From positions 2,728,001 through 2,792,000 of the forward strand of contig NC_016475.1 of assembly GCF_000226095.1 (NCBI RefSeq): 64,000 nucleotides of DNA, given 5' to 3'. Shown piece after piece: positions 1-64,000 of the stretch (its first letter is position 1; each line of letters starts with the position of its first letter). Position numbers and translations under genes: made by a program. Origin of the DNA: Thermothelomyces thermophilus ATCC 42464. Taxonomy: Eukaryota > Ascomycota > Sordariomycetes > Sordariales > Chaetomiaceae. Under the pieces are notes generated by a model. The model searched no databases. It had not been told where the DNA came from and saw only the letters and a list, made by a program, of their open reading frames with translations.

Positions 1-390
1 GGCGTCTTCCTCGGCCTCGACTGCGGCCGGCTGCACGCGCGCCTGCGGCGGGACCCGAGCGCGTCGCGGGCCATGCTGGCCGACCCCGGCGTCAACTGGC
101 TCGGGTACTTGGTCGTCATGGAGGTGGCCGCCGCCATGATGGTCGTCAGGAGCGTCGTGCGGGGCGCCGAGTATCTCGAGGGACAGGGCGGGGTCGTGAT
201 GGGCCATGAAGTGTTTGTCTATGTGTTTGACGCGCTGCCCATGCTGGTGGTCATGGTGGGCTTTTTGCTGCTGCACCCGTCGAGGTTGGTAAGGGAAGTG
301 AGGAGGTTGGAGGAGAAGGGGTGGGCCGCAAGGGGGGAGACGGCGGGGATGGGGGAGTTGCTTGAGTTGAGGGGAGGTAGTCGTGGGTGA
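1..390 (+). CDS. RTA1-like lipid-translocating/membrane protein, 3' end only
   Basis: The frame is open from the first base of the window to a TGA at 388-390, so only the C-terminal 129 residues are present. Two hydrophobic stretches are visible (around NWLGYLVVMEVAAAMMVV and the segment ending MVVMVGFLLLHP). Between them lies the family signature: a conserved Arg-Glu/Glu-Tyr region, then HEVFVYVFDALPM, then HPSRL at the end of the last helix. This matches the last two transmembrane helices of the fungal RTA1/RTM1 family, seven-helix plasma-membrane proteins linked to resistance to toxic compounds such as 7-aminocholesterol. The short charged tail is cytosolic by family precedent. The N-terminal five helices lie outside the window, so start and introns cannot be assessed. 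The substrate is not predictable. Confidence 0.8.
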   Translation, partial: GVFLGLDCGRLHARLRRDPSASRAMLADPGVNWLGYLVVMEVAAAMMVVRSVVRGAEYLEGQGGVVMGHEVFVYVFDALPMLVVMVGFLLLHPSRLVREVRRLEEKGWAARGETAGMGELLELRGGSRG

Positions 391-592
391 ATCCTGCTTA
401 GCAAACAATGTTGCAGACAGACAAAGCGTCTTGAGCTCTTGTTGCTCGGGCGGTACGGTAAAGACAAAATCCTTCTGTGTGGAAACTTTGGACAATAACA
501 AGGGCCGGTTGATTCTGGAATATTGGTCGTTTCTCTCTCAAGGATACTTGCAGGAGCTGATAAGGACCCTCTGTAGGCTGGTTCCGTATAAA

Positions 593-632
<40 letters not shown>

Positions 633-730
633 AGGATCGAAAACTGTGTGTCTCCTCCCGACTGGGTATCATACAGTGATGCGACAAGAAAAAGAAACCT
701 GATGCGGGCACTAGATTGACAGCTGGGTGA
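391..730. other. Intergenic, 3' flanks of two convergent genes
   Basis: This stretch lies between the stop of the RTA1-like gene (+) and the stop of the PTPA gene (-), so it should hold both 3' UTRs and terminators. It contains a 37-base A homopolymer (594-630) and nothing else that I recognise. Confidence 0.6.
594..630 (+). repeat. A(37) homopolymer
   Basis: Uninterrupted run of 37 adenines in a convergent intergenic region. It is about 200 bases downstream of the RTA1-like stop codon. It could be a simple-sequence tract, a relic poly(A) tail of a retroposed transcript, or an assembly artefact. No flanking duplication of a retroposed gene was recognised. Confidence 0.95.
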
Positions 731-2349
731 TCAATCCTTTGCCCAAGGCGCCTTCGTCACGGTATATTGATTACTGGCTGTGCCCGGGGTGCCCCGCGCA
801 AACGTTGTGGGCGGAGGCGGCCCGGTGTCCGGGACTCCTCCCCTCGGCGCCGTCGGCGCTGAGCTCACCCCTCTGGTCCATGGTGCCCTAGAATACGGGA
901 TTCCCGGCCCCGGCGGCACACCGGGTGCGGCACCGGGCATCTTTGTTGCCTCTGCCCAAGGGGCAGTGGTTCCTGACCCGCCCCCAGCAGCGGGAGGGTT
1001 GACGGTGCTGCTCGGCTGGCTCGCCAGATGAACGGAATGGGCCGGCACGGCCGCCTCCGGATCTGGGTCCCACGAGAACAGCGAGCCGAATGGAAAGTGC
1101 TGAACAATGGGGAACTTGGAAAGAACCTCGGCGTTGAACATCTTGATCATGCCCTTATTGATCTTACCCCAGCCGTCCTTGATGCCCGAGATGTCGAACA
1201 AGATCGGGCTGTGTTCCCAAAAGGGGCCTTTCTTGACGTCGTTGATGAAGCCGATGGCCGAGAAATACATGTTTGACTCGCGGTGCAGGTCAACCGAGGC
1301 CGGTTTCACCACGTCTGAGGGCCGCGGGGCGCCCGGGACGGAGCCTTCCAGCGGCATGGGCTCGGACTCGGTGATGGGACGGGCGAGCTGCGCCGAGCCG
1401 AAGATGTACGGCAGAAACGAGTGGTCGTCGAGTCCCCACACGCCGTGAGAACCCGCCGGCTCGAGGTTGTAGGTCAGAATCAGCCGCCGTACGACCTTCA
1501 GGTACCTGTCTCGAAATCAGCATACCGGACATTATGAGCTCGATAAAGAAGAAGGTGGGAAGAGAGAAGAACAGAGGAAACTTACGGTTCCAAAACCCCC
1601 AACACCAAACTCCTCTCCGCCTCCCCATCTTCCCTCTCCCTGCCCTGTTCATCCCGAAAAGCGCCCAGCTTCCACAGACAGCCAAGGAACGCAAGGAAAC
1701 TTAGCTCGTGGCCCGTGCCGTAATCCAGTCTCTGCGCGCTCCCGAACCCCCCCAAGAAGTAGGCCTTGACCTCTTCCACAACGCCGTCCCCCCACGCCTC
1801 CCGCACGGCATCTGGCAGGCAGCCCCTCAGCAGCTCCTCCGCCCGCCCCTCCAGGATGCCGTACCAGCGCCGGAAGCTCACGTTCCCGAACCGCCTGGGC
1901 CCCTGCTCGGGCGGCGCCTCGTCGATCATGGCCTCCACCGCCCGCAGCATCTCGCGCAGCCGGACGACGGCCTCCGGGTCGGCGGGGCGGGGCGCGTCGA
2001 GGGGGAAGGTGCGGACCTTCGCTCCGTGCTTGCTGTTGGCTCTGCTGCCTGCGGTGGCATTCGTCGCGGTGGAGCTGCTCTCGGCGGGAGGATCAGAGGG
2101 CGGCGCTTCCTTGCGCGGGCAGAGGGCGCGGTTGAGCTGCAGGATGAAGATGCCGATGTCGCGGTAGGCGAGGGACGAGAGGAAGTGGGAGAGGTCGGCG
2201 CCGCTGTTGATCTTCTTGGACGGGGTTTGGAACGGGTGGGTTTTGGAAGGGGATAGGACGGCGAGGCGCGGATGGGAAGTTGCTTGCGTCGGCGCTGCCG
2301 ATTGCGAAGAGCTTGTTGTTGCTTTGGTTGGCGGCGGTGGAGGATCCAT
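731..2349 (-). CDS. rrd1: Serine/threonine-protein phosphatase 2A activator (PTPA; RRD1 type)
   Basis: Two exons, 2349-1586 and 1505-731, joined across an 80-bp intron (donor GTAAGT, acceptor GAGACAG). The product is 512 aa. PTPA proteins are peptidyl-prolyl isomerase-like activators of the PP2A catalytic subunit that help load metal into its active site. Family blocks seen in order: a helix with [13 protein letters not shown] near the N-terminus; [24 protein letters not shown]; then, reading across the splice junction, [48 protein letters not shown] and [13 protein letters not shown]; and QHFPFGSLF. The intron interrupts a conserved helix, which strongly supports the splice. A Pro/Gly/Ala-rich disordered tail of about 110 residues follows the domain and contains three APW motifs. 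That tail suggests the longer RRD1 paralogue rather than RRD2, but the paralogue assignment is less certain than the family. Confidence 0.93.
1506..1585 (-). other. Intron of the PTPA gene
   Basis: On the minus strand it begins GTAAGT and ends ACAG. Removing it restores an uninterrupted PTPA domain with codon CC|G (Pro) split by the intron. Confidence 0.9.
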
Positions 2350-3066
2350 CGTCGAGAACTGGTTGATGCGATGGTCTCAACCGTCGATGGTGCGAGGTAT
2401 TTGGGGGTGGTTATTGATGAGAGTTTCAGACTTTGGGTTTCGTTTGTCAGAGGGTCGAATAGGTACTCCGTGCTTACGGAGGTACAGTACAGTACCTCGT
2501 CCAGGAGGTGCTGTGGAGGAAGTGCAAGCTCCAGCAGGGGCATGCACAGCGGCCCCGCTGTCGTCATGGCGGGGTCGGTGGAAGCTGAAGGAGTTTCAAC
2601 GATAGTGGGGCGCCGGGAGAAAACAGAGGGGTTGCCTCCACTCAGCTTGCATCAGGTATGTACGGATTACAGCATGTACATACATACATACATACCTAAA
2701 GTGCTATGTGTATGTACAGTACGGTACACACATACAGTATCGTACCTCTAGACCTGCTTCCCTAATGGATTACATACGTTTGATACCACAGTAGCTAACC
2801 AAACAGCGTCGATTTGTCGCTAGAGCCGTCTTTGTTCTTGCTTGCAGAACCTCCGCCGGTCTGGTGGTCACCAGATTCCAACTTCCCGTCGGCCTCGCTT
2901 GCATCACTTTCCCTTCCTAATAATAAACAAAAAAAAAGCCCTGAGTGTGTCGGCTGCGGAGAAAGGAAGACTAGGACGACAAAGATTATGCGACAAGATT
3001 TTGCGTATGACCAAAGCAACCCTATCGGGCGCATGCATATCTCGCCTGCTTAAGCGTCTGGACGTC
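2350..3066. other. Intergenic region, promoter side of PTPA
   Basis: About 700 bases between the PTPA start and the stop of the SET-domain gene. No convincing coding sequence was found. It contains GTACTCCG (2463-2470), TACGGATTAC (2661-2670) and a TACATACATACATAC-type short repeat near 2675-2700. These are members of dispersed motifs also seen in other intergenic regions of this window. Confidence 0.6.
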
Positions 3067-4011
3067 TCACGCCTCACCCGCATTCCCATTCCCATTCCCG
3101 CCCCAATCCCCATCTCCGTTCCCATCTTCGCCCATGCCCGCCTCCCTACTTTCCTGCCAGAACCCCTTCCCGTAACTCACCAGGATCTCCTCGCCCCTCG
3201 CGATTCCGACCGTCCTTGCCCGCCCCGTCGCCCTCTTGCTCGCGGGGAGCACGAACACAGCCATGCACCGCTCCCCCGTCCGCGGGTCCCACGCGGTCCG
3301 GAACTCGGCGTTGGGCCTCTTCTTCTTTTTCTCGTTGCTGTTGCTGTTGCTGTTGTTGTTGCTGTTGTTGCCCCCGCGGTCCGGCACGCCGCGGTAGTCG
3401 TTGACGAAGCGCGCCTCGTTGCCCATGCGCGCCGCGTCCACGGCGAGGTCCGCGTCCCGGTCCAGCCAGAGATCGTAGTCGGACCGCGCGTAGTCGTATC
3501 CATCGTCAGCGTTGTCGTCGTCGTCATGATGATCAGCATTTTCGCCATTTCCGCCGCCGCCGTTTCTGCTATTGCCGTTGGCGGAAGGGCGGCGGCCAAA
3601 AGGCGGGGTGCCGATGTGGACCTCGCCCAGGTACGGGAGGATCAGTTCACCCGGGGCGAGATCGCGGGTAGCAAAGAGGCCCGCCTGGCCGTGGGCGGGG
3701 TCTGATGGATATTATTTTGATTAATGTTTAATATTCCGGATCCGGTTTGAGAGAGTGTGTGGGACAGCAGACCTACGGTTCGGATCTGTGATCGGGGTGA
3801 TGCGGACCGACGGACACGGCCCCGTCTTTAGATGACGGGGAATCTCCGGGAGCGGGTCCAATGCGTCTGCCGGCCGGGTGCGGAGGGCCCGGAGGTGGGT
3901 CGGGGTCAAGTACGGTGAGTAAGCGGGCCGCGTGAGGTAGGGGATGTGAGAGGGCCAATTCTCAGGGACAGGGGATGTCGCGGATGCTTGCGCTTGACGC
4001 TTTTCTCCCAT
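3067..4011 (-). CDS. SET-domain protein (putative lysine methyltransferase)
   Basis: Exons 4011-3777 and 3701-3067, with a 75-bp intron (donor GTAGGT, acceptor ATCAG), give 289 aa. The junction codon is C|AC (His79) and rebuilds the SET entry motif HPAHGQAGLFATRDL at about residues 79-93, which supports both splice sites. ELILPYLGEVH follows, then NEARFVNDYRGV (about 174-185), PNAEF (208-212) and a C-terminal GEEILVSYGKGFW. These are the SET-N, SET-C and post-core elements that bind S-adenosylmethionine and the target lysine. The usual NHS triad is NDY here (Asn179-Asp180-Tyr181). A 23-residue Asn/Ser/Lys-rich insert, from a GTT/GCT microsatellite, separates it from PNAEF. No post-SET cysteines are seen. 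The tail is Gly/Asn/Asp-rich. Substrate unknown. The start ATG sits in an AACAATGG context. Confidence 0.85.
3702..3776 (-). other. Intron of the SET-domain gene
   Basis: Begins GTAGGT and ends CATCAG on the minus strand. It contains an in-frame stop, so read-through would truncate the protein before the SET domain. Confidence 0.85.
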
Positions 4012-4324
4012 TGTTGCCAGATTCTTCCAAGTGTGCTTTTTAACAGCAACTCGAGTCTCCTTCTATGACAGGGGAGAGTTGCGTTGTTCCGGTGTCCGCT
4101 ATTGGGAGGAAGCAAAACTGACTTGATGGTGGGGATTCTTGGCGAAATTTTGCTGGGTTCTGTAAGTGGGCGCTTTGGCAGCTGTTTTGAAGACTGGAAC
4201 CGGATGGGCAGCGCGCAGACAAGAACCGCGAGACGGACTTGAGCGCATATTTGCTTCTTCTCATGGAACTGACAATCCACCGTGCCTGAATAAGGTGCGT
4301 ACTATTACTACCTTTGGGCAACAC
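4012..4324. other. Short intergenic region (SET promoter / rad4 3' flank)
   Basis: 313 bases between the SET start and the rad4 stop; both genes are on the minus strand. Nothing specific is recognised. Confidence 0.6.
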
Positions 4325-7086
4325 CTATTCCACAATGAACCCGCCACCCCCGCCATCATCGTCTTCGTCCGGCACAAAAAAGCCGCCGCCCCCTATATCA
4401 TCCTCACTTTCATCCTGAATGCCCACGTGATCTCCCTCCTCTTTCTCATTCACCACCTCTTTACCCTTCCCTTTCCCCTCTGTTTTACCACCCCCTGTCT
4501 CTGCCTCTGCCTCTGCCTCCGCCTCTGCATCTACCCCGGCCCAGATCCTCTCCCTGATCCTCAGGCCCTTCAAGAACGTACTCCACATCCTCAGCGCCCG
4601 CCTCGATCTCCTCTCCTGCTCCTCCTCGGCCTCCATGTCCGATAGCCCCTGGATGACGGCCCAAACCGCGTCCGCCGCCTCCTCGGGCACGACGACCCCG
4701 TCCAGCACGGCCGTGCCGTGCCGCCCCCGGAACTCGAACCCGGTCAGCGCGGGCGCGTAGTCGACCCCGAGGATGAAGGCGGCCTGCGCGGCCCGCGGGT
4801 GCCGCACGTGCGCTCCCCCCCGGGGCAGCATGCTCGGCACGTACAGGTCCAGGTTGCCGAACTTGTTCTTGGGCACTCTCCCGCCCACCACCGGCGGCGC
4901 CACGTACTCGTCCGTCTGTTCCAGCATGTAGAGCGGCGTGAACCCGCTGGCCGCGTCTCCAAACAACCCCACCCTATCCGGATCGTCATCGTCTTCATCG
5001 TCGTCATCGTCGTCGAAGAAGAAGTCGTCGCCGTCACGGTGTGGGCCACCCCTCCTCCCCTCCCTCTTCCGCTTCCGCCTCGGCAGGCTCTTGACCGGCT
5101 CCTCCCCATCCCGCACGACCCTCCCCATCCGGTACCACCGCTCGCGGCTCCTCACGACACGCACGTCCCGTCGCCGGTAGATCCGCTCCACTGTGGCGGC
5201 CTTCCCGCCCCCGCCGGCAGAGACCCGGATGGTCCCGCTGGGCTCTGCCCCGGGCGCGAGCGCTTCGTGCCGGCGCAGGTGCCGCTCCAGCGCGTACACA
5301 GGGTGGTCCTTGAGGTCGGCCACGTTGCGCGGCATCGGCTCGCGCGCCTCGGCCGCCGCAAGCTCGGTGAGCTCGATCTGATCCAGGTCGGTCGGGACCG
5401 GACGGTTATATCGCCGGAGGAGGCGGCGGTACCAGCGGGGGCCGGGAGCGGGATCCCTCGTCGGGTCGCTGGGGTGGTAATTGGACGGAGCCGTGGTGAG
5501 GGTGGGGTTGTCGATGCGGTGTTTGCGCGTCTTGGACGTGTAGGCTTTGGCGTAGCGCCGGGTGACGTCGCGGGCGCTACCGTCGGCCTCGAAGGCAATG
5601 GCGTAGGCGAGAGAGTTGAGGGCGTCGGACGCCGGTGGCTCGAGCGCGTGGGGCTTCCACTGCGTGCCGGTCACGAGCGGGTCAACCGGGTGCCAGCTCT
5701 GGTGGGCGGCGTCCAGGACCTCGACCCAGTAGACAGGGAACGGCGACTCGCCGCGAATGGTTCGGGGGCCCTGGGCGCCGGACGAGGAGGGCGAGTGGGA
5801 GGGTGCGGTGACGGACGGAACGCGATAACCGGTGGCGTGCGGGTGGCCCAACCGTCGACGAGCAGAGGGCGTTGTTGCGCCGGCGTGGAACTCGGGGAAC
5901 TTTGTCTCGTGCTTTGCTACCGCTGCCGCATAGAGCTCGGCCTTGGATGGTTGCTTCTGAGGTGTCTGCGCCTGCCGTTGTCGCGGCATCGTAGGGGCAC
6001 CAGAGACAAAAGACAGAGGTTGGAGGGAACAGACGAGCCGGGCTTCAACGCCGACAGAGCGGAGCAGGGCACAAAACAGCTGGGCACCGACGTCGCGGGA
6101 ACCTTGTAACGTCCGGGCTGCTTCGATAAAATCGCTCTTCTCCAGGACGGTGTCGATGTCGTCTGGAAGTTGGTACTATCGGGTGAGCGTATTAGCCTAG
6201 CCCCGGGGAGGTGTAGGCGGCCACTACGTACATTCTTCAGCTGCTCTTCATCTTCGGCCCACAGCGCCCTCCACAATCCCCTCTCGGTGATGGTAAATTT
6301 CAGCCTGAATAGATCTTTCGCCTCCTGGAGACCCCTCCTCAACGACTCTGAGCGCCCGAACTGATTCAGACTGGCCCTGGGTAGCAGGGCTGCTACCGTC
6401 TTCTGCGGCAGTAATGGCCGGAGGGCGTCCTGGACTTGGCAATCGTTACACCATCGGTTCCTGAGCTCCACGTGTGCTAGCAGACAGACCAGATGCACCT
6501 TGTGGATCTCGAGACGGCGCGCCTTCTCTTCCCTGCTGATGGCCTTGCGCCGGTCCGGGCGGGGGGGGCCCGCGGCCGCCATGTGAGCGGAGAGGTCGAG
6601 ACTCAGCTCCTGAGATTTCCTCTCCGGTGTTGCTGCCGACGACGCCGCGGGCTCGATGACTACATCTTCAAAGTCGATGTCGTCATCTTCATCCTCGTCG
6701 TCCGACCTCGTTATGGTCTGTACGGTGGGCGTCGGCAGCATGACATTCTCAAATTGGATGTCATCGCCAGTCGTGGTGCCGGCGACATCGCTGCCGGGTT
6801 CCCTGGTTGTAACTCTGGTGGCGGTGCTGGCTGCTGGCGTGCTGGTTTTGGCAGGTGCCCGTTCCCCCGGACGCCTGCGTTTCAAGGGCCGTTCGGTGGC
6901 GCCGGCAGCATTCTGTGAACGAAGCTCAGCTCGGGCCTCGGCTACCATCTGCCGATAAACGTCGGGAACGGCAGCCTCTGCGCCTGCGGCTGTTCGCCTC
7001 GCCGCGCTCTGCGATGCTGCCCTCGTGCTTGATCGCGTCGCTCTCGGGCTGCTACCCGTCGGCGCGTTTCTTTTTCTGCCGGCCAT
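4325..7086 (-). CDS. rad4: DNA repair protein Rad4/XPC
   Basis: Exons 7086-6232 and 6175-4325, with a 56-bp intron (donor GTACGT, CTAAT branch, acceptor GATAG), give 901 aa. Rad4/XPC recognises helix-distorting lesions and starts global nucleotide excision repair in the nucleus with Rad23. Visible in order: a basic and acidic disordered N-terminus; the split transglutaminase-homology domain, rejoined by splicing (EEQLKN then YQLPDDIDTVLEKSDF, GSRDVGAQLFCALLR and GVEARLVCSLQPLSF), then YWVEVLD and AIAFEADGSARDVTRRYAK; BHD1 starting at DLKDHPVYALERHLRRHE near residue 570; BHD2 ending in GFTPLYMLEQTDEYV; BHD3 with VPKNKFGNLDLYVPSMLPRG and GTAVLDGVVVPEE. A Glu/Asp-rich tail follows. An upstream in-frame GTG at 7122 exists, but the ATG at 7086 (CGACGATGG) is the natural start. 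Length fits the family. Confidence 0.95.
6176..6231 (-). other. Intron of rad4
   Basis: GTACGT...GATAG on the minus strand, 56 bp, with a CTAAT branch-like site. It lies inside the transglutaminase-homology domain. A nearby CCAG acceptor would give the wrong phase. Confidence 0.88.
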
Positions 7087-7771
7087 CGTCTGGTGCCGGG
7101 ACGAAGGCAGCGTCTTCGTCACATTCAGGTGCGCACCATATGTGCAAGATCGCTACGAGGAAAGCACAGGTCGAGCCGAGAGAGCGTCTGACGCGGTTTC
7201 CTCACGAAGTCACGTGCACGACATTCTAGCGTACCAAGTCAGGTAATTGCACTAGTTAAAATTGCGAGGAAGTCGGTTGGTCTTTCTCCCGCTTAGTTAC
7301 TGCGTACAAGCTCGGTTGCTCGAAGCTGCCTTCACGTTTGCGAGCTTTGGGAGTTCAAGGATTGCACCTGAACCCGGAAGCTTCCATGGGAGAGCCGAGA
7401 CGCTCAGTTCCAGGTTGTCAAGGTAAAGCTGCGAAGTACTGGAGCCCGAAGGCTAATCCTGTGAGACAGCCAGCAAGCCGCCACAGACGTCAACAATTAT
7501 ACACTATAACTGAAATGACTAGCCCAACGGCTCGCCAAGCCGAGACCACCACCCCATCTTATCCTATACACTAGCCGCCACCGGCTCAACCGCCGTTTCC
7601 AGGCTCATCCGGGCCCTCAATATGACCATGCAACCAGTTGAAAAGTGGGGACGAGCTCGTTCAACGCAAGAGAGAACACAAAATCATCCCGGACATCGAT
7701 AACATGGGAAAGAGACCGCTTCATCACTCGGACCATCAATAACAACCCATTCTCTTCCTCCTCCAAATGTC
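7087..7771. other. Intergenic region upstream of rad4
   Basis: About 680 bases holding the rad4 promoter and the 3' flank of the next minus-strand gene. Short frames here lack family features or coding bias. Nothing specific is recognised. Confidence 0.55.
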
Positions 7772-8239
7772 TCACGTGCCGGGTGACATGCCTGGGGACA
7801 TGCCGGATGACAGGTCTGGTGACATGCCCGGTAATACCCCCGGCGGAATGCCCGATGACACACCCGGTGACATGCCCCATGTCTCGGCCCTTCCACCGCC
7901 ACCAAGTTCCCCCGCTTGCGGCTTGTCTCCCCCGGATCCCGCGGCGGACCAGGACCAGGACCCGGACCTTGCAACTGTTCCCGGCCGCGCCCAGGCCCAG
8001 GTCCCCGCTCCTGCCGCATCTGCCGCATCCCTCGCGGCGAGCGGGTTGCTCTGGGCCGTCCCGGACGCGGGATGATCCTGCTGCAGCCTCGCGCTGCAGT
8101 CGTAGCACAGCGACTGGACGTCGACAAACTTCTCAGTCCCGTCCGGCCCGAAGCACCCGCTGCCCAGCGAGTTGCAGCGCTCGACCTTTCTGAACCCGAC
8201 GTGCCCGCACGTGAAGCGGTTCTTCCACTCGAAGCACAT
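7772..8239 (-). CDS. Small Cys-rich fungal protein of unknown function with tandem-repeat tail
   Basis: Single exon, 155 aa. The first 53 residues carry an ordered Cys/His pattern (MCFEWKNRFTCGHVGF, then VERCNSLGSGCFGP, then VQSLCYDCSARL) that looks like a small zinc-binding module. I recall similar short, uncharacterised proteins with the MCFEW..CGH..C.S..GCFGP..LCYDC layout in many Pezizomycotina; this is memory, not a search. The rest is Gly/Ala/Trp-rich and ends in imperfect G-M-S-P/G-I-P-P/S-S repeats encoded by a 15-bp minisatellite, so the tail is probably disordered and length-variable. No signal peptide is evident. The function cannot be assigned. The unrelated open frame on the opposite strand is a by-product of the repeat. 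Confidence 0.7.
   Translation of the reverse strand: MCFEWKNRFTCGHVGFRKVERCNSLGSGCFGPDGTEKFVDVQSLCYDCSARLQQDHPASGTAQSNPLAARDAADAAGAGTWAWARPGTVARSGSWSWSAAGSGGDKPQAGELGGGGRAETWGMSPGVSSGIPPGVLPGMSPDLSSGMSPGMSPGT
7775..7868 (+). repeat. 15-bp-unit imperfect minisatellite (GGTGACATGCCCGGT-like)
   Basis: Six to seven imperfect units built on GGTGACATGCC(C/G)G(A/G)T lie at the 3' end of the Cys-rich gene. The repeat is open in several frames on both strands. Confidence 0.85.
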
Positions 8240-9149
8240 AGTTCTCTGTCTTGATTCCTTTCTTTTTTTCTCCTCTTTCTTTCTCTTGTCCTCTTCTTCT
8301 GCCCCTTGTATTGTGTAAGCAATGAGGCGATTTGGCCTACCTCAGCTGGCGCCGGCGCCGGCACGGAAGCGTTTTGTTGATGTGCTGAGGTGCTTGAATG
8401 GGCGGCTCGCTTTAGCAAGGAGGGCCACGCAATGGAAAAGCAAGTTCCAAGGGAGACCGTGGCACAAAGCGGTTCAGCGGTCGAGTTTTAATGCAAGGAA
8501 AGAATACCGATTTCCCACAAACGGATATGGCACATATCGACAAAGGCAAATTCACATGTCGATAGTAGTCAGGCACCGTTTTCAAGCTCTTGATGTGGAC
8601 CCTTCTAGACTGCCCAGTGGCGTGACTGGACGTGGGGGAAGGCCACGGCATTCAGCCGCACAAGGTGTGTATGCACTGGAGGATGTATGTATGTACGAAC
8701 ATACATACATCCTCCGTACATGCCCAGGAATCCGTACTGACTGGGTCAGGGTCCTTGAAGAAACAGGTTGTCCAAGAAAAGGGACAAGTGTGACGTAGGG
8801 CCCATTTACGGTGTGCCTAACCTGCGGCGCGCCATGTACTAGTATATTTGCTACCGGCCACCATTCGCAACTGGCTCGCAGAGAAGCGATTGAGAGTTAA
8901 GACTAGGACATGGGTTTGTGGTAGTTCGGCGGGGAGAGAGGGCTGTACATACTGTACAGAGCCGTTCCCCCCCCCCAGCCCAGGGAAGGAGTATAAGTTG
9001 AATTGTTACTTCTCTAATACCTTGCAGTTACATGCCATCCAAGTTGAGGAGAGCCCGGGGTATATCACCGTATAAGTACAGTATACATAATACAACGCAG
9101 CCATGCTGCTAGTAAGCACTGAGCGAGGCCAAGGACATTTAAAACTGGC
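8240..9149. other. Intergenic region, promoter of the Cys-rich gene and 3' flank of cox15
   Basis: About 900 bases without a convincing gene. Pyrimidine-rich tract at 8251-8305 next to the Cys-rich start. It contains a perfect 17-bp inverted repeat (8678-8715) and a TCCGTAC motif near 8731. Confidence 0.6.
8678..8715. repeat. Perfect 17-bp inverted repeat with 4-nt loop
   Basis: The left arm GGAGGATGTATGTATGT (8678-8694), loop ACGA and right arm ACATACATACATCCTCC (8699-8715) pair without mismatch. The arms contain the ATGTATGT/ACATACAT motif repeated in other intergenic regions. Confidence 0.95.
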
Positions 9150-10704
9150 CTAATGGCTCTTCTCAGCGGCGTTCTTCAGAAGCTTCTGGCTTATCGCCCC
9201 GGTCTGCACGCGGGAAGGGTTCTGCAAAGCTTTCTGCACCAGGGCCTGCGTGGCCTTGGGCATCCGCAATCGGTGGCCCGCAACAAGAGCTCCCGTCAAC
9301 AGGGCAAGTGCACCGGCTTGGTGAGCAGCGGCAAGCGAGATGGGGACCAAGTACAGGAGAGTAGTGATGCCGAGCGTAACCTGCGTCAGGGCCAGATGCA
9401 GGAGGCCGGTGACGCCCTTGCGCACGTCCTTGGGCATCGCAGCCTTGACGCGGCCTGTCCGGCTGTAGAGAAAGAGGGCAACGACGGCAGCAAAGGTAGT
9501 CGTGGCGAGGATGCGATGGTCGAGCTGGACGAGCGAGGGGTTCTCGAGCATGTTGCGCCACCAGAGGTCGGAGCCATCCTCCTTGCGGCTGTAAAACTTG
9601 TCAAACAGCTCGGATTTGGGGGGCGTGAGCCCGGTGCCCATCATCGGAAACTCGTTGTAGATGAGACCGGCGTCGAGACCTGCGACCAGGGCGCCTGAGA
9701 GGACGGTGGTGAAGATGAGCACCGTCAGGCCGGCCACAGATCTGCGAAGCACGTTCAGGGCGGGCGACTTCAGCGCGGCAATTGCCTTGGCAGCGGCTTC
9801 GGGATCCCGGAGGAGGCGGTGCGTACGGAGCACTCCGAGGCCGGAGAGAAGCATCCATGAGTAGCAAACGACGGCGGTCGCGAGGTGAACGGTCAGGCGG
9901 TATTGGCTGACCCGGGGATGGGAACCAGGAGCAAACAGATCATCCTTCAGGCCGGACTTTACCATCCACCACCCGATGAATCCCTGGAACCCGATAAGCG
10001 CCGAGATGCCGACCAAGTTGACAGCCATCCGGGGGGTTACCCGACGGCGAGCAATGAAGTAGATGGTCGGTAGCACAAAGGTGAGGCCGACGATGCGACC
10101 CCAGAGACGATGGGTCCACTCCATAAAGTAGATCTTCTTGAACTCGGCCAGGTCCATGTGCGGGTTGAGCAGTTTGAACTCCGGGGAGGCGCGGTACTTG
10201 TCAAATTCGGACTGCCAGTCGGCATCGGACATGGGCGGCAGAGAGCCCGTGACGGGTTTCCATTCCGTGATGCTCAACCTGCGGCATGGTTAGACTCCCA
10301 AAAAGAGAAGCCAGATGCGGGAAGGCCACATACCCAGACTCTGTCAACCTAGTCAAGCCCCCGAAGATCACAATGCCGAAGACGCTCACGGCGCTGCCCA
10401 CGAGCCAGTAGCCCACGACCTTTGCATTGGTTTCTGGGAATGACGAGGACCGACCAGAACTCTGGGAAGGAGCCGATGGTGCTGCGGGCTTCGCAGACTC
10501 CGCAAGCTTGCTGCTCAGCGACGCAACGGGACTCTTTGACTCGGCTGTTGCTGTCGAGGCATAACTCCTCCGAACAGCTCTCGAGAGCTGCAGGACTCGG
10601 GACGGAGAGGCCGGAACCCGCCGTCGCCAACAGGGGCCGCAGGCCAGAGGCACCCGAGAAAGGTTCGCAGAGGCTCTACGTAGGCCGAGCTGGAAGAAGG
10701 CCAT
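9150..10704 (-). CDS. cox15: Haem A synthase Cox15
   Basis: Exons 10704-10334 and 10278-9150, with a 55-bp intron (donor GTATGT, acceptor CCGCAG), give 499 aa, normal for fungal Cox15. The enzyme oxidises the C8 methyl of haem O to make haem A for cytochrome c oxidase and sits in the mitochondrial inner membrane. The first ~55 residues are Arg/Ser/Ala-rich with almost no acids, a mitochondrial presequence. The splice rebuilds the signature [21 protein letters not shown] block, where the intron splits a Gly codon. Haem-ligand histidines are visible in MEWTHRLWGR (about residue 180), QYRLTVHLATA, LVQLDHRILA and AAHQAGALALLTG. About eight hydrophobic helices are present. The protein is complete, with no anomalies. 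Confidence 0.96.
10279..10333 (-). other. Intron of cox15
   Basis: GTATGT...CCGCAG on the minus strand, 55 bp; its removal restores the conserved [10 protein letters not shown] motif. Confidence 0.92.
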
Positions 10705-11413
10705 TTCTCTGGCTTGCGCCGGTGGCGGTTGCTGTTTGGGAGCTGCTTTCGGTCCCGAAGCTCACATCGAACCGGAGATTCGAATGCTCGGCACCCTGTA
10801 AAATCCGCCAGAAAATCAGCCCACCATTCATCGAGCTTTAAGGGCGTAGCCACGTGCGGGACCCACCACCTCCCCCACGCTGCGGGTTCGGGTCGTGTGC
10901 GCGCGATTTGCACCTTTCTCACCAAGCAAGTGAAAGCTAGACCAATCATTTGATAGCCAATGCCAAGCTTCCGAGTCCAAACCCTCTCTTGGCTCGCAGT
11001 TGGCCGCTTTGGTATCCTACTTTCTTATAGCCCAGATAATCTCTCCAACCTTTTCGCTCCTCTAACTAATCTAATCAATTGCGGCAACCAGACCTCCTCG
11101 CAGGGATGGCAACAACAACAGCGTATCACGAATTAAATGGTCCATCCAGAAACCATTCTATAGTTGTAAGATCTGCTGAAGCCCATTCGAGCTCCCGGCC
11201 ACTTGACATTTCAGAATCGATATCACGCTACACGTACAATTTTGCCTGGCTTCACACACAGAGATTCGCATGATCCTGAGGGGGGAATGCTTCCCGGCTG
11301 CACTTCGACAGCATTCAGACCAGGACTGTCTGTCAACCGATTTCCAATCACGCTTTGGCGCCAGGCGTCACAGCTCGACAATCATCAAACTCCCGCATTC
11401 CAGACCTCACACA
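10705..11413. other. Intergenic region between cox15 and the left transposon block
   Basis: About 700 bases of normal base composition holding the cox15 promoter. No gene is recognised. It ends at a TA dinucleotide duplicated at both ends of the transposon. Confidence 0.6.
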
Positions 11414-11415
11414 TA

Positions 11416-11512
11416 TACCCAGTGGTTAGTTGCTAACTAATTAGTTCAGGACTACCACCTGTCTCCCGACAGGTAGGGCCAAAACCCCCAGACATACCAA
11501 TATAGCCAGACA
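11416..11512 (+). repeat. Left 97-bp terminal inverted repeat
   Basis: Begins TACCCAGTGGTTAGTTGCT and matches the reverse complement of 22315-22411 at 90 of 97 positions by direct reading. All seven differences are transitions. It includes a CCACCTGTC/GACAGGT inner hairpin. Confidence 0.95.
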
Positions 11513-11741
11513 CATCACCACCAAATTTCCTATACATTCGTGTCTTTATAAAAGGTACTATCAAGTTTAATTTAAGTTTAATTACCCTTATAACAATAGC
11601 CTTAAATAGCTATAAATAGTTTAATTATAAATTAGGCTCTAAAAAGCTTAAAAATGTAGTAAAATTTAATTTTACCTAGTTATAACTAATCAAATAATAG
11701 GTTATATAACTTACCTTTATCTCCCTCTCCCTCTATATTAT

Positions 11742-12197
11742 TGTAACAAACCTAACTCAGACTTCTTCTAAAAGGGTTCAAACAAAAGTAGATTGAGCGG
11801 GACAAGCAGGCAGGTCGTCTAAGGGATTTGGTAAAGCCAAAGGGTTCATAACAACACTAGAGTTATCTCTTACAGTAGTTAACAACGATGCTTGGTATAA
11901 GTACTGTGATTATAAGTTACTATTACTAGTAAACTCCCAGAGTCTACTATAACGAGTGACTATTTATATATATATATACTTCTGTCGATCGCTTATGGTC
12001 CCCTTCTATCCTGTTCTTAGATTGCCTTCGGTAGCTAGCTATCCTCTGCTATCTTTCCCTTTTTAGTAATTGTTTGCCTGTAGTAGCCTGCGCTCCCTAG
12101 TGATCCTGTGTTAGTCTTACTTCGTGCCCTTCTTGATTGGTGGCTTATTTAGCTTGCTATACCCTATTAGGTCGTGGTATATAGTTGGCTTGTAATA
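11742..12197 (-). repeat. LTR, copy A (3' LTR in element orientation), U3 type I
   Basis: 456 bp, from TGTAACAAACC to TTGTAATA as read on +. The termini are RIP-altered forms of TGTGACG...TGACA. Confidence 0.93.
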
Positions 12198-12313
12198 CGA
12201 TGCCCCCTCTTTAGGGCTTTTGACCTGAAAGCTTCTTATAACTTGTTTTAAGTATTACTAATACCCCCTTTTCCTAGTAGGTAATATCCTTCTTTTATTA
12301 ACTTCCTTTTGCT

Positions 12314-12991
12314 ATAGCTAATTATATTCCTAGGAATTATTATAATCTTAAACGCGAATAATATACTATTATAATTAAGATTAAGTAAGAGGATTATAAG
12401 GTTGCTATACCTTATAAGTATTATTAGAATATAAAGCTATAAAAGCGTTATATAATGATAGAAGGTTTAAACAAATATTAAAACTATATTTATATAGGCA
12501 AGAAGTATAGTAGTCTAAATATTATAAATATCTATAGGTTCCTTATTATTTTCCTTTATAGTCTTAGGTTACTAACTATCTTAGTCCTTTCGAATTTGTT
12601 AGAGCAAGAGAAGGTTTTAAGGGAGATTACTAGGACTAAGGTATTACTTACTTAGATACTAAGCCGTTTAAGTCGATTACGTCATTTATAATAATCCCTA
12701 TATAATCGTAGTACCGAAGTTTTTCGTCATAGTATAGCTCGTCTAGAGGAGGAAGAAGAGCTAGATACTCCTCCGCCGATATCGGAGATATAGACCCTTA
12801 TAGGTTAGGCTTAGGCGTTAGGTGCTTTTGACGTACTTAATTAGGAGTTAATTAGGTTAAATCCTGGTCCTAATTCTAGTAGGTTCCCTTCTTTTTCTAT
12901 TAGGGAATAGGCTTTAGAGCTAGTTCTTATAGCTAGTTAGGATTTTACTAGTAGAACTACTTTAGTTTCTTAGGGCAATTTAGGTTCTTAA
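12314..12991 (+). pseudogene. Antisense Zn2Cys6-like/coiled-coil gene of the LTR element, copy A
   Basis: 678-bp frame opposite to pol, co-linear and same length as the copy at 59143-59820. The start ATG has become ATA (12314-12316) and the terminal TGA has become TAA (12989-12991). Preserved stretches include RLEEEEELDTPPPISE and SRLSRLR. A TACTAAC branch site followed by TATCTTAG, as in the other type I copy, suggests an intron. The 3' ~120 bases overlap the 3' end of pol, which ends on the minus strand near 12870. Function unknown; see the copy at 59143 for the fuller description. Confidence 0.7.
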
Positions 12992-15900
12992 TAGGTTCTT
13001 ATAAGTTATCTTCTAGTCTAAAATTAAGCTATTTAACTAGGTACTATAGTTCTCCGTTAATAATATATAAATCTAGAATTTCTTTGACGTCCTATTCTTC
13101 CTCTTTGTCCTCTACTTTAATATATATAATAACTTTGGCGTTCTTTAGTGCTAGTTCGAGAAGTAAAATATAAAAAACATCTATCTATAGTTATATAGAT
13201 GATGGTAACGATAGTCGATAGTTAGATATTAAAATTCGTTCTTTGATAACGAAGGGTCTAACCTTCTTAAAGTCTAGCTTTATACTTAGTCGTTTAGTTT
13301 GTAAGTTTTATACAATTAGGTAGACTTTATCTCCCTTCTCTAAGCGAGGTCCCTTGAGCCTATATTTATTGTAGTAGTTCTTTATTCTAGTCTTAACAAA
13401 CTCGAGTTCCTTTTTAAGCTTTTTATATAGTACGTACATTTGTTCCGCTTTGACTACTACTTTTGGCACTATGACCTCTAGTCCTTGCCTAAGGTCTGCT
13501 TTATATTTATAGTTTGCAAAGAACGGTATAACTTTAGTCGTTTCTATTAGTATTATATTATAAGCGAGTTATACTATTAGTAATAGTATAACCTAGTTAT
13601 CTTACTAGTAGTTAACATAAGAACGGAGATACTACTTGATAACTTGGTTTAGTTGCTCCGTTTGTCTGTTAGTCTACAGGTGATATGCTGTTAATAGCTT
13701 GCTATTAACGCCTAATTATTGCATTAACGCTTGCTAGAACTTTAATACGAACTTGGTGTCTCTATCGGTGATCTATTCTTGCGGCTAAGTATATACTAAT
13801 ATAACTTGCCAATAGATTACGTCTACTAACTGTTCCGCTATCTAGGACTTCTTATAGGGAAAGAAGTATGCCTATTTAGTTAGGCGATCTACTATAGTAA
13901 GAATACTATTATAGATTACTTCTATAGCCGTGTCCTTAGATTCTAGCAGCTTTATAATGAAGTCTATTATAACTAAACTCTATAGTTTGTTAGCTATTAG
14001 CAATAGCTAAAGTAGCCTATACGGCTTATATCATGCCGTTTTACTTTGATTGTAAATATTATAGTTCTATATAACTTCCTTAACTCGTACTATTAACTAT
14101 AGAAAGTCGTAATGTTTCCTAACTTGTGCGATAGTCTTCGTAACTCCTTTATATCCTCCGAGTTTCGACTCGTAGAGTTCTTAAATTATTTGTAGCTATT
14201 GATCCCTATTATAGATATATACTTTGCCTTAGTACTAGAGTTTCCTATCTTTTTCTTTTCTTTACTCTATTAGGTACTACTGGTCTAGGTACTACTTAAT
14301 ACTATATCTTGTTAATCCTTTCTTCTCAAAAGATTACGTAACATTCTAGGAACGAGTTAAGTAGATTATCTTCTATAGGTGTCTACATTTCGTAATATAG
14401 CGTTCCGTCTATTTGTTCCTTAAATAACGGTAGTATTGTTTCTATTCGTCCTTCCGTATAATTCGTTTGTTAGCTTAAGATATCTACTCGTACGTTCTCT
14501 TTGCCCTTCTTATAGTAGATCTTAAAGTTAAATTCCGTAAGGAATTCTACCTATCGTATTTATCGTCTGTTAAGCTCCTTCGTCGTTATAAAGTATCGTA
14601 AATTCTTATAGTCTATATATACTTATACCGGTTTAATCGTACTACCAAGGTATGGTTGCCATTCCTTAAAAGCTTTAATAATCGTAAGTAGTTCTATATT
14701 ATAGATTGGATAATTAAGATATAGTCCATTAAGCTTCTTTAAAAAGAAGACTATAAGATATAGCTTTCTTTGTTCGTCTCATTATCCTAGTTATCCTCTA
14801 ATAGTATAGTCTAAAGCGTCCATTTCTACCTTAAATAGCTTCTTAGGATTTGGTAATACTAGTACTAGATCTTTAGTAATAGTATTATAGATCTACGTAA
14901 ATGCTTGCTTGTACTATTCTTCCCATTAGAATTTAGCGTTCTTCCTAGTAAGTTCGTATAAAGATTATATAATCGCTCCGAAATTTCTAATAAATATCCG
15001 GTAGAAGTTTACAAATCTAATAAAGCTTCGTACTTCCGTAACTAACGTTAGTCATAGCCAATTCTTAATAGCTTTAACCTTTAAAGGTTCTATCTAAATT
15101 TGTCCTAGAGATATCTTATATCCCAAAAACACCGTCTTCCTAATATAGAATTCGCTCTTTTCCTTGTTAACTAATAGTTTATACATGTATAGCGCGTCTA
15201 GCACTGCTTTTACGTACTTCCGGTATTTGTCTATCGTCTTAGAGAAGATAAGTATATCGTCGAGATAACATACCGTAAATTTGTCAAGAAAGGGTTAGAT
15301 AGCTTGATTAATTAGGGCTTGGAATGTTGCTGGCGCGTTTATAAGTCCGAATAGCATGACGAGGTACTTATAGTAGCTATAGGGTATCCTAAAGGCCGTT
15401 TTCTACTTATCGCCTTCTTTAATCTATATATAGTTATAGGCCGATAGCAAGTTAAGATATATAAAATATTAAGCTCTTATTAACTAATCTCGGAGCCGTA
15501 AGATTAGCGGTAACAGGTATTAGTTTTTTATAGTCTATTTGTTAAATTACTAATAGTTAATATATAACTATAGCTTTCCGTCTTTCTTAGGCATAAACAG
15601 GATTAGATAGCCTACTAGCGATATCGATAGGCAGATATATCCTCTTCAAAGGTTCTCCTCTAAATATTACTTAAGTTCTTTATTCTAAGTCTAGCTTATA
15701 TAATGGATCTTAAAGAACTTTAGTTATGCTCCTTCCTTAAGCTTGATCTTGTAATTCTATAGGCTATGTTCTAGTAGTCCTTTTAGATGTTTCGGTTCGA
15801 ATGCTAGGTATCCTTTGTATTCCTTCGGTACTTCCCTAGTCTTGTCTCGTCTCTTGGTTTTCTAATAGTATACGAACTTAGTTCCGTCTATAGCGATACT

Positions 15901-18868
15901 AGCGATTTCTCCTATCTTAACCTACTACTCTAATTACAGTGCTCTATATTTGTCAATAGAGAGAATAGCTATTAGTGGTTTAGCTCGTTCCTTCTATTAT
16001 AACGTTAGTGTCGTTATACCGCTTCTTCTAGAGTCTGTAATAGTCTGCCTACTACTATCTGTCTCTTGTAGTAGATCTGTAGGATATGCCTTCCCCTAAG
16101 CATCGTCTGCTTGCAATCTTTACACGCTCCCTATCTTGCTAGTTAAATACGACTCTATTTAGGGTCGCAGGAAGCTACCATTCTTCTAGCTAATATTTAG
16201 GTCGTAATCTTTATATTATAGTAACCTTAATATTATATCTTTATTGTTACCTATATCTATAATACTAGATATAATTATTATAGTCTTCCTTGCTATAGTA
16301 ATATCGATTAGTTTAATCTTCTTATATACCTATTATATTAGAAATAGCCCTTTGACTATGTTATACTTCCGCTTTATTCTCTAGGGTATCTATAGCTAAT
16401 TTATAAGTGTTAGTAAAATCAGGTTTATCTCTACTCCATTATTTACTAGTACGAGCATTTCGTACTATTTCTATTATACTATTATCTATAGTCGCTTATC
16501 TTACCGCCATTGTCTAAAGATTATAGCGATTTCCTATATTTCTACCGGGAGGTCTTGATATAGTAGTCTCTTACGCTAGTTCCTCCTATACTACGCTACC
16601 ACCTGCCACTATATAGGCGTTAATAGTTTCTAGGCCCCTCGAAGGGCCTTAACCTATTTCCTAGGTTAGTACTAACCTCTTTAGTTGTTCGGCTAATAGC
16701 GGCTTCGTCGATCGTACTCATTTCCGTAAGCCATTAAGTGCTTATAACTTTCTACTATTAAGTCCGTTCTACTTTCTGTCGTACGTGCTATAGCTTTATC
16801 TAAAGCTCCCGAATTTGCGATTTCTTTTTGTCTACGTAATAGAGGTAATCGTTACTCTAGTACAAGTCCTATATATCTTGTCCTGTTCTGTAGTACCTAG
16901 GCTAGGCTTATTTTAGAACTATTATAATGCCTTCTAGATTACGGGCTTCGATCTTCTAGAGTAATTCGGCCGCTCTATTTCCTATATTGTAGACCTATTT
17001 CATAGGGTATAAGCTTCTGTCCTTATTTCCTTGTCGGGTCGGCTAGTAATTGTTTTCGAATTTGTTATAGAAGTAGTATTAGCATCTATATGCTATATAC
17101 TAGAACTAGGGCACTTGTGTATATGCCTTATATTAAGGATATAGTTATATAGTGTTGCCTAGGAGGTACTAGAATTCTTTCCCGAATCCTTCCTATTATA
17201 TATAGACTATAGGTACCCTAATGCTAAGGTAGGAATATTTCTTCTAATAGCTTTCCTATATACGCTCGTCTTTTCTATAGTTCACGTATATAAACTAGTA
17301 TTCCAGGTTCTATATGTCGTTACTAAGTTACTAGTCGTCAAGGTACTTAGCGTAGCTATCAGGCCTATTATATATTATAGGCTATTCTCCTTTAATAGTT
17401 TCTACGATACATTAGAGTTCCCTTATCTCGTCCTTTATCTTATTACTCTATTAGACAAGTCGAATTAAGCGTCTATCCCGTTTACGTAGTTCCGTATTAA
17501 GCTAGAAAACTTTATTATAGTACTATTTGATTCATTCCCAGAGGAATAGAATATTAGGTCCGGGTTTTTCGATTCCTTAAGTATCGGTTATCTACGATCT
17601 ATCCTATCTCTATATAACCGTAAAACCCTATTACCTTAAGGCTAGGAGAATCGAAATTAGCGGTATATACTCTCCTACCGTATTCTATTTAGCAAGACCT
17701 ATCTCTAGGTCTATAGTAACCAGTTCGGAGTACGGTACTTGTTCGTCTTTACTATTACCATCATATCTAAGACTATCTATATCACTGCCCCTATCTTTGT
17801 AGCCTGTAGCTACTACTTTGATAACGTCCTTAGTAGTTTCGTCGATAACCGTAATTTCCTTTCTAGGGACTGTCGTCTACTCTTTCTTCGGGCTTTGACA
17901 TTCTCGCTTATAGTGCCCTTTCTTTCTATAGTTATAGTAGGTAATATTAGACTTGTCTTTAGTCGTCTTCTTCTAGTCCTGCTTTTATGCTATATCTATA
18001 TCTATAGCTCTAGGGTATATCCTATATAAGGTACTAACGTACGCTTGCTTTTTCTTATCGTTAGCCTTAACTATGGTTCCGTTTATTTGACCTTGTTTCT
18101 GCTACTCTCGTATATAGAGTCAATTATTAATTCTAATAGCCTATATAATATATTTATCCAGAGTCTTAGGCTAATTATACTTATATAGCTTATCTTTAAC
18201 CTTTTCCTTTAAGCTATTATGGAATAGTTATATTAACGCCTCGTTATTAAGCTAAGATTTAAGTATATCCTATCTAAACTATATAGCGTAAGAGGCTACT
18301 AACTTAGTCTATTAGAGATTAGCAAGTCTTTCTTATATATAAATCTTCTTGTCTTTGTCGTTAACCTTCCGAAGCTCTTCTTCGAAATAGTCATAGAATC
18401 GAAAGACTGCCTACGTAAACGCGTCTCGGTCGTCTTCGTCTTCCTTAGTAGGATAGTCATTCTATATAGGCTCGAACTATCTAAGTGCCTTGTCCTTTAG
18501 TCTTATAGCTATGTAGAGAACTTTGGCTTTATCATCTAGAAACTTGTCGTCATTAAGCCGGAAGTAGGATCGGAGGTTTATTAAGAATCCTACAAGGTCC
18601 TCCTTAGTTCCTCTATATTTACTAGGTAGTTCGATCTTAATATAGCTCGCTTTAGTGCCCTCGAGTACCTTGATTTTGGCGTAAGCCTCGTTAACTAGTT
18701 TCTATAAGTGCTTTTTGCCGTTCTCGAGTTCCTTAATTTAAGCTTAAGTAGCCTTATCTCTCTAGTCTAACTCCTAGATTCGTTAATAGAGTTAACCAAG
18801 CTAAGTAAGTAGCTATTCGGCTATAACGTTAGTAGCTATATTAATATTAAGGTCAAAGTTACCTCTAT
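12870..18868 (-). pseudogene. Gag-pol of chromovirus copy A, multiply interrupted
   Basis: From about 18,868 (gag start region, approximate) to the pol stop at about 12,870. The gag zinc knuckle reads Y-Y-N-Y-R-K-K-G-H-Y-K-R-E-C, in which Cys codons have become Tyr by G-to-A change. The RT active site YLDD is intact (15267-15256), in CYLDDILIFS. The integrase C-terminus and a chromodomain close the polyprotein. Stops in every frame exclude function. Confidence 0.85.
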
Positions 18869-18905
18869 TCTAAACTATAATAGAACAAAGGGAGTAATAG
18901 CAACG

Positions 18906-19361
18906 TATGACGAACCTAACTTAGACTTCTTCTAAAAGAGTTCAGACAAAGGTAGATTAAGTGGGATAAGTAGGCAGGTTGTCTAAGGGATTCGGTAAAG
19001 CCAAAGGGTTTATAATAATATTAGAGTTATCTCTTATGGTAGTTAATAACGATGCTTAGTATAAGTACTATAATTATAAGTTACTATTAGTAGTAAACTT
19101 CTAGAGTCTACTATAACGAGTGACTATTTATATGTATATATACTTCTGTTGATTGCTTATAGTCCCCTTCTATCCTATCCTTGGATTGCCTTTAGTAGCT
19201 AGCTATCCTCTGCTATCTTTCCCTTTTTAGCAATTGTTTGCCTGTGGTAGCCCGTGCTCCCTAGTGATCCCGTATTAGTCTTGCTTCGTGCTCTTCTTAA
19301 TTAGTGGCTCATTTAGCCTGCTATATCCTACCGGGTCGTGGTATATGGTTAGCTTGTAATA
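18906..19361 (-). repeat. LTR, copy A (5' LTR in element orientation), U3 type I
   Basis: 456 bp, from TATGACGAACC to TTGTAATA as read on +; followed directly by the ATTAT duplication. Confidence 0.93.
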
Positions 19362-19366
19362 ATTAT

Positions 19367-21270
19367 ACCCCTTATCCCTATTACTCTTAACACTCCTAAT
19401 TATAGTAATACCTTCTCTTTTAGCCTCTTAATAATAGCTATTATCTTCTATCCCTAGCGTTACTACTATAGACTTATAGGTATATCGCTTCTTAAATCTC
19501 TTAATGTTCTTAATAATAGCTATATATAGAGACTCCTTCTTACCCTTAGATAGAGATAATAACTTGATATCCTCTTCCTACCTATCTTTACTATCTATAA
19601 AGTCAAATCTGTCATCGTTGCTATTATTAATTAATATTATAATCGTACTATTAATCTATATCTTAGGACATTTAGGGGATAGGAGTTTGACTTCTGATAA
19701 CAGCTTAGCTAACTAGGGGATTAGGACTTCTTTTCTATCTCTAAAGTCGAAGAATACTAATAGCTAATGTTCCTTTAGTAGAACCTAGAGAAGGTCTTTA
19801 TCATTAAGAGAAAGATAATTGTTCTTATTAGTCTTTTCTAAGAATTTAATAAAGGTTACTATATAAAGGTAATACCTATTAGTACTAGGAATCTTATTCT
19901 CTAGGTGCCTTTTCTAGACTTTATATTCTTCCTTATACTTTTATTTAATCCGTTTAATAATAATATAGGTAGCTTTTTGGCTAATATCTCGAATTACCTC
20001 AGTACTCTTCTAAGCTTAGATCTCTTAAAACCGTTAAATCTATTAGATAGTTATATTTATTATAATCTCTCTTGTTAGCTTGATAAGTTAGCCTTATATT
20101 TTCTTAATAGATAGTATAGCTAGATAGGCTCTTTTATCTTTGGTAAAGTTATTTAGATATTTATATACTAGCTAACCCTTATTAACTATTAATATAATAT
20201 CTTAAAAGTATTCTTATATTAATAAACTAAAAAGCTTAAGATACTGTTCTTAAATATAGTTAATATCTTTTTTTATATATATCTATTACTTATTATTAAG
20301 AATTATTATAGAATATTTAATATTTATATTAGATAATATTTTCTCTTTAATTTAGTCTATTATAATATATTAGTTTAGTAGAAAAAGACTAGTCTTTTTA
20401 AATCCTATTATAATATTCTAGTATTTAAAACTAGTATCTTAGATTTCTTAGAATCCTCTAATAAAGTCTACCTAGATAAATATAAGATCGCCGTTTTAAA
20501 CTACCTATTAGGGATATTATTAATATACTTCCTTAAGATAATAAAAGACTCCTATATCTATTAGCTAGATAAAGTATATTAAATAGGGAGGGAAGAAGAT
20601 AATAATAATGTTAAACAAGAGGTAGTATTTATAAAGCTTAAGGTTATAATATCCTATAAAGTTATCTAGGATAAATAGTTAATATATATATTCTTCTAAT
20701 AGTATAGATATATAGATTAAATCTTTAGAAATAATATTATCTAAGTTAATAAAGTATATATTAAAAGTAGGACTAAAGTTATAATAGTTATAATTAAACT
20801 ATTCTTCAAAGCTTATATTATATTATTAGAACTTAGTATAGATAATAAAGAAGTATTTATTAAAATATTATATCTAATCTATTATAATCTTAATATTATT
20901 AAATACTATCTCTAACTTATAGAATTAAATCTCCTTATTAAGACTATTAATATCCTAATCTTCTAATAGCTACTATTTAAAGATATAAAATACTAAGGTA
21001 GTATTACTAATAGCATTTCCAATACTAATTATACTTATTAACTCTTAGTTATAAAGGTCTAGAATCTCTAGCTAATAAAATACTATAATAAGTATTTTAT
21101 ATTAGTATCTAGAAAAGGGAACTAACCTTCTTCTTCTTATCTATTTTAATTATTAAGATCTTAAACTATCTATTTAATATTATAAATATATATCTAGTTT
21201 TATCTATATTCTAATAGCTAGATATAGTAATCTTAAAGCTTTTAATAATATCCTTAAGCTTATTAAAGAA
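19367..21270 (-). pseudogene. Interior of the TIR transposon, degraded transposase region
   Basis: Very AT-rich, no open frame over about 70 codons. The minus-strand reading near its right end (FFNKLKDIIKSF, then NIDKT) suggests a pogo/DDE-type transposase, and DKKKKVSS follows. Weak assignment; everything else is unreadable. Confidence 0.4.
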
Positions 21271-21275
21271 CATCT

Positions 21276-21724
21276 TGTGACGAACCCAACTCAGACTTCT
21301 TCTGAAAGGGTCCAGACGGAGGTGGGTGAAGCAGGACAAGCAGGCAGGTCGTCTGAGGGATTCGGTGAAGCCAAAGGGTTCACAACAACACTTAGAGTTG
21401 TCTCTCACAGTAATCAGCAATGCTTGGTATGAGTACTGTGATTGTGATTGTTACCACTGGTGAACTTCCCAGAGTCCACCATAACGAGTGACTAGCTAGC
21501 TATATATACATAATTGTCTGTCCTTCTTCAATAGTTATCACCAGTACCACTCCTCCTTTCACTTCGTGATTCTGCGTTGTCGACGGTGACATGTTATTAT
21601 CACCAGTGAAGACCTTAGTCTTGGCGGTGATAATCTTCTGATTGGTCCGTCAAGTGATTGGCTGTCGGAATGTCCCGCGTCCTGGCTGCAGCCTGCCAGG
21701 CCGCCCATGTGCTTATTCGTGACA
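21276..21724 (-). repeat. Solo LTR, U3 type III, almost free of RIP
   Basis: 449 bp from TGTGACGAACC to TTCGTGACA, flanked by CATCT on both sides (21271-21275 and 21725-21729), so it is an insertion reduced by LTR-LTR recombination. Base composition is close to balanced while both flanks are extremely AT-rich. The first ~250 bp are shared with all other LTRs of the family. The rest is a different U3 with TCACC/GGTGA motifs. Confidence 0.95.
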
Positions 21725-22314
21725 CATCTCTAGTTCTTCTACCTACTACTTAGCTAAAAGTTAGTTTACTTTAACTAGTTTAAAAAATATCGGCTAAAAC
21801 TATAGATAATCCTATTTCTAATATAACTACTAGTACTTATTAATAGGAAGGTAGGGAAGATTATAATATACCTATAAATAGTTAATAATATCTTAGAGAA
21901 GATCTTTAGTAGCAAGAGAACTAGATTTGATAAGCTAATATATATATCCTTTAAGGGCCGAATCTTTATCGTTTCGAAGTAACCAAGGTCTTCTAACTAC
22001 GTTACTACTAGTAGCTAGAAGTCTAATATCCTTTAAAGACTTTAAGTGCTAGCTAACCTAGGTCTTTCTAGTCTTAAATAGCTAAGCCGTGTACCAAATA
22101 CTAGGTTACTTTCTATAGGGTAATCAGCTAGTTCGGTAGCGAGCTTAAGCGGTAAGGAGCCATTTAGCGGCCCGTATACTAGCCGGTTCCTAGATTTGGT
22201 CAGTTAGAGGTATTATATATAGGAGAGTAGGTTTAACTAGGCTTGTAGCAGTGGTTATATCTTTAAATATAGGGAGTTGGCTAGTAAAATTGGACGCGGA
22301 TTTGGACGTATACC

Positions 22315-22411
22315 TGTCCGGCTATATTGGCATGTCCGGGGGTTTTGGCCCCACCTGTCAGGAGACAGGTGGTAGTCCTGAACTAATTAGTCAGCAACTA
22401 ACCACCGGGTA
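22315..22411 (-). repeat. Right 97-bp terminal inverted repeat
   Basis: Reverse complement begins TACCCGGTGGTTAGTTGCT. It holds the perfect inner palindrome CCACCTGTC-TCCT-GACAGGTGG. It is less mutated than the left copy. Confidence 0.95.
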
Positions 22412-24861
22412 TACGGATCCGGCTTCTTGTCTTGGATACATCCTTGGCCAGCGTTCGTCCAAAATCGAGGCGTAACCAGTGCTATACAGCATGGAATCTG
22501 GAATCTGGTGAGGGTGAGGAAATGGAAACACTGTTAGAGAACACGATGGTCTCTGTCCAGACCACGGACTGTGTATGCAGAAGTTGCACGTCCGTACTTG
22601 GATTGTTTCGGCAGTGTGCCAAGCAACACGGCTTCACCCCTTCTGCCGACAGAGGGTCATGTTTGAGAAGTCTTCCATGCACGGAAGGCCTTGTCGACCA
22701 CAGAACTGCCCGTGGCAAGAATCTCGTCAGATCTTGGAGGCTTGCCTATAGTTGGCCAGCAAAATGTTTCGACCGAACGGAAGCCGACGACCCGAACACT
22801 GTCTGCAGCAACATCCGACAAGATCGGCACCAGCGAGATGCCAAGAGTTACAGGTGCTCAGCGATCGCCTCGCAAGAGGCTGGGGCTCCCACACATTAAC
22901 TAACCTTTCCATAGCAGGCGGGTCTACGTTTTAGGCCCCTGCGTCTGTTTCTTCGGTTGCGGCTATCTCCTTTCAACAACCCCCCCTCTTTCTGCGGCTC
23001 CCCACCGGATGCATGTGCACGTTAAGCCTCTTTCAGAGCCGTGCTCAAGCCATACATCTATTCTTGGAAAGAAGTCGCCTGCTGCAGCCACGTCCAACCA
23101 GAACATCTGGCGCATACTTGGTGTGCCAAGGCCACACCTCATACACAATGCTTCCATATCTTTAGCTAGAGAATGTTACTGAGTAAGTTTTCATACTACG
23201 GATTACACACTGACGAATCCTACACAGAAGCTGGTGCCGGACCCTGCTCCGTCGGTATTTCTTGCCCCAAATTGGGGCGCCCGTGGTACACGGGGAAAGT
23301 CTTTCCGCATGCCAAGTTTTGCGGAGGCATTCAGTTGTTGTTACACGCTCAGTCCTCCCCGAGCATGCTGGAGGATATCAGATGGCCAGAGAGCCCTGAG
23401 TAATGAATGCATGTGCTGAAGACAATCCGTGCATATACATACATACATGTACAGTATTTACATGTATGTACGCCTCGCTGGGAATGCACTGAACCAAAGA
23501 GTTCACACCGGTCTCTCTTATGTTGACGGGCTTGTAGGGTATGTAACCCGTACCGTCCACTCCATGTATCCTGCATTAACAAACGCATCAACAAGCGGCT
23601 ACTTCGACACCAAAGTGGATCTGGGGCACCGCGATCATCCAGCTATGAAAACCCCCGAGTGGACGGCCGGGAGTGGCTTCCGAGGCGCACCAGGAGGGTG
23701 GGCCCGTTTCACATCCCAATTGATATTCGCCGCCGACATGCTTGCACTACGGATTACATACACTACACTAGGGGTCCCCTCCCCCACCGTCACTTTCCGA
23801 AGGCCTAGCATAGTGTACGGATTACGCAGTACGGATTAGTTGTGTACCGTCCACGCCAGGGTACAGGGTACACAGTGGTGTAGTAATGGCCAAGAGCGGC
23901 TGTTGCATACGGAGTAGTTGGACATACAACAAACACACTCACAGTGACAAGGGGACCAACTACCGGAGGCGGAGACGTGACGGTTTGACCTTGCCGCCAA
24001 GAGCTCAGAAAACAACCTGACCCTCGGGTCTCGAATCCCTGAAAGCAGCAGCGATGTCAACAAACGTGTCCCAATATGAGGAAACAATCGACATGAACGA
24101 CCATGGCCTAAAACTCCACGGATAACTGAGGAGCCTCACAACGGCCCCCGTATCTACTCACGACGGCGCAGATCATGACACTTTCATCAATAGGTGTGCT
24201 TGTCCATATGGACCACGTAGTTAGTCGACAGTCCCACTGACGAGTCTCGATGCCACGCTGTCGCTGGTTACTGTTGGTATTCTGCGACGAAGTTGCCCCT
24301 GCCCGCTCAGAGAGCACGACTCGCGTGTTGCGGTCCTTGCTCGCACCAGACGTTGATCGACGCCAAGGCGGTTCCGCATTCTAAATAAACCTCGATCCGT
24401 ATCAGTATATCATGCCTAAGCGTTCGATCTTCTTGGCTCAACCGTCCGCCCTATCCTCTGGAGGGTTTCTCTTTTTTTTCTCTTCTTCTCTTCGTCTGTG
24501 TTGTAGTGAATCTTTGCCCCCTTTGTTTCTCTCCTCTCTGTTTCTCTCTTTCTCTGTTTATCTCTCTCTCTTCTTTTCCCCTCTTCCCGCCCCGTTGTTC
24601 CCCCGGCCCTCCTCCTCGTTCTTCATGATTGGGGGAATCGGGTCCGTTCTGTGATTTCCTTGTTTCTCCCCTTTTCCTTTCCCCCTTTTTTTCTTGTTCT
24701 CTTCTGTTCGACCGGAGCCGCGGGGCGGCTTCGCTGGTAGATTTTACACAATAAAGGCTTTCGCTCTTTTTCTGTCCTGGGCGTGAATCGCCTGGCGCGG
24801 TTCTTCCCCTTGAGCAAAGCACTTTGCGAGCAGCAGCGAATCTGTCAGCCCGTCACACACA
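22412..24861. other. Gene-poor intergenic region, 2.4 kb
   Basis: Normal base composition resumes directly after the transposon. Several short frames (for example 22432-22899) show no recognisable family, no coding bias and no plausible splice partners. TACGGATTAC/TACGGAGTA motifs are dense here: 23197, 23748, 23816, 23830 and 23908. An ATACATACATACATGTACAG...TACATGTATGTACG inverted motif lies at about 23,433-23,473. From about 24,465 to 24,715 there is a pyrimidine-rich (C/T) tract on +, the usual 5' leader feature of the ZIP gene that follows. Confidence 0.6.
24465..24715 (+). promoter_or_regulatory. Pyrimidine-rich promoter/leader tract of the ZIP gene
   Basis: About 250 bases dominated by TTTCTC/CTCTTC runs on the coding strand, ending about 150 bases before the ATG. 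CT-rich tracts are common near filamentous-fungal transcription starts. No metal-response element is recognised. Confidence 0.5.
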
Positions 24862-26514
24862 ATGGCCGACGATGCCACCACGGCCGCGGCCCCCGACATG
24901 GATCTGCTGATGGGAGGGAAGCCGAAGTGCGGCAGCGGCGAGGAGGTAGGCGAGTACGACCTCGGCCTCCACGTTGCGGGTCTCTGTAAGTTTCGAGCAA
25001 CGTTTCCTGCTGCCGTCCGTTCGGCGCCGAGCACTAACTCGAGACAAACGTCCAGTCCTCGTCCTGGCGGCATCCATCTTCGGCGCCGGGTTTCCTGTCG
25101 TGGCAAAGAAGGTCAAGTGGGTTCGCGTGCCGGCCAAGACGTTTTTCCTCTGCAAGCACTTCGGCACCGGTGTCCTTATTGCGACCGCATTCGTTCATGT
25201 AAGTCGGGACATGGCAGCCAGGTCAATCTTGGGAGGGGGGACGTGGGCGACTGATCATCGGAGCTTTAGCTTCTCCCGACGGCGTTTGGCAACCTGACCG
25301 ATCCATGTCTCCCCGATCTGTTCACGGACCAATACCCGGCCCTGCCAGGCGTCATCATGATGGGCTCCATGTTCTGCCTCTTCATCATCGAGATGTGGCT
25401 CAACGGCAAGATGGGCGGTCAGTCTCACTCTCATGGCGGGCCCATGGGTTTCGAGACGCACAGCCAACCAGCTCGAGCCATTGGCGCTCCCGCGCCGGTG
25501 AACCGTGGTAATAACCCGCCTCCGCGGCCGCCCAGATACGCCAGTCCCGACGAGTTCGAGACGGATGACGTCGATTACGAGAAGAAGATGGCCCAGAGGA
25601 TGTACGACGAGAAGATGCGCGGCTATGGCGACACCAAGGAGTTCGCCGCCGAGTCCGAGATGCCGCCGTGGTTTATCGTCTTTTACGAGCAGTATGTCCG
25701 GCAGAGGCTGGAGATGCTGAACATGATCAAGGCGTTGAGCCCGCAGGAAGCGGAGGAGGCGTCCCTCAAGAAGCGCGGAAGCCTGGTCGGCGGGAATCCG
25801 GTCATCGACTCGCCGTACATGGACGTCGAGACGGGCCAGCCGGTCGACCCGCTCGTGTACCGCAAGATGTCGCTGAACATCACCCTGCTCGAGGGCGGCA
25901 TCCTGTTCCACTCGGTCTTTGTGGGCATGACGGTCAGCATCACCATCGACGGCTTCATCGTCCTCCTGGTCGCCATCCTCTTCCACCAGATGTTCGAGGG
26001 CCTCGGTCTCGGTTCCCGCATCGCCGCCGTTCCGTATCCCCGCGGAAGCATCCGCCCCTGGCTGCTGGTTGTCGCCTTTGGAACGACCGCCCCGATCGGC
26101 CAGGCCATCGGCCTGATCGTCCGGGACTCGTACGACCCCAACAGCGCGTTCGGGCTCATCATCGTGGGCGTGTTCAATGCGATGTGAGTGTGCTGCGCTC
26201 ATTACCACCAAAACAAAATGGAGGTGGACGACTTTGATCCGAGGCTGACAGTCTTTTTTTCTCTAAGCTCCTCTGGTCTCCTGATCTACGCCGCCCTCGT
26301 CGACCTCCTCGCTGAGGACTTCTTGTCCGAGGAAGCCTACAAGACGCTGACAAAGAAGGATCGGGTCACTGCGTTTATCTTTGTGATACTCGGAGGTGCG
26401 TTTCACACCTAATTTCTCTCTCTTCCATCCACCCTTTTTGTCTGTAGCTGGGTGCGAGAAGAACTAACACTTGAGCTAGCAATCGGGATGTCTATCGTTG
26501 GCGCATTTGCCTGA
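24862..26514 (+). CDS. ZIP-family zinc/metal transporter
   Basis: Five exons: 24862-24985, 25056-25198, 25270-26183, 26268-26395 and 26480-26514, giving 447 aa. All introns are GT..AG and each junction restores family sequence (HVAGL|FLVLAASI, ATAFVH|LLPTAF, FNA|ISSGLLIY, VILG|AIGMSIVGAFA). ZIP proteins import Zn2+ or Fe2+ into the cytosol across the plasma membrane or from organelles. Eight helices are visible. KHFGTGVLIATAFVHLLP is helix 2, ILFHSVFVGM helix 4 and LFHQMFEGLGLG helix 5, the last two carrying the His/Glu metal-binding residues of the transport site. The helix 3-4 loop is long and has a His-rich QSHSHGG motif. The protein ends abruptly after helix 8, as normal in the family. 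The last exon is only 35 bp. The specific metal and membrane are not determinable. Confidence 0.94.
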
Positions 26515-28164
26515 ATGAACGCGATCAACATCGGTCATTTGGATATCGCCCGGTAGATGTCGCCCCCCACTCACGCCGGATGACAAACTGCGAGCTCCAG
26601 TTAATACGCTCATTATTAATAACAATTCTTCTTTCTCCCGATAATTACTCGAGGGGTCAATGGCAGCTTCCCAGCCCTCGAGAGCGAAACAAAAAGAGCA
26701 AAAATAACCAAAAAAATTCAAGAAAAGAAAAAGAAAAAGGTGAACTCTAATTATCACTGTATTGGGGCGAGACACGGAAACTGCCAACCATTCCACTACC
26801 AAGACGTTCTTTGGAGGAGGAAACCGTGTCTTGTAACCGAAATCCCTTCTCATGTTTCAGTGGGGTTCCCTTTTTGGCTGTGCTGTGGAAGGGACAATAT
26901 GACAAGTTTCCCATTGGCTTCTGGCACCTGGCGGCCTGATACCAAGTCTTGTTATGTGCACATGTGGGTGAAAAGGCGTTCGATGGGAATCAAAGCTCGG
27001 TTGGATGGAGGAGGGAAAGGCGCGCACGCTTTCAAGGGGCGGACTTTCAAGGGGCGGATGATGACGATGAAAAACAGAAACGGCTGGAGAAACGGCTGGA
27101 GTTACGGGAGTAGTAGCTGCCAGGCAAGAGAGTAGATACATACCACATACATACCTTACACTAATCATGAACACAGAGGAACAGAAGAGAGATAATTACA
27201 AGAAAAGTGCGAAAGCGCACCGAGATTTCTCCACTACGGCGCTGTGCGACGTGTTTGATCATAACACGAACCGTGGCAATATTTGATCTTCGATGACTAT
27301 CTCAGGCAAGGCATACGTATTAAATGTATATGTACATTATGGAGTGGTTCAGTGATGGGCGTTGAGGACCAGCGGCATTTGGCGCGCTCGTATGTGACGT
27401 GATGTGGTGTTGGTCGCCTCGGTCTTTTCAGTCTCTGAGGGAGTTGGCTCCGGGAGTTACAAATCATGACCGCTGATGTGGGTTTTATATATGGCCGCCT
27501 TTCCGCTCCGTCGGCCTTGACACGGGGTGTGGCTTGGCCGTCTCCAGAGGCGTCGACATATCTCTCATAACCGACTGGTGTTAGAGCCCCCTGATGGCGA
27601 GGCTGGCCGAGAGGCGGTATTGGTGGGAGAGGCTGGGAAGGGTTGCGGAAATGGAGGGACCTCCTGGCATGATGACCGAGGCGAAAGAGCCGCTCTTTGG
27701 CGGTTGTATGTATTGTACTGTATACACACGTAAGAGTTAGTGTTAGGTAGATAGAGACGGCCAGTGGGTTCTGACAGCCTCATCCTTTGTTTGCTGAGGA
27801 GTTCCGATGAGAATTCGCATTACAAAAAGAGCATTAATGAATGAAAGGGGTTCACATAAGTAACTTACCTTGCAGATTTTCTTGATTTCCGAAAAGGAGG
27901 CGCTTCTGACGCCGGGGCCTTTGTCCCGCGCTCCCCCCGGGTCCGGAATGCAACCCAGAGCCGGACAAAGACGGGCCAGCAACCGCAAACACGGCATTCC
28001 CGCGCAAGCGAGCTCGCAGCCCAGGGTGGCCTTTAGCCAACATCAGGAACCGCCTCGAACATCCTCACAAACTCCAATTCAAGAGGCGATTCCTCAGACA
28101 CACTCTTTCTAAATTAACCATTCCCTCGCCAGAGACGCAAGAACCCCGTGCATCGACATCCGCC
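26515..28164. other. Intergenic region, 1.65 kb, no convincing gene
   Basis: It lies between the ZIP stop and the pseudokinase start. Small direct duplications are visible (two CTTTCAAGGGGCGGA-type units near 27,029-27,060; two CGGCTGGAGAAA-type units near 27,080-27,102). A possible 60-aa spliced minus-strand frame at 27,743-27,997 was considered and rejected. Confidence 0.55.
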
Positions 28165-29755
28165 ATGGCCGCCTCCAATCTTCCCAAGTCCTCCTACTCC
28201 CTGTACAAGCCGCTCGGCGATGGGCTCTTCCTCGTCCGGCGCTCCACCGACGGCGAGGTCCTGCTCGCCCGGCCCTTTGGCCCTGTCCCCGGCGATGACG
28301 GCGACGACGGCGACGACGGCGACGCCACCGCCCTCCTGTCGGTGGTCAACCTCCTCAACCACGAGAACCTCATCTCCATCCACGACGAGCTTGTCAACGT
28401 CCCCGTCCACTTCCTCTCGGAGAAAGGTGGTCAGTGAAGCAGGATAAAATATAACTCTACCCCGCCGTCGTGTTGGTTGGTGACTGACATTTACATTACC
28501 GAGCGCCCAGGCAACGTATTACCAGCAACAATAGCAGGGACGACGACGACGACGACGACATCGGCTACCGGCCCGCGGCGGATGCTCCTCTGGGACTATC
28601 CGGACGCCGGCACGCTGCGGGACGTGCTCGACGACTACGCACCGCGGGACGGCAACCACGGCAGCGGCAGTGGTGGTGGTGGTGACGGCTTCATGCCGGA
28701 GTCGTTCGTCTGGCACGTCGCGCTGGGCCTGCTGCGCGCGCTGCAGTGGCTGCACGAGGGGATCAGGGAGACGTACGGGGTCGTGGCCGCCGCTGTGGCT
28801 GATAGTCCTGTTGATGGTGATGGTGGTGTTGGTGTTGGTGATGGTGGTTGTGGGAGGAAGAGGAGGTGGAGGAGGGTCAGGGGCAGGAAGGAGGCCGAGA
28901 AGGACTGGATGCCGGTCCTGCACCGGGATCTGAGGGCGGACAACGTGTTCCTGCAGCATCCGCGGGGCATCGAGACGTACGGCGTCGTGAAGCTGGGCAA
29001 CTTTGGGAGGTGTTTCGTGTCTGGAAGCGTGAGCGCGTCGAGGGAGACGCCCGTGGTGGCGATGGAGGAGGAGGAGTATAGCGCGGGGCTGGGAGCGTTG
29101 AGAGAGCGGAAGGCGAGGTGGGATAGGTATGGCACGGATGTTCCCAAGGTCGGTTTAACCTTCTCCTGTTCCTTGCTCCGTCTCCGTCTCATGTCTCATA
29201 TGCCGCCTGGCGAAGGTGAGTGCTGACCGACATGGACAGTCCCAACGGCCCTACACCCCGGGAAGCGAGCTATTTGCGGTCGGGGTGCTGCTATACCGAA
29301 TGATGAGCGGACGGGAGCTGCCGCCCGCCGAGGAGTGTCCCGATTGCGGTTGCTTCCACATCACCGGCGACGACGCAGCCGAGTACAACCCATGCGAGCA
29401 CGCCTGCGTAGAGGATGTCAATGTAGACTCCGTTCTCCAAGCCCTATCCAACTACACGCGGGGTCTCAAGGGCGTGGTCATGTTGCTCCTGCGGCTAAAC
29501 CGCAACGACGAATGGTCGGCAAGCAACGTGCTGGACATGGCCTGGCCGGCGTACGAGGAGTGGGCAGCCAACACTGAGGACGGGCGGATCTATCGCGACA
29601 TCTTCGATGACCTGTGGTTCCGCAGGCAGAACCAGATCAGATTGAGGAAGCGACGGCGAAGAGCGGAGGAGGAGGAGGAGGCGGACGAGGCGGAGATGGA
29701 GCAGCAGCAGCAGCAGCAACGGATGGAGCTGGATGACAATGTTCTAGTTGTCTAG
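28165..29755 (+). CDS. Protein-kinase-like protein, probable pseudokinase
   Basis: Exons 28165-28426, 28511-29148 and 29240-29755 give 471 aa. The two donors are weak (GTGGTC and GTCGGT), but the acceptors CCCAG and GACAG and the phases fit, and a GCTGAC branch precedes the second acceptor. Kinase landmarks: a weak N-lobe start (YKPLGDGLFLVRR), VLLARPF where the VAIK lysine should be, a hinge-like MLLWDYPDAGTLRDVLDDY, catalytic loop HRDLRADNVFL (His225-Arg-Asp227, Asn232), KLGNFG (250-253) in place of DFG, and the C-lobe TPGSELFAVGVLLYRMMSG. The missing Lys and the DFG Asp-to-Asn change predict loss of phosphotransfer. The catalytic region carries a Gly/Asp-rich insert; the C-terminus is Arg/Glu/Gln-rich. 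A cluster ECPDCGCFH..CEHAC in the C-lobe is unusual and could bind metal. Partners unknown. Confidence 0.8.
28427..28510 (+). other. Intron 1 of the pseudokinase gene
   Basis: GTGGTC...GCGCCCAG, 84 bp. Chosen because it is the only donor near the exon end that gives the phase required by the downstream frame. Confidence 0.65.
29149..29239 (+). other. Intron 2 of the pseudokinase gene
   Basis: GTCGGT...GGACAG, 91 bp, with GCTGAC 15-20 bases before the acceptor. Joins DVPK to SQRPYTPGSELF, as expected for a kinase C-lobe. Confidence 0.7.
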
Positions 29756-30339
29756 GCGTCTCGGGGCGCAACCTGCCGTTTGCGTATGTCCTTCTTTGCT
29801 TTTATGTTCGTTGAATTGGTTCAGCTCGAGAGCTTGAAACTAGTGTAGTTTGTCGCTGGTGTTGACTCCAAAAAAGATTGTCAAAAAAACTACAAATAAG
29901 AAAACAAGCTCATAAACAAAGAAGAATCAAGCACCAAGGGATTTGTCTGCATCTCTTCCTTTTTCTTCTCTTCTTTTACATGTATCGTAAGAACTTTCGA
30001 GTTCCGCGAGATGACTCGCAGAGTGCCTGCGCTTTGAGGCGGCATTGAAGCTTGCACAGGCAACTGACCAGGTTCGGCTCCACTGCTGGCCTCGAGGAGG
30101 CGCTAAATTAGCGTGTGCTTATCGATACGTAGCCGGCAATCGGGCCCCACCACATCGAGCGCGAGTACACTACCACCTCGCGGCGGTACTCCGTAACCCC
30201 ACACTTTGCACCACCTGCCTCGGCTTCCCCCCGTCGTTGGCGCTCCAAGCTCCGTCTCATCTTTCATCAGCATCCACGACGGCTCCATCCTCCAAGCTCG
30301 GCCGCTTACCTCTCCCCCCAGCCCCAGCATTCGCCCACC
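29756..30339. other. Intergenic region, pseudokinase 3' flank and Roadblock promoter
   Basis: No gene seen. It contains TACTCCGTA (30187-30195), one of the dispersed TACGGAGTA-type motifs, about 150 bases before the next ATG. Confidence 0.6.
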
Positions 30340-31551
30340 ATGTCGCGCGTGATGCAGATGCCGCCGCCCCCTCCGCTGCTTCTCACGAAGCGCGTCACGT
30401 CGTTCCTGCGCGCTAATCTCTCGCCGCTCATCCACTCGGCCATGCTGACCACCCCGGCCGGAAGTCTGCTCGCCCATGCCAGTAACCTGCCCGCGAGCGC
30501 CCTCCGACGCCAGGCCGCCGTCGCCGCCTCCCTCTGGGCCCTCCAGGGTCCCTCCAACGCAGGACCGGGCTCGACCGATCCCGCGACGACCGCCTCAATC
30601 CCTCCCGGCAGCACCGTCCGAGCCCGGAAGGGCGGCAGGCACTCGGCGCCCTCCGTCACCGTCCAGCTCGACAACGGCGCCGTCTTCGTCATCCGCCGCC
30701 TGCGCTGCGGGATGCTCTTCATCTGCATGGGTGGCGTCGAGGGTGCTGCTCCGTCAGGGAAGCTCAGCCCCACCCATCCCGCTCCCGCTCCACACCTCAA
30801 CCTCCTGAGCCGCAGCCCCGCGTCCGTCGCCCCCTCCGCGGCGACCGAAGGGCACCATCATCCGCAGAGCCAACCACCGGACACGACGACTACCGCCGCC
30901 GCCGCCGCCGACCCGTCCCTCACACCGCGCCCTTCAACCCCTCCACCACAACCACAGCCACCACCACCACCACCACAACAACAACAACAACAACAACAAC
31001 CATCAGCAGCAACGACATCAACAGCAACACCAGCAGCGGCGACGACAACAACAGGACCACAACCACCGACATTAACCACCCCATCCAGCAGCCACCCGCC
31101 AGCAACCGGCCCCGCGTCGGGGGGCGGCGCAAGCCAGAGCAGCACAACGCCGACGGCGACGCCGCACCCGGGCTCGCCCTCGCAGGCGTCCGTGCTGTCG
31201 GCGCACACGACGGGGGCCGCCTCGACGACGAGCACGAGCACGAGCACCGCGACCGTCTCCGCCGCCGGCGGCGGCAGCGGCAGCAGCAATAGCATCGGAG
31301 GCGGTAGCAGCAGCAGCAGCGTCTCCCTGATGCGGCGGCACGTCGAGGAGCTCGCGCGGTGGCTGGACGAGCGGCTGGGCGGGCTGTGCGTGTCCGAGGA
31401 AGGGATCGGTGCTGCCGGGATCGGGGTCGGGATCGGCACGGGGACGGGGTATCATAACGGTCCTGGTCATCACCAACCTCACCCCAATCAGCAGCATCTG
31501 CATCCGAATCATAATAACCATCTCGCGGGTGCCGGGATCGGTCTGGGTTAA
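30340..31551 (+). CDS. Roadblock/LC7-domain protein, LAMTOR2 (Ragulator p14)-like, with low-complexity insertion
   Basis: Single exon, 403 aa, start in CACCATGTC context. Residues 13-70 (LLLTKRVTSFLRANLSP, then AMLTTPAGSLLAHAS, then RQAAVAASLWALQG) and 106-131 (VTVQLDNGAVFVIRRL, then MLFICMGG) follow the helix-strand-strand-helix-strand-strand order of LAMTOR2. A C-terminal helix at about 328-350 (MRRHVEELARWLDERLG) would be the final Roadblock helix. LAMTOR2 and its yeast counterpart act in the Ragulator/EGO scaffold that holds Rag GTPases and TORC1 on the lysosome or vacuole. Here about 190 residues of Pro, Gln, Thr, Ser and Gly repeats (140-327) separate the last strand from the last helix. 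The tail is Gly/His/Asn-rich. The family match is by motif reading and moderately secure; the Ragulator role is inferred. Confidence 0.7.
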   Translation: MSRVMQMPPPPPLLLTKRVTSFLRANLSPLIHSAMLTTPAGSLLAHASNLPASALRRQAAVAASLWALQGPSNAGPGSTDPATTASIPPGSTVRARKGGRHSAPSVTVQLDNGAVFVIRRLRCGMLFICMGGVEGAAPSGKLSPTHPAPAPHLNLLSRSPASVAPSAATEGHHHPQSQPPDTTTTAAAAADPSLTPRPSTPPPQPQPPPPPPQQQQQQQQPSAATTSTATPAAATTTTGPQPPTLTTPSSSHPPATGPASGGGASQSSTTPTATPHPGSPSQASVLSAHTTGAASTTSTSTSTATVSAAGGGSGSSNSIGGGSSSSSVSLMRRHVEELARWLDERLGGLCVSEEGIGAAGIGVGIGTGTGYHNGPGHHQPHPNQQHLHPNHNNHLAGAGIGLG

Positions 31552-32257
31552 GAAGGAGGTGGGGGCGGGGGAGAACTCTCATTTAAACCGAAGATTGGTG
31601 GTGTGAATGGATAGGGTCTAGAGCGTTGGATGTAGTAGACTAGACTCACCTTGGCTTTACTCTCACGAGCGTCGAAAAGAAAGCGATTTGTATCTTGTCT
31701 CCACCCACTGTCATGGCTGGCCTCACGTTCCGTGTTCCTTAAATCTTTCTTCGCTCTACGGAAGTTTGATCGTCGCCCAAGAGCAGAAAGAGGCCAGGGC
31801 GAGAGACAGAAGAAGCAAGGAGGGGCTGAGAAGGTTCAAGTTCGAATACGCCTCTTCCCGCTGAAGCAGAAACTAGACTCAAGCCCTTTGCAAAACAACG
31901 ACGTTTCCGAGTTCTCAAGAGAAAATCCAGACGCCTATCCTATCCCCCACCCCCCCGGTTATGACGATGATGTATGTTGACGAACAGCATGTTACGCCCC
32001 AAATGGTCTTCAGGCCACCCCCCTGAACCATGCAAAGACGAAGAAAGAGGCAAATCCGAAAACCCCGAACCGTTGAATGGAACCCTGCCACCCCAGTACG
32101 CCGACGTTGTGCAATCTCATTCCCCAACCTTGACAGGCTCGCTGGCCTGTCTCCCAAGGATGTACTGTATATAATGTATGCCCCCAATGCCTAATGCCCA
32201 CCACACTCCCTCGCCACCTCACCGCCCGCAGTGTGGGTGTGGCATGGCAGGCGACTA
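31552..32257. other. Intergenic region between convergent genes
   Basis: About 700 bases with the 3' flanks of the Roadblock gene (+) and of the following minus-strand gene. Nothing recognised. Confidence 0.6.
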
Positions 32258-34548
32258 CTACTCGATGCTCAACCTCGTGATCCCATCATTAGTCTCCACC
32301 ATCCCCTGGAACCCGATCCTTACCTTCCCCCCGCCCCTGCTACTATTGCCGTGCGAGCTCCCGTTCTCGCTGCCCGGGCCACTCCCGCTCCTCCCCGTCC
32401 CCCCGCTACCACTGCCGTCCCCGCTTACGCTGCCTGGCCTAGAGGACATGGAAACGGTCGATCCGGGCCCCCCGGATGCGGGTCCTCCTCCGCCGCCCGT
32501 ATTCCCCCACGGTGCCGTATCTCGCTGCAGGGGCGACTGCATGACGGGTGAGTTGTGCACGCTCATGCTCGGGCTGACGGCGCGCCGCTTGATGCTGACC
32601 GGGTCGAGGTCGTCGTCGCCCCGCCGACGCTTGCTGTTGAACCGCCGCGTGATCTCGGCGGCAGTCGGCGGGGCGGGCATGCTGCCACCAGGCGTTCCGC
32701 CGCCGGGGACGGTGGGGCTCTGGCCATTGTTGTTGCCGGTGGAGTGATGATGGTTGTGGCTGTGGCTGGTGCTGCTACTACTGCTATTATTATTATTATT
32801 ATTGTTGTTGTTGGGGCAATGCGTGGGAGCGGGGTACGAAGGGGTGCCGTGGCCCGAGCTACTCGTTGTAGTGTGCGTGCCGCCGCCGGGCGCGACGAAA
32901 GGGTTGCCCTGGCTCGCCCCGCCGTTGGAGCTGGCGGAGGGAGAGCCCATGCTGATGTCTTCGAGGCTGATTCCTGAGGAGGATGCTCGGGGGCCGAGGG
33001 ATGGCGGCGGAGGCGTGACGCGCTGCGTGGCGCCTGTGCTGCTAGTTTCGGAAGCCGTGTCCCAGAAGACTTTGCCCTTGGCGTTCCTCAAGGCTTGCTG
33101 CTTGAGGGTCCCTGTGACGCCCAAGGGATTCGTAGTGGGATCCATCATCATGATGTCGTCGGTGATCTCCTCGAGGCCGTTGTGTGCTGCCAAGTTGGGG
33201 CTGGACAGCGCAGTCGAGGGTATCGATTGTGGCGGGGGGTGTCTGGGCTCTAGGTTCATGTCGCTCTCGCGAACCTGCCGAATCACCTCGGCTTCGCGGC
33301 GAACTTCGGCCTCGATGGGCGCGCTCTCTTCGGCAAGTGCAGCACGGATGCGGGCAAATCCCTTCGTTTTCGGCTGGCGGGAGGGTGTGAATGTGAGCAC
33401 CGTCCAAAGGCTTGGTGGAGGAAGCAGAAACCTACCAGCAAATTCCCCCGCCTCGTGACGGCCCGGCGGACAATGCTTGGGCGCAACGGGCTTTCGACGC
33501 CGTCGGACTGTCTATGGCTGTCGTCGCTCTCATTCCCCGAGATGTGGAGCTGGTTGGCAGCCCAGCTAATGCTCTCGCGTCTCGCATGGGGAAACATGTC
33601 ACTTGATCCTCCCAGGGTGTTCGGCGGGGATTTCGACACGGCGGCTGCTGATCCTGCACCTGCAGGGTGGAAGCTCAGTCCCAGCGGCCCGCGCGATTTT
33701 CTCTTTGGCACTTTGCGGTGGCGCTGGCGTTGCTGGAAGCTCAAGAGATTGCTGGCGGCGGGCGACCCGGGCATCCAGGGTGCGCCCATGGCTGCCGAAG
33801 CGCTGGGAGTTCCGGGTTTCTGCGCCTGCGGGGTGGTGACAAAGGCCTCTTCCATGTCCTCATCCATGTAATCGTCGTCGTCGGAGCTGGAGGATGAATC
33901 CGAGATGGCGTGGCTGGTGCTTCCCATCGAGCTCGAAACGTGCGACCGTTCCTGGTTGCCCATCATGGACCATAGTGAGGTCGACGGCTGGTCGGCGCCG
34001 CCGTATTCGGAGCGGCGGCCGGGGATGTTCATGGCTCGGGAGGCGATGGTGGGCGAGGAGTCGGGCGATGCCTGGTGGGCGAGGATGGAGTGGTGCAAGC
34101 TAGTGGCGGCGCGGGAGAAGTCCATGCCCCGCGAGTGACGCGGCAGAATGTTGGTGGGCGAGGCATAAGGGTGTTCCGGCTTGGGCGAGAGCGTGGCGGG
34201 CCTGACGTAGCCGGGCTGGGAGGCGTGGGAGGCGGGCGAAGCAGCGTCGCGCTGCGGCATCTGAAGCGCGAGGCCTCGGGCGGCAAAGCCGGCGCGGATG
34301 GGCGTCGACGGCAGCGGGGAGACGTGCTCGTGGTCCTTGTCTCGAATCGCGATATCGTCTTTGGACTGGCGAAGGGACGCCTCGACAATGTGGGGGGAAG
34401 GAGACAGCTTTGGCGTGTTTCCTCCGTCCGATAGCGAACGGGTCTTGGGCGCTGGCGACGCTATGTGTGTGCTGGACCGACCAAACCCACCGTCGTCGAC
34501 TGCGGCCACCTCGGCCTCCACATCCGACATCCGCGACAGGTCGTTCAT
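32258..34548 (-). CDS. Conserved fungal protein of unknown function, largely disordered, nuclear-like
   Basis: Exons 34548-33436 and 33373-32258, with a 62-bp intron (donor GTAGGT, acceptor CGCCAG, phase 0), give 742 aa. Most of the protein is Ser/Pro/Gly/Asn/His-rich and probably disordered. An acidic Ser/Asp block (SDSSSSSDDDDYMDEDME) lies near residues 215-235. The only dense, charged, predicted-helical core spans the splice: SIVRRAVTRRGNLL before it, PKTKGFARIRAALAEE after it, then EVRREAEVIRQVRESD. I recall this island in many Ascomycota hypothetical proteins, but I know no assigned function. Other short conserved-looking pieces are AEITRRFNSKRRRGDDDLDP with VSIKRRAVSPS, a basic nuclear-localisation-like segment, and the C-terminal KVRIGFQGMVETNDGITRLS. 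Poly-Asn and Ser tracts vary by microsatellite. A role in nuclear regulation is a guess. Confidence 0.75.
33374..33435 (-). other. Intron of the conserved fungal disordered-protein gene
   Basis: GTAGGT...CGCCAG on the minus strand, 62 bp, phase 0, located exactly inside the conserved core. Confidence 0.88.
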
Positions 34549-34899
34549 AACGGCGTATGGTGTCGGACGCGTCCCGAGCCCCTCATCTAAACGCGTCTTT
34601 CATCTGATTGAAGAGAAACTCGGGATCGGAGAGGGCATTTGGGGGTGCTGCGCCGCTGACAATCACTCAAACAACTGATCCATTAGACCTGTGGCTGACA
34701 AGGCACAAGCTGTGGTGGCATCTAGTAGAAAAGAATACGGATTACTTGGGTTTACATGTCTTTCCACACGGCAGTTGAAGAGTGTGGTGTAACTAACGTT
34801 ACAAGTAGTGTAAACGGACCGCGGTCGCCTAAACGGCGGAAAATGACCTGTGACCGGGGTCCTGGTCGCAGGGTAGTGTACGGATATCGCTATTAAAAG
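34549..34899. other. Promoter region and boundary to the right transposon block
   Basis: Normal base composition upstream of the 742-aa gene. TACGGATTAC at 34736-34745. Composition turns AT-rich after about 34,950. A perfect palindrome TTCTGCCGGCAGAA lies at 34923-34936, at the boundary. Confidence 0.6.
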
Positions 34900-36080
34900 A
34901 ATTGGCTCACCGCCTTCAAATTTTCTGCCGGCAGAATCCCCATTTTAGCTAGTAACCCCTACAACCCTCTGATTCCTTGTTTATTTACTATAGTATATAC
35001 GTCTATACATCTATATAGATTAATCCTTATCCTCCCTATCTACTATAATATTTACTAATACTTTCTTTACAAGCTCTTTTTCTACAATAGTTTACTACGA
35101 TATTGTAACGCGCGTATAAGTGCTTATTCTTAAGCTTATTCTATAATTTGATAATAAGTAAATTGAAGCTCTAATAAGGCTAAAGGCTCGGACTGTTAAT
35201 AACATTGCGAGTAAGGCTCTTAAGCATAGATTTAATCCGTCTTAGACTCCTACTCTTATTCTCGACAAACACGTCTGCGATACCCTAAAGACTGGCCGTC
35301 TATCTAAGCAAGCCGACCATAAGGACACTATTCTCGAGAAGGTTCGTGCTAACTGCTATGGTAGAGAGAAGATATATGCTTATATATCGGCTAAGCTAGG
35401 GAACTCTATCTCTCCGATAATAGTTTAGAGGATCCTACGAGCTGCTAGCTTTAAGAAGACAAAGCTAACTCGAAAGCCTAGTCTAATAGATAAGATAAAG
35501 AAAGATCGTTTAAAGTTTTGTCTTCGCTATAAGGACTAGACTCTTAAAGATTGGAAACGAGTGATCTAGTCTAACGAAACGTCTGTCATCTTAAACTATT
35601 ACTAGGGGGGATACTAAGTATAGAGGACTCCTAAGGAGAAGTTTATCAAATCTTATATTTAGGAATGATAGAAAGGATATACTAAGTTCTAATTCTAGGG
35701 CTATTTTATATATAATGTAAAAGGTCCCTGCTATATCTAGTGCCCTAAAATTGCTTAAGAAAAGAAGGCTATTACTAAGAATCTTAAAGAGCTTAATAAG
35801 AAGTTAGAACCTATCTTCTAAGAGTAATAGGAGCTTAAGACTAGTATAAGATAGTTAAAACTCTAGAACTAAGGTAGGAAAGCTCCTTAATGGAGGTAAG
35901 ATATAAAATATAAGAAGCTTATTTAATAAGAAGGTAACTAGTATTAATTAGTATTATTATTAGAAAGAGGTCCTTCTTATAAAGCTTATTCTATTTACCT
36001 AATAATATAATCTAAACGCTTTTATCTAAGAAGATCTTACTCCTTTATATACCTTATTATAGCATTTGACTATCTATAGG
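34900..36080 (+). mobile_element. Tc1/mariner-type transposon remnant, truncated
   Basis: From about 35,140 the plus strand reads as a RIP-damaged transposase: RLSKQADHKDTILEKVR (HTH region), SNETSVIL where S-D-E-T-S-V is expected, GGYxVxRTPKEKFIKSY, then near 36,015-36,040 AFI-stop-EDLTP, matching the V-Q-E-D-x-A-P segment. The first catalytic Asp is Asn (35573-35575); the second Asp is kept (36033-36035). The coding match stops near 36,075, before the third acidic residue. Neither TIR was found, so boundaries are approximate. Confidence 0.65.
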
Positions 36081-37399
36081 TCAGATCTAACTAACCTACC
36101 AACAGGGATAACAAGCCAGGGTCAACATGTATTTAGACAGCTTCTCTAAGTGCCTTTAGCACTTAGAACAATCAACGCTTTTATCACCTACTTCTATAGA
36201 CCGTAATAGTTAGTCTAGGAGTACCGCCTACAGTGTAAATACCGCTATAGTATCGTACCTTTATAGCCTTCTAAGCTATACTAATTATAACTACCAAGCT
36301 ATAGCAAGTAGTGCCTACTACCGGTTCGAATCTACGATCTTGTTGCCAATCGCGAGCGTTCGAATGCCATAGGAGACCATTTGCCTAGGTAAGTGACTGT
36401 GTCCCTTTGCTTAAGCAGATGCCTAAACGGTCAGATATGACGGTAATAGCAACTCTATCAAGATCTAATAAACGAGCCCGAACTACGACAAACACGTCAG
36501 ACCTACCGCTTCGTCGTTAGAAACGCCTACCGGCGTTAGGTTTAAAGGCTTACTCTAACGGAACTTCGAATCCTTAAGCTAGTGGTATCCCTTAAGGAGG
36601 CTAACTAGTACTTAGCTTATGTATAAGACTTTAACGACTACCTGATCGACGAAGATTACCTAGAGTCCTAGAATCTTGATAAGTATATATTAAAGAGACT
36701 TGTAAACAGCTTTATTAAGCGCCTTCCCTAGCTTTTAGACTAGGCGCTTATTTTACTATTATTACTAGAAGTAAGAACTATATTAGAAGTACGAATTTAG
36801 GAGGAATCTTAACCTAGGGGACCTTTAGAGACCTTAAAAATGCTAAGTCCTAACAGCCTAGCTTAATAATTTACCATATTACTAGAAACGGCCTTATAAA
36901 TGATAATTCTACCTATTGGCCTACTAGAGCTATTAAGGACTCTAAGGTCTAAGCTAAACCTAGTAGGTCTAAGTTAATAGGGTAATTAGATACTAAGTAG
37001 ACCTATTAGAATTACCTAAACTACGATTATAACTAACGTATTAAGGGAGCTTCTAGAAAGGGAAGAACCTTAATAGGGGTTTTCTTATACCCTTTGGCCG
37101 ATAGCCTATCTAATAGAAAGATTACTGATAGTAACGTTAATACTAGTAGGAGATACCCTAACTAGGGGGTATATACCTCTCTTACTATTAGATTTAATTA
37201 AGGAGATAATTATAAGACTATTCCAATAAGTTATAGTTAGACTCCTATAAAACGCTATGACTAAACTAATAGATATTAATTCCCCTTAGCTATAGCTAGT
37301 ATATATACTATCATAACTAGCTACTAACTAGGTATAAAAGATTACTAATATTAGCTTACTTTAGCTAAATACTAACTAAAAGATCATTAATAGCTAGCT

Positions 37400-40093
37400 A
37401 ATCTTCTATTATAAGAAGATCTATTACTATATAGATACTAACCTCTAGATTAAGTATATCTATAATATAGTTAAAGGAAACGTCTCTAAGAAACTCCTCT
37501 TATGGAATAACCTATAGGTATTATTCTATAGGTTAGCTCTATGATAATATAAATAGTAACTATTACCTATTAAGAAAGAGACTCTTTACTTAAATATAGA
37601 GATATAGCTCTAAAAGATTAAAGAATAGTTTAATATTTAGTTTAATTAGGTAGGCTAATAGCTAGTTTAGAATAGTTATACTAAAGATAACCTTATTATA
37701 GGTAAATCTATTTACGAATTTATAATAGATCTTTTCTATTATACCTAAGTCTAGGGAGATAAGACAAACTACTAGCTTTTGACTAGACTTTAATTAATAA
37801 TAACCCTAGTACTCCATAAGCTCTATCTTAAGCCATAGAAAACGGATATACTTGACTAATACCTTTTTTAGGTTACTAAAAAATAGGAGATACTCTTTAA
37901 GGAGCTTAAGGCCAAAAGAAGGGCACGGAAAGCCGCTACGTTCAATGTTAAAGATACCTCTAACGGATTAAGCGGTAGCAATAGTAATAGTAATAGCGCT
38001 TCCGAAGATTAAGCTAACTAGTTATATACTAAGCTAAGATAGGGTAATTTAGGCTAACGGTACCGGTCTGACCGCTATAGGCAGAGAGAGGAATAGAAAT
38101 ATAGGTATCTTCTATAAGGAGAGCGATACTAAAATTATAACTAGGAGCCTTATTTAAAAGACTATAACGACTAAGGTAAGGGTAACCGTTTCTAGGGCAC
38201 TAGACCCTAGGAGAAGGGCAGATATAGTAAATGGAATCCCCGCTTCTAACGATTCCGTCGCTATAGCTAGAAGCGTATTAACAAGGATAGTACCTACTAT
38301 TACTATAATATTATGGTAATATCTAGTAAGGATAAAAAAGCTAAAGCTAAATATAAGGAGCTTAAAGCTACTAGCTATCTCCTAATTAGTAACTATAAAT
38401 CCGAAACTAATAGAGATAATAGTAATAGAGAGGCGTACTTCCTTAGTACTATTAAGAAAGACTATATCTAGGAAGACGGTAATATCTATAGGCTTTATAG
38501 ATAGATATTTATAAGCTAAGGAGCGCTATACTATCACTTATACTAGAATTATAAGAAGAAACTATAATTGCTAGAACTACTAAAGAAGGAAGATCTTCCT
38601 TAGGTAGAACAAGACTTTATAGAAGGAGCGATTATACCGTCAGAACTACCCAAGGAACGAAAATAGGAAACTGTACTCCTCTTCTTTGAACCTAGCTAAG
38701 TAGTAGAAGCCAACCTAAGTATAGAAATACCCTTCTACCGGCTAAGGAAAACGTCTTACCTATATATTCCGGTTCGAGCTAACCTAGAAGATCAAACTAT
38801 AGATATCTGTTTCGATATAGGTAATTTAACTAACCTAGTTAACCAGATATAGATTACCTAATAGGTAAAGAATCCTTAATGGATTAAGGGCGAACCCTAT
38901 ACCCTTAAGGGAGTCAATTTAAAGACTAGGATTAGTAAATAGGTCGAATTTGACTTCTATATCCTAGGGGAGGCTAGGAATATGTTAATCGACAGATATA
39001 TCTATATTATAGCTAACGTCATCGACGAACTTGCTCTAAAAATGCTTCTAGGTACCGACTTTATAACGGCTTATAGTGTCAAGATTGACTTTGTCAAGGG
39101 CATTTGTACCTTTAGATCGCTAGCGAATATAAAGATCTATAAAGACGTTATAAAGAAGAACTCTAAGCCTACCTTTTAGAAGGTTACTACTATTCGGTAT
39201 ACCGTCATTTCTATATACTCTACCTAGATAGTCGAGACTTACTTTATACTACTACCTAATAATATTCTAGAAGGCAAGTGCTTTTACTTTACTACTAGCC
39301 GAGATAGAGTCTAGGATGCTATAATTAATCGGTATATACCCCTAGTAGCTATCGTCAGAAATGATACTAATGTCCCTATAGTTATCTAGAAAGGAGATAA
39401 GATTAGCTACCTCTTAGAATACTATAGGGAAGACACTACTACCTAGGTTAATACAAGTAATATAGAGAATATATAGACTAAGGTCTAGGAAGGAATTACT
39501 AAGTAGGAGCTAAAGGAAAAGCTAGAAGAGGCCTAGTAAATATATTATTAAGAAGATATTAGTAATAATAGCTAGGATCTTTAGCCGCCGAACGGAGTCA
39601 ACTTTTATACTCTATCTTATGATATTAAGAAAACTGACGATATTCCGGCCATTAAAAGCAAGGATAGCGTTAGCATTACTAATGTAAATCCTAAGTTTAC
39701 GCTTAAGGTAAAGGAACTTTTAGATAGATATAACCTTTATTACGATAGGGGAATTATACTAATGCTAGAAAACCAGAAGATATAGATCAACCTAGTTAAC
39801 GGTTAGTAAAAGCAAGTCTATATAGTCAGACTATACCTAATAGAGCTTAAAGACCGTAAGGCTCTAGATAAGCATTATAACTAGCTCTAGGCATCTAGTA
39901 GATTCACTTTTATAGATAAACTAACCCCTATTACGTGCCTAGTATTTATCATATAGAGGAAGGTTACTAAAAAGCTAGGAGTAGAAGTCAAGAAGAGCTA
40001 AAGTGTAGTCAACCTATAACTACTAAATATAATTATAGTTCTAGATATTTACCCCTTGCCTAACTAGGACGATATTATAGCCGCTATAGTTAG
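37400..40093 (+). pseudogene. Chromovirus B gag, protease and start of RT
   Basis: A retropepsin is readable: CFDIGNLTNLVN near 38,805-38,845 (D-T-G changed to D-I-G), then MLLGTDFITAYSVKIDF near 39,035-39,090 within an open stretch (38982-39179). RT begins near 39,970 and stops at the GTTAG duplication. Stops are frequent. Gag upstream is too degraded to delimit. Confidence 0.65.
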
Positions 40094-40514
40094 TGTGACG
40101 AACCTAACTTAGACTTCTTCTGAAAGGGTCCAGACGGAGGTAGATTAGGCGGGACAGCAGGCAGGTCGTCTAAGGGATTCGGTGAAGCCAAAGGGTTTAC
40201 AACAACACTTAGAGTTGTCTCTCACAGTAATCAGCAATGCTTGGTATAAGTACTATGATTGTGATTGTTACCACTGGTGAACTCTCAGAGTCCACCATAA
40301 CGAGTGACTATCTACATATATATATAATCCTAAGATCACTCTTTACCTAGTGATCCTTTGCCGTCTAGATCACGGCTGTAGTAGTGATCCTATAGTATAT
40401 AGATCACTTTGCCAAGCGTGATCCTTTCCTAATTGGTCCGTTCGTGCCTACTGTCCTATTGGCCTTTTGGGGGAGGCGGCTTAGGCAGCATCTTACATGT
40501 ATATTTCCGTGACA
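40094..40514 (-). repeat. LTR, copy C (3' LTR in element orientation), U3 type IIa
   Basis: TGTGACGAACC...TTCCGTGACA on +. It contains several GATCAC/GTGATC motifs in the U3 half. Its neighbour inside the element is a purine-rich tract on the minus strand (AAGGAGGGGCATCG), the expected polypurine primer. Confidence 0.95.
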
Positions 40515-40636
40515 CGATGCCCCTCCTTCAAGGCTTTCGACCCGAAAGCCCATCTTAGGCCGTTTCAAATAGCGCTAACAACCCTTAGTAAGTTGTCTCC
40601 TATGTTTCTCTCTTTCCTCTGTATACTGCTAATAAC

Positions 40637-41286
40637 ATGTCTTATATAGCAAAGCGTTCAACAAAAAGATCCGTGAAGACCGAGGAGCGTATTGCCCTAG
40701 CTACTACTATTAACGAGCTAGGGTTCGAAGTAATGCCTTGTTCTTATTGTTTTTCTCGCGGCCTCTACTACTATATAATAGAGAGTTCTTCTTGTTATAG
40801 TAAATGCGTTTGTTATAAAAGGTTATATAACGGTTCTAGGGTTCTGGTCTTATCTTGTTTATGTTCCCTTGTTAGTATATTTTTCCTATACTAACTTCTG
40901 TAGTATCCTATATTATAGATAAATCAAAGTGCCTCGACTAATTAGAACAAGATGCTAAGGAGGCTCTCTATACTAATCGCGATTCGTTAGCAAAAGTATA
41001 GCGTCGTCTAGACGAGTCTCTAGCTCGTTTGGACCGTATTCGTCGTCAAAAGCGATCGTTGTTATCTCGAGGGTCGGAGATGGTTCGCCGGGGTCTTACG
41101 TCTTTAGATAAATTGGAAGAGGTGGAACAGCAGGAATCGGGAGCGGTTCTAGGTGTATAGCTCAATGGTGGCATTGACGTTGTTAACTAGGGCGCTGTCT
41201 TTAATTCTGTCCTAGTTTTGCCTTTGGTCAATCTAGGTTCTGCCAGTAGAACTATTCTAGTTTCTTAGGGCAGTTTAAATTCTTGA
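40637..41286 (+). pseudogene. Antisense Zn2Cys6-like/coiled-coil gene of the LTR element, copy C
   Basis: The start ATG is kept here. Exon-1-like residues 35, 38, 45, 54, 57 and 64 are Cys, or Tyr at RIP-able codons (MPCSYCFSRG, SSCYSKC), which is C-X2-C-X6-C-X8-C-X2-C-X6-C. After about residue 66 the frame shifts across a segment ending TACTAAC (40889-40895) and TTCTGTAG (acceptor at 40903), a textbook fungal branch and 3' splice site. The downstream frame reads a Leu/Arg/Glu-rich coiled-coil (for example SLAKV, RRLDESLARLDRIRRQK, SEMVRRGLTSLDKLEEVEQQ) and ends at TGA 41284-41286. The donor is uncertain. The 3' part overlaps pol in antisense. Confidence 0.7.
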
Positions 41287-44200
41287 CTAATTCCTATAAG
41301 TTGTCTTCTAGTCTAAAATTAAGCCATTTAACTAGGTACTATAGTTCCCTATTAATAATACATAAGTCTAGAATTTCTTCGATGTCCTATTCTTCTTCCT
41401 CATCTTCTACTTCGATATACGTAGCAACCTTGGCGTTTTTCGGTGCTAGTTTGAGAAGCGAAATATAAAAAACATCTGTCTGTAGTCGTATAGATAACGG
41501 TAATAATAGTTGGTAGTTAGATGTCGAAATTCGTTCTTTGATAACGAAGGGTCTGACCTTCTTAAAGTCTAGCTTTACGCTTAGTCGTTTAGTTTATAAG
41601 TTCTATACGATCAGGTAGACTTTGTCTTCCCTCTCTAGGCAAGGTCCCTCGAGCCTGTGTTTGTCGTAGTAGTTCTTTATTCTGGTTCTGACAAACTCGA
41701 GTTCTTTTTTGAGCTTTTTATATAATATGTATATTTGTTCTGCTTTGACTACTGCTCTTAGCACTATAACCGCTAGTCCTTGCCTAAGGTTTGCTTTATA
41801 TCTATAGTTTGTAAAGAACGGTATAACTTTGGTTGTTTCTATTGGTGTCGTATTATAAGCAAGTTATACTATTAGTAATAGTATAACCTAGTCGTTTTGC
41901 TAATAGTTAATATAAGAGCGGAGGTATTGCTTAATAACTTGGTTTAGTCGCTCTATTTGTCTATCGGTCTGTAGGTGATATGCCGTTAACAGCTTACTAT
42001 TGACGCCTAATTGTTACATTAACGCTTGCTAGAACTTCGATACAAACTTAGTGTCTCTATCGATAATCTATTCTTACGGCTAAGCATATACTAATATAAC
42101 TTACCGATAGATTACGTCTACTAGCTATTTAGCTATCTAGGACTCCTTATAAGGAAAGAAGTATACCTATTTAATTAGGCAATCTACTATAGTAAGAATA
42201 CTATTATAGATTACTCCTATAGCTATATCCTTAGATTCTAGCAGCTTCGTAATAAAGTCTATTATAACTAAACTCTATAGTTTGTTAGCTATTAGTAGTG
42301 GCTAAAGTGGCCTATATAGCTTATATCGTGCCATTTTGCTTCGATTGCAAATGTCATAGCTCCGTATAACTTCCTTAACTCGTACCGTTAACTATAGAAA
42401 GTTATAGTGTCTCTTGACTTATATAATAGTCTTTATAACTCCCTTATATCCTCTAAGTTTCGACTTATAGAGTTCTCGAATCATCTGTAGCTATTGATCC
42501 TGGTCGTAGATATATGCTTTGCCTCGGTACTAAAGTTTCCTATCTCTTTCTTCCACTCTGTTAGGTACTACTAGTCTAGGTGCTACTTAATACTATACCT
42601 CGTTAATCCTTTCTTCTCGAAAGATTACGTAGCATTCTAAGAACGAGTTAAGTAGATTATCTTCTATAGGTATCTACGTTTCGTGATATAGCGTTCTGTC
42701 TGTCTGTTCCTTGAATAATAGTAGTATCGTTCCTGTTCGTCCTTCTATATAATCTATTCGTCAGCTTAAGATATCTGCTTATACGTTCTCTTTGCCTTTC
42801 TTGTAGCAGATCTCGAAGTTAAATTCTATAAGGAATTCTACCTATTGTATTTATTATCTATTAAGTTCCTTCGTCATTATAAAATATTATAAATTCTTGT
42901 AATCTATATATACTTGTACCGGTTTAATCGTGCTACTAAGGTATAGTTGCTATTCCTTAAAAGCTTTAATAATCGCAAGTAGTTCCTTGTTGTAAATCGG
43001 ATAATTAAGACGTGGTCTATTAAGCTTCTTTAAAAAGAAGGCTATAGGATATAGCTTCCCTTATTTGTCTTATTATCCTAATTGTCCTCTAATGGCGTAG
43101 TCTAAAGCGTCTATTTCTACCTCGAATAGCTTCTTAGGGTCTGGTAGTACTAGTATTAGATCTTTAGTAATAGCATCGCGAATCTTTGTAAATGCTTGCT
43201 TATATTGCTCTTCCTATTAGAATTTAGTATTCTTCTTGGTAAGCTTGTACAAAGGTTATATAATTGCTCTAAAGTTCCTAATAAACATCTGGTAGAAGTT
43301 TGTAAATCCGATGAAGCTTTATACTTCTATAACTAATGTCGGTTGTAGCCAATTCTTGATAGCTTTAACCTTTAAAGGTTCTATCTAGATTTGTCCTAGG
43401 GATATTTCGTATCCTAAAAAGACTATCTTCCTAATATAGAATTTGCTCTTTTCCTTGTTAACTAATAGCTTATACACGTGTAGCACGTCTAGCACTACTT
43501 CTATATACTTCTGGTGTTTATCTATTATCTTGGAGAAGATAAGTATATTGTCAAGATAATATACTGTAAATTTGTCGAGAAAGGGTCAGATAGCTTGATC
43601 AATTAGGGCTTAGAACGTTGCTAGTGTGTTCGTAAGTCTAAATAGTATGATAAGGTACTTGTAGTAGCTATAGGGTATCCTAAAGGCTGTTTTCTACTTG
43701 TCACCTTCTTTGATCCATATATAGTTATAGGCCGATAGTAAGTCAAGATACGTAAAATATTAGGCTCCTACTAACTAATCTCGGAGCTATAAGATTAGTA
43801 GTAATAGGTATCGATTTTTCACGGTCTATTCGTTAAGTTACTAATAGTTAACGTATAACTATAGCTTTTTATTTTTCTTAGGCATAAATAGGATTAGGTA
43901 GCCTACTAGCGATGTTAATAGGTAGATATATCCTCTTCGAAGGTTCTCCTCCAAATATCGCTTAAGTTCTTTATTCTATATCTAGCTCGTATAGTAAATC
44001 TTAAAGAACTTTAGTTATACTCCTTCCTTAAGCTTGATCTTATAATCCTATAGGCCGTATTCTAGTAATCCTTCTAGATACTTCGGTTCGAATGCTAGGT
44101 GTCCTTTGTATTCCTTTGGTACTTCTCTAGTCTTATCTCGTTTCTCGGTTTTCTAATAGTATACGAACTTGGTTCCGTCTATAGCGATACTAGCGATTTC

Positions 44201-47170
44201 TCCTGTCTTAACCTACTACTCTAATTACAATACTCTACATTTGTTAACGGAGAGAACAGCTATCGGCGATTTAGCTTGTTCCTCCTATCGCGATATTAAT
44301 GTTATTATACTACCTCTTCTAGAGTCTGTAGTGGTCTGCCTGCCACTATCTGTCTCTTACGGTGGATCTGTAGGACATGCCTTCCCTTGAGCATCGTCTG
44401 CTCGCGATCCTTACGTACTCCCTATCTTGCTAGTCGAATATAACTCTATTTAGGGTCGTAGGTAGCTACTATTCTTCTAGTTAATGTCTAGGTTATAATC
44501 TTTATACTATAGTAACCCTAATATTATATCTTTGTCGTTACCTATATCTATAATACTAAATACGACTACTGTAGTCTTCCCTATTATAGTAATATTAATT
44601 AGTTCGGTCTCTCTATATACCTATTACATTAGAAATAGCCCTTTGACTATACTATGCTTTTGCTTTATTCTCTAGGATATCTATAGCTAATTTACAAGCA
44701 TTAGCGAGATCAGGTTCATCTCTGCTCTATTGTTTACTAGTGTAAGCATTTCGTGCTATTTCTATTGTGCTATTATCTATAGCCGCTTATCTTGCCACCG
44801 TCATCTAAAGATTACGGCGATTTCCTATGTTTCTGCTAGGAGGTCTCGGTATAGTGGTCTCTTACGCTAGTCCCTCCTATACTACGCTACTACTTGCCGC
44901 TACGCAGGCGTTAATGGTTTCCGGGCCCCTCAAAGGGCCCTAACCCGTTTCCTAGGTCAATGCTAACCTCTCCGGTTGTTCGGCTAATAGCGGCTTCGTC
45001 AATTATACTTATTTCCGTAAGCTATTAAGTGCTTATAGCTTCCTACTATTAGGTCTATTTTGCTTTCCGTCGTATATACTATAGCTTTATCTAAAGCTCC
45101 CAAATTCGTAATTTCTTTTTGTCTACGTAATAGAGGTAATCGTTACTCTAGCACGAGTCCTATATATCTCGTCCGGTTCCGTAGTACCTAGGCTAGGCTT
45201 GTTTTAGAACTATTGTAATGCTTTCTAGATCGTAGGCTTCGATTTTCTAGAGTAATTCGGCCGCTCTATTTCCTATATCATAGACCTATTCTATAGGGTA
45301 TAAGCCTCTATCCTTATTTTCCTATCAGGTCGGCTAGTGATTGTTTTCGAATTTATCATAGAAGTAATATCGGCATTTATATACCATATACTAGAACTAG
45401 GGCACTTGTATATATGCCTTGTATTAAGGGTATAGTCACGTAGCATTGCCTAAGAGGTATTAGAATTCTTTCCTAAATCCTTCCTACTATATATAGACTA
45501 TAGGTACTCTAATGCTAAGATAGGAGTGTTTCTTCTAGTAACTTTCCTACGTACACTTGTCTTTTCCGTGGTTCGCGCGTATAAACTAGTATTCTAGGTT
45601 TTGTATATTATTACTAAGTTGCTAATCGTTAAGATACTCGGCGTAGCTATCGGGCCTATCATATGTCATAGGCTATTCTCCTTTGATAGTTTCCACGATA
45701 CATCGGAGTTCCCTTATTTCGTCCTTTATCTTATTGCTCTACTAGGCAAGTCAAGTCAAGCGCTTATCCCGTTCGCGTAGTTCCGTATTAAGTCGGAAAA
45801 CTTTGTTACGGTACTATTCGATCCGTTCCTAGAGGAATAGAGCATTAGGTCCGGGTCTTTCAATTCCTTAGGTGTCGGTTGTCTACGATCTATCCCGCCT
45901 CTACGTGACTATAAGACCCTACTACCTCAAGGCTAGGAGAATCGAAACTGGTGGTGTATATTCTCCTACCATGTCCTATTTGGCAAGACCTGTCTCTAGA
46001 TCCGTAGTGACCAGTTCGGAGTATAGTACTTGTTTATCTTCACCGTTACCATCGTATCCGAGACTATCTGTATTACTATCCTTGTCTTTATAGCTTGTAG
46101 CCGCTACTTCGATAACATCCTTAGTAGTTTCGTCAATAGCTATAATTTCCTTTCTAGGGGTTAGTTTCTATTCTTTCTTTAGGCTCTAGCATTCTTGCTT
46201 ATAGTGTCCTTTCTTTCTATAGTTATAGTAGGTAATATTAGACTTGTCTTTGGCCGTCTTCTTCTAGTCCTATTTCTACGCTACGTCTATATCTATAGCT
46301 CTGGGGTACGTCCTATATAAGGTACTAACGTACGCTCGCTTTTTCTTGTTATTAGCCTTAACTATAGTTCTATTTATTTGACCTTGTTTCTACTACTCTT
46401 ATATATAGAGTCGATTATCGATCCTAATAGCCTACGTAATATATTTATCTAGAGTCTTAGGCCGATCATACTTATATAGCTTATCTTTGACCTTTTCCTT
46501 TAGGCTATTATAGAACAATTATATTAATACCTTATTATTAAGCTAAGACTTAAGTATATCTTATCTAAACTATATAGCATAGGAGGCTACTAACTTAGTC
46601 TATTAGAGATTAGCGAGTCTTTCTTATATATAAATCTTCTCGTCTTTATCGCTAAAAACTTTCCAAAGCTTTTCTTCGAAACGGTTATAAGATTAGAAGA
46701 CTGCCTATATAAACGCGTCTCGATCGTCTTTGTCTTCCTCTATAAGATAGTCGTTCTATATAGGCTTAAACCATCTAAGTGCCTTGCCCTCTAATCTCGT
46801 AGCTATATAGAGGACTTTAGCTTTATCATCTAGAAACTTGTCATCATTAAGCTAGAAGTAAGATCGAAGGTTTATTAGGAATCCTATAAGATCTTCCTTA
46901 GTTCCTCCGTATTTATTAGGTAGTTCGATCTTAATACTCTTCGCTTTAGCGCCCTTAAGTGCCTTAATTTTGGCGTAGGCCTTGTTAACCAGCTTCTACA
47001 AGTACTTTTCGCGGTTCTCGAGTTCCTTGATTCGAGCTTAAGTAGCCTTATCTCTCTAGTCTAACTCCTAGATCTACTACTAGAGTTAACTAAGCTAAGC
47101 GAGCAGCTATTTGGCTATAACGTTAGTAGCTATGTTGATATCAAGGTCGAAGTTACCTCTATTCTGAACT
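41200..47170 (-). pseudogene. Gag-pol of chromovirus copy C, multiply interrupted
   Basis: Minus-strand gag (right) to integrase/chromodomain (left); limits approximate. Order and sequence parallel copy A. Inactivated by many stops. Confidence 0.8.
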
Positions 47171-47199
47171 ATAACAGAACAAAGGGAGTGGTAATAACG

Positions 47200-47620
47200 T
47201 GTAACGAACCTAACTCAGACTTCTTTTAAAAGGGTCTAGATGGAGGTAGATTAGGCGGGATAGTAGGCAGGTCGTCTAAGGGATTTGGTAAAGCCAAAGG
47301 GTTTATAATAACACTTAGAGTTGTCTCTTATAGTAATTAGCAATGCTTGGTATAAGTACTGTGATTGTGATTGTTACTACTGGTAAACTCTTAGAGTCTA
47401 TTATAACGAGTGACTATCTATATATATATATAATCCTAAGATTACTCTTTACTTAGTGATCCTTTGCTGTCTGGATTACGGCTGTAGCAGTGATCCTATA
47501 GTGTATAGATCACTTTGCCAAGCGTGATCCTTTCCTAATTGGTCTGTTCGTGCCTGCTGTCCTATTGGCCTTTCGAGGGAGGCGGCTCAGGCGGCGTCCT
47601 GCATGTATATTTCCGTAACA
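47200..47620 (-). repeat. LTR, copy C (5' LTR in element orientation), U3 type IIa
   Basis: TGTAACGAACC...TTCCGTAACA on +, followed directly by GTTAG. Confidence 0.95.
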
Positions 47621-48863
47621 GTTAGTAATAAGTTCTTTATAGCCTTAGATGCCTTAGGATTCTTCTACTAGTTACTAGTTACTAAGAAGTATGGTAACCG
47701 TATAGTAGTTATAAGCTACTATGGCCTAGAGAAATCTAACGTAATACTTATAGGTTTTGAAAACGTACCTATATTTATATAACGCTATATAGATAGACTT
47801 TTCCTTAAATACTACTATTTCGTCAGGGCATATATTAATAATATTATTATCTTTAGCAAAACAGAGGAGGAATACCTAGAATACCTACGTACTATTCACG
47901 AAATCCTTGACAAGGCCTATATCTATATTAGCGCTACTAAATCCTTTGTAAGATACCTAGCTATAAGACTCCTTAGGTATATCGTAAACGGAGAAGGCAT
48001 TACTAAAACCGATAACCGTATCGCTATCTTTAAGGAGCTAAAGTTCCTAGACACTCTTAATAGCTTAGAGCACTACCTTAGGATAGCCGGATAACTTAGG
48101 AAAGGCATTCTATAGTTTAATGCTAAAGTAAGGCTACTCTAAGCCTAGAAGACGGCACTAATAGTAGCAGCCCGGAAGGAAGGAAAATTAAACCCTAGGA
48201 AAGCTAAACGTACCTAGAAAGCGGTTATATCTACTGTTAAATTCACTCTAACTAAGGAAGAATTTAAGTCATTCTGACTACTATAGGAGCACCTATATAA
48301 CTAGGAGTTTCTCTATTACCATCGCCTGGAAAAGCCAATATTCCTAAAGTTAGATACCTATTATAATAGCTATAGCGTTATTACCTTCTAACTTAAGGGC
48401 GACTAGGATAGAGAGAAAATTCCTAGTAGGGACATTTCCATAAGCGAGGTATAGCCTATCCTATTTATATTACAAGCGACTATTAATATAGAAAAATGCT
48501 ACAGATTTACTAAGGTAAGGATTACTATGCTTATCTAGGTAATTAGGAAGCTTAGAAAGATAGTCTAATTAAATAGGTATCTAGTTAATGTCCTTACTAA
48601 CTACGCTCCTATAAAAGGGATTATAAAGTATATATCTCTAATTATAATAGATTTGGCTAAGGCTAACCTTAAGCTAGCTAACACTACTAATTATCTATCC
48701 GGATTTAACCTTAATATTTTCTATATCCTAGGAACCTTAAATGTCGTGCCTAACGTATTATCAAGACTACCTATATAGAAACAAGAGGATCTAAAGGTTA
48801 AGGATAGTCTGGCTAACGAACTTAGAGATATCTAAAGTAAGCACTACGATAAGGATATCTTTA
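47621..48863 (+). pseudogene. Chromovirus B RT (rest) and RNase H
   Basis: Reads VSNKFFIALDALGFF, KKYGNRIVVISYYGLE, then AYINNIIIFSKTEEEYLEYL (starting near 47,827), then an RNase H-like region ending GTLNVVPNVLSRLP near 48,770. The catalytic Y-x-D-D is Y-I-N-N, two Asp-to-Asn changes. The segment lies between the two opposed insertions and ends at CTTTA (48859-48863). Confidence 0.8.
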
Positions 48864-49282
48864 TGTCACGGAAATATACATATAGATGCCGCCTAAGCTA
48901 CTGGCACAAATGGGCCAATCAAGTCAAAGGAACGAAAGGACCAATTATAACATAGGAAGCATAGTAATCACTACACTTACCAGTAATCAGGGTAATCACC
49001 GCTATACAATTACTTACAATCACCGTAATTAGAAATGATCACTAGGATTATATATATATATAGATAGTCACTCGTTATAGTAGACTCTAGGAGTTCGCCA
49101 GTAGTAACAATTATAATTACAATACTTATACTAAGCATTGCTAATTACTATAAGAGACAATTCTAAGTGTTATTATAAACCCTTTAACTTCACCAAATCC
49201 CTTAGACGGCCTATACGCTTGTCCTGCTTTACCTACCTCTATCTAGACCCTTTTAGAAGAAGTCTAAGTTAGGTTCGTTACA
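48864..49282 (+). repeat. 5' LTR of copy D, U3 type IIb
   Basis: TGTCACGGAAATATA...GGTTCGTTACA. The U3 half carries repeated GATCAC/GTGATC motifs, partly RIP-altered. Confidence 0.95.
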
Positions 49283-49320
49283 CGTTATTACTACTCCCTT
49301 TGTTCTATTATAGTTCAGAA

Positions 49321-52300
49321 CAGAGGTGACTTCGACCTCGACATCGACATAGCTACTAACGTCATAGCCGAATAGCTACTTACTTAGCTTAGTTAACTCT
49401 AGCAGCGAATCTAGGAGTTAGACCAGAGAGATAAGGCTACTTAAGCTCGAATCAAGGAACTCGAGAACCGCGAAAAGTACTTATAGAAGCTAGTTAACGA
49501 GGCCTATGCCAAAATCGAGACGCTCGAGACCGCCAAAGCGAGCCGTATTAAGATCGAACTACCTGGCAAATATAGAGGAACTAAGGAGGATCTTGTAGGA
49601 TTCCTGACAAACCTCTGATCCTACTTCTGGCTTAATGATAACAAGTTTCCGGACGATAAAGCTAAAGTCCTTTATGTAGCTACAAGACTAGAGGGCAAGG
49701 CACTTAGATAGTTCGAGCTTATATAGAATGACTATCTTATTAAGAAAGACGAAGACAACCGAGATATGTTTATATAGGTAGTCTTCTAATCTTATAACTG
49801 TTTTAAAGAAGAGCTTTAGAAGGTTTTTAGTAATAAGGATAAGAAGATTTATACGTAAGAAAGACTTACTAATCTCCGATAGACTAAGTTAGTAGCCTCT
49901 TACACTATATAGTTTAGATAGGATATACTTAAGTCTTAGCTTAATGATAAGGCGTTGATATAATTATTCTATAACGGCTTAAAGGAAAAGGTTAAGGATA
50001 AGCTATATAAGTACGATCAGCCTAAGACCCTAGATAAATATATCGTATAGGCCATTAGAATCGATGATCGACTCTATATATAAGAGTAGTAAAAACGAGG
50101 TCGAATGAACGGAACTACGGTTAAGGCTAACGATAAGAAAAAGCGAGTATATATTAGTACCTTATATAGGACGTACCCTAGAGCTATAGATATAGATATA
50201 GCATAGAAGCAGGACTAGAAGAAGACGACCAAAGATAAGTCTAATGTTACCTGCTATAACTATAGAAAGAAAGGGCACTATAAGCGAGAATACTAGAGCC
50301 CGAAGAAAGAATAGAAACTAACCTCTAGAAAGGAAATTACAACTATTAACAAAACTACCAAGGATGTTATCAAAGTAATGGCTACGAGCTACAAAGACAA
50401 GGGTAGTAATATAGATAGTCTTAGATACAATGGCAACGGCAAAGACAAACAAGCATCGTACTCCGAACTGGTCACTATGGACCTAGAGACAGGTCTTGCT
50501 AAATGGGATATAGTAGGAGAATATACACCGACAGTTTCAATTCTCCTAGTCTTAAGGTAGTAGGGTTTTATAGTTATATAGAGGTAGGATAGATTATAGA
50601 CAACCGATACCTAAGGAATTAGAAGACCTAGACCTAATGTTCTATTCCTCTAGGAACGAATCGAATAGTATTGTAACGAAGTTTTTCGGCTTAATACGGA
50701 ACTACGCGAATAGGATAGACGCTTAATTTAACTTGCCTACTAGAGCAATAGAATGAGGGACAAAATAAGGGAACTCCGATATATTATAGAAACTATTAAA
50801 GGAGAATAGCCTATAATATATAATAGGCCTAATAGCTATACTAAGTATCTTAACGGCTAATAACTTAGTAATAATATGCAGAACCTAGAATATTAGTTTA
50901 TACGAGCGAACTACGGAAAAGATGAGCGTACGTAGGAAAGCTACTAGAAGAAACACTCCTATGTCAGCACTAGAGTACCTACAGTCTACGTATAATAGGA
51001 AGGATTCGGGAAAGAATTCCAATACCTCCTAGGTAACGCTATACGACTATACCCTTGATACGAGGCATATACGCAAGTGCCCTAGTTCTAGTGTATAGCA
51101 TACAAATGCTAATACTACTTCTGCGACAAATTCGAAAATAATTACTAGCCGACCTGGTAAGGAAATAAGGATAGAAGTTTACACCCTATGGAATAGGTCT
51201 ACGATATAGGAAATAGAGCGGCTAAATTGCTCTAGAAGATCGAAGCCCGCGATCTAGAAAGCATTACAATAGTTCTAAGACGAGCCTAGCCTAGGTACTA
51301 CGGAACCGGACGAGACATATAGGACTTATACTAGAGTAACGATTGCCTCTATTATACGGACGAAAAGAAATTATAAATTTAGGAGCTTTAGATAAAGCTA
51401 TAGCATGTACGATGGAAAGTAGAACAGACCTAATAGTAGGAAGCTATAAGCACTAAATAGCTTACGGAAATGAGTACGATCGACAAAGCCACTATTAGCC
51501 GAACAACCAAAGAGGTCAATACTAACCTAGGAAACGGGTTAGGGCCCTTTAAGGGGCCTAGAAACTATTAACGCCTATATAGCGGCGAGTGGTAGCGTAG
51601 TATAGGAGGGACTAGTGTAAGAGACTACTATATTGAGACCTCCCGGCAGAAACATAGGAAATCGCTATAATCTTTAGACGATAGCGGCAAGATAAGCAAT
51701 TATAGATAATAGCATAGTAGAAATAGCACGAAATGCTCGTACTAGTGGATAGTAGAGTAAAGATAAATCTAATTTCGCTAATACTTGTAAATTAGCTATA
51801 GATACCCTAGAGAATAAAGTAGAAGCATAATATAGTTAAAGGGCCATTTCTAACGTAATAGGTATATAGGGAGACCAAACCGATCGACATTACTATAGTA
51901 GGGAAGGCTATAGTAGTTATATTTAGTATCGTAAATATAGGTAATAATAAAGATATAATATTAGGGTTACTATAATATGAAGACTATAACCCGGACATTA
52001 GCTAGAAGAATAGTAGCTACCTATAACCTCAAATAGAGTCGTATTTAACTAGCAAGATAGGGAGCACGTAAGGATCGCGAGTAGACGATGCTTAAGGAAA
52101 GGCATGTCCTATAGATCTACCGTAAGAGACGGACAGTGGCAGGTAGACCACTATAGACTCTAGAAGAGGCGGTATAACGATATCGATATCGCGATAGGAG
52201 GAACGAGCTAAATCGCTAATAGCTATTCTCTCTGTTAACAAATGCAGAGCACTATAATAGGAGTAGTGGGTTAAGACAGGAGAAATCGCTAATATCGCTA

Positions 52301-55290
52301 TAGACAGAACCAAGTTTGTATATTACTAGAAAACTAAGAGACGAGACAAGACTAGGGAAGTACTAAAGGAATACGAAGGATACCTAGCATTCGAACCGAA
52401 ACATCTAGAAGGACTACCAGAACATAGCCTATAGGATTACGAGATCAAGCTTAAGGAAGGAGTATGACTAAAGTTCTTTAAGATTTACTATATGAGCTAG
52501 ATATAGAACGAAGAACTTAAGCGATATTTAGAGGAGAACCTTCGAAGAGGATATATTTGCCTATTGACATTGCTAATAGGCTACCTAATCCTATTTGTGC
52601 CTAAGAAAGACGGAAAGCTATAGTTATATGTCGACTATTGGTAACTTAACGAATAGACTATAAAAAATTGATACCTGTTACTGCTAATCTTATAGCTCTA
52701 AGATTAGTTAGTAGGAGCCTAATATTTTATACGTCTTAACTTGCTATTAGCCTATAACTATATATAGATCAAAGAAGGCGATAAGTGGAAAACGGCCTTT
52801 AGGACACCCTATAGCCACTATAAGTACCTTATCATGCTATTCGGACTTACAAACGCGCCGACAACGTTCTAAGCCCTAATTAATCAAGCTATCTGACCCT
52901 TTCTTAACAAATTTGCAGTATATTATCTTGACGATATACTTATCTTCTCTAAGACAATAGATAAACACCGGAAGTATGTAAAAGTAGTGCTAGACGCGCT
53001 ATATACGTATAAGCTATTAGTTAACAAGGAAAAGAGCGAATTCTATGTTAGGAAGATAGTCTTTTTAGGATACGAGATATCCCTAGGACAAATCCAGATA
53101 GAACCTTTAAAGGTTGAAGCTATTAAGAATTGGCTATAACCGACGTCAATTATAGAAGTACAAAGCTTTATCGGATTTACAAACTTCTACTAGATATTTA
53201 TTAGGAACTTTGGAGCGATCGTATAACCTTTGTACAAACTTACTAAGAAGAATGCTAAATTCTAATAGGAAGAACAATATAAGCAAGCATTTATATAGAT
53301 TCGTGATGCTATTACTAAAGATCTAGTACTAGTATTGCCAGACCCTAAGAAGCCATTTAAGGTGGAAACGGACGCTTTAGACTACGCCATTAGAGGACAA
53401 TTGGGATAACGAGACAGACAAGGAAAGCTATATCCTATAGCCTTCTTTTCAAAGAAGCTCGATAGACCACGTCTTAATTACCTAATTTATAATAAGGAAT
53501 TACTTACGATTGTCGAAGCTTTTAAGGAATGGTAACTATACCTTAGCAATACAATTAAACTGGTATAAGTATATATAGATTATAAGAATTTACGGTACTT
53601 TATAATGACAAAGGAGCTTAACGGACGACAAATACGATAGGTAGAATTCCTTATAGAATTTAACTTTGAGATCTACTATAAGAAGGGCAAAGAGAATGTA
53701 CAAACGGACATCTTAAGTCGACGAACAGATCATATAGAAGGACAAACGGAAACAATACTACCGTTATTCAAGGAACGTACAGACGGAACGCTATATTACG
53801 AAATGTAGATACCCGTAGAAGATAATCTACTTAACTCATTCCTAGAATGCTATGTAATCTTTCGAGAAGAAAGGATTAACGAGGTATAGTATTAAGTAAT
53901 ACCTAGACTAGTGGTACCTAACGGAGTAGAAGAAAAAGATAGGAAACTTTGGTACCGAGGTAAAGCGTATATCTATAATAAAGATCAATAGCTACGGATG
54001 ATTCGAGAACTCTAACGAGTCGAAACTCGAAGGATATAAAGGAGTTATAAAGACTGTCGTATAAGTTAAGAAACACTATGACTTTCCATAGTTAACGGTA
54101 CAAGTTAAGGAAGTCATACAGAGCTACGATATCTGTAATTAAAGTAAAACGGCACGATATAAGCCGTATAGGTTACTTTAGCCACTGCTAATAGCTAACA
54201 AACTATAGAGTTTAGTTACGATAGACTTTATTATAAAGCTACTAGAATCTAAGGACATAGCCATAGGAGTAATCTACGATAATATTCTTATTATAGTAGA
54301 CTGCCTGATTAAATAGGTATACTTCTTTCCCTATAAGGAGTCCTAGACAGCCAAATAACTAGTAGACGTAATCTATTAGTAAGTTACATTAGTATATACT
54401 TAGCTATAAGAATAGATCACCGATAGAGACACTAAGTTCGCGTCAAAGTTTTGGCAAGCGTTAATACAACGATTAGGTGTTAATAGCAAGCTGTTAACGG
54501 CATATTACCTACAGACTAATAGACAAATAGAGCGACTAAACCAAGTTGTTAAGTAGTACCTCCGCTCTTATGTTAACTACTAGTAAAACGACTAGGTTAT
54601 GCTGTTACTAATAGTACAACTCGCTTACAATACGACGCTAACGGAAACGACCAAAGTCATACTATTCTTCGCGAACTACAGATATAAAGTAGACCTTAGG
54701 CAAGGACTAGAGGTTATAGTGCCAAGAGCAGCAGTTAAAGCAGAACAAATATACATACTATATAAAAAGCTTAAAAAGGAACTCGAGTTTGTCAAGACTA
54801 GAATAAAGAACTACTATAATAAATATAGGCTCGAGGGACCTCGCCTAGAGAGGGGAGACAAAGTCTACCTAATCGTACAAAACTTATAAACCAAACGACT
54901 AAGCACGAAGCTAGACTTTAAGAAGGTTAGACCCTTTGTTATCAAAGAACGAATTTCGACATCTAACTACTAACTATCGTTACCATTATCTATATAACTA
55001 CGGATAGATGTTTTTTATATTTTACTTCTCGAACCAGTACCGAAAAACGCTAAGGTTGCTATATATATCGAAGTAGAAGATAAGGAAGAAGAATAGGACG
55101 TCAAAGAAATTCTAGATTTATATATTATCGATAGGGAACTATAGTACCTAGTTAAGTGGCTTAATTTCGGACTAGAAGATAACTTATAGGAATTAGTCAA
55201 GAATTTAAACTGCCCTAAGAAACTAGAATAGTTCCATCGGCAGAACCTAGATCGGCTAAAGGCAAATCTAGGATAGAACCAAAAATAGCG
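49321..55290 (+). pseudogene. Gag-pol of chromovirus copy D, multiply interrupted
   Basis: Gag from about 49,321 with IELPGKYRGTKEDLVGFLTN; zinc knuckle CYNYRKKGHYKREY at 50252 onwards (Cys codons 4 and 14 now Tyr); protease LVDSRVKINLIS near 51,735 (Asp-Ser-Gly now Asp-Ser-Arg); RT with YLDD; RNase H; integrase, including an open stretch at 54599-54889; chromodomain near 55,095-55,230 (DVKEILDL, YLVKWLNFGLEDNL). The 3' limit is approximate. Confidence 0.88.
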
Positions 55291-55807
55291 CCCTAGTTAA
55301 TAATATCGACACTACTATTAAGCTATATAATAGCCTCCGATTCCTGCTATTCTATTACCTCTAATTCGTCTAGATTCGACAAACCCTATATAACCATATC
55401 TACCTCCTTCTCTACTAGGAACTCTCGTTATTTACGGACCCGAGTCAGACAGGCTAATACCTTAGAAGCTTTATATTAATATTCTAATAGCAAGGCTTTG
55501 GCCTCTTTCTCTTTAGCCTTTAAATGACGTTGCTCGTATATGATATAATCTACTGTATTATGATTAGAGATATGCTCTCGTAAGGAAACAGGAACTTATA
55601 AGAAGAAATTAGAACGCTAGAACCATCGTAAGCACAACTCTAACGCATATAAGCCTCGTAGCGACGAGATTTTTTAATCATCTTATACACTTAGTTATAC
55701 TCCGTGTAATAAGAACACGCTATCACTACAAACCCGTGATCGGAAATAAACTAAGCTAAACGCTCACGACGAATAGATGCTAGGGATCTGCGCGCGTTAG
55801 ACGGCAT
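55197..55807 (-). pseudogene. Antisense Zn2Cys6-like/coiled-coil gene of the LTR element, copy D
   Basis: ATG at 55807 and TGA at 55199-55197 on the strand opposite to gag-pol. Codons 31, 34, 41, 50, 53 and 60 are Cys, or Tyr explained by TGC/TGT-to-TAC/TAT, giving exactly C-X2-C-X6-C-X8-C-X2-C-X6-C, followed by DGSS. Downstream of a putative intron the frame encodes a Lys/Glu/Ala/Leu-rich helix (HLKAKEKEAKALLLEY, KASKVLACLTRVRK) and LSNLDELEVIE. In the part I translated the in-frame stops are TAG or TAA at positions fitting CAG/CAA. The 3' end overlaps the pol chromodomain region in antisense. Confidence 0.72.
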
Positions 55808-55936
55808 AACTAATAGCACGAAGGGCAACAAGAGGCTAAGGAGAAAAACACGTACAAGGAACGTAAGGGATGTTAGCGCTATTTGAGACGGCCTAAAGAG
55901 GGCTTTCGGGTCGAAAGCCTTAGAGGGAGGGCATCG

Positions 55937-56355
55937 TATCACGGAAATATATATACAGATGCCGCCTAAGCCACTAGTACAAATAGGCCAATCAAGTCAA
56001 AGGAACGAAAGGACTAATTATAGCATAGGAAGCATAGTGATCACTACGCTCACCAGTGATTAGGGTGATCACCGCCATGCGATCACTCACGATCACCGTG
56101 ATCAGGAATGATCACTAGGATTATATATATATATAGATAGTCACTCGTTATGGTGGACTCTGGGAGTTCACTAGTGGTAATAATCACAATCACAGTACTT
56201 ATACCAAGTATTGCTAATTACTGTGAGAGATAACTCTAAGTGTTGTTATGAACCCTTTGGCTTTACTAAATCCCTTAGACGGCCTGTACGCTTGTCCCGC
56301 TTTACCTACCTCCGTCTGGACCCTTTTAGAAGAAGTCTAAGTTAGGTTCGTCACA
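55937..56355 (+). repeat. 3' LTR of copy D, U3 type IIb
   Basis: TATCACGG...GGTTCGTCACA. Less mutated than the 5' LTR: it keeps a run of TGATCAC/CGATCAC palindromic motifs at about 56,037-56,120. Confidence 0.95.
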
Positions 56356-57990
56356 CTTTATAGTAGATATAACTATTATAGAACCGGTACTTAGTAATAA
56401 GTTTAGGGCTAGAATCATTACTAGCTATCCTAAAGACTATAAATATGGACCTATTTACTATATACTCTACGAAAGCGAGAAGGACCTGGTTAGAAATGAC
56501 TAGAACGGGGTTAGGAAACATAGATAACTAAAACTGCCCGTAGGACCGTTCGAATTAACGAATAGGCTACTTTTCTATATTAACTTCAATAGTACTAGGA
56601 GACTTTGCCTACTGGAAAGCTACATTAACCTAATCCTTTAAATCGTTCATAATGATATATACTATTTCAGTGAAAACAAGATAATAAACGAGCTTATAGC
56701 TATCTATTTCCGTAAGAAGGCTTAGAAAGTTTCAAAGTTTATATAGCACTATAAGGTATACTAGGCAAACTCGACTAACTAGAACCTACTACTAGGAGAA
56801 CTTTAGCTAATTCGGACCTAGCTAATACTATACTATATAGTAGTTATAGACTTTATTACTAACTTACTACTAGTACCGACCATTAGGACTCTCTAGTCAC
56901 TCGAAGGCTACGCCCTAGTAGATATACTCTATACCGTAATATATAAGTTTAATAAGAAGAAGCTACTAGTAATAGGTTAATAGATATATACTACTAAAGA
57001 ATAGATAACCGTACTTCTAAAGACCTAGATATTTACTAATTAGGGTATACCTACCTAGATCATTAGTAATTACGACCCTAAGTTTATATCTAACCTATAG
57101 AAGGAAATATTCTTATTACTAGGAACTAAGCTACTATTTTCTATAGCCTATTACCTATAGACCGACGGCTAGTCCGAACGAACAAACTAGACTATGGAAA
57201 TCGCACTTAGAATGAACTTTACGGCTAATTCTAACCACTTATAGGTCGAGATCCTTCCTACCCTATAGCACTATCTTAATAATACCCTAGTCACTAGTAT
57301 TAGAAGGTTACCAAATGAGCTAGTATATAGGTTTAAGCTATACTTAGTCCTAGATATCTTTAGCAAGAGGACCGCTAAATCTAGTAGATAGGAAGCTTTA
57401 GAAATCCTACGTAAGCAATACTAGGCTGAAGCTAGCGAAATGATTGACCGAGCTATAGCCGTAGCCAAGTTACGGTATAACCAGAGATATATACCTACTA
57501 AATTTAAGGTTAGAAACACCGTCTAGCTACATCTATATAAAGGTTACTACCTCCCTAGTAAACCTAATAGGAAGTGGTTAGCCTAGAGGGTAGGACCGTT
57601 CAAGATCAAACGGAGGGTAGGAAAACTAGTATACGAGTTAAATTTTCCTAAATCCTAGAAAGTCTACCTAGTTATATCTGTTGCCTAGCTCTACCGTATT
57701 AAATAAGGTTCCGATCTATTTAAAAGGACCGCTCCCCTACCGTAGCTAATTCTAGTCGATAGCAAGGAATACTAGAAGATTAAAAAGATCGTCGACTATC
57801 GGGTATATAGAAAGAAGCGTCTAAAGGTAGAATACCTTGTCTATTAGCTTAGATTTAATGTAAAGGACGACTAATAGCTTCTAAAAAGCGAACTCGAAAC
57901 TATAACTAGCAAACTAATCTAGGAATATAAGAATCGCTATTAGATTTAACCGCTACCTAAAAAAAAACGAGGCCAGCTACCTAAGTAGAA
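56356..57990 (+). pseudogene. Chromovirus B integrase and chromodomain
   Basis: The integrase core ends in TDG-stop-SERTN-stop-TME near 57,160-57,200, the Y-x-x-Q-T-D-G-Q-S-E-R-x-N block with CAG changed to TAG. A C-terminal chromodomain follows near 57,766-57,930 (IKKIVDYRVYRKKRLKVEYL, then LKSELE), so element B is also a chromovirus. Confidence 0.78.
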
Positions 57991-58145
57991 GGGCCAAGGC
58001 GTCATTTCTAGCTAGGAAGAGGCCAAATAGCGCCTAGGGGGTATATACCTTTAATAGGATACCCTAGAATCTAGTTTAATACTAGAAAACCTATTACTAC
58101 TCCCCTTAAACCTATCCTTTACCTACTATATTTGCTTTAATTCTA

Positions 58146-58574
58146 TGTCACAGATAAGCATATAGACGGCCTAGTAGGCTACAGCCAGGACGTAGGATAT
58201 TCTAACAGCTAATCACTTGACAGACTAATCAGAAGATTATCACCGCCAAGACTAAGGTCTTCACTAGTGATAATAACATGTCACCGTCAACAATACAAAA
58301 TCACAAAGTAAAAAGAGAAATAGTACTAGTAATAACTATTAAAGAGGGATAGACAATTATATATATATAGCTAGCTAATTACTCGTTAGGTAGACTCTAA
58401 GAGTTTACTAGTAGTAATAATTATAATTACAGTACTTATACCAAGCATTACTAATTACTATAAGAGACAACTCTAGTATTATTATAAACCCTTTAGCTTC
58501 ACCAAATCCCTTAGACAACCTACCTACTTGTCCTACTTAATCTACCTTCGTCTAAACCCTTTTAAGTTAGGTTC
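58146..58574 (+). repeat. Solo LTR, U3 type III, 3' end cut by next insertion
   Basis: Begins TGTCACAGATAAGCA and follows the reverse complement of the solo LTR at 21276-21724, with an 11-bp internal deletion near its end. It stops at GGTTCG (58574), about five bases short of the expected TCACA, exactly where the next element begins. Moderately RIP-altered. Confidence 0.85.
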
Positions 58575-59026
58575 GTATGACGAACCCAACTCAGACTTCT
58601 TCTAAAAGGGTCCAGACGGAGGCGGGCTGAGCATGACGAGCAGGCAGGTCGTCTAAGGGATTCGGTGAAGCCAAAGGGTTCACAATAACACTAGAGTTAT
58701 CTCTCACAGTAATCAGCAATACTTGGTATAAGTACTGTGATTGTGATTATTACCACTGGTAAACTCCTAGAGTCCACTATAACGAGTAACTATTTACATG
58801 TATATATACTTCTACCGATCGCTCATGGTCCCTTTCTATCCTGCCCTTGGATCGCCTTTGGTAGCTAGCTATCCTCCGCTATCTTTCCCTTTTGGCAATT
58901 GTTTACCCGTGGTAGCCCGTGCTCCCTAGCGATCCTGTGTCAGCCTCGCTTCGTGCCCTTCTTGATTGGTGGCTCATTTAGCCTGCTGTACCCTACCGGG
59001 TCGCGGTATATAGTTAGCTCGTGACA
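58575..59026 (-). repeat. LTR, copy E (3' LTR in element orientation), U3 type I
   Basis: TATGACGAACCC...GCTCGTGACA on +, 452 bp, less mutated than the copy A LTRs of the same type. Confidence 0.93.
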
Positions 59027-59142
59027 CGATGCCCCCTCTTTAGGGCTTTCGACCCGAAAGCTTCTTATGACTTGTTTTAAATACCACTAACACCCCCTTT
59101 TTCCAGTAAGTAACGTCCTTCTTCCGCTAACTTCCTTTCGCT

Positions 59143-59820
59143 ATAGCTAATCGTATTTCTAGGAATTGTCGTAATCTTAAACGCGAACGATATGCTATTA
59201 CGATCAAGATTAAGCGAGAGGGTTATAAGGTCGCCATACCTTATAAGCATTATTAGAATACGAAGCCGCGAAAGCGTTATATAATGATAGAGGGTTTAAA
59301 CAAGTGTTAAAACTATATTTGTATAGGTAAGAAGTATAGTAGTCTAAACGTTACAGATACTTATAGGTTCCTTATTATTTTCCTTTATAGTCCTAGGTTA
59401 CTAACTGTCTTAGTCCTTTCGAATTTATTAGAGTAGGAGAAGGTTTCAAAAGAGATTACTAAGACTAAGGCGCTACTTGCTTAGACATTAAGCCGTTTAA
59501 GTCGATTACATCGTTTATAGCAATCCCTGTACGATTGTGGTACCGAAGTTTTTCGTCGTGGCGTAGCTCGTCTGGAGGAGGAGGAAGAACTAGATACTCC
59601 TTTGCCGATATCGGAGACGCAGACTCTTACGGGCCAGGCTTAGGCGTTAGGTACTTTTGACGTGTTCGATTAGGAGTTAATCGGGTTGGATCCTGGTCCT
59701 AATTCCGGTAGGTTCCCCTCTTTTTCTGCCGGGGAATAGGCTTCGGAGCCGGTTCTTGTAGCCGGTTAGGATTCCGTCAGTAGAACTGCTCTAGTTTCTT
59801 AGGGCAATTTAGGTTCTTGA
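59143..59820 (+). pseudogene. Antisense Zn2Cys6-like/coiled-coil gene of the LTR element, copy E
   Basis: 678 bp, one frame throughout, from ATA (59143, expected ATG) to TGA (59818-59820). It has ten premature stops, nine TAG and one TAA, none TGA, each explained by RIP of CAG/CAA. Residues 34, 37, 46, 55, 58 and 65 are Cys or Cys-derived Tyr (C-X2-C-X8-C-X8-C-X2-C-X6-C). Preserved stretches include KRERYAITIKIKREGYKVA, a Leu/Arg-rich coiled-coil, RGVARLEEEEELDTP and an acidic/Pro/Ser tail. TACTAAC (59399-59405) with TAG at 59411-59413 suggests an intron; an 87-bp intron starting GTAAGA would keep the frame but is unproven. The last 122 bases overlap the 3' end of pol in antisense. Confidence 0.75.
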
Positions 59821-62800
59821 CAGGTTCTTATAAGTTATCTTCTAATCTGAAATTAAGCCATTTAACTAGATACTATAGTTCTCCGTTAATAATACGTAAA
59901 TCTAGAATTTCTTTGACGTCCTATTCTTCTTCCTCGTCTTCTACTTCGATATATATAGTAACCTTAGCATTTTTCGGTACTAGTTTAAGAAGTGAAATAT
60001 AAAAAACATCCGTCTGTAGGCATATAGATAATGGTAACGATAGTCGGTAGTTAGATGTCGAAATTCGTTCTTTGATAACGAAGGGTCTGACCTTCTTAAA
60101 GTCTAGCTTTGTGCTTGGTCGTTTAGTTTGTAAGTTTCGTATAATTAGGTAGACTTTGTCTCCCCTCTCTAGGCAAGGTCCCTTGAGCTTGTATTTATCG
60201 TAGTAATTCTTTATTCTAGTTCTGACAAACTCAAGTTCCTTTTTAAGCTTCTTATATAGTATATATATCTGTTTTACTTTGACTACTACTCTTGGCACTA
60301 TGACCTCTAGTCCTTGCCTAAGGTCTGCTTCGTATCTGTAGTTCGCGAAGAACGGTGTGACTTTGGTCGTTTCTGTTGGCGTCATATTATAGGCAAGTTA
60401 TACTATTGGTAATAGCATGACCTAGTCGTCTTACTAGTAATTGATATAAGAGTAGAGGTATTGCTTAATAACTTGGTTTAGTTACTCTGTTTGTCTATTA
60501 GTCTGTAGGTGATATGCCGTTAATAGCTTACTATTAACGCCTAATTGTTGCATTAATGCTTGCCAGAACTTCGACGTGAACTTGGTGTCTCTGTTAGTGA
60601 TCTATTCTTACGGCCAAGCATATATTAATATAACTTGCCGATAGATTACGTCTACTAGCTATTTAGCTATCTAGGATTCCTTGTAAGGAAAGAAGTATGC
60701 CTATTTAGTTAGGCGATCTACTATAGTAAGAATACTATTGTAGATTACTCCTATAGCTATATCCTTAGATTCTAGCAGCTTTATAATGAAGTCTATTATA
60801 ACTAAGCTCTATAGTTTGTTAGCTGTTAGTAGTGGCTAAAGTAGCCTGTACGGCTTATGTCGTGCCGTTTTGCTTCGATTATAAATGTCGTAGCTCCGTA
60901 CGACTTCCTTAACCCGTGCCGTTAACTGTGGAAAGTCATAGTGTTTCTTAACTTAGGCGACAGTCTTCGTGACTCCTTTATATCCTCTAAGTTTCGACTT
61001 ATAGAGTTCTCAAATCATCTGTAGCTATTGATCCTAGTCGTAGATATATACTTTGCCTTGGTACTAAAGTTTCCTATCTTTCTCTTCTACTCTGTTAGGT
61101 ATTACTAGTCCGGGTGTTGCTTAATACTATACCTCGTTGATCCTTTCCTCTCGAAAGATTGTATAGTATTCGAGGAACGAGTCAAGTAGATCGTCTTCTA
61201 CAGGTATCTGTATTTCGTGATATAGCGTTCTATCTGTTCGTTCCTTAAATAACAGTGGTATTATTTCCGTTTGTCCTTTCGTGTGATCCGTTCGTTAGCT
61301 TAAGATATCCGCTTATATGTTCTCTTTACCCTTCTTATAGCAGATCTTAAAGTTAAATTCCGCGAGGAATTCTACCTATTATATTTGTTGTCCGTTAAGC
61401 TCCTTTGTCGTTGTAAAGTATTGTAAATTCTTATGATCTATATATACTTGTACTGGTTCAATTATACCACTAAGGTATAATCGCTATTCCTTAAAAGCTT
61501 TGACAATTGTAAGTAGTTCCTTATTATAAATCGGATAATTAAGACATAGTCTATCGAGCTTCTTTAAAAAGAAGGCTATAGGATATAGCTTCCCTTGTTC
61601 GTCTCATTGTCCTAATTATCCTCCGATAGCATAGTCTAAAGCGTCTATTTCTACCTCGAATGGCTTCTTAGGGTCTAGTAGTACTAGTACTAGATCTTTA
61701 GTAATGGCGTCGCGAATCTTTGTAAATGCTTACTTATGTTACTCTTCCTATTGGAATTTAGCATTCTTCTTAGTAAGTTCGTATAAAGGTTATACGATTG
61801 CTCTAAAGTTCCTAATAAACATCTAGTAGAAGTTTATAAATCTGATGAAGCTTTGTACTTCCGTAACTGACGTTAGTTATAGCCAATTCTTAATGGCTTT
61901 AACCTTTAAAGGTTCTATCCGAATTTGTCCTAGGGATATTTCGTATCCTAGAAACACCGTTTTCCTAACGTAGAATTCGCTCTTTTCCTTATTAACTGAT
62001 AGCTTATATATGTATAACGCGTCTAGTACTACTTTTACGTACTTCCGGTGTTCGTCTATCGTCTTAGAGAAGATAAGTATATTATCGAGATAATATATTA
62101 TAAATTTGTTGAGAAAGGGTCAGATAGCTTGATTAATTAGGGCTTAGAACGTTGCTGGCGTGTTTATAAGTCCGAATGGTATGACAAGGTACTTATAGTG
62201 GCTATAGGGTATCCTAAAGGCCGTTTTCCACTCGTTGCCTTCTTTAATCTGTATATAGTTATAGGCCGATGGCAAGTCAAGATATATAAAATATTAGGCT
62301 CCTACTAACTAATCTCAGAGCTATAAGATTAGCGATAATAGGTATTAGTTCTTTATAGTCTATTTGTTAAGTTGCCAATAGTTAACGTATAATTGTAGCT
62401 TTCTATCTTTCTTAGGTATAAATAGGATTAGGTAGCCTGCTAGCGATGTCGATAGGCAGATATATCCTCTTCGAAGGTTCTCCTCTAAATATCGCTTAAG
62501 TTCTTCGTTCTATGTCTAGCTCGTATAGTAAATCTTAAAGAACTTTAGTTATGCTCCTTCCTTAAGCTTGATCTTGTGATCCTATGGGCCGTGTTCTAGT
62601 AATCCTTCTAGATGCTTTGGTTCAAATGCTAGATATCCTTTATATTCCTTTGGTACTTCCCTAGTCTTGTCTTGTCTCTTGTTTTTCTGATAGTATACGA
62701 ACTTGGTTCTATCTATGGCGATACTGGCGATTTCTCCTATTTTAACCTACTACTCTAATTATAGTGCTCTATATTCGTTAACAGAGAGAACAGCTATTAG

Positions 62801-64000
62801 CGATTTAGCTCGTTCCTCCTGTCGCGATATTGATGTCGTTGTGCTGCCTCTTCTAGAGTCTGTAGTAGTCTGCCTACCACTGTTTGTCTCTTACGGTAGA
62901 TCCGTAGGACATGCCTTTCCTTGAGCATTATCTGCTCGTGATCCTTATATACTCCCTATCTTACTAGTTAAATACAACTCTATTTAGGGTTATAGGTAGC
63001 TACCATTCTTCTAGCTAATGTCCGGGTCGTAATCTTTATACTATAGTAACCCTAATATTATATCTTTATTGTTACCTATGTCTATAATACTAAATATGAT
63101 TATTATAGTCTTCCCTGCCATAGTAATGTCGATCGGTTTGGTCTCCCTATATACCTATTATGTTAGAAATGGCCCTTTGACTATGCCATGCTTCTGCTTC
63201 ATTCTCTAAGGTATCCGTAGCTAATTTACAAGTGTTAGCGAAATTAGATTTATCTCTACTCTACTATCTACTAGTACGAGCATTTTGTGCTGTTTCTACT
63301 GTGCTATTATCTATAATTGCTTGTCTTGCCGCCGTCGTCTAAAGATTGTAGCGATTTCCTATGTTTCTGCCGGGAGGTCTCGATATAGTAGTCTCTTACG
63401 CTAGTCCCTCCTATACTACACTATCACTTGCTGCTACGTAGGCGTTAATGGTTTCCGGGCCCCTTGAAGGGCCCTGACCCGTTTCCTAGGTTAGTGCTAA
63501 CCTCTTCGGTTATTTGGCTAATAGCGGCTTCGTTAATTATACTTATTTCCGTAAGCTATTAAGTGCTTACGGCTTCCTACTATTAGGTCCGTTTTACTTT
63601 CCGTTATATATGCTATAGCTTTGTCTAAAGCTCCCGAATTCGCAATTTCTTTTCTTCCATATAATAGAGGTAATCGTTACTCTAGCACAAGTCCTATATG
63701 TCTTGTCCTATTCCGTAGTACCTAGGCTAGGCTTGTCTTAGAACTATTGTAATGCTTCCTAGATCGCGGGCTTCGATCTTCTAGAGCAATTCGGCCGCTC
63801 TATTTCCTATATTGTAGACCTATTCTACAAGGTATAAGCTTCTATCCTTATTTCCTTGTTAGGTCGGCTAGTGATTGTTTTCGAATTTGTCGCGGAAGTA
63901 GTATTGGCATTTATATACTATACACTAGAACTAGGGCACTTGTATATATGCCTTATATCGAGGGTATAGTTATATAGCGTTGCCTAGGAGGTATTAGAAT
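59699..64000 (-). pseudogene. Pol of chromovirus copy E, partial
   Basis: Minus strand. The pol stop is at 59699-59701, preceded by a basic tail and a chromodomain (NLNCPKKLEQFY). The integrase C-terminus is open at 59921-60385 (154 codons: FFANYRYEADLRQGLEVIVP, LERGDKVYLI, FYISLLKLVP). RT lies near 61,900-62,400, protease near 62,900-63,300. Stops elsewhere indicate inactivity. Confidence 0.88.

What the first reader, a model, noticed from the sequence alone, without database searches (positions are those of the whole stretch)
59143..59820. LTR retrotransposon family with a conserved antisense gene encoding a Zn2Cys6-like, coiled-coil protein
Opposite to gag-pol, between the 3' LTR and pol and overlapping pol's end, all four copies (12314-12991, 40637-41286, 55807-55197, 59143-59820) keep a reading frame. 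In copy E the ten internal stops are all TAG/TAA (expected from RIP of CAG/CAA) and none is TGA, so the frame was coding before RIP. Cys, or Tyr at TGC/TGT-derived codons, sits at C-X2-C-X6-C-X8-C-X2-C-X6-C in copies C and D, the spacing of GAL4-type clusters, and at C-X2-C-X8-C-X8-C-X2-C-X6-C in types A/E. A coiled-coil and acidic tail follow. An element-borne antisense DNA-binding protein is the inference. I recall similar Cys-rich hypothetical proteins in fungal genomes but not a description of this arrangement.
Basis: partly seen in the sequence, partly recalled or inferred. Interest (0 to 1): 0.93.

Follow-up and report, generated by a model that had tools for sequence, protein, structure and literature searches.

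The report
Retrotransposon's swappable antisense zinc-cluster gene
A fungal jumping gene carries, on its opposite strand, a spliced gene for a zinc-cluster-like, coiled-coil protein, and this gene differs between element types together with the element's own control region while the rest stays almost the same, which suggests that the protein recognises its own element's switch.

Summary
The antisense gene is real. The window lies in Thermothelomyces thermophilus (homologue names). A young, un-RIPed set of copies carries it open, with a phase-1 intron: six-cysteine cluster, long coiled coil, acidic tail, ending inside pol's chromodomain. The kind is known: it is homologous to BRTN, the antisense gene of Botrytis Boty elements (the 2011 paper seen only as a citation).

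New here: four versions of the gene, each with its own U3 (promoter half of the LTR), sit on an almost identical gag-pol and R-U5 backbone. Between types the gene differs by 0.21-0.30 transversions per site, pol by 0.001-0.003; gene type and U3 type match in 74 of 74 loci, which descend from four types. Three types have closer kin in other genera than in each other. Best reading: an element-encoded dimeric Zn2Cys6-like regulator that recognises its own U3 and moves with it. Transcription, DNA binding and target are inferred. It offers an explanation for the unexplained U3 subfamilies of Podospora crapaud (PMC10787394).

The parts
58576..59026 (-). 3' LTR of copy E (sense strand is minus). The half next to the antisense gene, about 58801-59026, is U3; the outer half is R-U5
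   Evidence: boundary motifs read by eye; alignment with little-RIPed LTRs
59140..59359 (+). copy E antisense gene, exon 1 (220 nt; start codon reads ATA, ATG in L070); Cys-cluster domain with Tyr at some positions
   Evidence: alignment to L070 and NCBI models P0002/P0003
59360..59410 (+). copy E intron, 51 nt, phase 1; 5' splice site reads AT (GT in L070), 3' AG kept
   Evidence: matches the splice of P0002
59411..59820 (+). copy E antisense gene, exon 2: coiled coil and acidic tail; TGA at 59818-59820. An in-frame TAG near the end is shared by A, E, L069 and L070 and may be the native stop of this type
59699..59820 (.). overlap of the antisense gene with the end of pol (pol stop on the minus strand at 59701-59699; whether native or RIP-made in this type is unsure)
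   Evidence: sense frame; overlap 125 nt in the young copy; pol stop of the C copy located
59699..64000 (-). copy E pol (RIPed; runs off the window): integrase C-terminus and chromodomain end against the antisense gene
   Evidence: domains read on L071
11742..12197 (-). 3' LTR of copy A (type A/E), ends by eye
   Evidence: LTR pair
12311..12991 (+). copy A antisense gene (exon 1 12311-12530, intron 12531-12581, exon 2 12582-12991), RIPed
40093..40514 (-). 3' LTR of copy C; 5' LTR at 47199-47620, 90.5% identical
40637..41286 (+). copy C antisense gene (exon 1 40637-40856, intron 40857-40903, exon 2 40904-41286), RIPed
   Evidence: alignment to L024/L028
55937..56355 (+). 3' LTR of copy D (sense strand is plus), ends by eye; 5' LTR near 48866-49288, 87.5% identical
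55197..55807 (-). copy D antisense gene (exon 1 55807-55600, intron 55599-55553, exon 2 55552-55197), RIPed

Best explanation
A Ty3/gypsy chromodomain retrotransposon carries an antisense, spliced gene of the BRTN family between pol and the 3' LTR, with its tail overlapping the end of pol. SHOWN (by sequence): the gene was coding before RIP and is open in young copies; it has intron signals at one conserved phase-1 place; relatives share a six-Cys Zn2Cys6-spaced cluster, a long coiled coil (confident model) and a negatively charged tail; gene and U3 differ together between four types while gag-pol and R-U5 hardly differ. INFERRED: the antisense transcript starts in or near the U3 of the 3' LTR; the protein dimerises through its coiled coil, binds zinc and binds DNA; its target is its own U3, which in the 5' LTR drives gag-pol and in the 3' LTR lies just upstream of the regulator gene, so one control region would serve both. 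The acidic D-W/F tail makes an activator somewhat more likely than a repressor. Template switching between co-packaged RNAs, in conserved pol and conserved R, would move regulator and target together as one cassette.
For: Natural little-RIPed copies: L024, L028, L029, L069, L070 (several still hold a stop or two) and the young L071-L074. Same intron place and phase in four types; 3' AG kept in 9/9 (A), 29/30 (C), 29/30 (D) and 3/3 (Y) loci, 5' site GT or AT in all (the C and D sets each include the reference copy). The inferred splice equals gene models P0002 and P0004; P0025 equals the two Y exon readings plus the split codon letter for letter. Six-Cys motif in 40 of 53 aligned homologues. 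Zn_clus is the Pfam family matched by most members: 17 of 53 at E <= 1; 11 of 12 Cys-domain stretches, best 9.8e-5, 22.8 bits, above the cut-off. AlphaFold2: blocks of ten residues over 21-60 at pLDDT 94-96, helix 67-132 mostly 96-98. Foldseek's first PDB match is Pho7-DNA; VIA rows include PUT3 and HAP1. Third-position transversion excess outside pol, C versus Y: exon 1 15/12/31, exon 2 29/14/37. Transversions per site between types (9 pairs): gene 0.212-0.303, pol 0.001-0.003; U3 half 0.187-0.303, R-U5 half 0-0.014. Gene type equals U3 type in 74 of 74 loci, the four reference loci included. Young copy: LTRs identical over 448 of 448 nt; 18 places match P0012 (exon 2) at one score with no stop, and 18 places match exon 1 at one score with no stop.
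Confidence: 0.55

Rival explanations
1. The protein is not a transcription regulator but a nuclear or chromatin-tethering factor: the Zn cluster and coiled coil help the pre-integration complex or the chromodomain integrase find or enter chromatin. The overlap with the chromodomain would reflect this tie.
For: Gene ends inside the chromodomain in the young copy; basic N-terminal part (median charge of the first 60 residues +6); the maize Grande antisense product is nuclear (PMC7264820, passage seen).
Against: Would not predict that the U3 changes with the gene while pol, its supposed partner, stays nearly identical.
Confidence: 0.15
2. The antisense RNA, not the protein, matters: dsRNA or transcription interference limits gag-pol expression and the reading frame is a by-product.
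For: Antisense RNA control is discussed for retroelements (PMC7264820, passage).
Against: Protein-level conservation across genera, conserved Cys positions, third-position excess outside pol in C versus Y, and a conserved intron place point to a translated product.
Confidence: 0.08
3. Cassette divergence has no functional cause: different families recombined by chance, or gene conversion keeps gag-pol and R-U5 alike while U3 and gene, too divergent to pair, drift apart.
For: Recombination by template switching and gene conversion are invoked for Podospora crapaud (PMC10787394 section 8). U3 and gene are adjacent, so linkage alone needs no selection.
Against: Constraint on the gene and its presence in all four types say that the gene is useful; a neutral account does not say why old types persist across genera.
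Confidence: 0.2
4. Not a gene: a shadow frame opposite pol, opened by pol codon bias or RIP composition.
For: Part of exon 2 overlaps pol; TGA is rare in all frames; stop-free run length alone does not single out this frame.
Against: Most of the gene lies outside pol; 95 homologues including annotated genes; intron; codon-position pattern.
Confidence: 0.01

Closest known systems
BRTN, antisense gene of Boty-like Ty3/gypsy elements in Botrytis cinerea (Zhao et al. 2011, Virology 417:248; seen only as a citation)
   Same: Homologous protein (P0101, 'Putative BRTN', E 1e-9, 38% identity over 78% of the query), same six-Cys layout with X9 in the middle, chromodomain element (passage of PMC4227169), antisense by the paper's title
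   Different: Distant branch of the family. Whether an intron or U3-linked types were described for BRTN I could not read (paper not held)
Podospora crapaud U3 subfamilies (PMC10787394)
   Same: Chromodomain element; subfamilies differ mostly in the U3 half of the LTR, before the TATA box, on a largely shared internal region; diverged before the species complex (abstract, passages and section 8)
   Different: Paper's figure legend shows two ORFs, gag and pol, and the word antisense does not occur in its main text; no linked gene in what I read
Plant Retand/Grande/RIRE2 antisense ORFs (TRP28 domain in Retand; PMC11963269, PMC7264820)
   Same: Antisense gene between pol and 3' LTR, proposed regulator with possible DNA binding (passages)
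   Different: Different protein domain; reported POL-3'LTR regions of 2.9-6.6 kb; non-chromovirus lineage; no U3-linked types in the passages I saw
HTLV-1 HBZ (recalled, and passages of PMC11963269)
   Same: Antisense gene read from the 3' LTR for a nuclear regulator
   Different: bZIP (recalled), not Zn cluster; no homology implied; transcription here not shown
GAL4-type Zn2Cys6 regulators (PUT3, HAP1, LEU3, LAC9, Pho7)
   Same: Six-Cys spacing, order cluster-linker-coiled coil, weak profile and fold matches, one relative's Cys stretch above the Pfam cut-off
   Different: Most scores below the Pfam cut-off; usual basic first half (recalled) missing, basic residues sit in the second half (C-V-R-R-G-R-S-C); much shorter protein

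Membership tests
BRTN family | homology to BRTN | tested here: met
   P0101, E 1e-9 in profile search; in one tree with it
BRTN family | gene antisense to gag-pol, between pol and 3' LTR of a chromodomain Ty3/gypsy element | tested here: met
BRTN family | antisense transcript | not testable with these tools
   no RNA data
Zn2Cys6 (Pfam Zn_clus PF00172) | six Cys, C-X2-C-X6-C-X5-12-C-X2-C-X6-8-C | tested here: met
   39 of 53 rows; types A/E have X8 in the first loop
Zn2Cys6 (Pfam Zn_clus PF00172) | score above Pfam cut-off (21 bits) | tested here: inconclusive
   this genome's proteins: P0003 8.7, P0022 13.6 bits, P0021 none; 10 relatives full length: none above, best P0040 19.6; 10 Cys stretches: one above, that of P0040 at 22.8
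Zn2Cys6 (Pfam Zn_clus PF00172) | basic residues in the first loop (PROSITE-like signature, recalled) | tested here: not met
   3 of 53 rows
Zn2Cys6 (Pfam Zn_clus PF00172) | fold of the cluster | tested here: inconclusive
Zn2Cys6 (Pfam Zn_clus PF00172) | binds two zinc ions and DNA | not testable with these tools
   needs protein
DUF3716 (PF12511), type A/E only | score above Pfam cut-off (22 bits) | tested here: not met
   P0003 15.7 bits, E 0.014; its Cys stretch 17.4 bits
Plant Retand TRP28 antisense ORF | TRP28 domain PF04195 | tested here: not met
   no match listed for P0003, P0021-P0023 or 10 relatives; group scan shows only 25 of 96 families
U3-subfamily element like crapaud | U3 types on a common internal region and R-U5 | tested here: met
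Phage-like immunity cassette (works-like, not membership) | regulator acts on its own control region and not on others | not testable with these tools
   only the linkage is shown

The most novel reading that the evidence does not exclude
U3 plus antisense regulator is a self-recognition cassette, like the immunity region of lambdoid phages: each protein reads only its own U3, limits or licenses its own kind, and a backbone that picks up a cassette not yet resident escapes the residents' control and bursts. This would explain four cassettes on one backbone in this genome, three of them with closer kin in other genera, and the youngest (Y) intact while the copies that I read of the other types are mostly RIPed (a biased sample, fetched with RIPed queries); and it would explain the U3 subfamilies of Podospora crapaud.
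Probability: 0.27. Interest if true: 0.92.

Novelty: new variant of a known kind. Interest (0 to 1): 0.74.

Why it matters
Antisense genes of LTR elements are known in plants and in Botrytis but, in the passages I could read, their function is unknown. Finding that such a gene encodes a Zn2Cys6-like coiled-coil protein, and that it changes together with the U3, points to the U3 as its target and makes this directly testable with four natural U3-gene pairs. It offers an explanation for a published puzzle, the diversification of U3 subfamilies in crapaud, for which RIP escape was tested and not supported (PMC10787394, abstract). It also shows that some 'hypothetical' and 'Zn(2)-C6' genes in fungal annotations are likely retrotransposon genes.

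Tried and rejected
Rejected: shadow frame opposite pol; the 'no TGA' argument; DUF3716 membership. A distant origin by capture of a host Zn2Cys6 gene was not tested and is not excluded.

Led nowhere: Pfam on RIPed window frames (0 families); NCBIfam on the Cys domain (two stray matches); PDB profile of the whole family (13 weak matches, led by coiled coils); PDB search with P0021 alone (none); viral contigs and genome-contig scans (4 and 96 pattern matches, no relatives); CGG half-site pairs in LTRs (not striking, no control). DNA of relatives in other fungi was not in reach, so the antisense place of the homologues elsewhere rests on their shared C-terminal tail, which in the young copy lies opposite the chromodomain end (inference). 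Readings were out of frame and not used. The Rfam tool was not used.

Literature: 10 searches. No title or abstract start in their lists was about a U3-linked antisense gene; one search listed 20 of 44 and 20 of 59 papers. Most subscription papers, Zhao 2011 among them, are not held.

Full report
WHERE. The window is C4:2,728,001-2,792,000 of a 38,744,216-base genome in seven contigs. Its homologues bear Thermothelomyces thermophilus ATCC 42464 locus names. The AT-rich parts are RIPed retrotransposons (TA/AT 1.3-1.8 against about 0.6 in the GC-rich flanks). LTR pairs mark copies A, C and D; copy E runs off the window.

THE GENE. A search with the RIPed copy E (X at stops) found two annotated genes of this genome, P0002 and P0003. 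P0003 shows the unmutated cluster, C-X2-C-X8-C-X8-C-X2-C-X6-C. The genome holds many copies: 150 or more protein matches per query, with only the best candidates scored. Of 70 loci measured, five are hardly RIPed: L024, L028, L029, L069, L070 (GC 0.52-0.54, TA/AT 0.52-0.73); some of these still hold a stop or two. A young set, L071-L074, is 99.7-99.9% identical among itself; one has LTRs identical over 448 nt. Eighteen places match P0012 (exon 2) at one score with no stop, and eighteen match exon 1 at one score with no stop.

INTRON. In C-type copies exon 1 and exon 2 lie in different frames, separated by a 47-nt intron; A/E has 51, D 47, Y 69 nt, always phase 1 at the same place. Gene models P0004 and P0002 splice exactly there, and P0025 equals the two Y exon readings with the split codon between them. 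These are predictions, not cDNA. An intron on the antisense strand survives retrotransposition because the element copies its sense RNA (established logic, not tested here).

RIP. Against one natural copy of the same type, new stops face CAR, TGG or CGR: 74 of 74 in 10 A/E copies and 152 of 153 in 29 C copies; 38 of these 39 copies have no insertion or deletion. Changes are mostly C>T before A or G and their complements. Stop-free run length alone does not single the gene out.

FAMILY. From C exon 2, 17 homologues at E <= 0.01 appeared; from an alignment, 95 at E <= 0.001 among 8000 scored candidates (a capped list), many from metagenomes and from this genome, named ones from Corynascus, Chaetomium, Canariomyces, Staphylotrichum, Parathielavia, Apiospora, Metarhizium, Cordyceps, Colletotrichum, Fusarium and Botrytis, the last 'Putative BRTN'. 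BRTN is the antisense gene of Boty (Zhao et al. 2011, title seen as a citation in PMC8365987, PMC7264820 and PMC4227169; paper not held). So the arrangement is known. I aligned 53 rows: 40 have all six Cys; the 13 others are truncated, mutated or differently spaced.

SELECTION. In the young copy pol (1264 codons open in the stretch held) ends 125 nt inside exon 2, with protease, RT, RNase H, integrase and chromodomain matches (scanned in three pieces). Outside this overlap, C against Y shows pN 0.33 and pS 0.71 in exon 1, with transversions 15/12/31 by codon position; in exon 2, pN 0.41, pS 0.79 and 29/14/37. Pairs with type A are more diverged: C-A 27/18/32 and 26/19/30, Y-A 26/18/24 (no excess) and 27/17/34 (same call). 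Other frames were not run as a control.

CASSETTE. Along three little-RIPed copies identity is 80-100% in the first 240 nt of the LTR, falls to 17-73% through U3 and the gene (with an island of 77-98% at the polypurine tract), and returns to 83-100% in pol; for Y against C the rise comes earlier, inside exon 2. RIP makes only transitions, so transversions are the clean measure. Nine between-type pairs: gene outside pol 0.212-0.303, pol 0.001-0.003; the one same-type pair, A-E: 0.000 and 0.003. Eight arms across gag-pol of the window copies, themselves picked by similarity, hold 52 transversions in 16,314 sites (sum). LTR halves: R-U5 0-0.014, U3 0.187-0.303 between types and 0.013 within type A/E; cut points were fixed at 215 and 225 nt and the D slice is off by a few bases, so approximate. 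Between three types pol dS is 0.18-0.22 (C and A copies hold 4 and 5 stops there), while exon 1 is near or at saturation. Every fetched locus tested pairs its gene type with its own U3 type: A 10, C 30, D 30, Y 4, 74 of 74, the four reference loci among them; a cruder test without position gave 70, the other four scoring a second U3 type slightly higher. U3 was not in the queries that fetched the A/E, C and D loci. The copies descend from four founders, so this is four independent pairings, not 74.

AGE OF TYPES. In a protein tree of 52 rows, Y groups with Canariomyces (100/89) and Chaetomium (99/91), D with a Corynascus protein and a metagenome protein (100/88), C with another Corynascus protein, Staphylotrichum and metagenome proteins (99/93); A is a long lone branch, and D was read from exon 2 of one RIPed copy. 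So three types have closer kin in other genera than in each other. Horizontal transfer is the other way to read this.

MEANING. The U3 and the protein that sits beside it differ together while the rest stays the same: what a regulator and its target would do. In Podospora the element crapaud has 14 U3 subfamilies on a largely shared internal region, with RIP escape not supported as the cause and promoter competition left open (PMC10787394: abstract, passages and section 8 read). Its main text does not hold the word antisense. The prediction is that crapaud U3 subfamilies pair with versions of this gene.

LIMITS. No RNA or protein data. DNA binding, zinc binding, target and sign of regulation are inferred. 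Linkage of neighbours by itself needs no function.

Noticed in passing
G000, 18 places listed (e.g. L071-L074): A young element type (Y) with one and the same match score at 18 places, an open pol in the copy read and identical LTRs in that copy, in a genome where most copies read are heavily RIPed: probably a very recent burst that RIP has not yet reached.
   Followed up: partly
LTRs of L024, L028, L070, L071: The change from variable to conserved LTR sequence falls near a TATATATA stretch, as described for Podospora crapaud (variation precedes the TATA box).
   Followed up: partly
P0002, P0003, P0004, P0076, P0081, P0085, P0087, P0091, P0092, P0094, P0095: Eleven annotated T. thermophilus 'hypothetical proteins' look like copies or fragments of this retrotransposon antisense gene; some homologues bear the public name Zn(2)-C6 fungal-type.
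   Followed up: partly
window 59699-59820 and L024/L071 equivalents: Two protein-coding frames overlap on opposite strands: the end of pol with its chromodomain and the C-terminal tail of the antisense protein.
   Followed up: partly
P0024, P0026, P0027 (metagenome proteins): Predictions that seem to read through the intron, so metagenome catalogues may carry false inserts in this family.
   Followed up: no
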